From the NCBI RefSeq assembly GCF_010692725.1, contig NZ_JAAFZB010000096.1, positions 1,116,001 to 1,180,000 of the forward strand: a stretch of 64,000 nucleotides of DNA, in the 5' to 3' direction. The DNA is from Flavihumibacter soli (GTDB lineage: Bacteria; Bacteroidota; Bacteroidia; Sphingobacteriales; Sphingobacteriaceae). A model generated the notes under the pieces. The model had not been told where the DNA came from. It saw only the letters and a list, made by a program, of their open reading frames with translations, and searched no databases. Numbering within the stretch: the first letter of the stretch is position 1; every line of letters begins with the position of its first letter. The translations under genes and the position numbers were made by a program. Below, one piece after another: positions 1 to 64,000 of the stretch.

Positions 1-2
1 CT

Positions 3-998
3 GCCACTTCATCTGAGCCCTTCAATACAGATATCTACCTGAACGGACAATTTACCCGTGAACAGGATGGAAAAAAGATGCCAAAAGACCTCAACCCTAA
101 TGCTACAGCATCGGCCGGAGCAACAACGGGTAAAGGCGGCCCAACACGTCAGGTCAGACTGGAGGATGGTGTTCTGAAACAACCCTATCGTCTTCCTACT
201 GAGGCTGAGTGGGAGTATGCAGCCCTGGCTTTAGCAGGAAATACTGAGTATGAAAATATCTCTGACGGTAAGATATATCCATGGAATGGTTTAGGTGTTC
301 GTTCTCCTAAGAAAAAAACTCAGGGTATGATCCTTGCCAACTTTAAGCGTGGTGAAGGTGATAACATGGGTACCGGTGGTTACCTGAATGATAAAGCGGA
401 CATTACCGCTCCTGTAATAGCTTACATGCCAAACGATTTCGGTTTGTATAACATGGCAGGCAACGTTAATGAGTGGACCGCTGACGTTTACCGTAAGCTT
501 TCTTTCGAAGACTTTAATGACTTTAACCCCTTCCGTGGTAATGAATACGTAAATAAGCGTTTGGCCGACAGGGACAAAGGTTTATATGCTAAAGACAAGT
601 ACGGACGTCCTATCAAGGATCCTGCAAAGACTGCTAAGAAGCAATCATGGCAGGAGCTTCAGAACGACGTAGCTAAAGTAGACACATCAGCTATCGCCGG
701 TAAGCCATACAATCCCGATTTCAGAGGCCACCTGGATACTGTTAATCAGCAATTATATGGTGTGACAACCCTGGTTAATGACCGTTCAAGAGTATTCAAA
801 GGAGGCTCATGGAATGACAGGGCTTACTGGTTAAACCCAGCTACACGTCGCTTCATGCAGCAGGATGAATCAGGAGCTGAATTAGGCTTCCGATGTGCCA
901 TGACGCTTGTAGGTGCACCTGAGATCTTCACAGCCGGTAAACCACACTTTAACCAGCCTAAATCGGTGGTTAAGAAAAGTAGCAAGAAAGGCAAATAA
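3..998 (+). CDS. gldJ: Gliding motility lipoprotein GldJ, 3' part
   Basis: The reading frame is open from the first bases of the window, so the 5' part of the gene lies outside; about 331 codons are present. The protein has the formylglycine-generating-enzyme/sulfatase-modifying fold, shown by RLPTEAEWEYAA, PNDFGLYNMAGNVNEW, FKGGSWND and GFRCAM near the end. In Bacteroidota, GldJ and GldK share this fold. The spacing of these blocks and the long insert after the NVNEW motif resemble GldJ, an outer-membrane lipoprotein needed for gliding and type IX secretion. The basic tail (KKSSKKGK) is unusual but is followed directly by a normal stop and a terminator. GldK is the main alternative. Confidence 0.8.
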   Translation, partial: ATSSEPFNTDIYLNGQFTREQDGKKMPKDLNPNATASAGATTGKGGPTRQVRLEDGVLKQPYRLPTEAEWEYAALALAGNTEYENISDGKIYPWNGLGVRSPKKKTQGMILANFKRGEGDNMGTGGYLNDKADITAPVIAYMPNDFGLYNMAGNVNEWTADVYRKLSFEDFNDFNPFRGNEYVNKRLADRDKGLYAKDKYGRPIKDPAKTAKKQSWQELQNDVAKVDTSAIAGKPYNPDFRGHLDTVNQQLYGVTTLVNDRSRVFKGGSWNDRAYWLNPATRRFMQQDESGAELGFRCAMTLVGAPEIFTAGKPHFNQPKSVVKKSSKKGK

Positions 999-1015
999 GA
1001 AAATTCAATATATTG

Positions 1016-1048
1016 AAAAGGGATCTTCAGAAATGAGATCCCTTTTTT
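1016..1048 (+). terminator. Intrinsic terminator after gldJ
   Basis: A perfect 11-bp stem (AAAAGGGATCT at 1016-1026 paired with AGATCCCTTTT from 1036) encloses a 9-nt loop and runs into six T. It begins 17 bases after the gldJ stop. Confidence 0.9.
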
Positions 1049-1232
1049 GCGTCTGGCAGGATTCACGTGATGTCAAATATCATTATGAATAGTTGCCTTC
1101 CTGGAAGGTTAAAAACGTTCTACACTTGCCAGGACAAGCAGAGGGTTCATAACAGTTAGCTCACTATTACATCAGTTGAAGCAGCTCTTCCGTATCCAGG
1201 CAAGATTTTACCGTACAGCTTGTCCTTAAATG

Positions 1233-1268
1233 CAGAATGCCCTGAAGTAAATACTTCAGGGCATTCTG
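1233..1268 (-). terminator. Long perfect palindrome downstream of the SusD-like gene
   Basis: CAGAATGCCCTGAAGTA at 1233-1249 is repeated exactly in inverted orientation at 1252-1268, leaving two central bases. The 17-bp stem lies about 40 bases past the stop of the SusD-like gene. No strong T-run follows on either strand, so it may be a terminator, an mRNA 3' stabiliser or a dispersed palindrome. Confidence 0.55.
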
Positions 1269-1309
1269 GCTAAAAGATTTACTTGTTACTTCAAGGAATC
1301 GTTATATAC

Positions 1310-2689
1310 CTAATAGCCCGGGTTCTGAACAAGCTCACTGTTAGCCCGCATCTCTCTCTCCGGTATAGGAAACACCATTGCCGGGCTATTATAAGCGAAG
1401 GTACCTGTTGAACGCTTGGTTCTTCTCAGATCGTGGATTCGTGACCCTTCAAATGCAAGTTCCAGTTGTCTCTCTGATAAGATATCATTAAGATTTATTG
1501 TTGCTAATGGGGCGGCACCGGAGCGCACTCTGATCAGATTAACGTCGCTAATCGATGTACCGCCAACGGCCGTTCCTAGTCTGAAATTACATTCCGCTCT
1601 TGTCAGATACATTTCAGCTAACCTTATTACAGGGATATTCTGTCCAAAGGTCTTCCATTTGCCTGTGTATAAATTTCCGGGACGAGCACCAACGCCGGTA
1701 TAGATCAAATCCCTGCCCCGTGCATCGGTACTTGAATAAAGGGCCTGGAAAGGCGAATTTACTCTTAGGTCAGCACGACCAATGCCTTCAAGGCTTGCAT
1801 AGAAGGTAGTTAAGCCATCATTTGAGGTTCCTGCATTATTCTGATCATTCTGCTCTACTTCAAACAATGTTTCGCTCGTACGCTTGTTTGAGAAAACAGA
1901 TTCGAGTGTTGCACTCAATTGAAAGCGGGAGTTAGCAATGATCGTATTAGCATCTGCGAGTGCCTCTGCATACTTGCCCATGGCCAAATAAACTCTTGAG
2001 CGGAAAGCCAGTGCGGTAAACTGATCAGCTCTTGCTCCATTGTCAGCAGGCAATTTCGAAATAGCACTGGTTAGGTCTGAAAGAACCTGGGAATACACTT
2101 CCTCTACAGTATTACGCTTTGCCTTTACAGCTGCAGGTTCTTCTGCATTTACTGCCACCAGGGAAATCGGGATACCTAATTGAGTATTAGCTCCTGGAGT
2201 CGCACTGTCATAAGGCAAGGCATAAAGCCTGACCAGCTCAAAATGCATAATACCCCTAACCCACAGGGCCTCTCCTTCAAAAGTAGATTGCATCGCCGGC
2301 TCTGACACCTTATCAAGATTTGCCAGCACATTGTTCACATTGTTGATCGCTGAATAGGCATCCACCCAGGTACGAGTTACATCAGCATTATTTGGCAACA
2401 ATGCTCTGTTAGCAATTTGACGGTAGCTTTGAAAAGTACCTACCCAACGAACATAATTATCTGATCCCAGAAGCTCAGGGATAATATTCAAATTCGTACC
2501 ATATAATGCCCCTCCGCCAAGAATGGAATAAGATCCAATGACAGCACTTTGAATGTCGGTTTCGGATTCTAAAGCTGTTGAGGCATCTATACTTTGGCTA
2601 GGCTCGAACTCAAGATTCTTATCGCATGAAGTAGTTAACGTTGCCAAAAATGCAATCATCAACACTTTTGTTATATATCTTTTTTTCAT
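1310..2689 (-). CDS. SusD/RagB-family nutrient-binding outer membrane lipoprotein
   Basis: 459 residues with a lipoprotein signal (hydrophobic stretch then TTSCDKN, lipidated Cys near residue 22). The C-terminal half has the SusD signature RQLELAFEGSRIHDLRR and the family-typical end ELVQNPGY. SusD proteins sit on the outer leaflet of the outer membrane as a lid on SusC and capture oligosaccharides or peptides. The gene starts 24 bases after the stop of the SusC-like gene and is surely co-transcribed. It is somewhat short for the family. No glycoside hydrolase, peptidase or sensor lies nearby, so the ligand cannot be inferred. Confidence 0.93.
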   Translation of the reverse strand: MKKRYITKVLMIAFLATLTTSCDKNLEFEPSQSIDASTALESETDIQSAVIGSYSILGGGALYGTNLNIIPELLGSDNYVRWVGTFQSYRQIANRALLPNNADVTRTWVDAYSAINNVNNVLANLDKVSEPAMQSTFEGEALWVRGIMHFELVRLYALPYDSATPGANTQLGIPISLVAVNAEEPAAVKAKRNTVEEVYSQVLSDLTSAISKLPADNGARADQFTALAFRSRVYLAMGKYAEALADANTIIANSRFQLSATLESVFSNKRTSETLFEVEQNDQNNAGTSNDGLTTFYASLEGIGRADLRVNSPFQALYSSTDARGRDLIYTGVGARPGNLYTGKWKTFGQNIPVIRLAEMYLTRAECNFRLGTAVGGTSISDVNLIRVRSGAAPLATINLNDILSERQLELAFEGSRIHDLRRTKRSTGTFAYNSPAMVFPIPEREMRANSELVQNPGY

Positions 2690-2713
2690 GTTTTCGTGTT
2701 TAATGGATGATGC

Positions 2714-5683
2714 TTAAAATCCCATGTTTATTCCAAAGGTTATTGTGCGTGCCTGAGGCGGCGTGTAGAAATCATGTCCGAGATTTACATTCCCGGTATA
2801 GGTTGCATTCACTTCTGGATCGTATCCGGTATAATTCGTGAATGTAAACAGGTTTTGAGCTGCCAGGTAGATCCGGGCATTCTGCATTTTTGCTCTGGAC
2901 ACAAATGATTTTGGTAAGTTATACCCTAAAACCACGTGTTTAACCCTCAAATAAGAGCCGTCCTGAACCCACCGGGATGACTTGAGAGCGCCGTTCCCTT
3001 CGTAAAGTCTGGCTTGAGGCACCCTGGTAACATCCCCGGGATTCCTCCACCTGGTTAACTGGTCCACTGTCTGGTTATCAAAATAATCGCCGTTAACCGA
3101 CTGAAAGAAACCTGCAATATTGTAAAGGTCATTCCCGGAAACGAATTGGGTCTGCACATCCAGATCGAAGCTCTTATATGAAAACCGGTTGCCTAATCCA
3201 CCGATAAACTCCGGATTCGGATCTCCCACCTTTTGGCTGTAGCCGGAAAAATCATCCTGGTCAACTATAGATCCATCCTCTTCATAATACTGAGCATTTC
3301 CGTTAGCGGAATTAACTCCGGCATATTTAGGTGCGTAAAAATAACCGTAGGGTTCTCCTTCCGAAATTCTACCCAGCTGACGAGAACCGCCATCAATGGT
3401 AGAACCGTTTAGGTTGGTGACCTTATTTTTATAGGTTGAAATGTTAAAATTAGTACTCCATTTAAACTCACCCACTAAGTTTTGAGTGCTCAATGAAGCT
3501 TCGAATCCCTTATTTTCCAGACTCCCCAGGTTTTTTGTAATGACCGTAAACCCATTGGTTGCTGGCAGGGGAAGGTTTAACAAAAGGTCAGACGTTTGCT
3601 TATCGAAATAGTCAAGCTCCACGCTGATACGATTATTTAACAGGGCGAAATCAACTCCAAGATCCAGCTGATCAGTTTTTTCCCATCTTAAATCAGGACG
3701 GCCAAGCTGGCTAAATACGATTCCTGATTGATCGGCATATGGAGATGCGCCATAAAGAGTGCGTGATGCGAAGTTTCCGATCTCAGCATTACCCGTAGTT
3801 CCATAGCTTGCTCTCAGCTTCAGAAAGCTGACGACTTTACTGTCGCTAAGGAAGTTCTCCTGTGAAACAATCCAGCCCGCAGAGACTGCAGGGAACGTAC
3901 CGTACTGGTTATCGCTGCCAAAGCGTGAAGATCCATCCATACGAACAGATGCTCCAAGCAAATACCTGTCGTTGAATTTATAATTCGCACGAGCAAAATA
4001 AGAAAGGAAGCTGAAGCCGGTTTCCGATGAGTTACCGCCACTGATAATAGCTGCACTCGCGATCTTGGTAAACTTATCACTTGGGAAAGCCTGCCCGGTT
4101 GAAGAAGTCTCAAAAGATCGTGACTCCTGATAAGAGAACCCACCCAGTAACTCGATACTGTGCCTATTAATCCTCTTAACATAGGACAGAACATTATTGG
4201 TATTGTAAGATGAGGCACGCACCTGGTTATTAAATGCAACTCCTGTTGGAGCACCATCTAAAGTTTCACGTCCGTTAAACTGCTCTTCTTCCAATTGTAC
4301 AATATCAAAACCGAATTCAGACCTGAACTTCAAAGACGGAGCAATGTTCCAGTCTAGAAAGGCATTACTTAATGACCTGAATTGCTTGGATTGATTACTG
4401 GCTTCGACAAGATCAATCAGGTTATTGTAGTAAAGCGTTCCCCGGTTTAACAGCCCGCTTGTTGGGTCGGTTAGAGGATGGATAGAAGGGATAGCATTTA
4501 ACTGTAAAGGGTTAGTGAAGGCGTTATCACTAGGAACCCGGTAGTTCATCGTCTTATTTAATGATAAGTTTAACCCCACTTTTAAATTACTCGCGATAGA
4601 ATGGTCGAGATTGATTCTTCCATTTGCGCGGTTTAACTTGTTGCCGGCTATAATTCCCTTTTGGTCACTATAACCGCCACTTAGGAGAAACCTTGTTTTG
4701 CTGTCACCACCATTTAATGAAACATTGTATTGGGAAATAGCTCCATCCTGAAAGGCCTGATCAGCCCAATTGGTATCATAATTTTCATTCCAATCTGTCG
4801 TGCCGGACTCAGCTTCAAACTCCTCTGCCGGATCGTAGCCCATATTGGTTGCTGCCTCGCCGAACAACTCTTTATATTGAGCTGCATTTAAAAATTCCTG
4901 TTTGCGGGTGGGTTTGCTAAAACCGGTATAGTAACCTACTGAAACAGAACTTTTACCCTGTGTACCGCTCTTTGTTGTTACTAAGATTACACCGTTGGCA
5001 GCTCTCGAACCATAAATAGCGGCCGCGGACGCATCCTTCAACACATCGATAGATTGAATATCCTCAGGAGCAATGGAAGAAAGCGGATTGTCAGGCTCTG
5101 TGGCACTGCCCAGGCTTTGAGAAATTACCGGCTGACCATCGATTACAAATAATGGCTGATTACTTGCAGAAACGGAAGATATACCACGTATCCTAATATT
5201 AATCGCCTGACCCAGCTTTCCCGATCCTGAATTAATAAAAACTCCTGCAGCGCGTCCCTGCAAAGCTGTTTCGAAGGTAGGTAGTGGCAGGTTAGCAATA
5301 TCCTTTGCTTTAATACTCGAAATTGAGCCGGTTACATCCTGCCTCGTTTGAGTTCCATATCCAACAACGACCACTTCCGAGAGTTGCCTTTGATCTTCTT
5401 CCATGGTGGCATTGATCGTCCCGGAAGACACGGGAAGCTCGAGGATCTTAAATCCAATGTACTTGAAGACAAGGGTGGAAGATGAAGAAGGGACATTTAA
5501 CTGGAATAAGCCTGCTGCATCGGTTTGAGTTCCTATAGAACTGCCTTTCACTGTTACAGTCACGCCCGGGAGTGGTAATCCGTCGGTTGCTGCAATAACT
5601 TTACCACTGATAGTTCTGTTTTGAGCAAAACTTGTATTGAGGAAAAGTTCTAAAACAAGAAATAATAGTAATATTTTTTTCAT
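2714..5683 (-). CDS. SusC/RagA-family TonB-dependent outer membrane receptor
   Basis: 989 residues. A signal peptide is followed by a carboxypeptidase-regulatory-like beta-sandwich domain (about residues 24-100), then the plug domain with SEVVVVGYGTQ and PLFVIDGQP, and a 22-strand-type barrel ending in the aromatic residue of TFGINMGF. Such receptors import large nutrients across the outer membrane using TonB energy; an ExbB/ExbD/TonB set is present at 26-29 kb. It pairs with the SusD-like gene directly downstream. No anti-sigma or hybrid two-component regulator adjoins it and no N-terminal signalling extension is visible. The substrate is unknown. Confidence 0.95.
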   Translation of the reverse strand: MKKILLLFLVLELFLNTSFAQNRTISGKVIAATDGLPLPGVTVTVKGSSIGTQTDAAGLFQLNVPSSSSTLVFKYIGFKILELPVSSGTINATMEEDQRQLSEVVVVGYGTQTRQDVTGSISSIKAKDIANLPLPTFETALQGRAAGVFINSGSGKLGQAINIRIRGISSVSASNQPLFVIDGQPVISQSLGSATEPDNPLSSIAPEDIQSIDVLKDASAAAIYGSRAANGVILVTTKSGTQGKSSVSVGYYTGFSKPTRKQEFLNAAQYKELFGEAATNMGYDPAEEFEAESGTTDWNENYDTNWADQAFQDGAISQYNVSLNGGDSKTRFLLSGGYSDQKGIIAGNKLNRANGRINLDHSIASNLKVGLNLSLNKTMNYRVPSDNAFTNPLQLNAIPSIHPLTDPTSGLLNRGTLYYNNLIDLVEASNQSKQFRSLSNAFLDWNIAPSLKFRSEFGFDIVQLEEEQFNGRETLDGAPTGVAFNNQVRASSYNTNNVLSYVKRINRHSIELLGGFSYQESRSFETSSTGQAFPSDKFTKIASAAIISGGNSSETGFSFLSYFARANYKFNDRYLLGASVRMDGSSRFGSDNQYGTFPAVSAGWIVSQENFLSDSKVVSFLKLRASYGTTGNAEIGNFASRTLYGASPYADQSGIVFSQLGRPDLRWEKTDQLDLGVDFALLNNRISVELDYFDKQTSDLLLNLPLPATNGFTVITKNLGSLENKGFEASLSTQNLVGEFKWSTNFNISTYKNKVTNLNGSTIDGGSRQLGRISEGEPYGYFYAPKYAGVNSANGNAQYYEEDGSIVDQDDFSGYSQKVGDPNPEFIGGLGNRFSYKSFDLDVQTQFVSGNDLYNIAGFFQSVNGDYFDNQTVDQLTRWRNPGDVTRVPQARLYEGNGALKSSRWVQDGSYLRVKHVVLGYNLPKSFVSRAKMQNARIYLAAQNLFTFTNYTGYDPEVNATYTGNVNLGHDFYTPPQARTITFGINMGF

Positions 5684-5786
5684 AAACGTTTAGGTTTAAT
5701 TAACTAATAGGAAGATATATAAAATTCCAGTAGTATGATAAACCTTGAACGTTTTAATTTGTGTTAAAAAATTGTCGAATAGCTAT

Positions 5787-6287
5787 CTATTCAAAGAGGA
5801 TCATTATTTGATTTTTTTCAACTTTATCGGAAGGCTTAATCTTAATTACTTTAATAGTAACATCAGCAGGTGATTTAATTATATTTTCCATCTTCATTGC
5901 TTCCAGTACCAGGATGTTATCGCCTTTCTTAACTACGTCACCCTCACGCACAAGCACCTTTAGGACCATGCCTGGCATGGGCGCTTTCAATTCCGCAATT
6001 TTTGTCTTGTTCAGAGTATCCATGCCCAGTCGATGAAGTAATTCATCAAACTGATCTTTAACATCAAGGTGATAGTCGTTTCCGTTGACCCTTATGGTAC
6101 AAGTTTTCTCCGCATGGCTGAAAGTGACTACCTCCGCCCTGTATGATTTGTTCTCCCTGATAATATGAAAATGCTCACCCGTACCTGCTTTCATATCCAA
6201 AGCTATTTCGGCACCATCGGCTAATATGCGGCCCTTGTCGGTATCTATCTCAAACTTGTATTTACTGTTGACAGAAATTTTGAACAT
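5787..6287 (-). CDS. Biotin carboxyl carrier protein (biotin/lipoyl attachment domain)
   Basis: 166 residues. The C-terminal half is a biotinyl domain with the EAMKMEN signature; K132 would carry biotin. The N-terminal 90 residues match the extension seen in carrier subunits of acyl-CoA carboxylases. The protein shuttles carboxybiotin between a biotin carboxylase and a carboxyltransferase. Neither partner is encoded nearby, so whether it serves propionyl-CoA, acetyl-CoA or another carboxylase cannot be read from context. It is the last gene of a minus-strand train and begins 3 bases after the stop of the DUF4159 gene. Confidence 0.88.
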   Translation of the reverse strand: MFKISVNSKYKFEIDTDKGRILADGAEIALDMKAGTGEHFHIIRENKSYRAEVVTFSHAEKTCTIRVNGNDYHLDVKDQFDELLHRLGMDTLNKTKIAELKAPMPGMVLKVLVREGDVVKKGDNILVLEAMKMENIIKSPADVTIKVIKIKPSDKVEKNQIMILFE

Positions 6288-6290
6288 AGT

Positions 6291-6947
6291 TTATTGAGTT
6301 AAGGCAAACTGTATCAGGTTAGCACCCATTTTCAGGGCCTTTAAACGAGTATCCTCAGTATCGCTTACATATGTTCCGGCGTCTTCCCATCCGTTGCCCA
6401 GATCAGATTCATAGGTATAATAGCAAACCAGTCTGCCCTGATAGATTAGGGCAAATCCCTGAGGTCTCTTTCCGTCATGCTCATGGATTTTTGGAAGCCC
6501 GCCGGGAAATTTAAATTTCTGCTGATAAAGCGGATGATTGACGGGCAGTTCCGCAAATGAGAGCTCAGGAAATACCTTTTTCATTTGCGGACGGATAAAT
6601 TTATCAAGTCCGTAATTATCGTCAATGTGCAGGAATCCTCCGCCTATTAAGTACTTACGCAAATTCGCTGCCTCCTGATCGGTAAAAGTCACATTACCAT
6701 GGCCCGTCATATAGATGAAGGGAAACTTAAATGTTTCGGCGCTGCCAGCTTCAACTATTATTTCTTCAGCCTCAAAATTGGTTCCGAGGGTTTTGTTACA
6801 GAATGATACCAGATTCGGTAAAGCAGTACGATTAGAATACCAGTCGCCGCCGCCATTGTATTTTAACCGGCCTATTGTCAGGGTGGGCACCGTAAACGCG
6901 CAAATAGCGGACCCAAAGATCAGAAGGCACACCAGGATCTTCTTCAT
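6291..6947 (-). CDS. DUF4159 family exported protein
   Basis: 218 residues with a signal peptide (MKKILVCLLIFGSAICAF). The body carries the features I associate with DUF4159: YNGGGDWYSN near the start, the central FIYMTGHGNV, and GGFLHIDDNYG. The fold resembles a glutamine-amidotransferase-like or Rossmann-type domain, but no catalytic function is established. Its ATG overlaps the rsmE stop by four bases, showing translational coupling. It is probably a periplasmic protein of unknown role. Confidence 0.8.
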   Translation of the reverse strand: MKKILVCLLIFGSAICAFTVPTLTIGRLKYNGGGDWYSNRTALPNLVSFCNKTLGTNFEAEEIIVEAGSAETFKFPFIYMTGHGNVTFTDQEAANLRKYLIGGGFLHIDDNYGLDKFIRPQMKKVFPELSFAELPVNHPLYQQKFKFPGGLPKIHEHDGKRPQGFALIYQGRLVCYYTYESDLGNGWEDAGTYVSDTEDTRLKALKMGANLIQFALTQ

Positions 6948-7645
6948 CGGTTTAAAAAATTTATCTCAAAACACGCTTCAAGCGCCGCCGTTTCTGTCCG
7001 AAGGCGGCTGTTGCCGAGTGTGATTGCCTGGAATCCTTCCTGAAGAGCAAGCTCCACTTCTGAAGGCGAAAAATCCCCTTCGGGCCCTATCATCACAAGA
7101 TAGCTGCTATGCAGCTGCAAATCGGTCTTCAGGGAGAGCTTGAGATCTTCCATGCAGTGCGCAATATATCTGTGTTCCTGCTGACGGTTCTGTAAGAACT
7201 TTTTATAGGTAACAGGTTCGTTCAGAACGGGATGATAAGCTTTAACAGATTGTTTAACTGCAGAAGTTATCACTTTTTTTAATCGCTCAGGTTTCACTTC
7301 CTTGCGTTCAGAACGTTCGGCAATTATTAAAGATACTTCATCAATCCCGATTTCGGTAGCTTTTTCAAGGAACCATTCTGTACGCTCAATATTCTTGGTG
7401 GGTGCGATGGCGATATGAAGGTAATGATTACGCTTACCGTAACCCTGCTTTACCTCAGTAATCTTCAGCAGCGTACGCTTGGGATGCGGATCCAAAATAC
7501 TCGCTGTGTAAAAACCGCCCTTTCCGTCAAGAAGAAAAACCTGTTCCGCTGTTTGCAGGCGAAGCACTTTAACGCAGTGCTTGCTTTCCTCCTCGTTTAA
7601 GGTATAGTAGTCGGCAGTTATATCAGGGGTATAGAAAAGATGCAT
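6944..7645 (-). CDS. rsmE: 16S rRNA (uracil-1498-N3)-methyltransferase RsmE
   Basis: 233 residues, the usual length. The N-terminal PUA-like part is followed by a SPOUT methyltransferase domain with the trefoil-knot motifs IGPEGDFSPSE and LGNSRLRTETAA near the C-terminus, which bind S-adenosylmethionine. RsmE methylates U1498 of 16S rRNA on the 30S subunit. It starts 20 bases after the CNNM/CBS gene and overlaps DUF4159 by four bases, within the same train. Confidence 0.95.
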   Translation of the reverse strand: MHLFYTPDITADYYTLNEEESKHCVKVLRLQTAEQVFLLDGKGGFYTASILDPHPKRTLLKITEVKQGYGKRNHYLHIAIAPTKNIERTEWFLEKATEIGIDEVSLIIAERSERKEVKPERLKKVITSAVKQSVKAYHPVLNEPVTYKKFLQNRQQEHRYIAHCMEDLKLSLKTDLQLHSSYLVMIGPEGDFSPSEVELALQEGFQAITLGNSRLRTETAALEACFEINFLNR

Positions 7646-7665
7646 GGCTTTCCCAAGGGGCTTGG

Positions 7666-8991
7666 TTAATGAACATCCACTGCATCGTCCCGGTTAATGA
7701 CTAATTCCAGCTTAACGGATTCCACGTTTTGTTCCGCCTTTTTCAGGATCGTGAAAGTGTAGCCGTTAAACTCGTGCGTTTCGCCGACTTCGGGAATTTT
7801 TCCAAACAAGGTACTCAACAAACCAGCCACCGTATCGTAATCCCCGTCTTCAGGCAAATCATGGGGTAGGTATTCATTGATATCATAAATTGAGGCAGTG
7901 GCATTTACGATAAATTCCGTCTCGGAAACTTTGTCTACAATTGGCTTTTCCTCATCGTACTCATCCTGTATCTCACCCACAAGTTCCTCTACAATATCTT
8001 CCAGTGTTACCATTCCGGCAGTACCGCCAAACTCGTCGAGTACGATCGCTATCTGGATGCGCTTTTGTTGAAACTCGGCCATCAGATCATTTATCTTTTT
8101 CGACTCATGAATAAAATAAGGTTTCCGAATGATCTCTTTCAACACTACTTCCTTGTTACTGGCGAGGATGGACAGAATATCCTTGGCGTGCATAATCCCG
8201 ACTATCTTGTCGATAGTGTCATCGTAGACCGGTATACGCGAATAGCCCTCTTTAATTACTTTATTAAGAATGTCGTCATGTTGGGTGGTTAACTCGATCC
8301 CCATGATCTTAGTGCGGGGCACCATGATATTTTTAACGACACGCTCATTGAAATCAAACACATTCTTAATCAGCTCATGCTCATTATTCTCAATCGCTCC
8401 GCTCTCCTTTCCCTGATCGAGCAGATATTGAAGCTCTTCTGAACTGTGATGAGCTTCGTGTCCCCCGATTGTGCTTATACCAAAGGCTTTTAAGATCAGG
8501 TTGGCGAAGCCGTTTAGCAGCCAGATGAAAGGTCTGAATAACAGATAGAAGAAATGCAGTGGCAGCGCAATTCCCATCGTGGTGTTCACAGGTCTCTGTA
8601 TCGCAATCGACTTAGGGGCTAGTTCACCAAATACAATGTGCAGAATAGTGATAATAGCAAAAGCAATGACAGGGGCGAAAGTTCCTGAAAACGATGTTAT
8701 AAATTGCTGAGATGCGCCAAAGAAAGTAAGCACATTATGCAGAATAGCTTCCATTACCTCTTCACCAACCCAGCCTAAACCTAATGACGCCAGCGTTATA
8801 CCCAATTGGGTAGCTGCCAGATACCCATCTAAATGCTGGGTCATATGTTTGGCTATCTTGGCTACCTTACTTCCGGTCTTTACTTTTATCTCGATCTGAG
8901 AAGCTCTTACTTTGACAATAGCAAACTCAGCGGCTACAAAAAAGCCATTTAGAAATACAAGAAAGAACGTCAGAAATATTTGAAAGCTCAT
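7666..8991 (-). CDS. CNNM/CBS-domain transporter (TlyC/CorC-type, hemolysin family)
   Basis: 441 residues. The N-terminal CNNM membrane domain (about 1-190, three to four segments, with GFFVAAEFAIV and FGELAPKSIA) is followed by a CBS pair (about 210-330, including MVPRTKI) and a C-terminal CorC_HlyC domain with DEFGGTAGMVTLEDIVEE. Relatives take part in magnesium or cobalt efflux; the hemolysin label is historical. GldE of gliding bacteria belongs to the same family, but nothing here singles it out. It lies 6 bases after ppa in a co-directional run. Confidence 0.9.
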   Translation of the reverse strand: MSFQIFLTFFLVFLNGFFVAAEFAIVKVRASQIEIKVKTGSKVAKIAKHMTQHLDGYLAATQLGITLASLGLGWVGEEVMEAILHNVLTFFGASQQFITSFSGTFAPVIAFAIITILHIVFGELAPKSIAIQRPVNTTMGIALPLHFFYLLFRPFIWLLNGFANLILKAFGISTIGGHEAHHSSEELQYLLDQGKESGAIENNEHELIKNVFDFNERVVKNIMVPRTKIMGIELTTQHDDILNKVIKEGYSRIPVYDDTIDKIVGIMHAKDILSILASNKEVVLKEIIRKPYFIHESKKINDLMAEFQQKRIQIAIVLDEFGGTAGMVTLEDIVEELVGEIQDEYDEEKPIVDKVSETEFIVNATASIYDINEYLPHDLPEDGDYDTVAGLLSTLFGKIPEVGETHEFNGYTFTILKKAEQNVESVKLELVINRDDAVDVH

Positions 8992-8997
8992 GATTTG

Positions 8998-9540
8998 TTA
9001 AACATTTACAAAAGTGGCCTGGTAAAGCTCTAGGCTCTCTTCGATCACCCTGTAAGCGTCGGTAACACCTAGTAAATGCTCAATAGTTACGTTCTTGTGT
9101 TCTAATGCTTTATAATCCTGGAAGAAACGAACGATTTCGGTCATTGTATGCGGGGGTAACTCATGCAGATCGTTAATGTAATTAACAGACATGTCATTCT
9201 TTGCTACTGCAATGATCTTATCGTCCTGCTCGCCGTTATCAACCATGTGCATTACGCCAATAACTTTGGCTTCAACAATCGACATTGGATAAACATCAAC
9301 GGAACAAAGAACCAGGATATCAAGAGGATCTTTGTCATCGCAATAGGTTTGCGGGATGAAGCCGTAATTTGCGGGATACATCACAGACGAAAACAGAACA
9401 CGATCTAACCTGATCAGCCCTGAATCTTTATCAATTTCGTATTTGGCCTTTGAACCTTTAGGAATTTCAATAATGGCGTTCACAGTTGACGGAATGTCTG
9501 TGCCAGGGGAAATACTATGCCACGGATGGTCTTTACTCAT
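8998..9540 (-). CDS. ppa: Inorganic pyrophosphatase (family I)
   Basis: 180 residues, normal for the bacterial family I enzyme. The active-site signature [11 protein letters not shown] is at residues 68-78, with [12 protein letters not shown] just before it; these acidic residues bind the Mg ions that hydrolyse pyrophosphate. It is cytoplasmic and pulls biosynthetic reactions forward. The start lies 2 bases after the stop of the DedA-like gene, which indicates co-transcription. Confidence 0.97.
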
Positions 9541-9542
9541 AT

Positions 9543-10208
9543 TTATTCTACTTGATTTAACTCTTCTTCTTCACTTTTGTTTCCACTGATTTTACGCTTC
9601 ATGTAGCCCCATACCAGGGGAACAGTGGTTAATACAATAAACCCTATTATAATATAGAGTAAATAATCATCAATTTCTTTCTCAAATCTACGTCCTAAAA
9701 AAAAACCCAGCAACGTTAATGATGTAATCCATAAAATTGCACCGGAGATATTAAAAAAGGCAAACTTCTTAAATTCTAAACGTACGACACCCGCAAAAAT
9801 AGGAGCAAAAGTCCTGACAATTGGTATAAATCTGCCCATTATTAGTGCGAAGGCTCCCTGCTTGTGATAATATACTTCGGCAGCCTTCAGATATTTCTTC
9901 TTAAAAAACAAAGAGTCCGGACGATGATACAGTATTGGTCCCGTCCTTAAACCAAACCAATACCCGACAAAATTCCCAGATACGGCGGCGAAAATTAAAC
10001 CACTTATCAGGACGTAAATTGTGACATCCAGTTTACCGGTTGCAACAAACATACCTGCCAAAAATAATAAGTAATCGCCTGGAAGAAAGAACCCAAAAAA
10101 CAGACCCGTTTCGGCAAATACGACAAACAAGAGGAGGTAAAAACCGCCTTCCCTTAATAATTGTTCCGGATCAATAAGCTGTTGCAGGGCATCCCAGATC
10201 TCTTGCAT
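9543..10208 (-). CDS. DedA family membrane protein
   Basis: 221 residues, about five membrane segments. The family motifs [19 protein letters not shown] and [16 protein letters not shown] are both present. DedA proteins are now linked to lipid (C55-phosphate or phospholipid) flipping across the inner membrane and to proton-motive-force homeostasis; the specific substrate is unknown here. The gene begins 45 bases after nuoN with no visible terminator between, so it may also receive transcripts from the nuo operon. Confidence 0.93.
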
Positions 10209-10253
10209 AAGTTGAATATGGGTAAATCTACAACATTAATTCTGAATCCGGAA

Positions 10254-11633
10254 CTAGAACAGGTTTGAGATCAGGCCCGGATAAACGCCTAAAACAATGG
10301 TTACAATTGCTGAGAATGCTAGCACAAAGCTAAATATCGGAGTGGATTGGACCACATGCTGATCGGAGTCTTTAAAGTACATCGACACCACAACCCTTAA
10401 ATAATAAAATATTCCGATAACGGCATTGATAACCGCAAGTACTACCAGCGACACATGATATTCCGATAGGGCTGAAGAAAACATCATAAATTTTCCAATA
10501 AAGCCGGCGGTCAATGGGATACCAGCCAGGGAAAGCATTGCAACAGTAAGTGCAAAAGCCATAAACGGATTTTTCCGTCCTAACCCGTTGAAGCTCTCGT
10601 AATTGTCAGAACCCATTTGACGTTTCACAAGAATAAGAACAGCAAAAGCTATAATTGAAGCTACTGAATAAGCAGTTGCGTATAAAATAACCGCATTTAT
10701 AGAAGCTGAACCAAGCGCCACAATAGCGAAAAGCATATAGCCAGCATGCGACACGCTTGAAAAAGCCAGCATTCTTTTAAAGCTGTGCTGGTACAAAGCG
10801 GATATATTTCCTATAAATAAAGTTAGTATGGTTATTACCATTAAAGGCATCATCCAGAAATCATGAAGCGGTGCAAAACAGAAAAGGAAGATGCGCAGGA
10901 ATGCAGCAAAACCGGCTGTTTTAACCACTGTCATCATAAAGACAGAAATTAATGAAGGTGAACCCTCATAAACATCGGGAGCCCAGAAATGGAAAGGGGC
11001 AACCCCTACTTTAAAGCACAAGCCGACTATCAGAAGTAAGAGGCCGCTATAAAATAAAGGCGAAATATGAGTCGGATTGCTGATCACATAATTTTTGATA
11101 ACCGCTATATCGAAAGATCCTGTGGCTCCGTAAAGCAAAGTAATTCCAAATAATAAAAAACCCGTTGAAAAAGCTCCCATAAGGAAGTATTTTAAAGCCG
11201 CTTCGTTTGAAGAATAACTCTTTTTACGGATTCCTGCGAGTATATATAAACTGACAGACATGATCTCAATACCGATGAAGAGCATCGACAGGTTATGATA
11301 GGAGACCATCACAAGGATGCCCGTTAACGCAAACAGGATGATGGCATAATATTCAGCTACATGCTCACTGATCCGTTCAAAATAATCTTTCGAGATCAAC
11401 AATATGAGCATCGTTGAGAACACGCAGATCGCAGTGAATGCTACAGCGAAGTTATCAAACAACATCATGCTGCTATAAATTGGAGCCGCATTGCTGTTCC
11501 ATTCTCTTACTGCCAGGCCAAGAACCACAGCGAGGCCAACCAGTGTTACAGGCAACAAAGCATTCTTAGCTTTAAATAAGCCCAGGTATAAAACAACAAT
11601 GGCTAAAACAGATAGGGTTATTAAGGCACTCAT
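10254..11633 (-). CDS. nuoN: NADH-quinone oxidoreductase subunit N
   Basis: 459 residues, about 14 membrane helices of the antiporter-like (Mrp) fold. The proton-channel region includes SFKRMLAFSSVSHAGYML with its conserved lysine. NuoN is one of three antiporter-like proton-pumping subunits of the complex I membrane arm. It is the last nuo gene, two bases after nuoM. Confidence 0.97.
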   Translation of the reverse strand: MSALITLSVLAIVVLYLGLFKAKNALLPVTLVGLAVVLGLAVREWNSNAAPIYSSMMLFDNFAVAFTAICVFSTMLILLISKDYFERISEHVAEYYAIILFALTGILVMVSYHNLSMLFIGIEIMSVSLYILAGIRKKSYSSNEAALKYFLMGAFSTGFLLFGITLLYGATGSFDIAVIKNYVISNPTHISPLFYSGLLLLIVGLCFKVGVAPFHFWAPDVYEGSPSLISVFMMTVVKTAGFAAFLRIFLFCFAPLHDFWMMPLMVITILTLFIGNISALYQHSFKRMLAFSSVSHAGYMLFAIVALGSASINAVILYATAYSVASIIAFAVLILVKRQMGSDNYESFNGLGRKNPFMAFALTVAMLSLAGIPLTAGFIGKFMMFSSALSEYHVSLVVLAVINAVIGIFYYLRVVVSMYFKDSDQHVVQSTPIFSFVLAFSAIVTIVLGVYPGLISNLF

Positions 11634-11635
11634 AG

Positions 11636-13096
11636 TTACTTGACTAAAATCTTTTGATTAACCTGTTCGATTAAATTACTCACGGCTGCTTCCGAAATAT
11701 GAAGCAATGGCTGAGGATACACACCAATAAAAATCACCAACACACAGATGATCACCAGCACCGTTTTTTCCGTACCGTCTATATCCTGGAATGTCTCCGT
11801 ACGCTCATTAAGCTGACCCAGCATAACCTGCTGATACATCCGAAGCATATAGACGGCTCCAAAGATGATAGTTAACCCGGCTATAGCGGAGTACCAGATG
11901 TTATAATTGTATACCCCAATAAGTAATAAAAACTCACCAATGAAGCCATTCGTTAAGGGTAAGGCGACAGTTCCCAGTAATACTATTAAAAAGCAGATCG
12001 CCAGACCGGGAGCTACTTTTGCAATACCACCCATACTTTCTATCTGGCGTGTGTTTAGCCTGCGTATAATAATGTCCAGAACGAAGAACATTCCAATCAC
12101 ATTGATCCCGTGGTTTAGCATCTGGATCATTGCCCCCTGAACGCCCTGCACGTTCCAGGCAAATATACCGGCGGCTATTAGCCCAACGTGCGCGATCGAT
12201 GAGTAAGCAACAAGTCGCTTGATATCCTTTTGGGTAAACGCTATTATGGACGCATAAATAATTCCAGTAATGGAAAGTATTAAAGCTGTCTGTCCCCATT
12301 CGGCGAAACCAAGAGGTGCAACAGGTATTAACCAGCGAATAACCCCATAGATACCCATCTTCAGCATGATCCCTGACAAAAGCATGGTTCCTGCTGTAGG
12401 TGCCTCGGTATAAGTATCCGGTTGCCACGTATGAAAAGGGAATACAGGCATTTTTATAGCGAATGCTAAAAAGAATGCGCAGAAAATCCAGCCCTGAATG
12501 TTCGCAGGTAAGTTCAGTGCATAAAATGACTGGATATCATATGAATTGTCAGGAGTTTGCAGGTGAAGGAAAATGATGGCAATCAGCATAATCAAACTTC
12601 CTGCAATCGTATATATGAAAAACTTCAGGTTTACCCGTATGCGGTTCTCGCCGCCCCAGATCGCACAAATAAAATAAATTGGTATCAGTGCAGCCTCCCA
12701 GCCCACATAAAACAAAAATGCATCCAGCGCTGTAAAAACCAACAATAAGCCGCTTTGCATAAAGAATATCAGTGCATAAAACGCACCCGGCTTTTTATAC
12801 GGATGTTTTGAACTCGCCAGTATGATTATCGGGATCAGGAGGTTTGTTAATAAAACAAGCATCATGCTTATTCCATCCATTCCGAGCTTAAACCGTATGC
12901 CGAAATTATCTATCCATGCATAATCAACAAGGAACTGGGTTGAAGCATCAGGCACAAATGAGCCTAAGGCAATAAAAGTAAATATGAGAGGTACCAATGA
13001 CGCAGCAAACGACAATCGTGATAATTGCGGTCCTTTGGCGAAAGCCAGAAGGGTGCACAATAAAGGGAAAAGTATGATGAGTAGTAATAGATTCAT
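11636..13096 (-). CDS. nuoM: NADH-quinone oxidoreductase subunit M
   Basis: 486 residues, about 14 membrane helices. The family block TQKDIKRLVAYSSIAHVG is present, as are FPFHTWQPDTYTEAP and the glutamate-bearing helix around FYVGWEAALIPIY. NuoM is the middle antiporter-like subunit of the membrane arm. It begins 18 bases after nuoL. Confidence 0.97.
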   Translation of the reverse strand: MNLLLLIILFPLLCTLLAFAKGPQLSRLSFAASLVPLIFTFIALGSFVPDASTQFLVDYAWIDNFGIRFKLGMDGISMMLVLLTNLLIPIIILASSKHPYKKPGAFYALIFFMQSGLLLVFTALDAFLFYVGWEAALIPIYFICAIWGGENRIRVNLKFFIYTIAGSLIMLIAIIFLHLQTPDNSYDIQSFYALNLPANIQGWIFCAFFLAFAIKMPVFPFHTWQPDTYTEAPTAGTMLLSGIMLKMGIYGVIRWLIPVAPLGFAEWGQTALILSITGIIYASIIAFTQKDIKRLVAYSSIAHVGLIAAGIFAWNVQGVQGAMIQMLNHGINVIGMFFVLDIIIRRLNTRQIESMGGIAKVAPGLAICFLIVLLGTVALPLTNGFIGEFLLLIGVYNYNIWYSAIAGLTIIFGAVYMLRMYQQVMLGQLNERTETFQDIDGTEKTVLVIICVLVIFIGVYPQPLLHISEAAVSNLIEQVNQKILVK

Positions 13097-13114
13097 TTTG
13101 CTAGCAATTCCTTG

Positions 13115-15022
13115 TTAAATTTTATAAAACCCATAAACAAACAGAGCCACAACCCCGGCTACCATCATGAAAATGTAAAACCCAGTGTTTCCTGATTGCA
13201 AAAGACGAAAGCCCTTGCTTGCTTCAGTCGCACCTGAACCAAAACCATTGACAAGACCATCAATGCCCAACTTATCAATCACTTTGAAAAAAAAGCCAGA
13301 TAAGGCGTCGAGCGGCCGTGTAAATGCTGCCCTATAGACCTCATCAAAATAAAACTTGTTATATGACAAATTAAGAAGTGCCGGCCTAGGAACACTATCA
13401 GGCACGGGAACGTGAGACCTTTTCACATATTTGAAATAGGCAAAAATCGCGGCAGCCAAAGCTCCCGCTACTGAAATACCCATCAATAAAAACTCTGTGC
13501 TATGGTCTAACGTCAATCCCACGGATTTGGAAGTCGACACAGCAAAGACAGGCGAAAGGAAGTTTGCCAGCCAATGAGTTCCACCCAACACTTCCGGTAA
13601 GCCAATGAATCCTCCGATTGCAGAAAGTACGGCTAGTATTATCAGAGGAATGGTCATGGATCCGGGTGATTCATGAAGGTGATGCTTTTGTTCAGGTGTT
13701 CCTCGAAAATTGCCATAGAAAGTAAGAAACATCATTCTGAACATATAGAACGCCGTAAGCATTGCGCCGCCCACACCAACTATCCACAATAGCTTATTAT
13801 GCTCATAAACGTGCGCGAGAATCTCATCTTTCGAAAAGAACCCTGAAAAAGGAGGCAGACCAGCAATGGCGATAGTACCAATCATCATGGTTAAAAACGT
13901 TACAGACAACTTACTTTTAAGACCGCCCATATTACGCATGTCCTGCTCATTGCTCATAGCATGGATCACCGATCCGGCTCCGAGGAATAGAAGCGCCTTA
14001 AAAAATGCGTGGGTAATAACATGGAAAAAAGCGCCCGTGTAAGCTCCTACTCCCAGGCCTAGGAACATATATCCCAATTGTGATACAGTAGAATAAGCAA
14101 GAACTTTCTTAATATCTGTTTGTGTAAGGGCTATCAGAGCTGCGACAATCGCTGTAGCGATACCAATAAATGCTACTGCGCTCAAAGTCTGCGGCGCGAG
14201 AGTAAACAGGATATTCGAACGGGCGATCATGTAGATCCCGGCGGTAACCATAGTGGCGGCGTGAATCAAGGCTGAAACAGGAGTCGGACCCGCCATCGCA
14301 TCAGGTAACCATGTAAATAATGGAAGCTGAGCTGACTTACCTATCGCTCCCACAAACAGGAGTGCAGTGATTAGAATAAGCATATTGTCACCTGAGGCCA
14401 TCTGGGCTGCCTGTGGGAAAATACGGCTAAATTCCACGCTTCCGAAGGTGCTGAATAATAGGAAAATGGCGATCAGAAATCCCAGGTCCCCAATCCGGTT
14501 CATCACAAATGCCTTCTTTGCGGCACTGGCATAAGAAATATTAGTGAACCAAAATCCGATAAGCAGGTACGAGCAAAGGCCAACTCCCTCCCATCCAATA
14601 AACATGATCACATAGTTGGATCCTAATACTAGCAGCAACATGAAAAAGATAAAGAGGTTCAGATAAGAAAAGAACTTATTGAACCCTGCATCATGGTGCA
14701 TATATCCTGTAGAGTAAACATGTATCAGAAATCCAATTCCAGTTACAATAAGCAACATCAAAGTGCTAAGGGGATCAACGAGGAATGAAAATGGAACAAG
14801 AATAGTTCCGGCACTGATCCAGTCAAATAAGGGGATAGTAAATGATTTTATTTCTGAGGCGTTCAGTTCAAAAAAAATACCGAGGCTTACACCGAAGGAT
14901 AGCAATATGGTCAGGCTGCCAATGAAGCCTACAACACTCTTAGGCAAAATGTTACGCCCCAAACCATTAATCAGAAAACCGATCAGCGGAAATAAAGGAA
15001 TTAACCAAACTAAGTTTATCAT
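13115..15022 (-). CDS. nuoL: NADH-quinone oxidoreductase subunit L
   Basis: 635 residues. The proton-translocating core has FIGWEGVGLCSYLLIGFW, LPDAMAGPTPVSALIHAATM and TQTDIKKVLAYSTVSQLGY; the C-terminal part, with a further membrane helix at the very end, corresponds to the amphipathic lateral helix and anchor. NuoL is the distal pumping subunit. A 69-base gap separates it from nuoK. Confidence 0.98.
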   Translation of the reverse strand: MINLVWLIPLFPLIGFLINGLGRNILPKSVVGFIGSLTILLSFGVSLGIFFELNASEIKSFTIPLFDWISAGTILVPFSFLVDPLSTLMLLIVTGIGFLIHVYSTGYMHHDAGFNKFFSYLNLFIFFMLLLVLGSNYVIMFIGWEGVGLCSYLLIGFWFTNISYASAAKKAFVMNRIGDLGFLIAIFLLFSTFGSVEFSRIFPQAAQMASGDNMLILITALLFVGAIGKSAQLPLFTWLPDAMAGPTPVSALIHAATMVTAGIYMIARSNILFTLAPQTLSAVAFIGIATAIVAALIALTQTDIKKVLAYSTVSQLGYMFLGLGVGAYTGAFFHVITHAFFKALLFLGAGSVIHAMSNEQDMRNMGGLKSKLSVTFLTMMIGTIAIAGLPPFSGFFSKDEILAHVYEHNKLLWIVGVGGAMLTAFYMFRMMFLTFYGNFRGTPEQKHHLHESPGSMTIPLIILAVLSAIGGFIGLPEVLGGTHWLANFLSPVFAVSTSKSVGLTLDHSTEFLLMGISVAGALAAAIFAYFKYVKRSHVPVPDSVPRPALLNLSYNKFYFDEVYRAAFTRPLDALSGFFFKVIDKLGIDGLVNGFGSGATEASKGFRLLQSGNTGFYIFMMVAGVVALFVYGFYKI

Positions 15023-15091
15023 TTTATTATATTCAGAATTATATTCAAGGACTGATACAAGGAGCGGAAAAGTTTTTTTCAGGTCCCGGCA

Positions 15092-15421
15092 CTACCATTT
15101 TAACTTATTCAACACATTAATATCCGTAGAGCTGGTATTTCTAAAGATCATCACAATAATGGCCAGACCTACTGCAACTTCAGCTGCGGCAAGGGCCATT
15201 ATGAAGAATACAAACACCTGTCCTGAGGCATCATTATGATGCACAGAAAAAGCTGTCAAAAGCAGGTTAACCGCATTCAGCATCAGCTCAACAGACATAA
15301 AAATTATTATCGCATTTCTGCGAATCAATACCCCGATTACACCTATAGTGAATATAATTGCGCTTAGCAGGATATAATGATTTAGCGGAACGCCTTGTAA
15401 GGCTTGGGTTACAGTTTCCAT
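15092..15421 (-). CDS. nuoK: NADH-quinone oxidoreductase subunit K
   Basis: 109 residues with three membrane helices, the family length. The conserved membrane glutamate lies in [12 protein letters not shown], and a second in [11 protein letters not shown]. NuoK forms part of the central proton path of the membrane arm. The ATG overlaps the nuoJ stop. Confidence 0.97.
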
Positions 15422-15924
15422 TATGCGGTTTTGGGTTCTCTTTTAGCTAACAATACTGCGCCAACCATCGCGGTAAGCAACAATATCGATGATATTTCAA
15501 ACGGTAATAAGAACTCACTGAACAGTACTTTACCAAGATTCTTTACCAGGCCGAGGTCTGGATTCTTTAAGATCACCGGATCTGACATGTGCAATGATTT
15601 CATCGAACCTACCAGTGTTATGAGCAGGCACAAACCGGCTACCAGTCCTGCCATCTTCAGAATATTTGACTTCATAGGTTCTGAGTCTTCATCCAGGTTT
15701 AAAAGCATGAGTACGAACAGGAATAGAACCATAATTGCCCCCATGTAAACTATGAAGTTGACAATTGCGAGAAACTGTGCGTTCAAAAGAATATAGTGCA
15801 CAGTAAATGTGAAGAAAGTAATTATTAGGTATAATACACTGTGTATGGGATTTTTAGAGAAAATCACCAGCAGCGAAAAAAAGATAGAGAGAAATGCAAC
15901 TAAATAGAATAAGGATATACTCAT
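15421..15924 (-). CDS. nuoJ: NADH-quinone oxidoreductase subunit J
   Basis: 167 residues with five membrane helices when started at the ATG at 15924. An upstream in-frame TTG at 15963 would add 13 polar residues not usual in NuoJ and would overlap the promoter-like element found there, so I prefer the [21 protein letters not shown] is the conserved pi-bulge helix that moves during coupling. It is the first gene after the nuoI-nuoJ gap and overlaps nuoK by one base. Confidence 0.95.
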
Positions 15925-15960
15925 TAATGCGGTGCTTAAGCTTTGCAGTTTATGCGGCTG

Positions 15961-15968
15961 CAAAGGTA
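15961..15968 (-). promoter_or_regulatory. Candidate internal promoter -7 box (TACCTTTG) ahead of nuoJ
   Basis: On the minus strand the nuoI-nuoJ gap contains TACCTTTG, an exact match to the Bacteroidota TAnnTTTG box, about 37 bases before the nuoJ ATG. No clear TTTG is seen at the -33 position, so the call is tentative. It would give a separate transcript for nuoJKLMN. Confidence 0.4.
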
Positions 15969-16005
15969 GAATTTATTTATAATATTGATAAAAAGCTTAG
16001 TCCCG

Positions 16006-16524
16006 TTAATTACCGGCTACAGGAGATTCAATGTTTATCGGATCTTCAACAAGTTTATCTTTTCCATAAATGAAGTCTTTCCTCAGGTAATTAGCGGGTA
16101 CTATAGGCCCGTCAAGATAGATAGCTTCTTTAGGACAAGCTTCTTCGCATAAGCCACAGAAAATGCAGCGAAGCATATTAATCTCATAAACGGCAGCATA
16201 TTTCTCTTCACGATATAAATGCTCCTCACCTTTCTGGCGCTCGGCTGCAATCATCGTGATTGCCTCCGCAGGGCACGACAGCGCACACAGGCCACAGGCG
16301 GTACAACGCTCACGACCTTGCTCATCCCGTTTTAAAGAATGCATACCCCTCCAGTTCTCAGAGAACTCGCGCTCTACTTCCGGATAAAATATGGTCTCCT
16401 TCTTCTTAAACATGTGCTTGAAGGTAATGGCCATTCCCTGAAAAATCGCCGGTAGATATAACCTCTCCCAGAAATTCATCGGCTTTTGCTCCAGTACTTT
16501 CTTTCTATTACTTAATGACTCCAT
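16006..16524 (-). CDS. nuoI: NADH-quinone oxidoreductase subunit I
   Basis: 172 residues. Two 4Fe-4S ferredoxin motifs are complete: CTACGLCALSCPAEAI and CIFCGLCEEACPKEAI, ligating clusters N6a and N6b that carry electrons from the hydrophilic arm toward N2. The N-terminal amphipathic part packs on NuoH. A 44-base gap with short repeats separates it from nuoH. Confidence 0.97.
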   Translation of the reverse strand: MESLSNRKKVLEQKPMNFWERLYLPAIFQGMAITFKHMFKKKETIFYPEVEREFSENWRGMHSLKRDEQGRERCTACGLCALSCPAEAITMIAAERQKGEEHLYREEKYAAVYEINMLRCIFCGLCEEACPKEAIYLDGPIVPANYLRKDFIYGKDKLVEDPINIESPVAGN

Positions 16525-16530
16525 AGTAAC

Positions 16531-16556
16531 TTCAATCCTATCAATCCTTCAATCCT
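16531..16556. repeat. Short tandem AATCCT repeats between nuoI and nuoH
   Basis: Three copies of a (T)CAATCCT unit occur in 26 bases. Similar AATCCT-rich strings occur near 35.2-35.3 kb. It looks like a small intergenic microsatellite inside the operon with no evident function. Confidence 0.5.
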
Positions 16557-16568
16557 GCAGAATCAGGC

Positions 16569-17606
16569 TTATAACTTATCATAAACGGTGATCACAATTC
16601 CCGTAATCACGATGTTGGCAATGGCCAATGGAATCAGAACTTTCCAGCCCAGATTCATCAATTGGTCGTAACGGAATCGCGGAATCGTCCAGCGAACCCA
16701 CATGAAAAAGAATATAAAGGCAAATATTTTCAATAATAACACTGCCATAGCAATTAGCGGAGCTATCATTGGCCCAACGATGCCTGCTACCCAATCCATG
16801 CCCGGATAATTATATCCGCCGAAATACAAAGTAGACATCACTGCTGATGCTACGAACATGTTGACGTATTCAGCAAACATGAATGCGCCCATCTTAAAGC
16901 CTGAGTATTCAGTATGATAGCCGCCAACCAGTTCTGTTTCACATTCCGGAAGGTCAAACGGTGTACGATTGGTTTCCGCGAACGAGCATACTAAAAACAG
17001 AATAAATCCTAAGGGTTGATAAAGAATATTCCAGTTTCCGCCATGCTGCTGACCTACAATCTCCCTTAAGCTCAGGGTATTGGTAACCAGTAGTAAAGCG
17101 ATGAGAGACAGACCCATAGGTATTTCATAACTGATACTTTGCGAGGCAGCCCTGACCGCACCCATCAGTGAGAATTTATTATTGGAGGCCCAGCCCCCGA
17201 TCATCAGTCCGTAAACCCCCAGGGAAACGATACCGAAAATATAAAGTATTCCCACATTGATGTCTGCAACCTGTAAGGGAATGGTCCGTTCACCTAATAC
17301 AAGATCCGGTCCCCAGGGAATAACCGCACTGCCTAAAAGAGCTGTTAGTAAAGCCAGGGAAGGGCCCGCGATGAATAGAAAGCGATTCGAATCTGTCGGA
17401 ATGATCTCCTCCTTCATGAACATCTTCAAGCCATCGGCAAGGGGCTGAAACATTCCACCCCAACCAGCCCTGTTCGGACCTACCCGGTCCTGCAGATACC
17501 CGGCGATCTTACGCTCGGCCAGCGTTGAATAAGCCGCAACAGTTAAACTGAGCAGGAATATTGCTGTGATCAACACAAATTTTTCTATAACGAATGCTAG
17601 TTCCAT
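16569..17606 (-). CDS. nuoH: NADH-quinone oxidoreductase subunit H
   Basis: 345 residues with eight to nine membrane helices. AERKIAGYLQDRVGPNRAGW and FAETNRTPFDLPECETELVGG are the family signatures around the quinone chamber. NuoH joins the quinone site to the membrane arm. Its ATG overlaps the nuoG stop by one base. Confidence 0.98.
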   Translation of the reverse strand: MELAFVIEKFVLITAIFLLSLTVAAYSTLAERKIAGYLQDRVGPNRAGWGGMFQPLADGLKMFMKEEIIPTDSNRFLFIAGPSLALLTALLGSAVIPWGPDLVLGERTIPLQVADINVGILYIFGIVSLGVYGLMIGGWASNNKFSLMGAVRAASQSISYEIPMGLSLIALLLVTNTLSLREIVGQQHGGNWNILYQPLGFILFLVCSFAETNRTPFDLPECETELVGGYHTEYSGFKMGAFMFAEYVNMFVASAVMSTLYFGGYNYPGMDWVAGIVGPMIAPLIAMAVLLLKIFAFIFFFMWVRWTIPRFRYDQLMNLGWKVLIPLAIANIVITGIVITVYDKL

Positions 17607-18610
17607 CAGATCTTTGTTGCTCTCTCGAACTCTACTTTATTTGCTTCAATTAAAATCGGGTCGTTCTGTATAACCGGCAGCGGTCTCAGCGTTTCATAAT
17701 GATTCGCTGATATCACCGAGGTATTAGCAATATTGCGCGGACCCTCAATAACCCATTCACTGGTTTTTTTAGTATCAAAACGGCAGGTATTACATATGAA
17801 ATCTTCCACCTCTCCGAACTGATCCTTACGCCCGGTAACCCTCAGCACTTCTTCACCTTTATACCACAAGGTAACTTTACCCTTGCATGTCGGACAGTCA
17901 CGGTGAGCATCCACAGGCTTCGTAAACCAGACCCGATTTTTGAAGCGGAACGTCCTATCCGTTAACGCTCCAACGGGACAAACATCGATCACATTACCTG
18001 AGAAATCGTTATCGATCGCCTTCTCAATGTATGTGGAGATCTCCGAAGCGTCACCGCGACCAAGGACCCCATGCACACGGTTCCCGGTGATCTGGTCTGC
18101 AACATATACACAGCGGTAGCAAAGGATGCAGCGTGTCATGTGCAGCTGTATCTTGTCGCCAATATCGATCTTTTCAAAGGTCCGTCTTTCAAAATCATAC
18201 CTGGTTTTTGCCAGGCCATGCTCATAGCTAAGATCCTGTAAATGGCACTCACCTGCCTGGTCGCATATCGGACAGTCAAGCGGGTGATTGATCAGCAACA
18301 TCTCAACGACGCCCTTGCGGGCCTCGATAACCTCCGGGGAAGTGATATTCTGAACTTCCATGCCGTCCATCACACCGGTTCGGCATGATGCTACAAGTTT
18401 AGGCATAGGGCGCGGATCCTTTTCTGAGCCCTTGCTTACTTTAACCAAACAAGTACGGCATTTACCACCACTGCCTTCCAGCTTCGAATAATAACACATA
18501 GCAGGTGGAACAACTTCTCCACCAATCTGGCGTGCAGCATTCAGAATGCTGATGCCAGGCTCGACTTCAACCGTAATCCCGTCTATGGTAACTTTAACTT
18601 TTTCACTCAT
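17606..18610 (-). CDS. nuoG: Short NuoG: iron-sulfur subunit G without the molybdopterin-type domain
   Basis: 334 residues, compared with about 700-900 for classical NuoG. It keeps the N-terminal ferredoxin ligands (GGKCRTCLVKV and the following Cys of VASCRTG), the His/Cys cluster site NHPLDCPICDQAGECHLQ, and the 4Fe-4S ligands RCILCYRCVYV and VIDVCPVGAL. A further CPTC...CNTC set follows at about residues 239-276, and the protein ends soon after, so the long C-terminal domain is absent. No frameshift is visible and nuoH follows immediately, so this is a natural short form. It carries electrons from NuoF toward NuoI. Confidence 0.93.
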   Translation of the reverse strand: MSEKVKVTIDGITVEVEPGISILNAARQIGGEVVPPAMCYYSKLEGSGGKCRTCLVKVSKGSEKDPRPMPKLVASCRTGVMDGMEVQNITSPEVIEARKGVVEMLLINHPLDCPICDQAGECHLQDLSYEHGLAKTRYDFERRTFEKIDIGDKIQLHMTRCILCYRCVYVADQITGNRVHGVLGRGDASEISTYIEKAIDNDFSGNVIDVCPVGALTDRTFRFKNRVWFTKPVDAHRDCPTCKGKVTLWYKGEEVLRVTGRKDQFGEVEDFICNTCRFDTKKTSEWVIEGPRNIANTSVISANHYETLRPLPVIQNDPILIEANKVEFERATKI

Positions 18611-18644
18611 GTTAAAGATCTCTCTTTCCTATTTTTTTCGTCTT

Positions 18645-20012
18645 TTAATTGGCTACCGGCACTTCGTTAGCAGGTAATGGATCTGCGTAATTACCGATGC
18701 CATAATTCCGCTCCATTGCTTCCTTAGGATTGCTTACATGCCACTCAAACTCATCCCGGAAATGCCGTATGGCGCTGGCTACCGGCCAGGCCGCCGCATC
18801 GCCCAGCGGGCATATTGTATTTCCCTCTATTTTTTTAGAAACATCGACAAGAAGGTCAATGTCGCTCATCTTTCCATGTCCATATTCGAGGCGGTGTAAA
18901 ACCTTTTCCATCCATCCTGTCCCTTCACGGCATGGCGAGCATTGTCCACAACTCTCATGATGATAGAAACGACTGAAGTTCCAGGTGTTCCGCACGATAC
19001 ACTGATCCTCGTCAAAGGCTATAAAGCCCCCTGATCCCATCATTGAACCAGATTGAAAACCACCTTCAGCCAATGATTCATAACTCATCAGCCGCGACTC
19101 ACCGCTCACTGTTTTCAATACTAGATTCGCGGGAAGGATCGGTACGGAAGAACCTCCGGCAACTACTGCCTTAAGTCGTTTACCATTAGCAATTCCACCA
19201 CAATATTCATCGGAGTAAATAAACTCCTCTACAGGAAGACCTAACTCAATTTCGTATACGCCCGGCTTATTCAAATTTCCGGAAGCAGAGATCAGCTTGG
19301 TTCCCGTACTCCGGCCTATGCCAACCTTCGCATACTCATCCCCGCCATCATTAATGATCGGTACCACGGCAGCGATCGATTCTACGTTATTAACAACAGT
19401 TGGACAGCCCCATACCCCTGAAATCGCAGGGAAAGGAGGTTTGATCCGCGGATTACCACGTTTCCCTTCCAATGATTCAATCAGTGCAGTTTCTTCGCCG
19501 CAAATGTAAGCTCCGCCACCAGGCTGAACGTACAGCTCCAGATCGTACCCTGATCCTAATATGTTCTTGCCTAGAAAGCCGGCATTCTTAGCTTCATCAA
19601 TTGCCTTTTCAAGTATCCTGATCTGCGGCATCATCTCGCCGCGCACATAGATATAAGATGTCTTTGCACCCAGGGCAAAACTTGATACGATCATCCCCTC
19701 GATCAAAGCATGGGGAATATAAGTCATCAGGTAACGATCCTTGAAGGTTCCGGGTTCCGATTCATCAGCATTGCAAACCAGGTAACGTGCCTTGCCTTCA
19801 GGCTTGGCAAGAAAGCTCCATTTCATCCCCGTTGGAAAACCAGCTCCCCCCCGTCCGCGCAGACCAGATTTTTTCACTTCCTCAACCACATCATCGGGTG
19901 ACATAGATTTCAAAGCTTTCTCCACGGAGCGGTAACCACCCTGCTTTCTGTAAACATCGAAAGTATGGATGCCGGGAACGTTTATATGTTCTAAAAGTAA
20001 TTTACGAGCCAT
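18645..20012 (-). CDS. nuoF: NADH-quinone oxidoreductase subunit F
   Basis: 455 residues. GRGGAGFPTGMKW is the NADH-binding glycine-rich loop, GGGAYICGEETALIESLEG belongs to the FMN site, and CGQCSPCREGTGWM with the later CPLGDAAAW ligates the N3 4Fe-4S cluster. NuoF takes hydride from NADH onto FMN. It is preceded by a repeat hairpin in the nuoE-nuoF gap. Confidence 0.98.
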   Translation of the reverse strand: MARKLLLEHINVPGIHTFDVYRKQGGYRSVEKALKSMSPDDVVEEVKKSGLRGRGGAGFPTGMKWSFLAKPEGKARYLVCNADESEPGTFKDRYLMTYIPHALIEGMIVSSFALGAKTSYIYVRGEMMPQIRILEKAIDEAKNAGFLGKNILGSGYDLELYVQPGGGAYICGEETALIESLEGKRGNPRIKPPFPAISGVWGCPTVVNNVESIAAVVPIINDGGDEYAKVGIGRSTGTKLISASGNLNKPGVYEIELGLPVEEFIYSDEYCGGIANGKRLKAVVAGGSSVPILPANLVLKTVSGESRLMSYESLAEGGFQSGSMMGSGGFIAFDEDQCIVRNTWNFSRFYHHESCGQCSPCREGTGWMEKVLHRLEYGHGKMSDIDLLVDVSKKIEGNTICPLGDAAAWPVASAIRHFRDEFEWHVSNPKEAMERNYGIGNYADPLPANEVPVAN

Positions 20013-20020
20013 TCTTTTTT

Positions 20021-20085
20021 TAGATGTGAGATATGAGATGTGAGATTAAGGTCTGACGGACCTGCTCTCAGGTGTCTCATATCTA
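20021..20085. repeat. Repeat-built hairpin in the nuoE-nuoF gap
   Basis: The gap contains a GATGTGAGATATGAGATGTGAGAT string. GATATGAGA at 20030-20038 is complementary to TCTCATATC at 20075-20083, and GGTC/GACC at 20050-20062 forms an inner hairpin. The outer arm reaches the nuoE stop codon. The structure would fold in the operon mRNA. Confidence 0.6.
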
Positions 20086-20607
20086 TATACTCAGATCCTT
20101 ATTCTTTAAGTCAACTAACAATTGATCGACGCTTTCGGAAGTTAAATTTTCATGGAAAGTATATTCCGGGCCGATCTGTAATACCGGACCCATTCCGCAT
20201 GCCGCCAGGCACTCTACTCCGCGCCAGCTAAACTGGCCGTCAGCAGTTACTTCACCCTCCTTCACTCCAAGTTTGTTCTCCAGATGTTCCATGATCTTCT
20301 CAGCCCCAACCAGGCAGCAAGGTCCTGTCCGGCAAACTTCAAGAACATATTTGCCCTGCGGTCTCAGGAAAAACATGGTATAAAAGGTCGCTACTTCGTA
20401 AACTTCTATCGGTTTTAAATCCAGGTACCCAGCCACTCTTTCCATGGAAGCAGGACTCAACCATCCGTATTCTGCTTGCACCAAATGAAGGATCGGAAGT
20501 AACGCAGCCTTATGCTTGCCCTCCGGATATCTCTTAACGATCTCTCCAAACTTCGAAAGAAGCTCGGACGAGAAATCAACGTGCTCTGTTTCTGTAACTC
20601 TAAGCAT
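20083..20607 (-). CDS. nuoE: NADH-quinone oxidoreductase subunit E
   Basis: 174 residues with a thioredoxin-like 2Fe-2S domain; the ligands are in VCRTGPCCLVGA and VECLAACGMGPVLQI (cluster N1a). It partners with NuoF in the NADH dehydrogenase module. It overlaps nuoD by 8 bases. Confidence 0.97.
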   Translation of the reverse strand: MLRVTETEHVDFSSELLSKFGEIVKRYPEGKHKAALLPILHLVQAEYGWLSPASMERVAGYLDLKPIEVYEVATFYTMFFLRPQGKYVLEVCRTGPCCLVGAEKIMEHLENKLGVKEGEVTADGQFSWRGVECLAACGMGPVLQIGPEYTFHENLTSESVDQLLVDLKNKDLSI

Positions 20608-21811
20608 CTAACTCTCCTGCAATTACGTTTAAACTACTCATGTTTATTATGGCATCCGAAAGTAACATGCCGGCGCTCATAGGCGCATACATCTGGTAAT
20701 TAATAAAGCTTGGACGGCGGAAATGCAAACGGTAAGGGGAGCGTCCGCCATCATTCACTAAATAGAAACCTAATTCACCGTTACCGCCTTCAACAGCATG
20801 ATACACCTCTGTTTTAGGGGTATCGATCTCGCCCATCACAATTTTGAAGTGATAGATCAGTGCTTCCATGTTATTATAAACTTCTTCCTTCGGCGGAAGA
20901 TAGAACTCAGGTACGTCTGCATGAAACACCCCTTTGGGTTCTTTTTCAATTTTCTGCAGTGCCTGCTCAATAATCCTTAAACTTTGCCAGATCTCTTCAT
21001 TACGAACGATAAACCGGTCATAAACATCACCGGTCTTTCCTACCGGGATCTCAAAATCAAAGTCTTCGTATGAAGAATACGGTTCAGCCGCCCTTACATC
21101 ATAGTCAACTCCGGTTGCTCTCAGAATCGGGCCGCTCCAGCTGTAGTTCAGAGCGGTCTCAGGATCAACCGCTGCAACTCCGGAAGTACGCTCAATAAAG
21201 ATCCGGTTACGATTGAAAAGTGTTTCAAACTCCTTTAAGATTGGAGGGAACTTAACCAGGAACTTTTTGATCTTAGCAAAAGCTATGTCATTAAAATCTC
21301 TTTCGAATCCACCAATTCGTCCAATATTGGTTGTAAGCCGCGCACCGCAGATCTCTTCGTAGATCTCATAAATATGCTCCCGCTCCTCCATAAGATACAG
21401 GAACCCGGTAAAGGCCCCAGTGTCCACACCAAGAATCCCATTACAGATCAGGTGATCGGAAATCCGGGCCAGTTCCATAACAATTACACGAAGGTAATCA
21501 ACACGTTTTGGCGTTTGAATATTTAAGAGCTTTTCGACAGTCATATGCCAGCCCATATTATTGATGGGCGATGAACAGTAATTCATCCGGTCGGTCAGCG
21601 GGGTGATCTGGTAAAAGGGACGATGCTCAGCGATCTTCTCAAAGGCACGGTGAATGTAACCTATCGTAGAAACTCCGCTTACTATACGCTCACCATCCAT
21701 CTCCAAAACATTCTGGAACACACCATGGGTTGCAGGGTGAGTAGGTCCCAGGTTTAAGGTAATGGTATCCTTCTGAGGATCGTTATCTGTAAAAACAGGG
21801 TGGTTATTCAT
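20600..21811 (-). CDS. nuoD: NADH-quinone oxidoreductase subunit D
   Basis: 403 residues, a stand-alone NuoD rather than a NuoCD fusion. LNLGPTHPATHGVFQNVLEM near the N-terminus forms the quinone-site loop with the catalytic histidine, and GGNGELGFYLVNDGG is conserved near the C-terminus. NuoD shapes the quinone pocket with NuoB. It starts one base before nuoC ends. Confidence 0.97.
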   Translation of the reverse strand: MNNHPVFTDNDPQKDTITLNLGPTHPATHGVFQNVLEMDGERIVSGVSTIGYIHRAFEKIAEHRPFYQITPLTDRMNYCSSPINNMGWHMTVEKLLNIQTPKRVDYLRVIVMELARISDHLICNGILGVDTGAFTGFLYLMEEREHIYEIYEEICGARLTTNIGRIGGFERDFNDIAFAKIKKFLVKFPPILKEFETLFNRNRIFIERTSGVAAVDPETALNYSWSGPILRATGVDYDVRAAEPYSSYEDFDFEIPVGKTGDVYDRFIVRNEEIWQSLRIIEQALQKIEKEPKGVFHADVPEFYLPPKEEVYNNMEALIYHFKIVMGEIDTPKTEVYHAVEGGNGELGFYLVNDGGRSPYRLHFRRPSFINYQMYAPMSAGMLLSDAIINMSSLNVIAGELDA

Positions 21812-22315
21812 TTATCTTCCGAAGAAATAGTCTTTTTTATCAACACGATTAGGGTCTTCCAGCGGGTATTCTCTCCGCATCGGGAAAACCGTCATTTCAT
21901 CAACATTTAGAATACGCACGAGGTTAGGATGACCTTCGAACTGAATTCCGAAAAAGTCGTAGGTCTCTCTTTCCATCCAGTTTGCGCCATTCCATAAATT
22001 AGTAGCGGTTGGAATTATTGGATTCTCGCCGTTAAGGAATACTTTTATTCGCACCCGCACATTATTGATCAAGCTGTGCAGATGGTAAATAACGCCGATC
22101 GATAATTCCTGTTCCGGGTAATGTATTCCGGTAATATCTGTAAGGTAATTGAACTGAAGTTCTTTATCTTCTTTCAGATAGCGTAGTATTTCGCTTATAT
22201 TTTCCTTGCTAGTCTCGAATGTTAACAGCCCATAAGGCTCCGTCGGAACGGAAATATTTTCACTGAAACGTGCTGTGATCTTCTGTAATACAGCCTGTCT
22301 GGTTAACTTCCCCAT
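21812..22315 (-). CDS. nuoC: NADH-quinone oxidoreductase subunit C
   Basis: 167 residues. The signature ERETYDFFGIQFEGHPNL is complete. NuoC is a structural subunit of the connecting module. Its ATG overlaps the nuoB stop by one base and its stop abuts the nuoD start. Confidence 0.97.
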   Translation of the reverse strand: MGKLTRQAVLQKITARFSENISVPTEPYGLLTFETSKENISEILRYLKEDKELQFNYLTDITGIHYPEQELSIGVIYHLHSLINNVRVRIKVFLNGENPIIPTATNLWNGANWMERETYDFFGIQFEGHPNLVRILNVDEMTVFPMRREYPLEDPNRVDKKDYFFGR

Positions 22316-22857
22316 TACAATATTCCGTATTTTGATAAAAGTTCCTTGTACTCCGGAGATTCTCGTCTGCGGAGAGATTCATCCTTTACAAGTTCCTGTA
22401 TCTTATTAAAACCGTCGATTATAGCTTCCGGCCTTGGAGGACATCCCGGAACATAAACATCTACAGGAATTATCTCATCAATTCCTTGTAATACAGAATA
22501 TGTATCGAAAATTCCGCCGCTCGTAGCACAAGCTCCAACTGCAATTACCCATCGTGGCTCAGCCATTTGGATATATACCTGGCGTAATACTGGTCCCATT
22601 TTCTTAGCAATTGTGCCCATAACCATCAGGAGATCTGCCTGGCGCGGCGAAAAGCTCGGCCTTTCAGAACCGAAGCGGGCAAAATCATAATGAGAACCCA
22701 TAGTCGCCATAAACTCAATTCCACAACAGGAGGTTGCAAACGGTAAGGGCCATAAGGAGTGAGATCGCGCAAGGCCAACTACTTTTTCCATAGAAGTAGC
22801 GAAAAAACCAGATCCCTCTATTCCGGGAGGAGCTTCAACTAACTTAACATCACTCAT
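22315..22857 (-). CDS. nuoB: NADH-quinone oxidoreductase subunit B
   Basis: 180 residues. The ligands of the terminal cluster N2 are visible: the tandem cysteines of [11 protein letters not shown], the Cys in VGACATSGG and [10 protein letters not shown]. NuoB passes electrons to quinone. A 105-base gap containing a terminator-like hairpin separates it from nuoA. Confidence 0.98.
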
Positions 22858-22865
22858 AATCTTTC

Positions 22866-22899
22866 AAAAAAAAAGCTCACTTAACCACGTAAAATGAGC
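22866..22899 (-). terminator. Terminator-like hairpin between nuoA and nuoB
   Basis: On the minus strand GCTCATTT pairs with AAGTGAGC (one T-G wobble) around a 9-base loop and is followed by nine T, the form of an intrinsic terminator. It ends 9 bases before the nuoB ATG, inside what must be one operon. It may be an attenuator setting the nuoA to nuoB ratio. Confidence 0.75.
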
Positions 22900-22901
22900 C
22901 T

Positions 22902-22909
22902 CAAAATTA
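22902..22909 (-). promoter_or_regulatory. Candidate -7 box (TAATTTTG) ahead of nuoB
   Basis: TAATTTTG on the minus strand matches TAnnTTTG and lies just upstream of the terminator-like hairpin. A start site a few bases on would fall inside the hairpin arm and break the structure in the new transcript. No good -33 element is seen. Confidence 0.35.
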
Positions 22910-22962
22910 CTAAAATTAAACTTTTCCAGTTCCAATAAAACGACTTAGAAACAGTTTAACGG

Positions 22963-23334
22963 CTAATCCCAATCTAAAGCCCGCTTTTTTATTATATAAA
23001 TAAAGCCTAATAAAAGCGTGCCCATAAAAATAAACATCTCGATGAGGCCGTTCAGGCCGAATTCCCGGAAATTAACAGCCCAGGGATACATAAAAATAAC
23101 CTCCACATCAAACAACACAAACAGGATGGCTACCAGGAAATATTTAATTGAAAATGGTTGCCTGGCGTTTCCTATAGACTTGATCCCCGACTCGAAGGCA
23201 ACAAGCTTATCTGCCGTTTTCCGTTTGGGTCCAATGAGATGGGTAAGCGTCATTGTAAATACGACAAATCCCAGAGCTACCAGTAACTGGAAGATTATAG
23301 GCAGATAATTCAAGGAGGTGCTTTGTGCTTCCAT
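22963..23334 (-). CDS. nuoA: NADH-quinone oxidoreductase subunit A
   Basis: 123 residues with three membrane helices when begun at the ATG at 23334 (MEAQSTSLNYLPII). The frame is open 45 codons further upstream, but that extension would run over the promoter and the TPR-gene terminator and has no NuoA likeness. KYFLVAILFVLFDVEVIFMYPWA is split here as the conserved DVE motif helix. NuoA is a small membrane subunit beside NuoH. It is the first gene of the operon. Confidence 0.96.
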   Translation of the reverse strand: MEAQSTSLNYLPIIFQLLVALGFVVFTMTLTHLIGPKRKTADKLVAFESGIKSIGNARQPFSIKYFLVAILFVLFDVEVIFMYPWAVNFREFGLNGLIEMFIFMGTLLLGFIYIIKKRALDWD

Positions 23335-23353
23335 TATATCGGTTTTAACGGCG

Positions 23354-23384
23354 CAAATATAAATAGAAAGAGTCCCGAAACAAA
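23354..23384 (-). promoter_or_regulatory. nuo operon promoter (TTTG-N19-TATATTTG)
   Basis: On the minus strand TTTG (23384-23381) is followed after exactly 19 bases by TATATTTG (23361-23354), the full Bacteroidota vegetative promoter consensus. The expected start lies about 13 bases before the nuoA ATG. The -33 element sits in the loop of the upstream gene's terminator. Confidence 0.8.
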
Positions 23385-23400
23385 CATTCCGGGACTCTTT
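23367..23400 (-). terminator. Intrinsic terminator after the TPR gene
   Basis: An 11-bp perfect stem (AAAGAGTCCCG with CGGGACTCTTT) lies 22 bases past the TPR gene stop. T-runs flank it on both strands, so it could work in either direction. Confidence 0.85.
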
Positions 23401-23422
23401 TAGTCTATTCAATGAAGATATC

Positions 23423-25096
23423 TTAATTTTTACTACCCAAAGCTTTAAGTGCATTCTGTGCATAAGCATCGGAAGGCTCCAGTTCTATTACCTTGTTAAA
23501 GTACTCTTTTGCTTTGGCAACATCCGTGTTCTGATAGAATGCACCGAGGTTTTTATAAGCTTCTATAACTGCGTTCTTCACGCGAGGTTCAGCAGTTGCA
23601 TTAGGTTTAGCCAGAACAACTTCCACATACTTTTCGTAGTCAGGCACCATTAGACCCTGCATGTTTTCTGGATCGTCAACAAGTTTCTTAACCCTCGCTC
23701 TGTAAAGGTAGGAATCAGGAGAAGTTGGTGAAACCTGGATCACATAACTGAAAGCTGAATCTGCTTTAGTAAGAACCGTCTTATCAGGTGTTTGCTTGGC
23801 TGCAACCTGGCTCGCATAATCAAAGTAATGAGCCATACCAAGGTAGAAACTATCGTAAGCCTTAGTTTTTGAATTAGGATTATTTACAGCCATTTCAAAT
23901 GTTGCCGCTGCATCCTTATATTTTTTTGCAGAATACAAGGCTTTACCTATTTCACTCATGACTGCAACGTTGGTGGAATCCAGTTCTACCGCTTTTTTCA
24001 GGTTCTTAATCCCTTCGGTTTCAGATCCGGGGATCCTGATTTGTGCCTGGCCCAGGTAAAGATAATCCTGCGGAATTATACGGCTCGTATCCACTTTCGA
24101 GATAAAATCCTGCATGGCCTGAACACTCGCCGGATAGTTACCGTTCTCGTAGGCCGAGTATCCAAGATATCTGAAGATACGCGGATTGGTCTTGTCCATT
24201 TTAGCCATCGCGTTAGCTTCAGCTTCCAGTTCCTTATACTTCTTGGCAAGGATCAGGAAGGTAGCGTGGCGTTCACGTGACTCGAGAGAACGGTCAGTCA
24301 GATCCATATATTTTTCATAATATTTCAATGCCTCGTTGATACGCTCGTCGTATTTGCTTGATTGAGCATTAGCCCAGTAGTAATAGGTCTCCGCTAATTC
24401 ACGATATGTAGGACCGTAATTTGGATTTAAAGCAACTACCTCGTTAAGTGCTGCAACAGACTCCGGATAGGCCTTTGAAAGCTTATTCAACACACCGAGT
24501 TCTACCTTCGCACGGAGTAAATTCTTATCCATGTCGAAAGCCGTACGGTAGCTGCTGAAGGCCTCACTGTTTTTCTGCAGCGCGCGGTAAGCATCGCCAA
24601 GAGCCAGGTATACCTCGGCATCCTTGGCATTTATGGCTTTTGCTTTTTCAAGAACAGCTACAGCTGCATTTCCATCGGGTTTTGGGGCTGATACATATGC
24701 CTTACCGATTTCCAAAAGAGTAACATGATCCTTTTTCTTGGTCAACGAGAGCGCTTTATCAAACTGCGCTTTGGCTGCGGATGGATTTTCGCGTAACGCA
24801 AGACCACCCAATCCAACATAGTTTAAAGGATTTGCAGCGTCTGCAGCTACACCTTTGTTATATGTCATTTTGGCGGAATCAAGATAACCAGCCTTCACAT
24901 ATACATTGCCAAGGTAGTAGAAGTTCTCACCATTGGTAGCCTGAGACTGAATCAATCCCTTCAAAATAGTCTTACTTTTTTGGTATTGCTCGGCGTCGAT
25001 GGCTTTTTTAGCATCAGCTAAACTCTGCGCAAAAACCGATGATGCTACCAAAACCAACCCTAGAGTTGTATTGATTATCTTTTTCATCATTTCCAT
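23423..25096 (-). CDS. TPR-repeat protein of the TonB cluster
   Basis: 557 residues with a signal peptide (about 1-23) and tetratricopeptide repeats through nearly the whole length, for example NGENFYYLGNVYVKAGYLD and ending in EYFNKVIELEPSDAYAQNAL. It is probably periplasmic and a scaffold. Starts at 25096, 25090 or 25087 are all possible; the choice only alters the first three residues. It begins 10 bases after the PstS-like gene, and this position at the end of the exbB-exbD-tonB-pstS-like run is usual in Bacteroidota. Its partner is not known. Confidence 0.88.
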   Translation of the reverse strand: MEMMKKIINTTLGLVLVASSVFAQSLADAKKAIDAEQYQKSKTILKGLIQSQATNGENFYYLGNVYVKAGYLDSAKMTYNKGVAADAANPLNYVGLGGLALRENPSAAKAQFDKALSLTKKKDHVTLLEIGKAYVSAPKPDGNAAVAVLEKAKAINAKDAEVYLALGDAYRALQKNSEAFSSYRTAFDMDKNLLRAKVELGVLNKLSKAYPESVAALNEVVALNPNYGPTYRELAETYYYWANAQSSKYDERINEALKYYEKYMDLTDRSLESRERHATFLILAKKYKELEAEANAMAKMDKTNPRIFRYLGYSAYENGNYPASVQAMQDFISKVDTSRIIPQDYLYLGQAQIRIPGSETEGIKNLKKAVELDSTNVAVMSEIGKALYSAKKYKDAAATFEMAVNNPNSKTKAYDSFYLGMAHYFDYASQVAAKQTPDKTVLTKADSAFSYVIQVSPTSPDSYLYRARVKKLVDDPENMQGLMVPDYEKYVEVVLAKPNATAEPRVKNAVIEAYKNLGAFYQNTDVAKAKEYFNKVIELEPSDAYAQNALKALGSKN

Positions 25097-25106
25097 ATTC
25101 CAAATA

Positions 25107-26027
25107 TTAATTGTTAATCTTATTTTTAATAATCACTTGTCGTGACGGGATGCTATCCGGCAGCAATCCGGATTTTAGTACAATCCTTTGCCCGAGTTCT
25201 CCTGCAATAAAAGATGCAAAACCTGTGCCTAAACCCGGCTTGCCTTCTCCGTTAATAATATATAAATTTCTTGTGAGGGGATACATTTCCAGTGCCAGAT
25301 CATTTTGATTTGGTTTATAAAACGCATCCGAGCCCGGCTTGCCGGGCAGATTCTTCACACCCATGATTTTTAGTCTGCCAACAATCTCTTCGAGATCTTC
25401 ATCAGGCTGCATCACCCAGTTTATTCCTATTACCCCTATTGAACCCGGATTGGCATTTACGTATTTGATGACCTCCGGATTCGACTTTAGCGCATATATA
25501 CCCTTCGCTGGCAACTCTTTGATACCAGCCAGATCTTTCATATAACGCACAGTACTCGAATTGGGATTATCAAAAACAAGGCTCTTAATTTTACCCGGCT
25601 CACCTTTCATCAAAGAAATTATTTCAGCCACCGTAATGAGTGAATCGGGGTTTGACCGATTTGTTATCAGGGCAATACCATCGATAGCAAAACGGTTAAC
25701 GCGCAATTTGATATTTTTATTCTGATACCGTTTTGCTTCATCCGCCGTCAGTTCCCTGGAAAGAACCGCAACCCGCACGCTGTCATTTAAAAAGAGGTTT
25801 AAAACTTCATTCTCAGGCTTGTATATCCGATTAAGTTTACTCTTAGGGTAATGTTTTTCGAATACATACGATTGATCCTCTATTATCGGGGCGAACGATT
25901 CGTCTATAATCACGCTCGTTTCTCCGCTAGTGTAGGTGGTCTCTGTAGGGGCTGCCTGCTGATTCTGACAAGCAGAAACAATCAAAGCGACTCCAATGAA
26001 AGAGAAAAATTTAAAGCGATGTTTCAT
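25107..26027 (-). CDS. PstS-like periplasmic substrate-binding lipoprotein
   Basis: 306 residues. The lipoprotein signal is clear (VALIVSACQNQQ). The body has the type II periplasmic-binding fold of phosphate-binding proteins, with DSVRVAVLSRELTADE, SSTVRYMKDLAG and the hinge segment YPLTRNLYIINGEG. No Pst ABC permease or ATPase is adjacent; instead it sits in the TonB cluster, so a role other than classical phosphate import is possible. It overlaps the small membrane gene by one base. Confidence 0.85.
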   Translation of the reverse strand: MKHRFKFFSFIGVALIVSACQNQQAAPTETTYTSGETSVIIDESFAPIIEDQSYVFEKHYPKSKLNRIYKPENEVLNLFLNDSVRVAVLSRELTADEAKRYQNKNIKLRVNRFAIDGIALITNRSNPDSLITVAEIISLMKGEPGKIKSLVFDNPNSSTVRYMKDLAGIKELPAKGIYALKSNPEVIKYVNANPGSIGVIGINWVMQPDEDLEEIVGRLKIMGVKNLPGKPGSDAFYKPNQNDLALEMYPLTRNLYIINGEGKPGLGTGFASFIAGELGQRIVLKSGLLPDSIPSRQVIIKNKINN

Positions 26028-26242
26028 TATTGGTTTTTAAGCAGGCGCACGAAGCGGAAAAAAGAATAAGCGATGAGCAGTACACCAAAGGCGACCCGAT
26101 ATCCAAAGCCCATTTCTATCGGAAAATCTTTCCAAAAAATGATGGCAATGCCTAATACCAAATATAAGGAAAACATCAGCAGCCCTAAAACGAACAGAAA
26201 TCGCTTTGCGGGCGATTTCTGTTCTCTATTTGTACGTGTCAT
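26027..26242 (-). CDS. Small two-helix membrane protein
   Basis: 71 residues with two hydrophobic segments (about 18-38 and 46-62) between basic ends. No catalytic motif is seen. It is held between tonB (2-base gap) and the PstS-like gene (1-base overlap), which shows that it is a real gene of this operon. Its function is unknown; a role in the TonB/ExbB complex is only a guess from position. Confidence 0.75.
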   Translation of the reverse strand: MTRTNREQKSPAKRFLFVLGLLMFSLYLVLGIAIIFWKDFPIEMGFGYRVAFGVLLIAYSFFRFVRLLKNQ

Positions 26243-26244
26243 CC

Positions 26245-27066
26245 TTATTGCCCTGCTAGATTTAAGCTAAATGGTAAAGTATAAGCAACCCTAACCGGGC
26301 GGCCGTTTTGAATACCAGGCTTCCACTTAGGCATGCTCTTAAGCAAGCGGATCGCTTCTTCGCCGGTACCTAGTCCAAGGTCACGAAGTACTTTAATGTC
26401 CGTCAAGCTTCCATCACGTTCTACTACGAACTGCATGATCACCTTACCAGAAACACCTTGTTCACGCGCCATCGCTGGGTAACGATAATTCTTCTGGAGG
26501 TAAGAATAGAACTTGTTGATTCCTCCCGGGAATTCCGGAGAAACCTCAACACTCGTAAAAATTGTGTTAACATCCTCAGTTACCTCAGCTTCTTTCGGAG
26601 CTTCTCCAACTGGTTCATCAATTCTTATCTCGGCATTCGGATCTCCCTCAATTGTCTTCTGCCCCGGATCGGCAACTTTCAATTCTTCAACTGTTGGCGG
26701 TTCCTCATCGCGAACTTCCTCAGCCGGTACAACAACCGGAGGCGGGAATTTCACCTGATCAACCTTTGGCTTAGGTGGTTCCGGCGGTGGAGGCGGAACA
26801 TCCTTTTTGTCAATTGGTGGTGGCGGCGCCAAAACAACCTCGGTTACTTGTAACGCTTCCTCTTCGGGCATAGCGCCTTTTATCAAGCGAATGATCAGCG
26901 GCAAGCAAACTAATGCTATGAATAACACTGAACCAGCAATTAATGCCTTGTTGGTCGTCTTATTATTCTTCCTACGCAGCTCATAGGCTCCATAGGCTTT
27001 ATTACGCCCGGCAAACACCACATCAAGCCATTGCGGATTAAATAAATCTAATTTTGACCCTAACAT
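26245..27066 (-). CDS. tonB: Energy transducer TonB
   Basis: 273 residues: a cytoplasmic head, one membrane helix (about 42-62), a proline-rich span (APPPPIDKKDVPPPPPEPP) bridging the periplasm, and a C-terminal TonB domain with FPGGINKFYSYLQKNYRYP, GVSGKVIMQFVVERDGSL and MPKWKPGIQNGRPV. It carries proton-motive energy from ExbB/ExbD to outer-membrane receptors such as the SusC protein in this window. It lies 36 bases after the second exbD. Confidence 0.95.
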   Translation of the reverse strand: MLGSKLDLFNPQWLDVVFAGRNKAYGAYELRRKNNKTTNKALIAGSVLFIALVCLPLIIRLIKGAMPEEEALQVTEVVLAPPPPIDKKDVPPPPPEPPKPKVDQVKFPPPVVVPAEEVRDEEPPTVEELKVADPGQKTIEGDPNAEIRIDEPVGEAPKEAEVTEDVNTIFTSVEVSPEFPGGINKFYSYLQKNYRYPAMAREQGVSGKVIMQFVVERDGSLTDIKVLRDLGLGTGEEAIRLLKSMPKWKPGIQNGRPVRVAYTLPFSLNLAGQ

Positions 27067-27102
27067 CGTCTTATATTTTTAAAGGGTTAATATTCTAAAT
27101 AA

Positions 27103-27651
27103 TTACTGGTAAAGACCCTCGCGTTTAAGCAACTCAATCTCAGGTTCGAAAATATCTACGATAGCATAGGTTTGCGGCTTAATAATAGCCATCTCATCCA
27201 GGATATCTACCAGATTTCTATATTTAGATTTTTCACTTGGCTTAATTAATACGATCAAGCTTTTAGCCGGATCACCAGTCATAGCGATCACTTCTTTTTT
27301 CTTTTCCAACAGAGCCTTACGGATTCCGTTCCTTCCATAGTTATCGACCTGTGGAGGTGTCAGCGGCTTATCAACCGAACCCATATACCACTCAACGCGG
27401 TTACCCGAGCCTAGCAATATGGTCATTGTCCGGTTATCAGCTACCGTTAGCTGCTGTTCGTCTTTTACCTCTTTATCCGGCATAGCAATATCCATCGCCT
27501 GAGGTTTAGACAGTGTGGTGGTAAGCATGAAGAACGTGATCAGTAAGAAAGCCAGGTCAACCATCGCGGTTAAATCCACCCTGGTTGACATCTTCTTGGT
27601 TCTTATCTTTCCGCCCTTTTTACCCCCGCCGGAGGTATCTAATTCTGCCAT
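27103..27651 (-). CDS. exbD: ExbD/TolR family protein (second copy)
   Basis: 182 residues. One N-terminal membrane helix carries the conserved aspartate in TAMVDLAFLLITFFMLTT, followed by a periplasmic domain. It works with ExbB as the proton channel that drives TonB. It follows the first exbD by 21 bases. Two ExbD paralogs next to one ExbB are usual in Bacteroidota. Confidence 0.94.
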   Translation of the reverse strand: MAELDTSGGGKKGGKIRTKKMSTRVDLTAMVDLAFLLITFFMLTTTLSKPQAMDIAMPDKEVKDEQQLTVADNRTMTILLGSGNRVEWYMGSVDKPLTPPQVDNYGRNGIRKALLEKKKEVIAMTGDPAKSLIVLIKPSEKSKYRNLVDILDEMAIIKPQTYAIVDIFEPEIELLKREGLYQ

Positions 27652-27672
27652 TGTCTAGTTTTTTAGTTTGGT

Positions 27673-28296
27673 TTAGTAATCTTCACCTCTTAAAGAAGTG
27701 ATCAAACTGAATTTGTTTACATTTTGTGACTGCAGGATCTCAATAACTTTCTGTATTTCCGGGATCTTCTCATTGGCATCTCCCTTTATACTTACACGCA
27801 TATCCTGATTATGCAATTCTTTAGTTGCCAGACGAGCCTGATATACCCATTGATGAAGTTCGGAAGGCCTTAGACCAACTGAATCAATTGGAATGCCGGG
27901 TTGTAGTCCTTCGCGATTACGCTCATCACCCTTCATGGCAATGATCTGTTTTAAATTCCCGATAGGAACGCCGAACGACTCCATTACTGAGAACCTCTTT
28001 TTCTCTTCTTCTGTAAACTGAATCCCATAGACGGTTCCCATTTTCTCAATCAGGGAACGGCGGATATCCTGTCCAGGAATTCCGAAGAATACCTTTCCAT
28101 GACCAACCGTTAAGGTAGCGATATCCGTGTCCGGCAACTTGATCTTAACCGTAGAAGCCGGGGTATCAACAGGAAGTGGTTCCGGCTGACGTGCGGTTGC
28201 TGTCAGGATGAAGAATGTAAGCAACAGGAACGCCACATCGCACATCGCTGTCATATCAATAGCCGTACTTTTTCTTGGAACTTTAATTCTTGGCAT
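27673..28296 (-). CDS. exbD: ExbD/TolR family protein (first copy)
   Basis: 207 residues. The membrane helix has the conserved aspartate in TAMCDVAFLLLTFFILTA, and the periplasmic part is longer than in the second copy. It is a stator component with ExbB. The gene begins 92 bases after exbB. Confidence 0.94.
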   Translation of the reverse strand: MPRIKVPRKSTAIDMTAMCDVAFLLLTFFILTATARQPEPLPVDTPASTVKIKLPDTDIATLTVGHGKVFFGIPGQDIRRSLIEKMGTVYGIQFTEEEKKRFSVMESFGVPIGNLKQIIAMKGDERNREGLQPGIPIDSVGLRPSELHQWVYQARLATKELHNQDMRVSIKGDANEKIPEIQKVIEILQSQNVNKFSLITSLRGEDY

Positions 28297-28388
28297 TGCT
28301 TAAATTTTATAATTATTTGTACGTTTTATTTAGTGATGAAATTATTCCGGGTTTTCCATAAACCCGGAATAAGATTTTTTCAAAACTA

Positions 28389-29213
28389 TTATTTATGTGT
28401 ACTTGCGTAGGTCTGCACGATAGAGAAACCAGCCTCGTCAATTGCATAAGTCAACTTATCAATCTTAGAAGTAAACAGGTTGTACATGATGATCGCTAAC
28501 GCAGATGTCGCGATACCAGTAGCGGTGTTAATTAACGCTTCAGAGATACCGTTTGCAAGCGCAGCCTGGTCAGGCGAACCTGCAGTTGCCAGACCGGCGA
28601 AGGCCTTGATCATACCCGTTACCGTACCTAAAAGACCCATTAAGGTACCAATTGATACCAGAGTAGCAATAATTGTCAGGTTTTGCTCTAACATTGGCAT
28701 TTCCAAAGCAGTTGCTTCTTCAATGTCTTTCTGAATAGCAAGACATTTCTGCTCTGTATCCATGTTAGCCTCAACTTCCATTTCCTTATATTTTCTTAAG
28801 CCGGATTTGATCACGTTCGCAACGGATCCTTCCTGCTTATCGCACTCTGCCATAGCAGCGTCGATGTTACCAGCGCCTAGTTGGTTCTGAATTCTTTTCA
28901 CGAAAGCATCAATATTTCCTTTTCCGGTCGCTTTGTTGATCACAAAGAAACGCTCGAAAGAAAATACTACTACCATCAGGAACAGGCCCATAAGAACCGG
29001 AACAATGTATCCCCCCTTGTAAACCATTCCGAAGTAATTGCCTGGAAGCGGGTGACCTGTATTATCGCCACCTTCAAAGTTCGATGCGTCTCCCATTACA
29101 AATTTCCATAAAACGATACCGATCAGGATACAGATGACAATCGTTAAACTTGCAAAAATGCTTGAACCAGAGCTCTCTTTCTTCGCTGTTGTTGGTTTTG
29201 GTGCGTTTGCCAT
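28389..29213 (-). CDS. exbB: ExbB/TolQ/MotA-type proton channel protein
   Basis: 274 residues with three membrane segments (about 20-40, 70-92 and a long pair around 165-250). The channel motif region LVSIGTLMGLLGTVTGMI and ALINTATGIATSALAII are characteristic. It assembles with ExbD to energise TonB. First gene of the minus-strand TonB cluster; no TAnnTTTG box was found in the region ahead of it. Confidence 0.95.
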   Translation of the reverse strand: MANAPKPTTAKKESSGSSIFASLTIVICILIGIVLWKFVMGDASNFEGGDNTGHPLPGNYFGMVYKGGYIVPVLMGLFLMVVVFSFERFFVINKATGKGNIDAFVKRIQNQLGAGNIDAAMAECDKQEGSVANVIKSGLRKYKEMEVEANMDTEQKCLAIQKDIEEATALEMPMLEQNLTIIATLVSIGTLMGLLGTVTGMIKAFAGLATAGSPDQAALANGISEALINTATGIATSALAIIMYNLFTSKIDKLTYAIDEAGFSIVQTYASTHK

Positions 29214-29406
29214 TTTTTTAAATTTTAGTTTTTAGTTGTTGATTAAATATATGAATTAATTGATTTGCTATAAAAAGGTTTTATTAGATACATAACATAC
29301 ATTCTTTCTGTTTCGTTATATATCAATTAAAACAACTAGAGCGGGTTAAATATAGATTATTTCTTACTGCCATGGCAGCATTTCTCAATAAACAATAACC
29401 CTCCCT

Positions 29407-29437
29407 AAAAAAAAATTGCCTCGGTTGATGAGACAAT
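29407..29437 (-). terminator. Intrinsic terminator after pckA
   Basis: On the minus strand ATTGTCTC pairs with GAGGCAAT (one T-G wobble) around a 7-base loop and runs into nine T. It lies about 60 bases after the pckA stop. The rest of 29214-29495 is AT-rich with nothing else recognised. Confidence 0.88.
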
Positions 29438-29495
29438 CTTTTACAATGAAAACTATTTTAAACCGCAATTGCAAATATTAGTGTAAAATTTACAG

Positions 29496-31100
29496 TTAGG
29501 CACTAACTGCTATTTTAGGGGCTGCACGCAGTATTTCGTCGCTCGCATAGTGTGCAAACTGGTTGAAATTTTTAACAAAGGCCTGCGCAAGGTCAGCAGA
29601 TTTTCGGTCATACTCTTGTTTATCTTTCCATGTATTTCTTGGATCTAACACCTCCGAAGGTACATCCGGACAGGAAACCGGCATCATCAGGCCAAAAACC
29701 GGATGTTCTTTGTATTCCACCGTGTCAAGTTCACCGTTTAAAGCAGCACTGATCATCGATCTGGTATAACTTAATTTCATCCTCGACCCGATGCCGTAAG
29801 GTCCGCCGGTCCAGCCCGTATTAATAAGCCAGACATTGACTGAGTGCTCCTTCATTTTCCGGCCCAGGAGCTCGGCATAGCGTGTAGGATGCAGCGGTAA
29901 AAATGCTTTTCCGAAGCAGGCAGAAAAAGTGGTCTGAGGCTCGGTTATCCCGGCTTCAGTACCTGCTACCTTTGCTGTATACCCTGAAATAAAATGATAC
30001 ATGGTTTGCCCGGGGGTTAACCTCGAAATTGGAGGCAGCACACCAAAGGCATCGGCTGTTAAAAAAAAGATGTTTTTAGGGATACCCGCAATCGAAGGTT
30101 CAATCGCATTGTCTATATAGTGAATAGGATATGCTACCCGGGTATTTTCCGTTTTCCTGATATCACTGAAGTCCACCTTCCGGCTACCTTCGAAATAATT
30201 AGTATTCTCTAGCAGGGCACCGAACCTGATAGCATTATAGATCTGAGGTTCCCTTTCCGGAGTCAGATCAACACATTTTGCGTAACACCCGCCTTCAAAA
30301 TTAAAAACTGAAGAATCACTCCACCCGTGCTCATCATCTCCGATCAGGCGGCGTTGAGGGTCAGCTGACAAAGTTGTTTTACCCGTGCCTGATAAACCAA
30401 AGAAAATGGCCGTATCGCCATCATTACCCACATTAGCTGAACAATGCATGGACAGTACCTGGCGCTGATGAGGCATCAGAAAATTTAGGACAGAAAATAT
30501 TCCTTTTTTTATTTCCCCGGTGTAACCTGTACCACCGATCAGAATTACCTTCCTCGTGAAATTAAGTATTGCAAAGTTGCCCTGCCTGGTGCCGTCTATT
30601 AACGGATCGGCTTTAAACCCTGGGGCAGCAATTATTGTCCATTCGGGCTGATCAGGAGCCTCTGCTTGTCCGTATCGAAGGAACATATTATTCGCGAAAA
30701 GGCCTTGAAAAGCACTTTCAGTGATGACCCGGATGCTCATCATATATTCCGGATCTGCACAGGCGTAGGCGTCATGGACATAGATCTGCCGGTTAGACAA
30801 ATACTGAATGACCTTATTGTACAGAGCATCAAACTTTGCCGCGTCAAATTTAATATTGATGTCACCCCACCAGACAGCATCTTCCGTGATACTGTCGGCC
30901 ACAATGAAACGGTCTTTCGGGGAACGGCCCGTAAACTCCCCGGTGTCTACAGCCAGCGCACCGTTGTCGGTTAAAGTGCCCTCAGAGTTGATTATGGCCC
31001 TTTCTATGAGTTCCGCAGGTTCTAATTGGTAGTTGACAGATTTAACCTGGTGAAGGTTCAAATATTTCAGATCTAATACTTTTCTTGAAGTTTTGCTCAT
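29496..31100 (-). CDS. pckA: Phosphoenolpyruvate carboxykinase (ATP)
   Basis: 534 residues from the ATG at 31100; an in-frame TTG three codons upstream is unlikely. The kinase-1a P-loop FGLSGTGKTTLS, the metal site GDDEHGWSD, the oxaloacetate-side GEFTGRSPKDRF and GIGSRMKLSYTR are all present. It converts oxaloacetate and ATP to phosphoenolpyruvate and CO2, the entry step of gluconeogenesis. It stands alone with its own terminator. Confidence 0.98.
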   Translation of the reverse strand: MSKTSRKVLDLKYLNLHQVKSVNYQLEPAELIERAIINSEGTLTDNGALAVDTGEFTGRSPKDRFIVADSITEDAVWWGDINIKFDAAKFDALYNKVIQYLSNRQIYVHDAYACADPEYMMSIRVITESAFQGLFANNMFLRYGQAEAPDQPEWTIIAAPGFKADPLIDGTRQGNFAILNFTRKVILIGGTGYTGEIKKGIFSVLNFLMPHQRQVLSMHCSANVGNDGDTAIFFGLSGTGKTTLSADPQRRLIGDDEHGWSDSSVFNFEGGCYAKCVDLTPEREPQIYNAIRFGALLENTNYFEGSRKVDFSDIRKTENTRVAYPIHYIDNAIEPSIAGIPKNIFFLTADAFGVLPPISRLTPGQTMYHFISGYTAKVAGTEAGITEPQTTFSACFGKAFLPLHPTRYAELLGRKMKEHSVNVWLINTGWTGGPYGIGSRMKLSYTRSMISAALNGELDTVEYKEHPVFGLMMPVSCPDVPSEVLDPRNTWKDKQEYDRKSADLAQAFVKNFNQFAHYASDEILRAAPKIAVSA

Positions 31101-31258
31101 GGTTGACAATGCGCTTTTTTAAGAGTTTCCAATAAAAGTAAGAAGTTAAAATATTGTTTTGGAAAATAAAAAGCACTCTAAATCAACTAATTGTAAACAA
31201 TACACTAAGCTATAAAGCATTAAATTTCAGCTCCCTGCCTGCGGTTTGAACCCCGATT

Positions 31259-31603
31259 TTATCCGCCAATTTTTTTCACTTTGTAGCCATCCGCAGCTAA
31301 CAGCGTCATTATTTTTTCACGGAAATCACCCTGAACCAGCACCTCCCCATCCTTAACAGATCCGCCTACCCCGCATTTCTGTTTGAGTTTTTTACCAAGA
31401 GCATCCAAATCCGCCTCGGTACCTATAAATCCGGTGATCAGGGTAACGGCTTTACCCCCGCGCTGTTTTCTGTCCAGTTGAACACGCAGATTTTGTTGCT
31501 TAGGCTCCAGAGTCTCAGGCTCGCTCTCCTGACCTCCCTGGTATTGAAAATCCGGGTCTGTGGAGTAAACGACGCCACTGAGCCCTCTATTTTTTTTAGA
31601 CAT
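31259..31603 (-). CDS. SUI1/YciH-family translation initiation factor-like protein
   Basis: 114 residues. The C-terminal 75 residues form an eIF1/SUI1 domain, with [37 protein letters not shown] and a final hydrophobic strand. Bacterial YciH resembles archaeal and eukaryotic factor 1 and has been linked to initiation fidelity and stress. It lies 74 bases after the lipid kinase gene and may be co-transcribed with it. Confidence 0.92.
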
Positions 31604-31677
31604 CTTAATGATCTTAGTTAATTATCGCTTTAAAGCTTTCAATCCCGGTCCAATTACATTCCCCTTTCGAAAACGTT

Positions 31678-32544
31678 TCAAACAAGAATGCAAAGAGATG
31701 AGGGCTTCACCCGAATATTTAGTTCGGCCTCCATCAGTAGCGGTTCTCCGTCCAGGTGCACTGCTCCTTCACTTTGCCGGATAATCCGTATTTCACGTCC
31801 CTTAATGATTTCAACAAATTTCGACCGGTGTGTGGTTTTGCTGAACATCCTTAAGCCCATAACCGGGAATATGTACATCGGGAAAGGCCTGACAATGCAA
31901 ACATCAAGCAAACCGTCTTTCACAGAGGCAAAAGGCGAAATATGAGCATTATTCCCGTACTGAGAAGAATTGGCGATGCTGATCATAAATGCTTTTCGCG
32001 AGTAAGTTTTCCCGTCAATTTCAAGGATATAATTCTGGGACTGGTAACCCGATATCTCGCGAAAGGTAGTCTGTACGTAGCCACCAAAACCACGTTCACT
32101 GTGATTGGCAAAGCGCCTGCTTATATGAGCGTCGAAACCTACTCCGGCCATATTAAAGAATTTATGATCGTTCAATGTACCCGAGTCTATAAAAGTGGCG
32201 TTAAGATTATTCAGCCTCGAAACGGCGTCAGCGTCATTTAAAGGGATTGCCATAGCACGTGCAAGACCATTTCCAGAACCATAGGGAATGATACCCATAC
32301 ATTTTCCGGAACCTTCAAGACTTGAAGCCACTTCGTTGATCGTTCCATCACCACCGACAGCCACAATAACGTCTGCCTCCGGATTTCCGATAACCATCTC
32401 CCGCGCATGTCCTGCTCGTTCGGTAAACGCAAATCGAGCATCAAAAAGACTTTGATCCAGGTATTTAGCCGCAAGGTCGGGGAAGTGAATTTTGCTTTTA
32501 CCGCCGGAAATAGGATTAATAATGAAAAGGATGCTCTTTTTCAA
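31678..32544 (-). CDS. YegS/DgkB-type lipid (diacylglycerol) kinase
   Basis: 288 residues, normal length. The catalytic-domain motif GGDGTINEVASSLEG and the substrate loop PYGSGNGLARAM are typical, and the C-terminal beta domain ends the protein. The family phosphorylates diacylglycerol or related lipids. The displayed start is a TTG (32544), because no ATG lies at the expected distance before the strand ILFIINPISGG. It is divergent from metK. Confidence 0.9.
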   Translation of the reverse strand: MKKSILFIINPISGGKSKIHFPDLAAKYLDQSLFDARFAFTERAGHAREMVIGNPEADVIVAVGGDGTINEVASSLEGSGKCMGIIPYGSGNGLARAMAIPLNDADAVSRLNNLNATFIDSGTLNDHKFFNMAGVGFDAHISRRFANHSERGFGGYVQTTFREISGYQSQNYILEIDGKTYSRKAFMISIANSSQYGNNAHISPFASVKDGLLDVCIVRPFPMYIFPVMGLRMFSKTTHRSKFVEIIKGREIRIIRQSEGAVHLDGEPLLMEAELNIRVKPSSLCILV

Positions 32545-32567
32545 GACGATAGCTTCGTTAAGGAGTG

Positions 32568-32575
32568 CAAAAATA
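32568..32575 (-). promoter_or_regulatory. Candidate -7 box (TATTTTTG) for the lipid kinase
   Basis: TATTTTTG on the minus strand matches TAnnTTTG 23 bases before the lipid kinase start. It stands back to back with the metK box. Confidence 0.5.
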
Positions 32576-32607
32576 GTTTTAAATTTTCCGGAAATTAAAA
32601 ATTATCC

Positions 32608-32615
32608 TACTTTTG
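32608..32615 (+). promoter_or_regulatory. metK promoter -7 box (TACTTTTG)
   Basis: TACTTTTG matches TAnnTTTG, and TTTC lies 19 bases upstream as a 3-of-4 match to the -33 box. The start site would be only a few bases before the riboswitch, which supports both calls. Confidence 0.7.
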
Positions 32616-32625
32616 CCGTGCAAAA

Positions 32626-32702
32626 AAGTGGATCGATTTGCGTTGTCATGGTAACCCCGGACAGGATTGCAACCACGTAAAAAAAAGTGCTAAAAGTACC
32701 TG
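32626..32702 (+). promoter_or_regulatory. SAM-II-like riboswitch upstream of metK
   Basis: The leader matches the remembered SAM-II (SAM_alpha) layout. GTGG (32628-32631) pairs with CCAC (32673-32676) as P1; GATTTG (32635-32640) is the conserved 5' loop segment; TTGCA (32667-32671) precedes the P1 return strand; an A-rich linker leads to GCTAAAA (32689-32695). GC of TTGCA pairs with GC of GCTAAA, and GG at 32664-32665 with CC at 32699-32700, closing the pseudoknot. An extra hairpin (TGTC/GACA, 32644-32663) sits in the loop. It lies between the promoter and metK, the enzyme that makes SAM. Confidence 0.78.
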
Positions 32703-32774
32703 CTGATTTTTACCTCCTCAATCAAAACGCTCCTATTCGCTTGTTTTTACTAATTTTTAATAACCTCAAGTAAT

Positions 32775-34028
32775 ATGCCTTATTTATTTACTTCAGAATC
32801 TGTTTCTGAGGGTCATCCTGACAAAATTGCGGATCAGATATCAGACGCCTTAATCGATAATTTCCTGGCATGGGATGCAGATTCTAAAGTGGCATGCGAA
32901 ACCTTAGTCACCACCGGGCTCGTTGTCCTGGCTGGTGAGGTAAAGTCCAAAACTTACCTTGATGTTCAGAGAATAGCACGTGACGTAATACGCAAGATTG
33001 GGTATACAAAGTCAGAATATATGTTTGAAGCCGACTCCTGCGGAATTATTTCAACGATACACGAACAGTCGGCGGACATTAATCAGGGAGTTGACAGGCA
33101 GGATAAGCAGGAACAGGGAGCCGGTGACCAGGGTATGATGTTTGGTTACGCAACAAACGAGACTGCTAACTATATGCCCCTGGCTTTAGATCTGGCACAT
33201 AAATTACTAATAGAACTTGCAGTCCTTCGTCGTGAGAATTCTGAAATAAGTTACCTGCGCCCGGATGCAAAATCCCAGGTAACCATCGAATACGCTGACG
33301 ATCATAAACCTATCCGGATCGACTCCATTGTCATCTCTACTCAGCATGATGAGTTCGATACCGATGAGAACATGCAGGAAAAGATCCAGCAGGATATCAT
33401 ATCTGTATTGATCCCGCGCATTAAAGCGCAGTTGAATCCGGAACTTCAGGCACTCTTTACTGACAGTATTACTTATCATATTAACCCCACAGGCAAGTTC
33501 GTCATTGGCGGACCACATGGCGACAGCGGCCTGACCGGACGCAAGATCATTGTAGATACTTACGGTGGCAAGGGAGCACATGGTGGCGGTGCATTTTCAG
33601 GCAAAGACCCGTCAAAAGTTGACCGTTCAGCTGCTTATGCGACCCGTCATATCGCCAAGAACCTGGTAGCTGCAGGCATTTGTGATGAAGTTCTTGTCCA
33701 AGTTTCGTATGCGATCGGTGTTAAAAATCCAATGGGCATTTACGTGAATACCAATCACTCGGCAAAAGTAGCTCTGTCTGACAGCGAGATTGCTAAAAAG
33801 ATAGAAACCATCTTTGATATGACTCCATACGGAATTGAAACCCGTTTAAAATTGCGCAACCCGATCTACTCTGAAACTTCAGCTTACGGACACATGGGCC
33901 GCAAAAATGAAGTTGTTACGAAAGAGTTCGCGAGCGCAAATGGCGAAAAGATAACTGCCGAGGTAGAGTTATTTACCTGGGAAAAGCTGGATTACGTTGA
34001 TCAGCTGAAAGAAGTTTTCGGCCTGTAA
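32775..34028 (+). CDS. metK: S-adenosylmethionine synthetase
   Basis: 417 residues. [27 protein letters not shown] and the second signature [19 protein letters not shown] are complete; these bind methionine, ATP and metal ions. The enzyme makes SAM from methionine and ATP. The 160-base leader carries a SAM-II-like aptamer, so product feedback on expression is likely. A terminator follows. Confidence 0.98.
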
Positions 34029-34050
34029 TTCCATTTTAAAATATAACGAG

Positions 34051-34082
34051 CCTTCTTTCCCTGCCGGAAAGGAGGTTTTTTT
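34051..34082 (+). terminator. Intrinsic terminator after metK
   Basis: A 10-bp stem (CCTTCTTTCC with GGAAAGGAGG, one T-G pair) with a five-base loop is followed by seven T, 22 bases after the metK stop. Confidence 0.9.
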
Positions 34083-34135
34083 ATGCCTTATTACCTAACC
34101 CGCCTCGATGAAGAAAACCTACCTTTATCGTTTCA

Positions 34136-34474
34136 ATGACTAAACGAAGTCCCATAATTGTTAAAGGAAATCAGATCGATGATCAGACCCGTTGCATACA
34201 TTATCATTCAGCCCTTGATATCATTGCAATAAAGTTTAAGTGCTGCCGTACCTATTATCCTTGCTACGATTGTCATCAGGCTGAAGCAGATCATCGACCT
34301 GAAAGATGGAGCAAAGAAGAATGGGATACGAAAGCAATTCTCTGCGGAGCCTGCAAAACAGAACTGACCATACGGCAATATCTTGACTGTAATTACACCT
34401 GTCCGTCATGTAAGGCGCACTTTAATCCCGGATGCCGGAACCATGATCATTTGTATTTCGGGGGTTCAATATAA
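34136..34474 (+). CDS. CHY zinc-finger protein
   Basis: 112 residues rich in Cys and His in the order expected for the CHY zinc finger: CIHYHS, CCRTYYPCYDCHQ, the DHRPERW segment, CGACKTELT, CPSCKAHFNPGC and NHDHLYF. The domain binds several zinc ions; relatives occur in eukaryotic Hot13 and RCHY1. The bacterial role is unknown. It stands alone after the metK terminator; TACCTTTA about 20 bases ahead is one base off the -7 box. Confidence 0.88.
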   Translation: MTKRSPIIVKGNQIDDQTRCIHYHSALDIIAIKFKCCRTYYPCYDCHQAEADHRPERWSKEEWDTKAILCGACKTELTIRQYLDCNYTCPSCKAHFNPGCRNHDHLYFGGSI

Positions 34475-34566
34475 TGTGGAAATTTGCTAATGTGATAATG
34501 GGCAAGAGCACCCAATACTTTTGCAGTCATCCCGATTGGTAACATTCACACTTCAAGGGCACTGTG

Positions 34567-34632
34567 CGACCACCTTCGGGGTCGAACGATCCGGTTAATT
34601 ATTCCTATAAACCTTCGATACCTTCGGCATCG
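34567..34632. repeat. Pair of CCTTCGG-topped hairpins
   Basis: CGACC/GGTCG (34567-34584) and CGAT/ATCG (34616-34632) each enclose a CC-TTC-GG tip. The two elements are 31 bases apart. Confidence 0.55.
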
Positions 34633-34739
34633 TTAGGCAGCAAGTATTTCAACAAGCCTGTCTCTGCGTTAATTTGAGAACCTTATCTGCGGGAAATTAA
34701 ACTCTTACAAATAATATATTTTATTAATAATCCACAAAA

Positions 34740-34888
34740 CGTTCCGATGGAACGATATCGTATCCCACCGATAAGGCTACAAACAAAACGTTCCTCCGGA
34801 ACGAAATACCGTCCTAATAATTTGTCCCGTAGGGACATTTTGTTGGTAGAACATTGAACGCGTATTGTTTGCGTTCCGTTAGGAACGC
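34740..34888. repeat. Four short GTTCC...GGAAC-type palindromes
   Basis: CGTTCC-GAT-GGAACG (34740-34754), CGTTCC-TCC-GGAACG (34789-34803), TGTCCC-GTA-GGGACA (34823-34837) and GCGTTCC-GTTA-GGAACGC (34871-34888) are perfect stems with 3-4 base tips at 34-49 base steps. They resemble REP-like dispersed palindromes of Bacteroidota. No transposase is adjacent. Confidence 0.75.
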
Positions 34889-34917
34889 TTTGTATGTGGT
34901 ATTTTCGAAGTTTCAAA

Positions 34918-35139
34918 TCAGGATGCCGAAGCAACAGTCTTGATGTACAGATTCTCCACTTTCAACCTTGCCCAGGGAGTTTTTCTAAGAAATTTCAAAC
35001 TTGACTTAACTCCCGGATTGTTATTAAAGCAATCTATATTTATTCTCCTGCCCAATTCCTCCCATCCATATATCTCAACAAGTTTCAGAACGATATTTTC
35101 AAGGGTGATGCCATGAAGCGGGTTATTCGGCTGTTCCAT
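34918..35139 (-). CDS. VF530-type (DUF2132) small DNA-binding-like protein
   Basis: 73 residues from the ATG at 35139 ([14 protein letters not shown]); a longer TTG start at 35160 adds seven residues not seen in relatives. The family core [32 protein letters not shown] and [13 protein letters not shown] is nearly complete, so identity is secure although function is not. A structure from Vibrio (VF530) suggested nucleic acid binding. It is alone between two repeat regions. Confidence 0.85.
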
Positions 35140-35173
35140 ATTATATTGAGTATGGTGCAAAAATACATTGTCT

Positions 35174-35325
35174 GGATTAGGATTTTCAGGATTTGATGAT
35201 TTGCAGGATCAAGAGGCATACTATGTCGTATGCAGCATCCATATGCTTCCTTTAATCTATCGCCTGGCATCCCAACCCGTGAATCCCTAAATCCTGTAAA
35301 TCCTGATCGTTAATCCTGATCATCC
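35174..35325. repeat. Inverted pair of AATCCTG-rich repeats
   Basis: AGGATTTTCAGGATTT at 35179-35194 is the reverse complement, with one mismatch, of AAATCCTGTAAATCCT at 35289-35304. Further AATCCTG copies follow to 35325. They flank about 95 bases with no recognised gene. Confidence 0.6.
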
Positions 35326-35336
35326 CGTGAAAACTT

Positions 35337-35344
35337 TATCTTTG
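35337..35344 (+). promoter_or_regulatory. hflX promoter -7 box (TATCTTTG)
   Basis: TATCTTTG matches TAnnTTTG exactly and lies 17 bases before the hflX ATG, which predicts a leader of about ten bases. No clear -33 box is seen. Confidence 0.55.
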
Positions 35345-35361
35345 TGACTTGTTAACCCTTT

Positions 35362-36549
35362 ATGCCAAGACAGAAATTTTACGATACCGCGGTTAAACCC
35401 GAAAAAGCCATACTTGTAGGAATTATTACCCCGGGAGAATCTGAAGATCAAACGAAAGAATATCTTGACGAACTCGAGTTCCTGGTTGATACAGCCGGCG
35501 GTGAAACGATCCGTTCCTTTACACAAAGAATGCAGCGCCCGGACCGGGCCACCTTTGTCGGCACCGGTAAGCTTGAAGAAATAGGCGCTTTCGTTAAATC
35601 GGAAGAGATCGACATCGTCGTATTCGACGATGAACTATCGCCTTCCCAACTCCGCAATATTGAGAATGAATTACAGGTCAAGATACTCGACCGCAGCAAC
35701 CTGATCCTCGATATCTTCGCGAAACGTGCTCAGACATCACAGGCCAAAACCCAGGTCGAACTTGCACAACTTCAATACCTATTACCCCGGCTGACCCGTT
35801 TGTGGACCCACCTCGAACGCCAGAAGGGTGGTATCGGAATGCGGGGACCGGGTGAGAGCCAGATCGAGACGGACAGGCGATTGATCCTCAACAAAATCTC
35901 GCTGCTGAAGGAAAGATTGAAAGAGATCGATAAGCAGAACGAAACACAACGGAAAAACCGGAACCAGCTGATCAGGGTTGCGCTTGTTGGCTACACAAAC
36001 GTCGGCAAGTCGACCATTATGAATATGATCTCCAAATCGGACGTATTTGCAGAAAACAAGTTGTTTGCCACGCTCGATACCACGGTTCGCAAAGTCGTGA
36101 TCGAAAACCTGCCATTCCTGCTGTCTGACACGGTTGGATTTATCCGAAAACTTCCCCATCACCTGGTTGAATGCTTTAAGTCAACACTTGATGAAGTGCG
36201 CGAGGCAGATATCCTTGTTCATGTAGTGGATATATCTCATGGTAATTTCGAGGACCAGATCAATACGGTTAATGAAACCCTGAAGGAACTGGGAGCGATC
36301 GACAAGCTGATCATTACTGTATTCAATAAGATCGATGCCTATAAGCCTGCAGATTTCGATCCGCAGGATGATGTGCCACCGCCAACTCTTGAAGACTACA
36401 AGAACAGCTGGATGAACAAAAATAATAGTCCGGCAATATTTATTTCCGCACTTAACCGAGAGAACATTGATGAGTTCAGGGCTCTGCTGTATGATAAGGT
36501 TAAAGCGATACACACCCAGCGTTATCCTTACGATAAACTGCTATATTAA
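35362..36549 (+). CDS. hflX: GTPase HflX
   Basis: 395 residues. The HflX N-terminal domain (with the family segment GTGKLEEI and DDELSPSQLRNIE) and coiled linker (around RRLILNKISLLKERLKEID) precede a G domain with VGYTNVGKST (G1), DTVGF (G3) and NKID (G4). HflX binds ribosomes and splits stalled ones under stress. rbfA follows after 66 bases. Confidence 0.97.
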   Translation: MPRQKFYDTAVKPEKAILVGIITPGESEDQTKEYLDELEFLVDTAGGETIRSFTQRMQRPDRATFVGTGKLEEIGAFVKSEEIDIVVFDDELSPSQLRNIENELQVKILDRSNLILDIFAKRAQTSQAKTQVELAQLQYLLPRLTRLWTHLERQKGGIGMRGPGESQIETDRRLILNKISLLKERLKEIDKQNETQRKNRNQLIRVALVGYTNVGKSTIMNMISKSDVFAENKLFATLDTTVRKVVIENLPFLLSDTVGFIRKLPHHLVECFKSTLDEVREADILVHVVDISHGNFEDQINTVNETLKELGAIDKLIITVFNKIDAYKPADFDPQDDVPPPTLEDYKNSWMNKNNSPAIFISALNRENIDEFRALLYDKVKAIHTQRYPYDKLLY

Positions 36550-36578
36550 TTAAACCCGCAATTCCTTTAATGCTTTTT

Positions 36579-36591
36579 ACGTATTATACGT
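36579..36591. promoter_or_regulatory. Small palindrome ahead of rbfA
   Basis: ACGTAT-T-ATACGT is a perfect 13-base palindrome 24 bases before the rbfA ATG. It could be an operator half-site pair or chance; no regulator is known. Confidence 0.3.
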
Positions 36592-36615
36592 GTTAAAGAA
36601 ATTCAGCTCATAACC

Positions 36616-36993
36616 ATGGAAAGTAAACGACAACAAAAATTTGCAGGAGTCATACAAAAAGATCTTGCCGAAATATTTCAACGCGAAGGAATGAACTATC
36701 TTCCCGGGACTATGGTGACTGTAACGAAGGTCCGGGTGTCACCGGATCTTGCCTTAGCCAGGGTCTACCTGAGTTTTTTCAATGCAGCCAATAAGGACCT
36801 GTCCATCAACACGATTAAATCGCACGCCGGCGAGATCAGGTATAAACTCGGCTCACGAATCAAGGATCAGGCGCGCATCGTTCCCCAGCTCGACTTCTTC
36901 ATTGACGACACCAGTGAATACGTTGAACGTATGGATAAGATCTTCGATAAGATAAGTAAAGAACCCCGCCAGCCCGAGCAACCGGAAGAATAG
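36616..36993 (+). CDS. rbfA: 30S ribosome-binding factor RbfA
   Basis: 125 residues with the KH-like fold: RQQKFAGVIQKDLAEIFQRE, the central VTVTKVRVSPDLALARVYLSF split by the conserved VSPD, and PQLDFFIDDT. RbfA matures the 5' end of 16S rRNA. It is followed 5 bases on by the hemolysin III gene. Confidence 0.95.
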   Translation: MESKRQQKFAGVIQKDLAEIFQREGMNYLPGTMVTVTKVRVSPDLALARVYLSFFNAANKDLSINTIKSHAGEIRYKLGSRIKDQARIVPQLDFFIDDTSEYVERMDKIFDKISKEPRQPEQPEE

Positions 36994-36998
36994 ATTGA

Positions 36999-37628
36999 AT
37001 GAGGGCTATCCGCGAACCTGTTAATTTCTTTACTCACGCAATCCCCGCCTTGCTGGTGATACCGGCGTGCAAGACATTGCTGGATATGTCTGATACGCCA
37101 ACCGAAACAACAGCTGCCTGGGTTTATGGAATCTGCTCGTTTTTACTGTTCACCATAAGCGCCATTTATCATGGGTATCCGAATAATGAGCATAGCGTTC
37201 GCTTCTGGCAGAAGTTCGATCATTGCTGTATTTATCTAATGATCGCCGGCTCCTATACTCCCGTTTCATTACTGGTGTTTGACGGATGGATCCGCTGGGG
37301 CTTGTTTGGTGTCGTTTGGCTGATAGCAACTACCGGATGCCTCCTGAAGATATTCAACAGGCTGCAGCATAAAGGCGTTTCGCTGGCCATTTACATCGCT
37401 ATGGGAGCGCTCATTGTACCTTTGATGAGTAACATGGTTGAAAGGCTTCCATTTACCGCCGTCGGCCTGATGCTCCTCGGCGGACTATTCTATGTCGGCG
37501 GAACATTTTTTTATTACCAGGACAAGCCGCTCAATCGTTATGTCCATACCCACGAGATCTGGCACTTGTTTGTTATTGCCGGCGCTGCTGCTCATTACAT
37601 TTTCAACTATCAGTACCTGTTCTCATGA
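36999..37628 (+). CDS. Hemolysin III/PAQR family membrane protein
   Basis: 209 residues and seven membrane helices. The metal-site motifs of the PAQR/CREST superfamily are present: ISAIYHGYPN, FDHCCIYLMIAGSYTPV and HEIWHLFVIAGAAAHY. Relatives include YqfA and Bacillus hemolysin III; some may be metal-dependent lipid hydrolases. It overlaps the M23 peptidase gene by four bases (ATGA). Confidence 0.92.
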   Translation: MRAIREPVNFFTHAIPALLVIPACKTLLDMSDTPTETTAAWVYGICSFLLFTISAIYHGYPNNEHSVRFWQKFDHCCIYLMIAGSYTPVSLLVFDGWIRWGLFGVVWLIATTGCLLKIFNRLQHKGVSLAIYIAMGALIVPLMSNMVERLPFTAVGLMLLGGLFYVGGTFFYYQDKPLNRYVHTHEIWHLFVIAGAAAHYIFNYQYLFS

Positions 37629-38335
37629 ACGCTGCCAAAACCGCTTTATTAAAAGAATATATCCTGACCCATTCTCATGAATTTGGGAGTGTAGTTGATT
37701 ACGATACCGATACCGACCGCCTCTCGGCATTCGACTTCACGGCGGGAAATAAAACGCTCAGCGCCGAAACCATTGCCGATACAGAACTTTTTTCAGAATG
37801 GGTAAACGAAAGGCTTAAAGCAGATAAAAGCCGGTACGGTGTGGGTGGTTATGGTGAACACCGAACACTGTATGCGCGTAGTGGCTTGTTCGATACTATT
37901 TCCGAGCCAAGGCGCCTCCATCTCGGCATTGACATCTGGGGGCCGGCCGGAACAGCCGTTTACAACCCCATGGACGGGCGAGTCCACAGCTTCCGGTTCA
38001 ACGACAATTTTGGCGATTATGGGGCGACTATCATCCTGGAACACCAGATCGGAGATGTTCATATCCATAGCCTTTATGGCCATTTAAATCTGAAAAGCCT
38101 GGAAGGATTGAAGGAAGGGCAGATCGTTCCGAAAGGCAAAAAATTTGCAGAATTCGGCAATCCGCTTGAAAATGGACACTGGCCCCCGCATCTGCATTTT
38201 CAACTGATCTTTGATATGCAGGAAAAAAGAGGCGATTACCCCGGCGTCTGCAGTTATTCCCAAAGAGAGCAATACCTGAATAATTGCCCGGATCCCAATG
38301 ATATTCTGCGCTTTACATTCAATAATTCGCATTAA
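37625..38335 (+). CDS. M23-family metallopeptidase (LytM domain) without visible signal
   Basis: 236 residues. The LytM zinc motifs are complete: HLGIDIWG (HxxxD) and HLHFQL (HxH), with SLYGHL between. Such enzymes cut peptidoglycan cross-links. No signal peptide or membrane segment is evident at the N-terminus (MNAAKTALLKEYILTH), so export or the true substrate is unclear. It is translationally coupled to the hemolysin III gene. Confidence 0.9.
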   Translation: MNAAKTALLKEYILTHSHEFGSVVDYDTDTDRLSAFDFTAGNKTLSAETIADTELFSEWVNERLKADKSRYGVGGYGEHRTLYARSGLFDTISEPRRLHLGIDIWGPAGTAVYNPMDGRVHSFRFNDNFGDYGATIILEHQIGDVHIHSLYGHLNLKSLEGLKEGQIVPKGKKFAEFGNPLENGHWPPHLHFQLIFDMQEKRGDYPGVCSYSQREQYLNNCPDPNDILRFTFNNSH

Positions 38336-38352
38336 AATGCGTTAATTTAGGA

Positions 38353-39018
38353 ATGCTAATTATCTCGTTACTGATAACGCTTATCCATATTACCGGATTT
38401 ATGCAAGATCCCCAGCCCTCTTTCAAGGGCGGTGAGAGAAACCTTTATTCATTTATAAAAAATCACCAGATCTATCCTGAATACTCCAAATCAAATTGCC
38501 TTCAGGGTACGGTTCACGTTAGTTTCAAACTTGGCTCCAGCGGTAATATTTACAGTTCAGAAGTCCAGAAAGGTTTTGGAACTGATCTGGACGACGAGGC
38601 TTTACGAATCATCAGGCTAAGTTCAGGCCGGTGGATAGTCCCTTCCGGATATGACACCACAACCGCGCTGGTGCTTCCCATTAACTTCTCCCTGAAAGAT
38701 TACGATTGTGAAAATCGCAATAGAGATGAGATCAATGCTGCGCTCGCTGCCTACAAGGCCCGCACCGACCTGACCAAAGCGATCTACAATTACTATGATA
38801 AAAAGGCGGCCGGTGAAGCAGTTTTGGAGGAAGAAATCGGAATTCTTCAACTTAAGGCGCAGCTCGGCTATAACGAGAAATATATTGACCGTCTGTACAA
38901 ACAGGCTCTGCGAAAGTTAAAACAGGGTGATCTTGAAAGCGGCTGTGAAGATCTTCACACGATCCGCCGCCTTGGAAGCGACATAGCAGATAAGAGCATA
39001 GAAGAGAATTGTCGGTAA
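38353..39018 (+). CDS. TonB C-terminal-domain protein
   Basis: 221 residues. A short hydrophobic N-terminus (signal or anchor, about 1-17) is followed by a TonB_C-like domain with SFKGGERNLYSFIKNHQIYP, GTVHVSFKLGSSGNI and the later LPINFSL. The last 100 residues are charged helices without TonB features (from about 122). There is no proline-rich bridge, so it is probably a periplasmic TonB-C relative rather than an energy transducer. Confidence 0.75.
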   Translation: MLIISLLITLIHITGFMQDPQPSFKGGERNLYSFIKNHQIYPEYSKSNCLQGTVHVSFKLGSSGNIYSSEVQKGFGTDLDDEALRIIRLSSGRWIVPSGYDTTTALVLPINFSLKDYDCENRNRDEINAALAAYKARTDLTKAIYNYYDKKAAGEAVLEEEIGILQLKAQLGYNEKYIDRLYKQALRKLKQGDLESGCEDLHTIRRLGSDIADKSIEENCR

Positions 39019-39095
39019 CTATGGCCCTGCAGAAGTAATAGACTGCATTTCGGTTATCACTCACGAAGGCGTCGGGAAAAACCTATTTTAGCTGC

Positions 39096-39503
39096 ATGAA
39101 GAACACCCTGCGCTTTTTTGCTTTCCTAGATATGCTGAGCTTTCTCCTTTTAAGCGAACAGGTGGTCCACATTTTGGTCAATATCGGGAATCTGCCGCCT
39201 GAAACGCTCTCTGCTATCCGAGTTGTTCTTCTAGTAATTATGTACCTGCTTTTGCTGGTCTCAGCTTATTACCTGGTCCGAATTAAAAAACAGGGATTGA
39301 TTGTCTATTATATACAATTCCCCATGCGCCTCTTAGTATGGGTCTTTTCGTTTGGCTTCATAACCTTAACGAGCCAGTATTTCAGCAACCCACTGGTATT
39401 TGACTGGCTGTTTCGAATCGCCATTATCCTGGAGTTTTTCAGACTGTATTACACCATACAGATTCACAGAAGATATTTTCGGGGAATGAGAAGGCCCGGC
39501 TGA
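39096..39503 (+). CDS. Small integral membrane protein, unknown function
   Basis: 135 residues with four hydrophobic segments (about 7-30, 42-64, 75-95 and 102-120) and basic loops. No recognised family motif. TATTTTAG ends 5 bases before the ATG and is one base off the -7 box, suggesting a leaderless or very short leader transcript. Confidence 0.65.
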   Translation: MKNTLRFFAFLDMLSFLLLSEQVVHILVNIGNLPPETLSAIRVVLLVIMYLLLLVSAYYLVRIKKQGLIVYYIQFPMRLLVWVFSFGFITLTSQYFSNPLVFDWLFRIAIILEFFRLYYTIQIHRRYFRGMRRPG

Positions 39504-39624
39504 TCATTTCAATTAATTGCGTCTTCCATATCAAAAAATCCGCCGGGAGAATATCACTAAAATTACTTCCTTTTCATAGAATTTAAGCTGCCGTACTTTA
39601 GGACTGGCTTAGGTCTTCTTTAGG

Positions 39625-39651
39625 TTAGTCCACTAAATTAGCGGACTAACT
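39625..39651. repeat. 27-base near-perfect palindrome
   Basis: GTTAGTCC-A-CTAA-A-TTAG-C-GGACTAAC is symmetric except for one opposing A and C. No T-run follows. It could be an operator, a transposon scar or a folded RNA element. Confidence 0.55.
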
Positions 39652-39713
39652 ACTAGATGACCCGAACAAGACCTATCCAAAGTGTCCGCAAAAAGGCCTT
39701 TGTCTCGTCCTGA

Positions 39714-39863
39714 TATAGCTATATACCATTAGTCGATAATAGATGGGGTTTGAATTTACGCAATGATCCTGCTGATAAGCGGTTTTATAACTACATTGAC
39801 GGCAAATGGGTCGGATTTTCAGGGGTTGACAAAGCCGGCGCAGCCATTTCTACAGCATGCTGA
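39714..39863 (+). pseudogene. Possible 3' remnant of a lost gene
   Basis: The frame between two stops has no ATG, yet the translation has natural composition, including NRWGLNLRNDPADKRFYNY and DGKWVGFSG, and ends 13 bases before the SGNH hydrolase start. It may be the tail of a truncated gene once in front of the hydrolase. The alternative is chance. Confidence 0.25.
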
Positions 39864-39876
39864 GGTTTAACAACTT

Positions 39877-41088
39877 ATGAAAAAACTACTCACCCTTAAT
39901 TTAATTTTTACTGTAGCCTTCGCCTACGGACAAACAAATTTGCCTAACGGATCCAGGACACTTTCTGCAGAATCGTTGCCTGCTAGCGGCAGAGGAGGCT
40001 CTACCCCAGCCGCAGCAATGGCTGTTATACCCAACGCAGCCAATGTGATTATGTCGGGCGATAGTTATACAGTTGGCGGCGCAGGCCCAACAAGCATTAA
40101 TAATTCACACCCGCATATTTTAAAAAGCAGGCACAACTTCAGTTTAAATAACCTTGCTCAGAATGCCACAGGAGTTTTTCAAGCTGTTAAAAACCTATAT
40201 GCCAATACGCCTGGTATCCCTACGGCTGACGCTTTCTTCTTTATGTCAGGGTTCAATGACCTCCGTAGAGGCGGCGGAGGCAGTCCAACTTTAGAAAAGA
40301 TTAAGGGTGCGGCAAGGGTTTACCTTGCAAACGCTTTTGCTAAAAGTGTAACGATAGCTAATGATGCAGCGGTAACGAAGTCTGGAACCTGGACTACCAC
40401 AAGTACCGCAACTTTTCCCGCTAAAGCAATTCAACAGTACACTAATTCGATTGTTTATTCATCTGTAGTCGGATCAACACTCACGTACACGTTTACAGGG
40501 GATAATATGTTTGTCAGTATTTTGGGCGTGGACGGGAACACGGGTTTCACAGGGGGGACTGTTACGATTACCGTTGATGGTGTTCTTAAAGAAACGTTTA
40601 TCACACAGGGTAAATCAGACGGCTTTAAGGATGCTTTCGGGAGTACGAATCAGTTTTCACCAAACGGTGTGTACATAAAGGGTTTAAGCGGTGGTTCACA
40701 TACCTGTGTACTAGCGGTGTCTGAACTGCCGGCAGGCGGCACCGTGTATGTTGATTACTTTGGGACATTAGAAACGCCTATCAAAAGTAAGCCTGTATTA
40801 GTAGGTAATTACCCTTACATGACTACTGTCGCATACTCTCTGGCGCCACCTTACAACAATGCGAGCAATATCGTAATGGATGCCGGCAACGCAGCCTTAG
40901 AAAGTGTTATAAATGAGTTTCCGTATTACCCTGTTTACCTGGCAGATGTTAACGCTGTATTCAATACAGCTATCCACATTGCCGGCGATCGCATTCACCC
41001 GAATGATGCTGGCGCAATGGTAATAGCAGATGCGTTTAGTGCGTTGATCACACCATCCGTAACTACTTCGAAGAAAGGCCCTAAATGA
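39877..41088 (+). CDS. Secreted SGNH-type hydrolase
   Basis: 403 residues with a signal peptide (cleavage after about AYGQ). SGNH blocks are in order: IMSGDSYTVGG (catalytic S63), MSGFNDLRRG (block III) and DRIHPND (D371, H374). A beta-rich insert of about 150 residues (roughly 155-300) lies between the last two blocks and resembles a jelly-roll binding module. It probably deacylates a carbohydrate or lipid outside the cytoplasm. The stop overlaps the convergent DUF1501 gene by 8 bases. Confidence 0.8.
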   Translation: MKKLLTLNLIFTVAFAYGQTNLPNGSRTLSAESLPASGRGGSTPAAAMAVIPNAANVIMSGDSYTVGGAGPTSINNSHPHILKSRHNFSLNNLAQNATGVFQAVKNLYANTPGIPTADAFFFMSGFNDLRRGGGGSPTLEKIKGAARVYLANAFAKSVTIANDAAVTKSGTWTTTSTATFPAKAIQQYTNSIVYSSVVGSTLTYTFTGDNMFVSILGVDGNTGFTGGTVTITVDGVLKETFITQGKSDGFKDAFGSTNQFSPNGVYIKGLSGGSHTCVLAVSELPAGGTVYVDYFGTLETPIKSKPVLVGNYPYMTTVAYSLAPPYNNASNIVMDAGNAALESVINEFPYYPVYLADVNAVFNTAIHIAGDRIHPNDAGAMVIADAFSALITPSVTTSKKGPK

Positions 41089-42280
41089 AATCGAGCCGGC
41101 TGAATTTCCTGTTTAAAATTTCGCTGTTATTTACATCCAGCCACTTATCAAGGATGCTCGCATAAACTTCACGAAAGTCGATGCTATGCTTCAGGTCGCC
41201 ATCACTAAGATTCGCCAAGTCGGGTGCTTCATTGTAAATTCCCGCTTTTTTAAGCTTACCCCCAAAGACGAAAAGATTATTAGCTGTGCCATGATCGGTT
41301 CCGTTACTGGCGTTCTGTTCCACCCGGCGACCGAACTCCGAAAAAGTCATGACCAATGTATCATCTAAACGTCCGGACTTCTTCAGATCCCCGATGAAGG
41401 CAGCTACTCCCTCTGCATATTGTTTCAGAAGCCGCCCTTGCTGCACCTTTTGCCCCACATGGGTATCAAAGCCGCTGAGCGAAACATAATATACCCTGGT
41501 GTTCAGTCCGGAGTTTATAAACTTGGCTACTGTTCTCAACTGACTGGCAAAAGCTGTTTGCGGATAGATCGCCGTACTTTTGTAGGTGCGGGACGTTTTC
41601 TCAATATGTGCGGCAGACGATGCAGTTTCGATCATCGTCTTATACAGGTACCCCAGGTTATCCTCAGTTAAGTTCTGGTCATGGTGATCCAGGACATCCC
41701 TGAAGAACGGCTCCCGGGTATTGCGATATAATTGCCCGGGATCCTTCAGCGCAATCCCTTTCCTGTTAATACCTTTCATAGCCAGCGACAAGGAATCATC
41801 GACCTCCAGGGCTGTATATGATTGCTGACAGGTGCTGCAACTTGAATCCAGGTACCGGCCTATCCAGCCGGTCGAAAGAAACTGGTCAGCGTCGCTCGCG
41901 GTTTGCCAGATATCCATAGACCGGAAATGAGACCGATCCGGGTTGGGATATCCTACACTGTTGATAATGCTCATCCATCCCTGGTCGTAAATATCCTTCA
42001 AAGCTGACATCGCCGGATTCAAACCCTGGATATCGTTTAACCTGATAATCTGTTCGCGCGGTATGGCTATAGTCTTACGGTTCTCGTAATAGGCATCCAT
42101 ACCGTAAGGAACGATTGTATTAAGGCCGTCATTACCGCCGGAAAGCTGAATGACGACCAAACTTTTGTAACCTGAAAGCTGATCCAGAGCCATGGCCTCA
42201 AAGGGCTTCAGAAAGGAAGGGATCAGGACAGCACCAGCCGATGCCAGGGTGGAGGATTTAATAAAGTCTCTTCTTTTCAT
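41081..42280 (-). CDS. DUF1501 family Tat-exported protein
   Basis: 399 residues. The N-terminus is a twin-arginine signal (MKRRDFIKSSTLASAG, then a hydrophobic stretch). The body has the DUF1501 marks IQLSGGNDGLNTIVPYG, YVSLSGFDTHVGQ and FSEFGRRVEQNASNGTDHG, a fold related to alkaline phosphatase/sulfatase. No reaction is proven. It starts 1 base after the DUF1800 stop, and the pair is a common unit in Bacteroidota and Planctomycetota. Confidence 0.93.
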   Translation of the reverse strand: MKRRDFIKSSTLASAGAVLIPSFLKPFEAMALDQLSGYKSLVVIQLSGGNDGLNTIVPYGMDAYYENRKTIAIPREQIIRLNDIQGLNPAMSALKDIYDQGWMSIINSVGYPNPDRSHFRSMDIWQTASDADQFLSTGWIGRYLDSSCSTCQQSYTALEVDDSLSLAMKGINRKGIALKDPGQLYRNTREPFFRDVLDHHDQNLTEDNLGYLYKTMIETASSAAHIEKTSRTYKSTAIYPQTAFASQLRTVAKFINSGLNTRVYYVSLSGFDTHVGQKVQQGRLLKQYAEGVAAFIGDLKKSGRLDDTLVMTFSEFGRRVEQNASNGTDHGTANNLFVFGGKLKKAGIYNEAPDLANLSDGDLKHSIDFREVYASILDKWLDVNNSEILNRKFSRLDFI

Positions 42281-42281
42281 A

Positions 42282-43679
42282 TTAACACATTTGATATTCC
42301 GGAAGGCTTAGCAGTTCCAGTACTTCACTTTTTGTTACCTGGGTAGAAACGACAGCTTTCAGAAAAGTGGAGCTCACAGCCGGCTGAAGAAGAAATGCGG
42401 CCAGGTCATCCAAGGGCAAATTTCCAGGTAATCCCTTTAAAAATCTGTTCCAGTCTGGCGATGACATTACCTGCCTCTGTACCACCTGCTTTTTAATCAT
42501 CATGAGGGAAGTCAATGCCTCGTCCTCAATATCCGATTTTTCGTCAAACTCAATTATCCCGCCATTGAGTAGTAACGACGGTAATTTTAAGCGGATCATC
42601 AGCGATGAACTGTCAATCCAGCTTTTACCTCCGGGCCAGCCCGCTACGTTTGGCGGATAAAACAGTACCTGCCCCAGTGCTCCCTGAAACTTTATCAATA
42701 TTTCCGGATTGTCGTATCGCACCTTAAACTCCCGGTTGATACCGACGATCAGTTCTACCGGTGATTTGATCTTCGTGCCGATAACGCCGGAATCGTAAAA
42801 CCAGTCGGCAGTTAGAATTTCTTTGACCAATGCCGAAATATTGTAGCCGGACCTGTAAAAATGGTCTCCCAATTCCTTAACCTTTGATTCATCAACTGAA
42901 TCGCTCACCAGGAAGACATAAAGTTTCCTGGCAATGAACCGGGCAGCCTCCGGCCTTTCTAAAATGCTGTCAATAATATCTGTCCCATCAAAATTCCCTG
43001 TTTTACCAAAGAACCTTTTTTCACCTTCGTCGTGAAGCATGGGCCGGAATTGAAAGTCACCCTTAGAATTATAACCCCAGCCGGTAAAAGCCCGGGCCGC
43101 CTCCCTGATATCAGTCTCGGTATACTGCCCCCTGCCGAGAGTAAACAGCTCCATGAGTTCGCGCGCAAAATTTTCATTCGGTTTACCCTTTCGATTTTGC
43201 TGGTTATTTAAGAACTGCAACATGGCAGGCGAACGGGAAACTTCCAGCAATAAGCTTTTAAAGTTGCCCAAGGCATTCTTCCTTTGAATATTATTCAACT
43301 GCTGCAGAAATGCCGCGTTATTTGATCTGCATGCAAAGTGCCCATGCCAGAAAAGCGTTAGCTTTTCCCGAAGCCGGGCTGGCGATCCGGACATTCTATG
43401 CAGCCATGCAGTGTTGAGCATGCGAACCTTCTGTCTTGAATTTCGAAGCTGCATCTTCTTCTCATCTGCTGTCAATTGTGAGAAAGGTCTGGCCGGCTGG
43501 TCTGTTGAGCTAATGCCCGGCAAAGTCAGCGCCTCGTATTGGGCTGATGCTTCGAAAAGATCGTCTACTGCACGCCTGACAGGCAGCGCTTTTATTTTTT
43601 GAAGATCAACGTAATCAATGCCAAATGCGGCTCTCGAATATAGGTGCTTGATCTGATTGAGATTATTAGCCGCGGTCAT
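42282..43679 (-). CDS. DUF1800 family protein
   Basis: 465 residues. The family blocks LNQIKHLYSRAAFG, LTLFWHGHFACRS, NENFARELMELFTLG and YPPNVAGWPGGKSWIDSS are all present. No signal peptide is seen at the N-terminus, unlike its partner DUF1501, which has a Tat signal. Function is unknown. It lies directly upstream of DUF1501 in a two-gene operon. Confidence 0.93.
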   Translation of the reverse strand: MTAANNLNQIKHLYSRAAFGIDYVDLQKIKALPVRRAVDDLFEASAQYEALTLPGISSTDQPARPFSQLTADEKKMQLRNSRQKVRMLNTAWLHRMSGSPARLREKLTLFWHGHFACRSNNAAFLQQLNNIQRKNALGNFKSLLLEVSRSPAMLQFLNNQQNRKGKPNENFARELMELFTLGRGQYTETDIREAARAFTGWGYNSKGDFQFRPMLHDEGEKRFFGKTGNFDGTDIIDSILERPEAARFIARKLYVFLVSDSVDESKVKELGDHFYRSGYNISALVKEILTADWFYDSGVIGTKIKSPVELIVGINREFKVRYDNPEILIKFQGALGQVLFYPPNVAGWPGGKSWIDSSSLMIRLKLPSLLLNGGIIEFDEKSDIEDEALTSLMMIKKQVVQRQVMSSPDWNRFLKGLPGNLPLDDLAAFLLQPAVSSTFLKAVVSTQVTKSEVLELLSLPEYQMC

Positions 43680-43843
43680 ACAGAAGATTTGGTGGTAAGA
43701 CTCAAAACGTAATTGAAGGTTTAAAGATCACATCAGCCGGCAAGTGCCGCTAAATTTAAATTTATTACGGACAATTCAGAATTCTTATCCTAATTTGAAC
43801 TTGGCGCTGAAACGCACATTTTATTATTCAATAAAATACCGGT

Positions 43844-44482
43844 TTGATCTATAGTTTAGAAAAAGACAATATCTGGTTTCCTGATCCGGCACTTGCCGAC
43901 GACGATGGACTACTTGCTGTTGGGGGCGACCTGTCTGTTGAACGGCTAATGCTGGCTTACAAGCATGGAATCTTCCCATGGTTTTCTGACGATACCCCAA
44001 TTCTCTGGTACTCGCCGCACGACAGGTTTGTTTTGTTCCCGGAAAAAATCAAGATTTCTTCCAGTATGAAACAGCTTATGCGTCGCGGAGAGTTTGAGAT
44101 CACATCGGATCAAAATTTTGAGGAAGTCATTGCGGCCTGCTCGGAGATAGAACGAGCGGAGCAACCCGGCACATGGATCACTGACGATATGAGAATGGCG
44201 TACATTCGTCTTCACAGGATGGGCTTTGCCCATTCGCTGGAAGTGTGGCAGAAGGAAAAGCTGGTCGGTGGACTATATGGCGTCATTATTAACCGTGTTT
44301 TTTGCGGAGAAAGCATGTTCAGCAAGGTGAGCAATGCTTCAAAAGCAGCCCTGGTCTCACTGTGCACAAACTTCGACTTTCAGATGATCGATTGCCAGAT
44401 GCACACCCCACATCTTGAAAGCATGGGGGCTGAATATATCACCAGAGAAAAGTATCTGGAGCTCCTTTCAAAAAAATTTTAG
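43844..44482 (+). CDS. aat: Leucyl/phenylalanyl-tRNA-protein transferase
   Basis: 212 residues. DGLLAVGGDLSVERLMLAYKHGIFPW is the family opening (GLLAVGGDL, YKHGIFPW), with WYSPHDRFVLFPE, GTWITDDMR and GGLYGVIINRVFCGESMFS. The enzyme adds Leu or Phe to N-terminal Arg or Lys, marking proteins for ClpAP-type degradation. The start is a TTG: an in-frame stop lies four codons upstream and no ATG fits. Confidence 0.95.
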   Translation: MIYSLEKDNIWFPDPALADDDGLLAVGGDLSVERLMLAYKHGIFPWFSDDTPILWYSPHDRFVLFPEKIKISSSMKQLMRRGEFEITSDQNFEEVIAACSEIERAEQPGTWITDDMRMAYIRLHRMGFAHSLEVWQKEKLVGGLYGVIINRVFCGESMFSKVSNASKAALVSLCTNFDFQMIDCQMHTPHLESMGAEYITREKYLELLSKKF

Positions 44483-44543
44483 CGGGAAATTGATTTACTT
44501 GTAAACGCTCATACCTTTAAACTTAAACCAGAACGCCTGACCA

Positions 44544-45161
44544 ATGCAGCTGCCCTACTATATTGACCTGCTCGGAACCCTTGTATTCGCCATATCAGGC
44601 GCCCTGGCCGCTTCGGACAAAAATATGTACCGCGATATTTTCGGGGTTGCATTCACCGGTTTTGTAACAGCAGTTGGCGGTGGCAGTTTGCGGGACATGA
44701 TCCTGGATACTCGCCCTGCGTGGGTTGCAGATGGAAACTATATCCTCGTGGTGACAGCAGGCGTGCTGTTTGCGGTTTTTTTCAAATACTATATCTTCAA
44801 GTTCCGCCGTACCTTTTTTCTGTTTGATACGATGGGCATCGCCCTTTACACGGTTGTGGGGGTGCAAAAGTCACTGGAACACGGCGTTTCGCCGGTAGCA
44901 GCTATCATCCTTGGAATGTTTTCGGCAGTAATGGGCGGAGTTATCCGTGACACGCTCATCAACGAGATTCCGCTTATTTTCCGAAAAGAGATCTATGCAA
45001 CCGCTTGCCTGTCCGGGGCAGCGCTGTTTGTCACGTTACGATTCTTTGGGGTGGACGATAATATTAATGCTTTCCTGGGAGTAATGCTGATCTTCCTGAT
45101 CCGGATTCTGTCAGTAAAATATAAATGGACCTTACCGAAGGTCGGATCGCCCAAGCCCTGA
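44544..45161 (+). CDS. TRIC-type (UPF0126/YicG) membrane channel protein
   Basis: 205 residues and seven membrane helices formed by two repeats. DLLGTLVFAISGALAASDK and GGGSLRDMILD in the first repeat match MGIALYTVVGVQKSLEHG and GGVIRDTLINEIPLIF in the second. Bacterial members are homologs of trimeric intracellular cation channels. It stands 61 bases after aat. Confidence 0.92.
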   Translation: MQLPYYIDLLGTLVFAISGALAASDKNMYRDIFGVAFTGFVTAVGGGSLRDMILDTRPAWVADGNYILVVTAGVLFAVFFKYYIFKFRRTFFLFDTMGIALYTVVGVQKSLEHGVSPVAAIILGMFSAVMGGVIRDTLINEIPLIFRKEIYATACLSGAALFVTLRFFGVDDNINAFLGVMLIFLIRILSVKYKWTLPKVGSPKP

Positions 45162-45176
45162 TCGCGGTCAAGCATC

Positions 45177-48080
45177 CTAACTTAATATCTCCCTGATATC
45201 ATCGGCGGTTAGAGACTTCACAAAGCTTTCTTCTGTAGTTATCAGCGACTCTGCGACCAGTTGTTTCCGGCCCTGCAATGCCAGTATCTTTTCTTCAACT
45301 GTGTCTTTGGTGATAAACTTGTAGATGAACACGTTCTTTGTCTGACCGATGCGGTGAGTTCTGTCTATGGCCTGCTGCTCCACAGCCGGGTTCCACCAGG
45401 GGTCAAGAATGAATACGTAATCTGCCTGGGTAAGATTCAAACCAACACCACCGGCTTTTATTGAGATCAGGAAGAGCTTGATGTCGTCGTTCTGCTGAAA
45501 TTCCCTGACAACCTCACCGCGGTTTTTGGTGGCTCCGTCGAGGTATGCGTATGCTATATTTTCTTTGTTGAAATAGCTTCGGTAAATGTCCAGTTGTTTC
45601 ACAAACTGGGAGAAGATCAACACCTTATGCCCGCGAGACAATACATTTTCAAGGGTATGGATCACACTTTCAAATTTACCTGAGTCCCCTTCATAACCTG
45701 TGTCTATCATCCCGGGATGATTAGCTATCTGGCGTAGTTTGGTTAAGCCCTGCAAAACCTGCACCTGTGACTTGCTGAAAGATCCGTCTTCCACGCTCAT
45801 CAGCAGTTCATTTCGGTATTCCGACTTAATTTTTTCGTAATATTCCCCCTGTTCGTCAGTCATCTGACAATAGAACAAGTTCTCGGTTTTCGGAGGAAGT
45901 TCGGTTGCAACCTGCGTTTTAGTGCGTCTTAAAACAAAGGGTTTGATCATTGCCTGCAGCTTACGGGCTTTATCTTCATCCTTTTTCTTTTCAATCGGTA
46001 TGACGAACTCGGTTTGAAAAAAGTGCTGATTTCCAAGTAATCCGGGATTGATAAATGACATTTGTGTCCACAGGTCATTGACCGTATTTTCCACTGGCGT
46101 TCCGCTCAAGATCAGTTTATGTTTCGATTTAAGCATCTTCACTGCCCTGAAAGACTTTGACGCAGGATTCTTGATATTCTGGCTTTCATCCAGTATGATA
46201 TAATGGAAGTACACCCTCTTCAGCAGTTCGGCATCGACTCTTGTGACGCCGTAAGTGGTGACAATAATATCATATTGAAAAAAAAACTCTGCCTCTTTAC
46301 TTCTTAAACTACCTGTGTGTACCAGGATACGCAGATCCGGTGCGAATTTCTGCGCTTCGTTCTGCCAGTTATAGATCAGCGAAGTAGGCATGATGATCAG
46401 GGAGGTGGCAGGTTGTGAATCCGAGCACTGGTGTTCTTCCTTGACCTTCTGCAGTAGTGCAAGCGCCTGCACTGTTTTTCCAAGTCCCATATCGTCCGCA
46501 AGGCAGCCTCCAAAATTATATTGCCGGAGGAAATGAAACCAGTTATAACCGGCTTTCTGGTAGGGCCGTAATACTCCGCTAAAATTCAATGGCTCCTCAA
46601 GCTCATCCATCTCTTCGAAGCCTGACAGTTTTTGCAGCTTACGGTCCATCGTTATTCCGGCCAGTTCGCTGTCATAAAAATCATTCACAAGGCCCAGGTG
46701 ATATTTTTTAAGCTTAAGCTGTGAAGCGCCTTCGGTAAACTGAAGCAGGTTACTGAATTGTGCGAACCACTTTTCCGGGATGACGGCAATTTCACCCGAA
46801 GGGAGTTTAAACTCGCGGATCTTGTTCAGAATGTGATTTTTCAGCTGAATAAAAGGGATCTTGTAAGGGCCGAAGTGTACGATAGCGTTGATATCAAACC
46901 AGTCATTATTTTCTTTGATCTCCAGATCTATCTTGCTTGTACCGAGCACAAAACGCTTGCCTCCTTCAGGTTGTTCGAAGGTAAATCCCTTCGACAGCAG
47001 ATCATCATGATGTTCGTTAAGCCAGTTGATCACATTAAAGGGAGCGCTTTCAGGCTCTGAAGGTTGATCGCTTTTAACCTCCAGATTATTGAAAATGGCC
47101 CCGTCAACATGAAGGCCGAGATCTTTTAAAATGTCCAGTTTATTTTTCTCCCAGGCGAGTGACCGTTTAACGCGGTGAAAAATATAGTTGTCACCCTGTT
47201 TTTCGGTGCGGACAGAAACTTTCTGGTCGCTTCCGGCAGGGAAGATGAAGGCTCCGTAACGGAAGTAAAGCTGCAACTGCGAGCGTCCGCCGTCCACATA
47301 CAGCACCTTAAGTACAGGTGTGGCCTCGAATTTCTCGTTTCTTATTTCGAAACCCTCGGCGTAAACTGAGTGCTTTTCAATTAAGGGAGCAACAAACTTT
47401 TCAAAATATGTTTTCTCTGATGTCTTAGGAATTGAGATGTAGCGCTTATTTAAAAATGCCTGTAACTTTTTTCCTTCGAGCTCTTCGTTGAAATAATATA
47501 ACACATCATCAAGCAGCATCCACGCTGGCTGATTACAAATCAGGAAGGCGTCTTTAAACATGAATTCGATCCGCAAACCCTGGTACTTGATGGTAGGAAA
47601 ATATCGCGTTTCAGTCTCATTGCGTCTGAAATGAAATAATACCGATGCCGGCTCGGAAGCAATCTGCACTTCCCGTTCGACAGGCCAGCCTTCCTTCCCC
47701 ATTAGATAGAGATTTTTGCTTTCCATCATCGAAAGCGCCTCGATCATTTTCTTCTCAATCTTGGGCCTGAAGATCTCAAAAAGTTGTTCGTTGAATATTG
47801 TCCCGAAATACTCCAGCGGCCTGATAGGCTTTTTATGAAAGCGCCTGATAATATGTCCCTGCTCTGTTTCCTCAAGCAGCCGGATCAGTTTATAATCAGT
47901 TTCGTCAAGAATGCCTGCGAACTCCTTTGCCGTGTTGCTGAACAGGCGCTGAAATGTAAGTGAATAATCGCCGTTTGAGTTCAACTGAACTACGTGAGGC
48001 TCAATTAAATACCCTAAAAATTCATGCCTGCATATAGAATAAACTATTTTACAAGGCTTCGTGCTGTCAACCCTTAACAT
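45177..48080 (-). CDS. SNF2-family DNA-dependent ATPase/helicase
   Basis: 967 residues. The C-terminal half is a complete SNF2 motor: LADDMGLGKTVQALALL (Walker A near residue 530), IILDESQNIKNP (motif II near 630), LILSGTPVENTVNDLW (III), and LDGATKNRGEVV with QAIDRTHRIGQTKNVFIYKF (V-VI near 910). The N-terminal 500 residues match the bacterial SNF2-associated region but show no zinc-binding SWIM pattern. Likely a chromosome or transcription remodelling ATPase. It is divergent from the histidine kinase across 203 AT-rich bases. Confidence 0.95.
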   Translation of the reverse strand: MLRVDSTKPCKIVYSICRHEFLGYLIEPHVVQLNSNGDYSLTFQRLFSNTAKEFAGILDETDYKLIRLLEETEQGHIIRRFHKKPIRPLEYFGTIFNEQLFEIFRPKIEKKMIEALSMMESKNLYLMGKEGWPVEREVQIASEPASVLFHFRRNETETRYFPTIKYQGLRIEFMFKDAFLICNQPAWMLLDDVLYYFNEELEGKKLQAFLNKRYISIPKTSEKTYFEKFVAPLIEKHSVYAEGFEIRNEKFEATPVLKVLYVDGGRSQLQLYFRYGAFIFPAGSDQKVSVRTEKQGDNYIFHRVKRSLAWEKNKLDILKDLGLHVDGAIFNNLEVKSDQPSEPESAPFNVINWLNEHHDDLLSKGFTFEQPEGGKRFVLGTSKIDLEIKENNDWFDINAIVHFGPYKIPFIQLKNHILNKIREFKLPSGEIAVIPEKWFAQFSNLLQFTEGASQLKLKKYHLGLVNDFYDSELAGITMDRKLQKLSGFEEMDELEEPLNFSGVLRPYQKAGYNWFHFLRQYNFGGCLADDMGLGKTVQALALLQKVKEEHQCSDSQPATSLIIMPTSLIYNWQNEAQKFAPDLRILVHTGSLRSKEAEFFFQYDIIVTTYGVTRVDAELLKRVYFHYIILDESQNIKNPASKSFRAVKMLKSKHKLILSGTPVENTVNDLWTQMSFINPGLLGNQHFFQTEFVIPIEKKKDEDKARKLQAMIKPFVLRRTKTQVATELPPKTENLFYCQMTDEQGEYYEKIKSEYRNELLMSVEDGSFSKSQVQVLQGLTKLRQIANHPGMIDTGYEGDSGKFESVIHTLENVLSRGHKVLIFSQFVKQLDIYRSYFNKENIAYAYLDGATKNRGEVVREFQQNDDIKLFLISIKAGGVGLNLTQADYVFILDPWWNPAVEQQAIDRTHRIGQTKNVFIYKFITKDTVEEKILALQGRKQLVAESLITTEESFVKSLTADDIREILS

Positions 48081-48283
48081 CCCCTATCTAAAAAATTTAA
48101 GCAAGCTAAACAGCTAAAAAATCCTAAACCTAAACAGAATTTTGAATTGGCGAAGAATATTCTTTTTAAAAAAAGCCCTCGCTTAGATTGAAACAATATT
48201 TTCTTAACTTAAATTTTCAAACTTTTAACAATGTCTTCCGTAAGAAAGGAATGTTATTGTGTTATGTAAATCACTAAACTTTC

Positions 48284-49708
48284 ATGAAGCAGTTTGAGGA
48301 GAACCGTCGTTACGCATTCAGTATTGGCATTGTCATACTGTTCTGTGCTGCTTCAATATTTGCCTTAAACTACGCGTCTATTCGCATCCTTTCTGCCATC
48401 AGGGCCTTTGCAAATGTCGAATCAGAGTACTCCAAGGGACAGAAGGAGGCCACCCGTTCTCTTATCTCTTATCTCGATTCTGCAGACAGTTACTACTTCA
48501 GAAAATTTGAGGATGAGATAGCCATCCCTATCGGCGATAGCTTAGCCCGGGTAGGCCTGCTGGAAGGAGCCGGCAAGGAAGTAATTAAGTCAGGATTTCT
48601 TCAGGCCCGCAACCAATCGGCTGATATCGACGATATGATCTGGCTTTTTAATAACTTCAGGCAGGTCTCTTACTTCAAAGATATCGTTAACGAATGGTCA
48701 GCCGCCGATCGTTATATAGCTGAACTACATCAGATCGGCAAATCTGTGCGCAGGGAAAACGTGTTGCAGACGCTGACTCCTGAAAGCAGGAAAAAATACG
48801 TCGAGCAGATAGAAATTAACAATTCCCGCACTTCGTATCATCAGAGAGCCTTTGCCGGAATACTAGGAGAGGCTTTCCGCGTAATTACCAGCATGCTGTT
48901 ATACCTGAATGTTCTTTTTATACTCGTGATCCTCGGAAGTGCCGGCTGGTTTGTCTCTGAACTGATCGGGCAGCTGGTTGTTTCGCAGAGGCTGATCAGG
49001 CATCAGAACCTTGCAAAGGACGAATTTATGAGCATTGCCTCTCATGAACTGAAAACTCCGATCACCAGTATGAAAGCTTCAATGCAGATATTGGAAAGAC
49101 GGACGAACAGCTCCGCGGATTTTTCTACGATGAGGCCTTTTGTAAGCAATGCGAATAAACAGGTCAACCGCCTGACCGACCTTGTGAATGAATTGCTGGA
49201 TGTTACGCGTATTCAAAGTGGAAAACTTGTCCTCGATAATAAAATGACTGCGCTTCATGAACTTGTGAAAGAGACGGTTGGAGATATACAGCACATATCA
49301 CACCATAGATACACGATACAGGAACTTCCTCAGGCCATGGTAATTGCTGATTCAAGGCGGATACAGCAGGTTATGGTTAACCTCCTGTCTAATGCCGCTA
49401 AGTTCTCGCCCGGTTCAACCGACATTGTTATCGGAATGGAAAAGGAACAGGATACCGTAAAATTTTATGTGCGTGATTTTGGCATAGGAATTCCGCAGAC
49501 AAAAATTCCACTCATATTCGAACGATTCTACCGGGTGGAAGAGAATGGCAATGTTGTACAAGGGCTTGGCCTGGGCTTATACATATGCAGCGGCATAGTT
49601 AAGAGCCACAATGGCATGATCGGCGCCGACAGCATATTAGGAGAGGGCAGTACATTCTGGTTTAGTTTGCCTTTAGCTAAAGTGACGGAATCGGCACTGA
49701 TTAGATAG
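48284..49708 (+). CDS. Membrane sensor histidine kinase (orphan)
   Basis: 474 residues. Two membrane helices (about 12-31 and 203-226) flank a roughly 170-residue helical periplasmic sensor. HisKA has SIASHELKTPITSMK with H254; the ATPase has QQVMVNLLSNAAKFSPG (N box), VRDFGIGIPQTKIP (G1), and GLGLGLYICSGIVKSHNG (G2). No response regulator is adjacent. The stop overlaps the convergent dapF by 8 bases. Confidence 0.95.
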   Translation: MKQFEENRRYAFSIGIVILFCAASIFALNYASIRILSAIRAFANVESEYSKGQKEATRSLISYLDSADSYYFRKFEDEIAIPIGDSLARVGLLEGAGKEVIKSGFLQARNQSADIDDMIWLFNNFRQVSYFKDIVNEWSAADRYIAELHQIGKSVRRENVLQTLTPESRKKYVEQIEINNSRTSYHQRAFAGILGEAFRVITSMLLYLNVLFILVILGSAGWFVSELIGQLVVSQRLIRHQNLAKDEFMSIASHELKTPITSMKASMQILERRTNSSADFSTMRPFVSNANKQVNRLTDLVNELLDVTRIQSGKLVLDNKMTALHELVKETVGDIQHISHHRYTIQELPQAMVIADSRRIQQVMVNLLSNAAKFSPGSTDIVIGMEKEQDTVKFYVRDFGIGIPQTKIPLIFERFYRVEENGNVVQGLGLGLYICSGIVKSHNGMIGADSILGEGSTFWFSLPLAKVTESALIR

Positions 49709-50507
49709 CCGGTTGCTCGGTGGAATAATCGATCTCCCCTCTGAACACATAAGTCGCGGGCCCTTCAAGAAATATATTGCTGAACCGCTTACCATCGTAA
49801 TCAAAACGAACGTTAAGCTGCCCGCCCATGACGCTTATCGCTGTATTGATCTGTCCGGCAAGATCTTTCTTCCTGGCCATGGCCAGAGCAACGGCTGTAA
49901 CGCCGGTACCGCAGGCAAAGGTTTCATCTTCTACTCCACGTTCATAAGTTCGCACGAAATAGTGGTCACCGAAATCTTCAACGAAATTTACATTGATCCC
50001 CTCTTCAACATATGCTGTACTGTTTCTGATCTCCCGGCCTTCGGTAAAAACATCTTTGCTATTTAAATTACTGGCACAAGCGACGTAATGCGGTGAGCCG
50101 GTATTAAGAACAAAAGCGTCAGCATCCTCGATTATTGAATCCACATCAATCATCTGAAGGCTTACCCAGTTCCCTGCTTCTGAAATTGTGGCATAATGCG
50201 GCCCGTCTACTGCCAAAAAGTTAGTCTCCGTATCAATGATATTCAGGTATTTCGCAAACGAAACAATGCATCGGCCACCATTACCACACATGCTGCTTGG
50301 CTTTCCATCAGCGTTATAGTAAATCATTTCAAAATCAAATCCTTCTTTTTTCTGCAGAAACATGGCTCCATCGGCTCCAATGCCAAAGCGACGGTGACAT
50401 AGCTCCTGAATCAGGCGGGGATCATGATGATCGATGCTGTTATCACGATTGTCAGCCAGAATAAAATCGTTTCCGGCCCCCTGATACTTAAAAAATGGAA
50501 TTCTCAT
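49701..50507 (-). CDS. dapF: Diaminopimelate epimerase
   Basis: 268 residues from the ATG at 50507 (MRIPFFKYQGAGNDF); a TTG seven codons upstream is less likely. Both catalytic cysteines are present in SSMCGNGGRCIVSFA and FACGTGVTAVALAMA. It interconverts LL- and meso-diaminopimelate for lysine and peptidoglycan synthesis. Confidence 0.97.
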   Translation of the reverse strand: MRIPFFKYQGAGNDFILADNRDNSIDHHDPRLIQELCHRRFGIGADGAMFLQKKEGFDFEMIYYNADGKPSSMCGNGGRCIVSFAKYLNIIDTETNFLAVDGPHYATISEAGNWVSLQMIDVDSIIEDADAFVLNTGSPHYVACASNLNSKDVFTEGREIRNSTAYVEEGINVNFVEDFGDHYFVRTYERGVEDETFACGTGVTAVALAMARKKDLAGQINTAISVMGGQLNVRFDYDGKRFSNIFLEGPATYVFRGEIDYSTEQPAI

Positions 50508-50604
50508 ATGACGCGATTTTTTAGACAATTTTATGAATTATAATCTGAGAATTATTGTCAGACAGTCTAAAACTACCTGAGGGAATAACTTTCCTTGCAA
50601 AAGA

Positions 50605-50612
50605 TATGTTTG
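50605..50612 (+). promoter_or_regulatory. Candidate -7 box (TATGTTTG) for degP
   Basis: TATGTTTG matches TAnnTTTG but lies about 155 bases before the degP ATG and lacks a -33 partner. A stress-sigma promoter closer to the gene is equally possible. Confidence 0.25.
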
Positions 50613-50766
50613 TCCCTTGCCCTGTTTTCGTCCGGATCATGCATGCCGATTTGCCTTTAACACTTTTTAACATAGTTATAGGTACCTCGGGTGTATGTAT
50701 TTCGTTTTACTGGTATTAATTTTGAAGAGCTTAAACAAATTGATACACATATTTACAATTTTAAAG

Positions 50767-52275
50767 ATGAAAAAGATAGGGATCACTTTCTTAACTGCAT
50801 GCCTCGGGGGTGCAGTCGCCATCGGCGCCTATAAGCTGGTGGAAACAAAATACAATGACCAATTATCATTTGAAGAGAAGCAAAAAGTTTACTTTACGAA
50901 CAATCCATCCAGTGTGATTTCTTCCTCCGGTGACCTCGACTTCACACAGGCAGCTGCAGCAGTAACACCCGGAGTCGTTCATATTAAAACTACCTACGGA
51001 GCCAAGACAGGCAGTAGCAGTGAACGCGATCCGTTCCAGGATATGTTTGAAGACTTCTTCGGTAACCGCCGTCGTATGCAGGGTCCTTCCATGGGATCCG
51101 GTTCCGGTGTTCTCATCTCAGATGACGGATACATCGTAACCAATAATCACGTCGTAGAGAATGCTGATAAAATAAATGTCGTATTGCCTGATAAACGCTC
51201 ATTAGATGCTAAGGTTATCGGCCGCGATGCCAATACTGACCTTGCACTGATCAAGATCGAAGGGAAAGGATTTCCGGTAGTAAAACTGGGTAACTCGGAT
51301 GATGTACGGGTCGGCGAATGGGTGCTTGCAGTAGGATATCCTTTTGCTCTTAACACCACTGTTACTGCTGGTATTGTCAGCGCAAAGGGCCGTACTATCG
51401 GCATCCTGAATCAGTCCGACAGACCTTCACCTGACGGCGAGCCTCAACTGAACACAGCGATTGAATCTTTCATTCAAACTGATGCTGCTATTAATAGAGG
51501 AAACAGTGGCGGCGCACTGGTTAATACCCGCGGTGAGCTAATAGGGATCAACGCAGCAATTGCATCGCAAACCGGTAACTACGAAGGCTATGGCTTTGCC
51601 ATCCCGGTGAATCTGGCCAAAAAGATCCTTGACGATTTCAGAGAATTCGGTTCAGTTAAAAGAGGTTATATAGGCGTCAGCTTCACGGATCTGGATGCAG
51701 AACGTGCTAAGCAATATGGGGTCAATGAAATCAACGGTCTGTATGTAAATGACATAGTACCCGGAGGCGGTGCTGAAGCAGCAGGTATTAAGAAAGGAGA
51801 TATTCTTACCCGCGTTGACGGCAAAAACATTGCTTATTCATCAGACCTTCAGGAACGCGTGGGTCGCCTTCGTCCTGGCGACAAGGTGCAATTGACCTTC
51901 TTACGCGATGGCACAGAAAAGACCGTCAATGTAACACTGAAAGGAGAATCTACTGTTAAGACCGCAGGTACGAACAGCGGATCGGCAGAAGCCGTGAAGA
52001 AAAACCTGGGCGCTTCATTCGCACCGGCTACACAATCACAAAAAGCGAAGTACAACATCAAATCTGGTTTAGTCGTGACTAAAGTGGAAGCAGGTGGCTT
52101 CTTTGATCAGCTGGAATTACCCGCCGGTACAATCATTGTTTCTGTAAATGGCACACCGATTAACAAAGCGGAAGATATTGATGTGGCTATATCTACAGGC
52201 CGCAACAATATGGCAACGATTAATGCTATCACTCCGGACGGGTACCAAATGAGATACCAGTTCCAGGTTAAGTAA
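50767..52275 (+). CDS. degP: Periplasmic serine protease/chaperone, DegP/HtrA family
   Basis: 502 residues from the ATG at 50767, which places a signal-anchor (ITFLTACLGGAVAIGAY) at the N-terminus; a longer start at 50695 adds 24 residues unlike the family. The catalytic triad is H128 (TNNHVVEN), D158 (ANTDLALIKI) and S247 (RGNSGGALV). Two PDZ domains follow (about 280-380 and 400-500). It degrades misfolded envelope proteins. Confidence 0.96.
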   Translation: MKKIGITFLTACLGGAVAIGAYKLVETKYNDQLSFEEKQKVYFTNNPSSVISSSGDLDFTQAAAAVTPGVVHIKTTYGAKTGSSSERDPFQDMFEDFFGNRRRMQGPSMGSGSGVLISDDGYIVTNNHVVENADKINVVLPDKRSLDAKVIGRDANTDLALIKIEGKGFPVVKLGNSDDVRVGEWVLAVGYPFALNTTVTAGIVSAKGRTIGILNQSDRPSPDGEPQLNTAIESFIQTDAAINRGNSGGALVNTRGELIGINAAIASQTGNYEGYGFAIPVNLAKKILDDFREFGSVKRGYIGVSFTDLDAERAKQYGVNEINGLYVNDIVPGGGAEAAGIKKGDILTRVDGKNIAYSSDLQERVGRLRPGDKVQLTFLRDGTEKTVNVTLKGESTVKTAGTNSGSAEAVKKNLGASFAPATQSQKAKYNIKSGLVVTKVEAGGFFDQLELPAGTIIVSVNGTPINKAEDIDVAISTGRNNMATINAITPDGYQMRYQFQVK

Positions 52276-52297
52276 CAGATCATATAATATATACTGC

Positions 52298-52336
52298 CAA
52301 AGCCTTCCCATTTCCGGGAAGGCTTTGCTATTTTTG
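52298..52336 (+). terminator. degP terminator abutting the pdeM promoter
   Basis: A perfect 12-bp stem (CAAAGCCTTCCC/GGGAAGGCTTTG, six-base loop) is followed by CTATTTTTG. That T-run is also TATTTTTG (52329-52336), an exact TAnnTTTG box 5 bases before the pdeM ATG, so one sequence seems to end degP and start pdeM. Confidence 0.8.
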
Positions 52337-52341
52337 CGGAA

Positions 52342-53004
52342 ATGTTAAGCGGTACCCCTTTCACTTATACCATTCACAATCAGAATTTACTGTTGCTCCC
52401 GCAAAAAGCGATTTTCTGGCAGGAAGAAGAAATCCTGATCGTTGCGGATGTTCATTTAGGCAAGGTCGGGCACTTTCGAAAGGCTGGGATAGCCATTCCC
52501 CGTTCTATGGAACAGGAAGATCTTTCGATGCTGAGTGACATCATTCATTTGTATAAGCCGCTTAAAATCATATTCCTGGGAGACCTTTTCCATAGTGATC
52601 TGAATAATGACTGGGACTGGCTCGTGTTATGGCGTGATTTATTTAAGGATATTGAACTGATTCTGGTTCGGGGGAATCACGATATAATTGCAGATAAGTT
52701 TTATCTCGACGCAGGATTTACAATCCATGACACCTATCACATCGGGCCTTTTTTACTTGTGCATGAACCCATGCCTATAAAAAAGATCGTCGAAGAAACC
52801 GGCTATATTCTCAGCGGACACATACATCCGGGTGTTAAACTGCGCGGAAAAGGTCGGCAATTCCTGACCCTGCCCTGCTTTCACTTTGGAAAACGACAGG
52901 CTATCCTTCCGGCTTTCGGCAAATTCACTGGAAAATTCTGTTTGCGGAGTGATGAGAGTGATAAGATCTTTGGTGTGCTCAAGGACTCGGTTGTAGCCTT
53001 GTAA
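52342..53004 (+). CDS. pdeM: Ligase-associated DNA damage response endonuclease PdeM-like
   Basis: 220 residues of the calcineurin-like metallophosphoesterase fold: IVADVHLGKVGHFRKAG, FLGDLFHSDLNNDW, VRGNHD, LVHEPMP and LSGHIHPGVKLRGKG give the metal ligands. This short form with HLGKVGHFRK matches PdeM, usually encoded beside a Lhr-type helicase, an ATP-dependent ligase and an exonuclease. None of those partners is in the window. The -7 box lies so close that the mRNA should be leaderless. Confidence 0.85.
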   Translation: MLSGTPFTYTIHNQNLLLLPQKAIFWQEEEILIVADVHLGKVGHFRKAGIAIPRSMEQEDLSMLSDIIHLYKPLKIIFLGDLFHSDLNNDWDWLVLWRDLFKDIELILVRGNHDIIADKFYLDAGFTIHDTYHIGPFLLVHEPMPIKKIVEETGYILSGHIHPGVKLRGKGRQFLTLPCFHFGKRQAILPAFGKFTGKFCLRSDESDKIFGVLKDSVVAL

Positions 53005-53286
53005 TCTGCCTGGGGAATTACAGATCCCTATAGCAGATCTGTATTTCAAATCTTCGAAACTCCATGCTAAACGGAAACCTGATTAAATTTCATGGCGAAG
53101 TCCTTTGCGAATTCGAAAATCCTCGGATCCGGATAATCGTTTATAAATCTTTACCTTACCTGTTGCGTAAATCTCAGACCTCTTGTGGGACGTTGAAAAT
53201 CTTACTATCTTCTATTAAATATTGTGCATTGCATAATTACTATCTTAACTGATTACTATGGCTATTTATAGACATTTAATAGTTTG
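53005..53286. other. AT-rich gap before the cyclase gene
   Basis: No terminator, RNA or clear TAnnTTTG box was found in these 282 bases. A 62-codon frame at 53064-53252 lacks any family motif and is not called. Confidence 0.5.
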
Positions 53287-56200
53287 ATGATGCTTCCCCA
53301 AATCAATGAGAAGTCAGATTTAATCATTGCGAGTTTTGTTCCCGCACTTTTACGAAAACAATTTAAAATTGCGCCAAACAGAAAACCTAAATCAGAATTG
53401 CTTGGTGATCAGGCTGCGTTATTATGGATTGACATCTGCGATTTTTCATTGCTGTCGAACCGATTACTATTAAATCATGCAAAAGGCGTAGAACAACTTT
53501 CCCGGATTCTTCAAAATCATTATGACCATGTTTTGAAGCAGTTTTTGAAGTTTGGCGGAGAACCGATGGTATTTGCCGGCGACGGAGTACTGGCTGCATG
53601 GCATTGTACATCATCGGAATTACCCGGAAAAACAAAAGATGCAATTGCTTGCGCAAGCAGTCTCTTAGATATACAGAGTGCAAGTGATGATCTGGGGCAA
53701 CCCCTTTCATTACATGTAGTTACAGCTTGTGGACCTTGCCAGCTACTCGAGTTAGGCGGATCCGACCATCGATGGCTCTATACGGTTCTGGGAGACTCTT
53801 TAAATGATCTCAGGCAGACATCCAGAAACAGGCAGCCCGGAAAGGTGCTCTTATCACCTGCAGTTATAACAAGCTTAGGAAGGCAGATTAAATATATTCC
53901 TGCTGAACATAATTGCGGTATACTGGATGCTCCGGTGAGAGGCTCACATCCTGCGCCGAAAGCTGGAAGCATCTCATTAGAAGCGGAAGCGGTCAAGTCT
54001 TTGAAGTTGTACCTCCCTAAAGCAATCTCCCCGGACCTTAATTTCGACCAGCTAAAATGGATCGATGAATTAAGACCTGTTACCATTGTTTTTACGCAAT
54101 TGCACAGCGTGGTTCCCAATGTCAACGTTGCGGCCGGGTTATTACAAAACGTAGTTAAAATTATCACTCCGATCGTTGCTAAGCATGATGGTATATTAAA
54201 TCAGGTTTGGGTTGATGAAAAGGCTGCAAACATCCTAATCATTTTCGGCCCGCCGCCCTCAGCTCATCGCGACAACCCGGCAAGAGGACTCAGGACAGCA
54301 CTGGATATTAAACAGGCTCTTAGCAAAACAGAATTCATAAATAGTGTTGGAGTGACAAGCGGAAAAGCATTCTGCGGACTCCTTGGGAATGATACCTTCA
54401 GGCAGTACACCGTGATCGGAGACGTAGTGAATCTGGGAGCACGCTTAGCTCAGCTGCAAACAGAAAACATCTGCTGCGATGAAGCTACCGTGAAAGCCAC
54501 ACGCGATGAATTTACATTTAACCAACCGAACCTGGTTACAATAAAGGGACTATCTCAAAAAGAACGGGTATGGGAACTTGAATCGGGAACGGTCAGGCAG
54601 ACTATTGAACCGAATGAAATTCCCCTGGTCGGGCGAGAGCAGGAACTTTTGTTTTTACGGGATTGTTATTCGACCGCTCTCTCCGGGGAATGTGTATCTG
54701 TTGTGCTGGAAGGTGAGAGTGGCCTGGGGAAATCCAAATTACTTGGAGTTTTCCAAAATGATATTAAATCTAAGGGTGGTCTCGTACTAACAGGTTCGGG
54801 AGATCCGGTGGAACGCGGAATCCCTTATTCCGGCTGGAAAAAAATATTTTCAAACTTGATGGGACTAGAGGATGCAGCGGATAAACAAACAAAGCAGGAC
54901 CTGATAACAGAATTTCTTGGCGATGAACTTTCGGAACTGGCAAGTCTGTTAAACATCATTTTCACCTTCGACTTTCCGGAAAGCGACATAGTAAGATCAT
55001 TCACTATTCAACAGAGATTTACTGAAACCAAGAAACTGCTGGTTGAACTGATTAACCGGCATGCGAAAAAACGTCCTTTACTTATAATTATTGATGATGC
55101 TGTGTGGCTTGACCATGCTTCATGGAAGCTGGCTGTTGAAATAGCTGCCAAGGTCTATGGCTGTTTCCTGATAGTATCGGTGCAGACAACCCAGGGCTTA
55201 AAGGAACTCCAGTCCTTAAAAGATGCCGGCGCTATCCATTACAAGCTCGAAGGACTTTCTAACGGCTATTTATTGAAACTTATTACGGCAGCCCTGGGGG
55301 TATCAGAAGTGCCTGATAAGATTATTGAAACGCTCACCTCGTTATCCAAGGGCAATCCTTTTTTCTGTTTTGAACTCATACAATCTTTGATCAATGAAAA
55401 AGCAGTACTTGTTACTAACGGGGAATGCAGCTTAGACAGCATTATTGATTTGGATAATTTCCCCTTACCGGAAACTATACAGGGTACATTAAGCAGAAGG
55501 ATAGATAGCCTGGAGCACGGGCCTAAGCTGGCTTTAAAAGTGGCAAGCGTCACCGGCTTAAGATTTCCCACCGACCTTGTGCAAACCATTTTTCCTATAC
55601 CTCAGGAAAAAGCTTTAGTGCCATCGTTTCTTGTTAAAGACAATTCAATGGGACTTCTGTGGCATGATATGATCGATGGTTCCCGGGGTTACGCTTTTAA
55701 TAATTCCATTACCCGGGATGTTGCCTATGAAATGCTGCTCTTTGAACAAAAACAGGAGCTGCACTTACAAATAGCGCAATGGTATGAGAAAATATACGCG
55801 GATAACCAGGCTCCTTTCTATGCACGGCTTGCATACCACTGGGAAAAAGCGGGAAACAATATCAAAGCTGCCGACTATCTCGAGAAACAGGCTATCCGCC
55901 TATTCAGTTCCGGATTTGCTAAACAATCTGTGGAAACCGGACTACGGGGGGTAGAATTACTGGGAGTCGAAATAGTCCGCGAACCGAACGAGATCGGTCT
56001 TAGGATCGGTGAGAATATGGCTATAATCGCGGGTTTGATGGCTAACCGTGCACCCTCAGAGCTGCTCCTGCTGAAAACACTAACAGATACTCAAACAGAA
56101 CTTGTAATTACAATGCTATTGCGCATTGGCCCTTTTGCATTTCAAAGTAAACAGATAGACCTGTTCGCTCTTATCTCTGTCACCTGTCTTAGAATGACGC

Positions 56201-57258
56201 TTGAACATGGGAGCTCTAAGTCAGTGGCCGATGTGTATTCCATGTACTCAGTGATCTACAAGGGAATGACCGGCGATCATATTGGAGCCTACCAATGGAG
56301 TGACCTTGCAATGCAGGCTGACAAAAAAAATAACAACACCCTATTTTCCAGTGTCGCATTTGTTCACACATGGTTTCATAATCATTGGGTGAATCCTTTG
56401 CCGGCCAGTCTTCTATTAGCTTTACAGGCGGCCGACGCCGGTTTCAAGGCCGGAGATATCCTGTTTGCATGCTTTAATCTTTCGGGGTATGTCGTCTATC
56501 TTACCGCCTGCGGGAGACCCCTGCTGGAGGTGATGGATGTAGCCCGGGCGCATCTTTCGAATAACCAGAAGAGAGTAATGAATGCTGCTTTTCATCTTAT
56601 CCTGGAATTACAGTTCGCTAAGGCGCTGGCCGGAGAAACAAACGACTACCTGAGTCTGACTGACGATGAGTACATTGAAGAAACCGACATTTCTTCCATC
56701 TGCAATACAGAACTTGGCAACCAGATAGGCTACTACCTGGTAGCACGGGTGAAATTACATACCCATTTCGGCAAGTGGCAGGATGCCCTGCTATGGGCGG
56801 AACAGTCAATGCCTTTATTGAAAGCATTTGAAGGCCAGATTGCAGAAATAGACCTGGTTCAATACCGTACAGTCGCTGCATTGACGGGCCTTGCCAAAGG
56901 CGATTTCGACGACAGGAAAAAGCTAACAGAGCTTGCAATGGATTCACTGCAAATCATGCGGAGATGGGCTGCGATGTGTCCAGCTAATTTTCAACACAAA
57001 GCCTTGTTCCTGGAGGCATTTTTAGCAGGTGTGGAAGGTGATGCCGATAAATCAGAACTACTATTTGCTGAGGCCGGGAAACTTGCTGTTACAGGCGGAT
57101 TCTTAAACGATATCGCACAAATAAATGAATGCAGGTTAATCTTACAGAAGTCGCGGAATGAGATCCTTACTGCTTTAAAGTCGACGCTCGATTCATATCA
57201 GAACTGGGGAGCCTATGGCAAAGTCGAGTACCTTCGAAAGTTATATGAAGTTCCCTAA
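53287..57258 (+). CDS. Double class III cyclase-AAA ATPase-TPR protein (soluble adenylyl cyclase-like)
   Basis: 1323 residues from the ATG at 53287 (a TTG precedes it). Domains: first cyclase (about 38-200) with metal-binding D49 in LWIDICDFS and D99 in VFAGDGVLAAW; second cyclase (about 262-430) with K312 in VDEKAAN, YTVIGD and the NxxxR pair N382/R386 in VVNLGARL; AAA ATPase (about 445-760) with Walker A GESGLGKS (476-483) and Walker B LLIIIDDAVW; then a long helical, TPR-like tail. This order is that of mammalian ADCY10. The active-site residues of both halves look intact, so it probably makes cAMP. No membrane segment is visible. It converges with the KAS III-like gene, 28 bases apart. 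Confidence 0.85.
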   Translation: MMLPQINEKSDLIIASFVPALLRKQFKIAPNRKPKSELLGDQAALLWIDICDFSLLSNRLLLNHAKGVEQLSRILQNHYDHVLKQFLKFGGEPMVFAGDGVLAAWHCTSSELPGKTKDAIACASSLLDIQSASDDLGQPLSLHVVTACGPCQLLELGGSDHRWLYTVLGDSLNDLRQTSRNRQPGKVLLSPAVITSLGRQIKYIPAEHNCGILDAPVRGSHPAPKAGSISLEAEAVKSLKLYLPKAISPDLNFDQLKWIDELRPVTIVFTQLHSVVPNVNVAAGLLQNVVKIITPIVAKHDGILNQVWVDEKAANILIIFGPPPSAHRDNPARGLRTALDIKQALSKTEFINSVGVTSGKAFCGLLGNDTFRQYTVIGDVVNLGARLAQLQTENICCDEATVKATRDEFTFNQPNLVTIKGLSQKERVWELESGTVRQTIEPNEIPLVGREQELLFLRDCYSTALSGECVSVVLEGESGLGKSKLLGVFQNDIKSKGGLVLTGSGDPVERGIPYSGWKKIFSNLMGLEDAADKQTKQDLITEFLGDELSELASLLNIIFTFDFPESDIVRSFTIQQRFTETKKLLVELINRHAKKRPLLIIIDDAVWLDHASWKLAVEIAAKVYGCFLIVSVQTTQGLKELQSLKDAGAIHYKLEGLSNGYLLKLITAALGVSEVPDKIIETLTSLSKGNPFFCFELIQSLINEKAVLVTNGECSLDSIIDLDNFPLPETIQGTLSRRIDSLEHGPKLALKVASVTGLRFPTDLVQTIFPIPQEKALVPSFLVKDNSMGLLWHDMIDGSRGYAFNNSITRDVAYEMLLFEQKQELHLQIAQWYEKIYADNQAPFYARLAYHWEKAGNNIKAADYLEKQAIRLFSSGFAKQSVETGLRGVELLGVEIVREPNEIGLRIGENMAIIAGLMANRAPSELLLLKTLTDTQTELVITMLLRIGPFAFQSKQIDLFALISVTCLRMTLEHGSSKSVADVYSMYSVIYKGMTGDHIGAYQWSDLAMQADKKNNNTLFSSVAFVHTWFHNHWVNPLPASLLLALQAADAGFKAGDILFACFNLSGYVVYLTACGRPLLEVMDVARAHLSNNQKRVMNAAFHLILELQFAKALAGETNDYLSLTDDEYIEETDISSICNTELGNQIGYYLVARVKLHTHFGKWQDALLWAEQSMPLLKAFEGQIAEIDLVQYRTVAALTGLAKGDFDDRKKLTELAMDSLQIMRRWAAMCPANFQHKALFLEAFLAGVEGDADKSELLFAEAGKLAVTGGFLNDIAQINECRLILQKSRNEILTALKSTLDSYQNWGAYGKVEYLRKLYEVP

Positions 57259-57286
57259 ACAAGTTAAGATATCTAAGAAACCCCAG

Positions 57287-58306
57287 TTATTTGTTTCTCT
57301 CAAACAACATTGCATTGGTATGCATGTCAGGCCCGATAGCAAGCAGCATTAGGAAGTCTTTACTAACAGATTCACTTTCATCTGCCCAGGCTAAAGTAAC
57401 AGGTATGTTCGCAGGCGCCATATTACCAAAGGGTTTGATCGTGTTGATGTATTGACCGGGCTGTATAACCTCACTCCAATGATCCATCAATACGGTCGAG
57501 GCCTGATGAGAGATCAGGGCAATATCTGAACCTTTCAGGCTGTGACGTTGTAATAGTTGCAATACGACCTGCGGGGGAGAGTTGACTCCAAAATCTTTAA
57601 ACCCGGCTATTCCTTCATCGGTGATTTGAAAGAAGCTATCAGTCCAGAGTTTCTGAATATTGCCGATTGGCGGACTTATCCCAAAGCTGTTGCCTGAGGA
57701 ATACATGCTCCCATAATAATGTGAATCGGTTAAGGTACACTGGTCTAGAAGTGTCCACTTTTGGCGATCGCTGCTGTCAGCCAACACGGCAGCCCCGGCT
57801 CCGTCACCTGCACTTACAGCCTGCGGTGTCTGATAGCTTACATTCCTGGTCCAGTTACCTCCGATACAGATCAATGCGTTGGAGATCCGCCCTGCCCGAA
57901 TGAGACCGTCGGCCATAAGCAGTGAGGCATTATAATTAGAAAACTCGCAATCCACAGGGATCACCCAAACGCTTTTTTGCAGTCCCAGCTCCTGGTGCAA
58001 CAGAGAAAGAACATTGGGATTCCGGTATTGGCTTACAGAACCTGTCCCGATCAAAAGGTCTACCTGATCAGAAGTCATCTTTGCATTTTCCAGTGCATTC
58101 TTTGCAGCGGGAAGCATTATGGAAATAAGATCCTCACCCGTATCTAAAACACGTCTCTGTTCATATCCCTGGAATAGCTTTTCACCGTCGGTCGAATTAT
58201 GTTTTAACCAGTCAAATACCGGATCATCATTAATACGGATCTTCGCCGGCACAGCATAACCGAGCCCTGTGATCCGGGGCAAGTTCTCACTCATTTGTTC
58301 AGCCAT
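57287..58306 (-). CDS. KAS III (FabH)-like thiolase-fold enzyme
   Basis: 339 residues. The His and Asn of the FabH triad are clear: ISHQAS (H267) and KPFGNMAPANIP (N295). The nucleophile is probably C120 in PVDCEFSNYNASL, though the surrounding residues differ from the usual CAGF and the spacing to the next conserved block is two residues longer. QAVSAGDGAGAAVL is typical. It may join acyl groups from CoA or ACP. Its start overlaps the flavoprotein stop by 16 bases, so they are coupled; with the ThDP enzyme it forms a three-gene operon. It is unlikely to be the housekeeping FabH. Confidence 0.8.
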   Translation of the reverse strand: MAEQMSENLPRITGLGYAVPAKIRINDDPVFDWLKHNSTDGEKLFQGYEQRRVLDTGEDLISIMLPAAKNALENAKMTSDQVDLLIGTGSVSQYRNPNVLSLLHQELGLQKSVWVIPVDCEFSNYNASLLMADGLIRAGRISNALICIGGNWTRNVSYQTPQAVSAGDGAGAAVLADSSDRQKWTLLDQCTLTDSHYYGSMYSSGNSFGISPPIGNIQKLWTDSFFQITDEGIAGFKDFGVNSPPQVVLQLLQRHSLKGSDIALISHQASTVLMDHWSEVIQPGQYINTIKPFGNMAPANIPVTLAWADESESVSKDFLMLLAIGPDMHTNAMLFERNK

Positions 58307-60015
58307 TTAGGTTCAACCAGTTTAAAGTGCTTCTGCAGAACGATCTCAGCTGTCTGCAATGCTCCCTCTACCCAGGTCTGGTTCGTAGAATACGCTTCAC
58401 CGCAGATGAAGCATGGAAAATCTTCAACGGGTCTTGTCATTTCTTCAAGTATCTCCCATGTTTTATAACCTGAATTCCAAAAATGCACTGCACCACCGTA
58501 AGGATCATCAGACCAATCCATATATGCCGCTTCCAGGGGCTCAGGTGCATCCGGGATATTATGCATTTCCATTAACTGCCGGTGCATTTCCATAGCCATT
58601 TTGTGCGGTGCAGGATGTGATTCCCAGTTTTTCTTTAGCCTTACACCCCACTCGTCCTGTTCATCCTTGTGAGCATGGGGCATCGGCTTTCTTTCAAAGG
58701 CCTTTGATTTGGCCCTGAGGTTTTTGATCTTACTATTACCAGGCAAAGGCCACTCTATAGTATTGCCCGGCCCGAGTGGAGAATCCCTTAAACCTCCCCA
58801 GAATTCCGAATTACTCATATCGTTGTAGGCCATGATCATCGAGTTTTTATTCTCAGGATCACCGCCCGGCTCGCGACCTTCAACTCCCCAGTAATAACAT
58901 TGTCTTAGCGGCAGGTCAGTGAGAGATCGCCCTGCCTTAACAAAGGTTTTTTCCCACCAGGGATATTCATAAGCAAGAAATATTTTATAAAGATCCACCG
59001 GTTCGACAGAGTTCATCATAAACCGGACGTGAGGAGCTCTTACCGGATCCAGCACGGGCCCCTTCTGCTGAAGTAATTCCATGGATCTTTTGGGCATGGC
59101 CAGCACAATTGCTCTCGCTGTAACGGAACTTTGGCCCTTCCCATTTTTAACGGATAATTCCACACCTGTCGAACCGTCAGCAAGTGTTGCTTCTTCAAAT
59201 GCCTGTAACCATGAATTCAGATGAACTTCCCCACCGGCACTTTCAAACTGCTTTTGCAAGGTCCAGGGAACAGAATCATAGCCGTCGTTCATTAAGTAAT
59301 ATTTGACCGTAGGCGTAAAATTGAAATACTCTGCAATCGAATTTACAGCATTCGCATTCATTCCCAGTGAGTCATAGCCGACTGTGGTCTTAGCCAGCTG
59401 GTACGCTTCATTGCTCATCACCTTTGCCAAGATATTCCAAAACCCATGATGATATAAAGGAATGTCATCCAGGGTCGCTTCCTGAAGATATTTTTCCAGG
59501 TCATCGCCGCTCAAATCCTTAACCTTTGGAAATAACTTCTCGACAGCCCAGCCTATCAGATCACTTCCGGTATTTCCTTGTTTCAGCCATTCGGACTCTT
59601 CATCCGACAGATTATAGGGCAATACATCAGGATCTGACAATTGGTAACTTCTTATCCTGTGCCCGCGCGTATAAACTATATTTATGGGCTCGTCAACATC
59701 CTGTTCATGTCGCGGTAACTTCAGCTCATTTTCTATCAAAGCCGAGACAAGCTTTTGAGAAGAGACGTATCGCATTCCTCCAATTTCACAATTCATATGC
59801 GGAAATCCGGGAGCTCTTGCCGATAGCAGACGTCCCCCGATGCGGTCGCTCCCTTCAAACAGAGCAATTCGCAACTTCTTATCCTTTGATCCTTTAAGGA
59901 ATGGAGCATTGATATTATCTGCCATGATCAATCTCCAGGCTGTATAAACTCCGGAAATGCCACCCCCGATTATCACTACATCATAATCAGGATCTTTTGC
60001 AACATCTTCTTTCAT
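58291..60015 (-). CDS. Flavin amine/L-amino-acid oxidase-like protein
   Basis: 574 residues. The N-terminus is an FAD-binding Rossmann motif (VVIIGGGISGVYTAWRL, glycines at 17-22), followed by LFEGSDRIGGRLLSA and CEIGGMRYV, and the C-terminal FAD block ICGEAYSTNQTWVEGALQTA. These mark the amine oxidase/LAAO superfamily, which oxidises amines or amino acids with O2. No signal peptide is visible. The substrate is unknown; a partner ThDP enzyme that acts on 2-oxo acids lies upstream, which fits an amino acid substrate. A 62-base gap separates them. Confidence 0.85.
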   Translation of the reverse strand: MKEDVAKDPDYDVVIIGGGISGVYTAWRLIMADNINAPFLKGSKDKKLRIALFEGSDRIGGRLLSARAPGFPHMNCEIGGMRYVSSQKLVSALIENELKLPRHEQDVDEPINIVYTRGHRIRSYQLSDPDVLPYNLSDEESEWLKQGNTGSDLIGWAVEKLFPKVKDLSGDDLEKYLQEATLDDIPLYHHGFWNILAKVMSNEAYQLAKTTVGYDSLGMNANAVNSIAEYFNFTPTVKYYLMNDGYDSVPWTLQKQFESAGGEVHLNSWLQAFEEATLADGSTGVELSVKNGKGQSSVTARAIVLAMPKRSMELLQQKGPVLDPVRAPHVRFMMNSVEPVDLYKIFLAYEYPWWEKTFVKAGRSLTDLPLRQCYYWGVEGREPGGDPENKNSMIMAYNDMSNSEFWGGLRDSPLGPGNTIEWPLPGNSKIKNLRAKSKAFERKPMPHAHKDEQDEWGVRLKKNWESHPAPHKMAMEMHRQLMEMHNIPDAPEPLEAAYMDWSDDPYGGAVHFWNSGYKTWEILEEMTRPVEDFPCFICGEAYSTNQTWVEGALQTAEIVLQKHFKLVEPKWLNK

Positions 60016-60077
60016 AAAACATTATCTGTTTGAAGGAATGTGAATAAAACAATGTAATAATTTGTCAATTGGAACCC

Positions 60078-61883
60078 TTATTTTGGTTTCGCCGGCGCAT
60101 ATAAGGGATTATAATATGGCGGAACGCTCGCACGATTTATGTTGGCGACAATAACCTGCGGCCGGCCTTCTTGGTTCGCGAGTTTCAGTACGGATGGCAT
60201 CAGATCCTTCAATTCCCGCGGATCATTAACCAAGTATGCATCGGCACCCAGTCCCTCGGCAACTTTTGTAAGATCCGGACTACCAAGCTCGTAAAGCTTT
60301 TCCCAGATACCAGGATCTCCCTTATCAGGAAAGAACTGTTCCTGACCCTGGCTGACCATCAATAAATTATTATCATTCAGAATGATCCAGATCGCACCAA
60401 TATTATTTTTTTTAGCAGTGGAGACCTCCGACCCGTGCATCATAAATGCACCATCACCAACAATGGCGATGCAGGTCGCGGCGGGTCGCCCGATCTTTGC
60501 ACCGACAACAGCAGCAACACCGAAGCCCATAGGCCCCATGGATAATGCACTATGGATTGCCCATGGAGCACTTACCTCCAAATAATGGGTAGCCCAGCCG
60601 ACACAGTTCCCCGCATCAATAAAGATCTTTGTCTCTGAATTTGCAGGCAGTGATTCCTGCAGGCAACGCATCATCGCAGCCGGTTCAATTGGACTGGCAT
60701 TCGAACTATACTGTTCCGGGCTAATAAATGCAGGGTGCTGCTTTTTAATTTCCGCGACTAAGGATTTCCGGGTATTGACAAGGTCTTCGTCTTTCGGAAA
60801 TTTAGGAATGAGCTTTTCCATATCCCTTATGAAAGCGCCTGCTTCAGCTACGATCCCATGGCTTACCGGAAAAGAACGACCGATTATTGATTGATCGATA
60901 TCCACCTGTATTAGGGGTCCTTTACCAGTGGGCTGTAATAACGGCAGCCATTTATTGGTAGATAATTCTCCGAGCGAGGAGCCAATAATTAAAAGCGCAT
61001 CATACTTATCCTCATCATTTTCTGCCTGCATCCAGTAGTGCGGCCACATACAATTGGCAATACCATAAACCCGCAGGGAGAGTGGGTGAGATTCAGGAAA
61101 AATACCCTTCGCATCTGCCGTTGTAATTACGGGGATGCCGTAGTATTCTACAAACCGGGTAAATACTGCTAAATTATCTTTCAGGGCTTCGCGACAACCA
61201 TTTCCTAAAAATATCAAAGGTCTTTTAGCTGCTGTAAAAACTTCCATCGTCATCTCTGCCTCTTCAATGGCCGCGCCTCTTTGCACTGATCGATAGCAGT
61301 TAGTATTGTCGGGAAGATGAGGAGAAACGATCTGTTCAACAGTTACGTTGTTCGGCATACTGATGTGTACTGAACGGCGAGGTATTGCTAAGGCATCCCG
61401 TAAGGCCTGCTTAAAAATAGCTTCAAAGTCCGAGCTGTCGGACACCATCGCACTGTAACCCGTTGCGGCAGAATAGATCGCTTCAACGTTCAGTTTTGCA
61501 TCTGTACCCTCCTGCAGATAGCCGAGGCCAAAATAACTTTCATCAACTTCACCCGTTAACAGCAGCATTGCCGAACCGTCATTCTGAGCATTCATCACGC
61601 CTGTCAGCGCATTCGTGGCACCAGGGCCCGAGGTAGTCATTACCACTCCCATCTTTCCCGTTGCACGGCAATAACCGTCGGCCATATAAGCCGCACCGGT
61701 TTCATGCCGGCAAATAATGTAATTGAACTGATCGCCCTTGTTCTTAAAAGCTGTGAGCAGGTTCGCCAATCCGCCGCCGGGTATCCCAAAAACATGGTCT
61801 ACCCCTTCGAGGGACAAATAGTGTAATAATGCATCGGCGACAGTGATTTGGGGGGTGTTAGGAGGTGCAGATTGCTGAGCCAT
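60078..61883 (-). CDS. ThDP-dependent enzyme, acetolactate synthase-like
   Basis: 601 residues with the three-domain ThDP fold. The catalytic glutamate is E61 in CRHETGAAYMADG; the cofactor motif GDGAFMMHGSEVS (near 456) leads to ILNDNN. A central Rossmann domain with IFLGNGCREAL is present. It resembles acetolactate synthase, but there is no regulatory subunit or ilv gene nearby and it is the first gene of an operon with an oxidase and a KAS III-like enzyme. A 2-oxo acid decarboxylase or carboligase is a reasonable class; the product cannot be read. Confidence 0.85.
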   Translation of the reverse strand: MAQQSAPPNTPQITVADALLHYLSLEGVDHVFGIPGGGLANLLTAFKNKGDQFNYIICRHETGAAYMADGYCRATGKMGVVMTTSGPGATNALTGVMNAQNDGSAMLLLTGEVDESYFGLGYLQEGTDAKLNVEAIYSAATGYSAMVSDSSDFEAIFKQALRDALAIPRRSVHISMPNNVTVEQIVSPHLPDNTNCYRSVQRGAAIEEAEMTMEVFTAAKRPLIFLGNGCREALKDNLAVFTRFVEYYGIPVITTADAKGIFPESHPLSLRVYGIANCMWPHYWMQAENDEDKYDALLIIGSSLGELSTNKWLPLLQPTGKGPLIQVDIDQSIIGRSFPVSHGIVAEAGAFIRDMEKLIPKFPKDEDLVNTRKSLVAEIKKQHPAFISPEQYSSNASPIEPAAMMRCLQESLPANSETKIFIDAGNCVGWATHYLEVSAPWAIHSALSMGPMGFGVAAVVGAKIGRPAATCIAIVGDGAFMMHGSEVSTAKKNNIGAIWIILNDNNLLMVSQGQEQFFPDKGDPGIWEKLYELGSPDLTKVAEGLGADAYLVNDPRELKDLMPSVLKLANQEGRPQVIVANINRASVPPYYNPLYAPAKPK

Positions 61884-62196
61884 ACTTTGATGATTGAAGC
61901 TTATCTTATACTTAAATCTAAGAATAGATTTTGACTATTAAGAAACAATCGGTCGGTATTGTAATCAATTGAATAAAAATGTTTTATCCTTCACATCACA
62001 ACATTAAATCCAGACAGATTAGAGCTCAGATACCTTTTGATTATTGGCCCATTTTCATTTTTTTAAGTTAGGATGCCTTCGTTCATACTGCTTAGACTGC
62101 TTCTAAATAGTTTAAATGTAAACCCAGCAGTCAACAACTGCATATTTTTCACCAATAAATAGATACTTTTGCGTCACAAATAATTTTCAAGAGGTA
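61884..62196. other. Divergent intergenic region, ThDP operon and sdhC
   Basis: It holds the sdh promoter box near its right end. No TAnnTTTG box was found for the minus-strand ThDP operon, no terminator and no riboswitch (in particular no TPP-type core) was recognised. Confidence 0.55.
62164..62171 (+). promoter_or_regulatory. sdh promoter -7 box (TACTTTTG)
   Basis: TACTTTTG is identical to the metK box and lies 25 bases before the sdhC ATG. A T-rich run about 15 bases upstream is a weak -33 candidate. Confidence 0.55.
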
Positions 62197-62982
62197 ATGA
62201 GTAATTACGCAAAAACTTTTTCCTCCTCCCTGGGGAAGAAATTGATTATGAGTTTAACAGGTCTGTTCCTGTGTATCTTCCTGGTTGTACATCTTATAGG
62301 AAATCTTCAGTTATTTAAAGACGACGGCGGTCAGGCTTTCAATGCCTATTCCTACTTCATGACCCATTTCCCCCCGATCAAAATCGTTTCCTATATCTTG
62401 TATATCTCCATTATCGTTCACGCTGTTTATGCGTTAATTCTTACAACCGGTAACCGCAAAGCAAGACCGGTTGGCTATGCATACTACAAGGGCGAAGCAA
62501 ATAGCCCCTGGACCTCAAGAAACATGGGTATCCTCGGCACTATCATTCTTATCTTCCTGGTTGTTCACATGAGCAACTTCTGGGCACAATACCACTGGGG
62601 CGACCTTCCGCACGCACGTTATGAAGTGAGCCTGACCAATCCGCAGGATGTGGTTGTAACACCGATCCCCTTCGATGGTTCTGAAATAGCCCACGCGGAT
62701 TATGTTGATGCACAGGCCGGCAAGCAAGTATTGATCGCAAAAGATCTTTACAAGATCGTTACTGAATCATTCAGCCAGTGGTGGTATGTTTTACTTTATG
62801 TGATCTCAATGGCTGCACTGTCTTTCCATTTGATCCATGGCTTCCGCAGCGCTTTTCAAACGCTGGGCTGGGATAACAGTAAATACATTCCATTGATCCG
62901 CTTTTTAGGCGTATGGGTATTTGGTGTGTTAATTCCCCTGGCCTTTGCCGCTATGCCAATTTATATTTTTCTGTTTAGATAG
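62197..62982 (+). CDS. sdhC: Succinate dehydrogenase cytochrome b subunit
   Basis: 261 residues with five membrane helices and the heme-ligating histidines expected of the single-subunit diheme anchor (VVHLIGNLQLF, SIIVHAVYAL, LVVHMSNFW, FHLIHGFRSAFQTLGW). It anchors the succinate dehydrogenase/fumarate reductase and passes electrons to menaquinone. sdhA follows after 39 bases, the usual sdhCAB order of Bacteroidota. Confidence 0.95.
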   Translation: MSNYAKTFSSSLGKKLIMSLTGLFLCIFLVVHLIGNLQLFKDDGGQAFNAYSYFMTHFPPIKIVSYILYISIIVHAVYALILTTGNRKARPVGYAYYKGEANSPWTSRNMGILGTIILIFLVVHMSNFWAQYHWGDLPHARYEVSLTNPQDVVVTPIPFDGSEIAHADYVDAQAGKQVLIAKDLYKIVTESFSQWWYVLLYVISMAALSFHLIHGFRSAFQTLGWDNSKYIPLIRFLGVWVFGVLIPLAFAAMPIYIFLFR

Positions 62983-63021
62983 ATGATCATTCCCGAAAGG
63001 GTTAAACAATAAATTTCTGTA

Positions 63022-64000
63022 ATGAAATTAGATTCTAAAATTCCTGAAGGCCCCTTAGCCGAAAAATGGCCTAAACATAAGTTTAATCTTAAGCTGGTTA
63101 ACCCGGCTAACAAACGAAAGTACACTGTCATTGTAGTTGGTACTGGCTTAGCCGGTGCATCCGCAGCAGCTTCACTGGCTGAACTTGGCTACAATGTAAA
63201 GTCATTCTGTTTCCAGGACAGCCCTCGCCGCGCGCATTCAATTGCTGCCCAGGGAGGTATTAACGCCGCGAAAAACTATCAGAATGATGGTGATAGTGTC
63301 TACCGTTTATTCTATGACACGATTAAGGGCGGTGACTACAGGGCTCGCGAGGCCAACGTTTATCGCCTTGCCGATGTATCCGTTAACATCATCGACCAGT
63401 GCGTGGCGCAGGGCGTTCCCTTCGCTCGTGAATATGGCGGTTTACTCGACAACCGTTCTTTCGGTGGCGCACAGGTATCCCGTACGTTCTACGCCCGGGG
63501 CCAGACCGGACAGCAGTTATTATTAGGAGCTTACTCGGCTTTAAGCCGCCAGATAGGCTTAGGCACGGTGAAGCAGTACAACCGTCATGAAATGATGGAT
63601 ATTGTTACAATCGATGGTGAGGCTAAAGGTATCATCACACGTGATCTTATCTCCGGTAAAATAGAAAGTCATGCTGGTCACGCGGTATTACTATGTACTG
63701 GCGGTTATGGAAACGTTTTTTATCTATCTACTAATGCCATGGGCTGTAACGTAACAGCTGCATGGAAAGCGCATAAACGTGGAGCTTACTTCGGTAACCC
63801 ATGTTTCACCCAGATTCACCCTACCTGTATCCCGGTAAGCGGCGATCATCAGTCTAAGCTTACGCTGATGTCTGAATCTCTGCGGAACGACGGCCGTGTA
63901 TGGGCGCCGAAAACTGTGGAACTGGCTCAAAAGCTTCGCAAAGGCGAGATCAAAGTAACTGATCTAAAAGAATCAGATCGCGATTATTTCCTGGAACGCA
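63022..64000 (+). CDS. sdhA: Succinate dehydrogenase flavoprotein subunit, 5' part
   Basis: The frame opens at ATG 63022 and runs out of the window, giving 326 codons. An FAD-binding start ([17 protein letters not shown]) is followed by the covalent-flavin histidine region [15 protein letters not shown], then [20 protein letters not shown] and [16 protein letters not shown] with [11 protein letters not shown]. It oxidises succinate to fumarate. The C-terminal part lies outside. Confidence 0.96.

What the first reader, a model, noticed from the sequence alone, without database searches (positions are those of the whole stretch)
57287..61883. Three-gene operon: ThDP enzyme, amino-acid-oxidase-like flavoprotein, KAS III-like enzyme
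The three genes run in one direction; the last two overlap by 16 bases. An oxidase can turn an amino acid to a 2-oxo acid, a ThDP enzyme can decarboxylate or ligate a 2-oxo acid, and a KAS III-like enzyme can condense an acyl thioester. The set is self-consistent as a short route from an amino acid to an acyloin- or ketone-type small molecule, and I do not know a described cluster with exactly these parts. The product is inference.
Basis: partly seen in the sequence, partly recalled or inferred. Interest (0 to 1): 0.72.

Follow-up and report, generated by a model that had tools for sequence, protein, structure and literature searches.

The report
Acyloin-type pathway with cysteine-free ketosynthase
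Two bacteria of one genus carry a block of four genes, also found on a Rhizobium plasmid, that probably turns amino acids into a hydroxy-ketone small molecule; one of its enzymes is a ketosynthase relative that has lost the residue ketosynthases normally work with.

Summary
In detail: three minus-strand genes encode a ThDP carboligase, an L-amino-acid-oxidase-like flavoprotein and a KAS III-like protein. A fourth, convergent gene for a soluble-adenylyl-cyclase-type protein belongs to the block. The four genes lie at the same site in Daejeonella oryzae and in the same order on a Rhizobium jaguaris plasmid; a rearranged version is on a Flammeovirga plasmid. In the genus, KAS, oxidase and cyclase occur in the same 2 of 20 genomes; 17 of the 18 others have the site without the block.

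The ThDP enzyme is not the housekeeping acetolactate synthase; [quoted passage not shown] The KAS III-like protein lacks the nucleophilic Cys (Phe in 4 of 4; Cys in 20 of 20 comparators) but keeps His and Asn, so condensation through an acyl-enzyme is unlikely. Proposed: oxidase, then carboligase, then KAS-like decarboxylation of the beta-keto acid. Substrates and product are unknown, and all chemistry is inference. The logic resembles scytonemin and carbazole biosynthesis with different parts: a new variant of a known kind.

The parts
60078..61883 (-). ThDP-dependent carboligase (acetolactate-synthase superfamily; nearest solved relatives BbmA and CsmA)
   Evidence: Pfam TPP N/M/C; PDB BbmA 4.5e-89, CsmA 1.9e-59, first acetolactate synthase 3e-52; Glu61 kept; second Asn of the GDG..NN motif is Asp504 in 4 of 4 block members, Asn in 4 of 4 comparators (residue roles recalled)
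58291..60015 (-). L-amino acid oxidase-like flavoprotein
   Evidence: PF01593 85 bits; ancestral LAAO 8jhe E 6.3e-101 over residues 10-570
57287..58306 (-). KAS III-like protein without the nucleophilic Cys (probable start 58294)
   Evidence: ACP_syn_III and ACP_syn_III_C over cut-off; Phe122 at the active-site Cys of solved KAS III; His267 and Asn295 kept
57941..57943 (-). codon of Phe122, at the place of the KAS III nucleophilic Cys
57506..57508 (-). codon of His267 (place of the KAS III His)
57422..57424 (-). codon of Asn295 (place of the KAS III Asn)
53284..57258 (+). soluble-adenylyl-cyclase-like protein: two class III cyclase domains, AAA_16 ATPase, long C-terminal region; convergent with the trio, 28 bases from its end
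   Evidence: human ADCY10 chains E 2.4e-33 with both cyclase domains matched; AAA_16 and one Guanylate_cyc stretch over cut-off; R. jaguaris ortholog 36.9% over 98%
61884..62196 (.). intergenic region between the divergent ThDP gene and sdhC; probable promoter region of the trio (not tested)
53005..62196 (.). whole block, between a metallophosphoesterase gene and sdhC; absent from this junction in 17 of the 18 other genomes of the genus that could be examined

Best explanation
The block is a horizontally shared cassette for a small acyloin- or hydroxyketone-type metabolite. Proposed route: (1) the flavoprotein oxidises an L-amino acid, probably a large hydrophobic or aromatic one, to the 2-oxo acid; (2) the ThDP enzyme decarboxylates one 2-oxo acid and ligates it to a second, giving a labile alpha-hydroxy-beta-keto acid; (3) the KAS III-like protein, which cannot form the usual acyl-enzyme because Cys is Phe, uses its retained His267/Asn295 pair to decarboxylate that beta-keto acid and steer the resulting enol(ate) to one product by protonation, cyclisation or direct addition to an electrophile; (4) the soluble-adenylyl-cyclase-like protein makes or senses a signal tied to the pathway. 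Shown: gene identity, conservation as a block, loss of Cys with retention of His and Asn, and that the ThDP gene is not ilvB by family score. Inferred: every chemical step, the substrates, the product, the role of the cyclase, and horizontal transfer.
For: Block conserved: D. oryzae, same site, KAS 76%, oxidase 84%, ThDP 82%, cyclase 69%; R. jaguaris plasmid, same order and convergent cyclase, 45/47/52/37%; Flammeovirga plasmid, 41/41/51% for the trio. In the genus: KAS 2 of 20, cyclase 2 of 20, oxidase 2 of 20, the same two genomes; ThDP 2 of 400 sampled in the order, the same two. Site without the block in 17 of 18 others. ThDP nearest BbmA/CsmA; [quoted passage not shown] Oxidase nearest L-amino acid oxidases. 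[quoted passage not shown] Scytonemin precedent: ScyB deaminates, ScyA couples, ScyC cyclises and decarboxylates. In FabH, His244 and Asn274 stabilise the enolate made by decarboxylation while Cys112 carries the acyl group. Cys is Phe in 4 of 4 block members, Cys in 20 of 20 comparators.
Against: No activity has been measured and no substrate can be read from sequence. Only four loci are known, two of them congeners. In Flammeovirga the ThDP gene is not in one transcription unit with the oxidase and KAS genes, and in place of the cyclase there is a kinase/AAA/GAF/SpoIIE protein. Oxidase relatives without the pathway exist: 9 of 9 other oxidase loci examined had no KAS match. The block oxidases' grouping in the tree is only modestly supported, with long branches and an odd make-up of the R. 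jaguaris row. The AlphaFold model of the KAS-like protein was poor (pLDDT 52), so the pocket could not be examined. Loss of Cys could also mean a structural, non-catalytic subunit.
Confidence: 0.55

Rival explanations
1. The KAS III-like protein still builds a carbon-carbon or ester bond with a thioester, by direct attack without an acyl-enzyme or with another nucleophile, as CqsB1 (carbazole) or the acylating ketosynthase of xenocyloin do, so the product is an acylated or chain-extended acyloin.
For: A KASIII-like enzyme partners the ThDP enzyme in carbazole, and a ketosynthase with acylating activity is reported for xenocyloin. Family membership, His and Asn are kept.
Against: Cys is Phe in 4 of 4, and no Cys or Ser is shared by all four at residues 120-124: Cys120 is Asn in R. 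jaguaris and Flammeovirga, Ser123 is Asn in Flammeovirga. The DEW tryptophan present in 3 of 4 comparators shown is not kept.
Confidence: 0.2
2. The KAS-like protein is a catalytically dead partner subunit or scaffold, as PqsB is for PqsC (PqsB recalled), pairing with another KAS III or holding ThDP enzyme and oxidase together.
For: Loss of the nucleophile; PqsC and a PQS biosynthetic enzyme are among the matches.
Against: His267 and Asn295 are kept in 4 of 4 across two phyla, unexpected in a dead subunit. tblastn at 1e-8 finds no second KAS match in the stretches fetched around the blocks.
Confidence: 0.15
3. The set is catabolic or redox-related rather than biosynthetic: an amino acid oxidase giving H2O2 and 2-oxo acids, with a ThDP decarboxylase disposing of them.
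For: Oxidase relatives occur without the other genes: 9 of 9 non-block oxidase loci examined lack a KAS match and 8 of 9 lack a ThDP match at 1e-8.
Against: A KAS-like enzyme has no evident role in such a route. The block oxidases group together in the tree, with modest support (82/81), and occur with this ThDP subfamily and the KAS in the four loci found.
Confidence: 0.1

Closest known systems
Carbazole assembly in Streptomyces (CqsB7/CqsB3/CqsB1; Nzs)
   Different: Uses an aminotransferase, a 3-hydroxybutyryl-ACP partner and the cyclase CqsB2; here an oxidase, a Cys-free KAS and an adenylyl-cyclase-like gene. No sequence of these proteins was compared.
Scytonemin core ScyA/ScyB/ScyC
   Same: Deamination, acyloin coupling of two 2-oxo acids, then an enzyme that cyclises and decarboxylates the labile beta-keto acid.
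   Different: ScyB is a leucine dehydrogenase homolog. The ThDP enzyme scores 241 bits against the ScyA cut-off of 1020. That ScyC is unrelated to KAS is recalled, not tested.
Xenocyloin pathway (Xenorhabdus bovienii)
   Same: Indole derivatives made with a ketosynthase of acylating activity; the ThDP enzyme and the acyloin nature are recalled.
   Different: Gene content not checked here; no sequence was available for comparison.
BbmA / CsmA (PDB 8x3x, 8x3z)
   Same: Nearest solved relatives of the ThDP enzyme; [quoted passage not shown]
   Different: Second Asn of the metal motif is Asp in all four block members, Asn in BbmA. Among plasmids the block enzymes stand apart: 51-52%, next best 31%.
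Human soluble adenylyl cyclase (ADCY10)
   Same: Two cyclase domains matched in the same order by the fourth gene; an AAA ATPase domain follows.
   Different: Bacterial, conserved beside a biosynthetic trio; a Lys of ADCY10 at the nucleotide site is Gln (residue roles recalled).

Membership tests
Biosynthetic acetolactate synthase IlvB (TIGR00118) | score over curated cut-off 538.35 bits | tested here: not met
   272.5 bits; another gene at G000:C90 reaches 699 bits
ThDP carboligase superfamily | three TPP domains, N-terminal Glu, GDG metal motif | tested here: met
   second Asn of the NN motif is Asp504
[quoted passage not shown]
   only sequence nearness to BbmA/CsmA
ScyA (NF035923) | score over cut-off 1020 bits | tested here: not met
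   241 bits
L-amino acid oxidase (Amino_oxidase superfamily) | PF01593 over cut-off and full-length similarity to solved LAAOs | tested here: met
   substrate not testable
VioA (NF053546) | score over cut-off 600 bits | tested here: not met
   70 bits
KAS III (FabH) enzyme | Cys-His-Asn triad | tested here: not met
   Phe122-His267-Asn295
KAS III (FabH) enzyme | FabH family score over cut-off (TIGR00747, 292 bits) | tested here: not met
   83 bits
KAS III Pfam families | PF08545 and PF08541 over cut-off | tested here: met
   of the other three, R. jaguaris passes both, D. oryzae and Flammeovirga pass PF08545 only
Carbazole cluster | dedicated cyclase (CqsB2 kind) and ACP beside the core | tested here: inconclusive
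   no fifth gene shared by the blocks among the ORFs listed, but ORFs under 100, 120, 180 and 250 aa respectively were not listed
Soluble adenylyl cyclase (ADCY10 kind) | tandem cyclase domains then AAA ATPase, metal Asp pair in the first, Asn/Arg in the second | tested here: met
   Pfam finds only the second cyclase domain, the first is seen in the ADCY10 alignment; residue roles recalled; activity not testable
TOMM kinase/cyclase (TIGR03903) | score over cut-off 705.75 bits | tested here: not met
   119.7 bits

The most novel reading that the evidence does not exclude
A Cys-free KAS III clade acts as a free-standing beta-keto-acid decarboxylase or C-C coupling enzyme (His/Asn chemistry without an acyl-enzyme). 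With the oxidase and the carboligase it makes a diffusible acyloin-type signal, and the soluble-adenylyl-cyclase-like protein beside it is the signal's receptor or output: a self-contained, horizontally moving synthase-receptor cassette.
Probability: 0.13. Interest if true: 0.8.

Novelty: new variant of a known kind. Interest (0 to 1): 0.55.

Why it matters
If right, it shows that a ketosynthase fold can be recruited, after loss of its nucleophile, to control the fate of the unstable beta-keto acids that ThDP carboligases make, a problem that scytonemin and carbazole pathways solve with other parts. It would also give some Bacteroidota and a rhizobium a compact, testable three-enzyme route, and link it to a bacterial relative of animal soluble adenylyl cyclase.

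Tried and rejected
Ordinary acetolactate synthase: rejected on the IlvB cut-off and the separate IlvB gene. Ordinary FabH: rejected on the missing Cys and the family cut-offs. Tryptophan oxidase VioA: 70 of 600 bits. Chance neighbourhood: rejected on conservation of the block.

Led nowhere or little: the one genome-contig scan used only two short peptide patterns; of 42 matching stretches 2 were relatives, D. oryzae and a distant Verrucomicrobia KAS III with Cys. The R. jaguaris and Flammeovirga proteins do not fit these patterns, so the scan could not have found such relatives. Viral-contig scan: 59 stretches, no relative. Samples of 395 phylum genomes (single protein, E 1e-40) and 395 class genomes (four-row alignment, E 1e-35) gave only the window's genome. 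AlphaFold model of the KAS-like protein: pLDDT 52.4, pTM 0.57, not used further; no fold search was run. The search for BbmA and CsmA gave one relevant paper, which speaks of CsmA only; the structural paper is not held. A search for Cys-less ketosynthases gave two listings, not opened; passages of a FabH structure paper were seen and not used. The last literature search found no paper. The Paraburkholderia ThDP gene at 31% has no oxidase or KAS annotated in the stretch shown. The Staphylococcus plasmid records (6 of 13) with an oxidase match were not examined.

Rows dropped: two further KAS III-type loci of the own genome (L063, L064) gave no match at 1e-5 and are not among the 20 comparators. 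Of those 20, 18 are the best-scoring other hits of the family search and look like one KAS III type, so they are not independent.

Full report
What is there. Pfam matches pass their cut-offs. The window is G000, contig C96, 1116001-1180000. A genome that the tool puts in the same genus, G453, shares contig length and the KAS locus with Daejeonella oryzae DSM 19973, so I take the window's genus to be Daejeonella.

The block has a fourth gene. Converging on the trio, 28 bases from its end, is a 1324-aa protein with AAA_16 and one Guanylate_cyc stretch over cut-off. Its best PDB matches are human soluble adenylyl cyclase ADCY10 (E 2.4e-33), with both cyclase domains matched in order. Aligned with the R. 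jaguaris protein, the first domain keeps the two Asp-bearing motifs and the second the Asn/Arg motif; the stretch that holds a Lys in ADCY10 has Gln in both (the residue roles are recalled).

Conservation. In D. oryzae the same four genes lie between the same neighbours, degP-phosphoesterase and sdhC, with identities of 76% (KAS), 84% (oxidase), 82% (ThDP) and 69% (cyclase). Rhizobium jaguaris plasmid pRCCGE525c has ThDP, oxidase, KAS in that order with the cyclase convergent: 45, 47, 52 and 37% for KAS, oxidase, ThDP and cyclase. Flammeovirga kamogawensis plasmid p1 has oxidase-KAS, then an AAA protein, then on the other strand a second flavin amine oxidase and the ThDP gene, with a TonB receptor beyond: 41, 41 and 51% for KAS, oxidase and ThDP. 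Its AAA protein carries kinase, GAF and SpoIIE domains and no cyclase match.

Co-occurrence. Of 20 genomes held of the genus, 2 have the KAS, 2 the cyclase, 2 the oxidase: the same two. Of 400 genomes sampled in the order, 2 have the ThDP enzyme at E 1e-80, the same two. In the other 18 genomes of the genus I looked at about 1.5 kb upstream of sdhC: 17 of 18 have degP, the phosphoesterase or both there, and none of the 18 has a match to a block gene at 1e-4; one (L046) has neither neighbour. So the block looks like a unit gained or lost at one site. G+C of its genes is 45-48% against 44% for the window, a weak difference that proves nothing.

Rarity. KAS relatives: 1 of 395 phylum genomes at E 1e-40 and 1 of 395 class genomes with the four-row alignment at E 1e-35, in both cases the window's own. 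In 151 genomes of the family, 114 have some KAS III match at 1e-12, but after the two blocks the best is E 3.2e-22 at 32%. Oxidase: 5 of 395 phylum genomes at 1e-25, the own one included. Plasmids: 5 of 72,556 records match the KAS, two at 41-45% (the two blocks) and three at 24-25%. For the ThDP enzyme 72 plasmid records match at 1e-40, 40 of them listed; the best two, at 51-52%, are the two blocks, and the third is 31%. Of 9 other oxidase loci examined (four Bacteroidota genomes, five plasmids, 19.5-25.7 kb each), 0 have a KAS match and 1 has a distant ThDP match (22%, Pseudoalteromonas). In a tree of 13 oxidases the four block members group together with modest support, 82/81; some rows have long branches and the R. 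jaguaris row has an unusual make-up.

The ThDP enzyme. By family score it is not IlvB: 272 bits against a cut-off of 538, with a 699-bit gene elsewhere in the genome. Its best solved relatives are BbmA and CsmA. [quoted passage not shown] the latter is not held and was not seen). The N-terminal Glu is kept. The second Asn of the GDG..NN motif is Asp in 4 of 4 block enzymes and Asn in 4 of 4 comparators (that this residue binds the metal is recalled).

The flavoprotein. Best match an ancestral L-amino acid oxidase over residues 10-570 (E 6.3e-101), then amine oxidoreductases, an L-lysine oxidase and further L-amino acid oxidases. VioA is a weak match (70 of 600 bits). The substrate cannot be told.

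The KAS III-like protein. In HMMER alignments to solved KAS III structures its Phe122 stands at the Cys of the Cys-Ser-Gly motif (2ebd and 3h76). In a wider alignment Phe stands there in 4 of 4 block members and Cys in 20 of 20 comparators (the 18 best other hits of the family search, which are much alike, one other KAS III of the own genome, one Verrucomicrobia), while His267 and Asn295 are kept in 24 of 24. No Cys or Ser at residues 120-124 is shared by all four. The DEW tryptophan seen in 3 of 4 comparators shown is absent. The C-terminal G-x-G of the 4 comparators shown reads G-Pro/Leu-Asp (Asp327) in 4 of 4 block members. A review, PMC10054515, of which I read passages, describes Cys112 as acyl carrier and His244/Asn274 as stabilising the enolate from decarboxylation. 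So the protein has kept the decarboxylating half of the KAS III machinery and lost the acyl-carrying residue. That it is a decarboxylase is my inference.

Mechanism by analogy. In carbazole biosynthesis an aminotransferase, the ThDP enzyme CqsB3 and the KASIII-like CqsB1 act in this order, CqsB1 condensing decarboxylatively with an acyl-ACP (PMC7466098, passages). In scytonemin, ScyB, ScyA and ScyC deaminate, couple, and cyclise with decarboxylation (PMC4870267, passages). A snake-venom L-amino acid oxidase with the ThDP enzyme NzsH and a tryptophan synthase makes indole acyloins (PMC9822442, passages), so an oxidase in the first place is chemically workable. A ketosynthase of acylating activity is reported for xenocyloin (PMC4578411, passages). 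The block here would be a further version with an oxidase first and a Cys-free KAS-like protein last.

Is it in print? Searches for xenocyloin, BbmA/CsmA, acyloin plus oxidase plus ketosynthase, alpha-hydroxy-beta-keto acid terms, Daejeonella gene clusters and a last combination showed no description of this block in titles, abstracts or the passages opened. Most listed papers were not opened and the library lacks most subscription papers, so this is weak.

Verdict. New variant of a known kind.

Noticed in passing
53284-57258: Bacterial protein whose best solved relative is human soluble adenylyl cyclase, with tandem cyclase domains and an AAA ATPase; near full-length ortholog on the R. jaguaris plasmid, while the other plasmid matches listed (14 of 16) cover 62-64% at 25-28%.
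   Followed up: partly
L031:19468-21036: A second flavin amine oxidase sits beside the ThDP gene in the Flammeovirga block, perhaps supplying the second 2-oxo acid.
   Followed up: partly
L031:14252-19426: In Flammeovirga the AAA protein beside the KAS gene has kinase, GAF and SpoIIE domains instead of cyclase domains.
   Followed up: partly
L039:11995-21370: Nostoc sp. UHCC 0926 plasmid: an oxidase relative is followed, after a transposase gene, by another large AAA family ATPase and a response regulator.
   Followed up: no
L040:13883-15310: Pseudoalteromonas sp. NC201 plasmid: an L-amino-acid-oxidase-like gene is followed closely by a distant ThDP enzyme (22%), a possible independent pairing.
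   Followed up: no
60078-61883: Second Asn of the ThDP metal motif is Asp in all four block enzymes, a possible subfamily marker.
   Followed up: partly
L061 (G489, contig 26): sdhC of one genome of the genus reads as two pieces, the second with stops inside; perhaps an assembly or sequencing fault.
   Followed up: no
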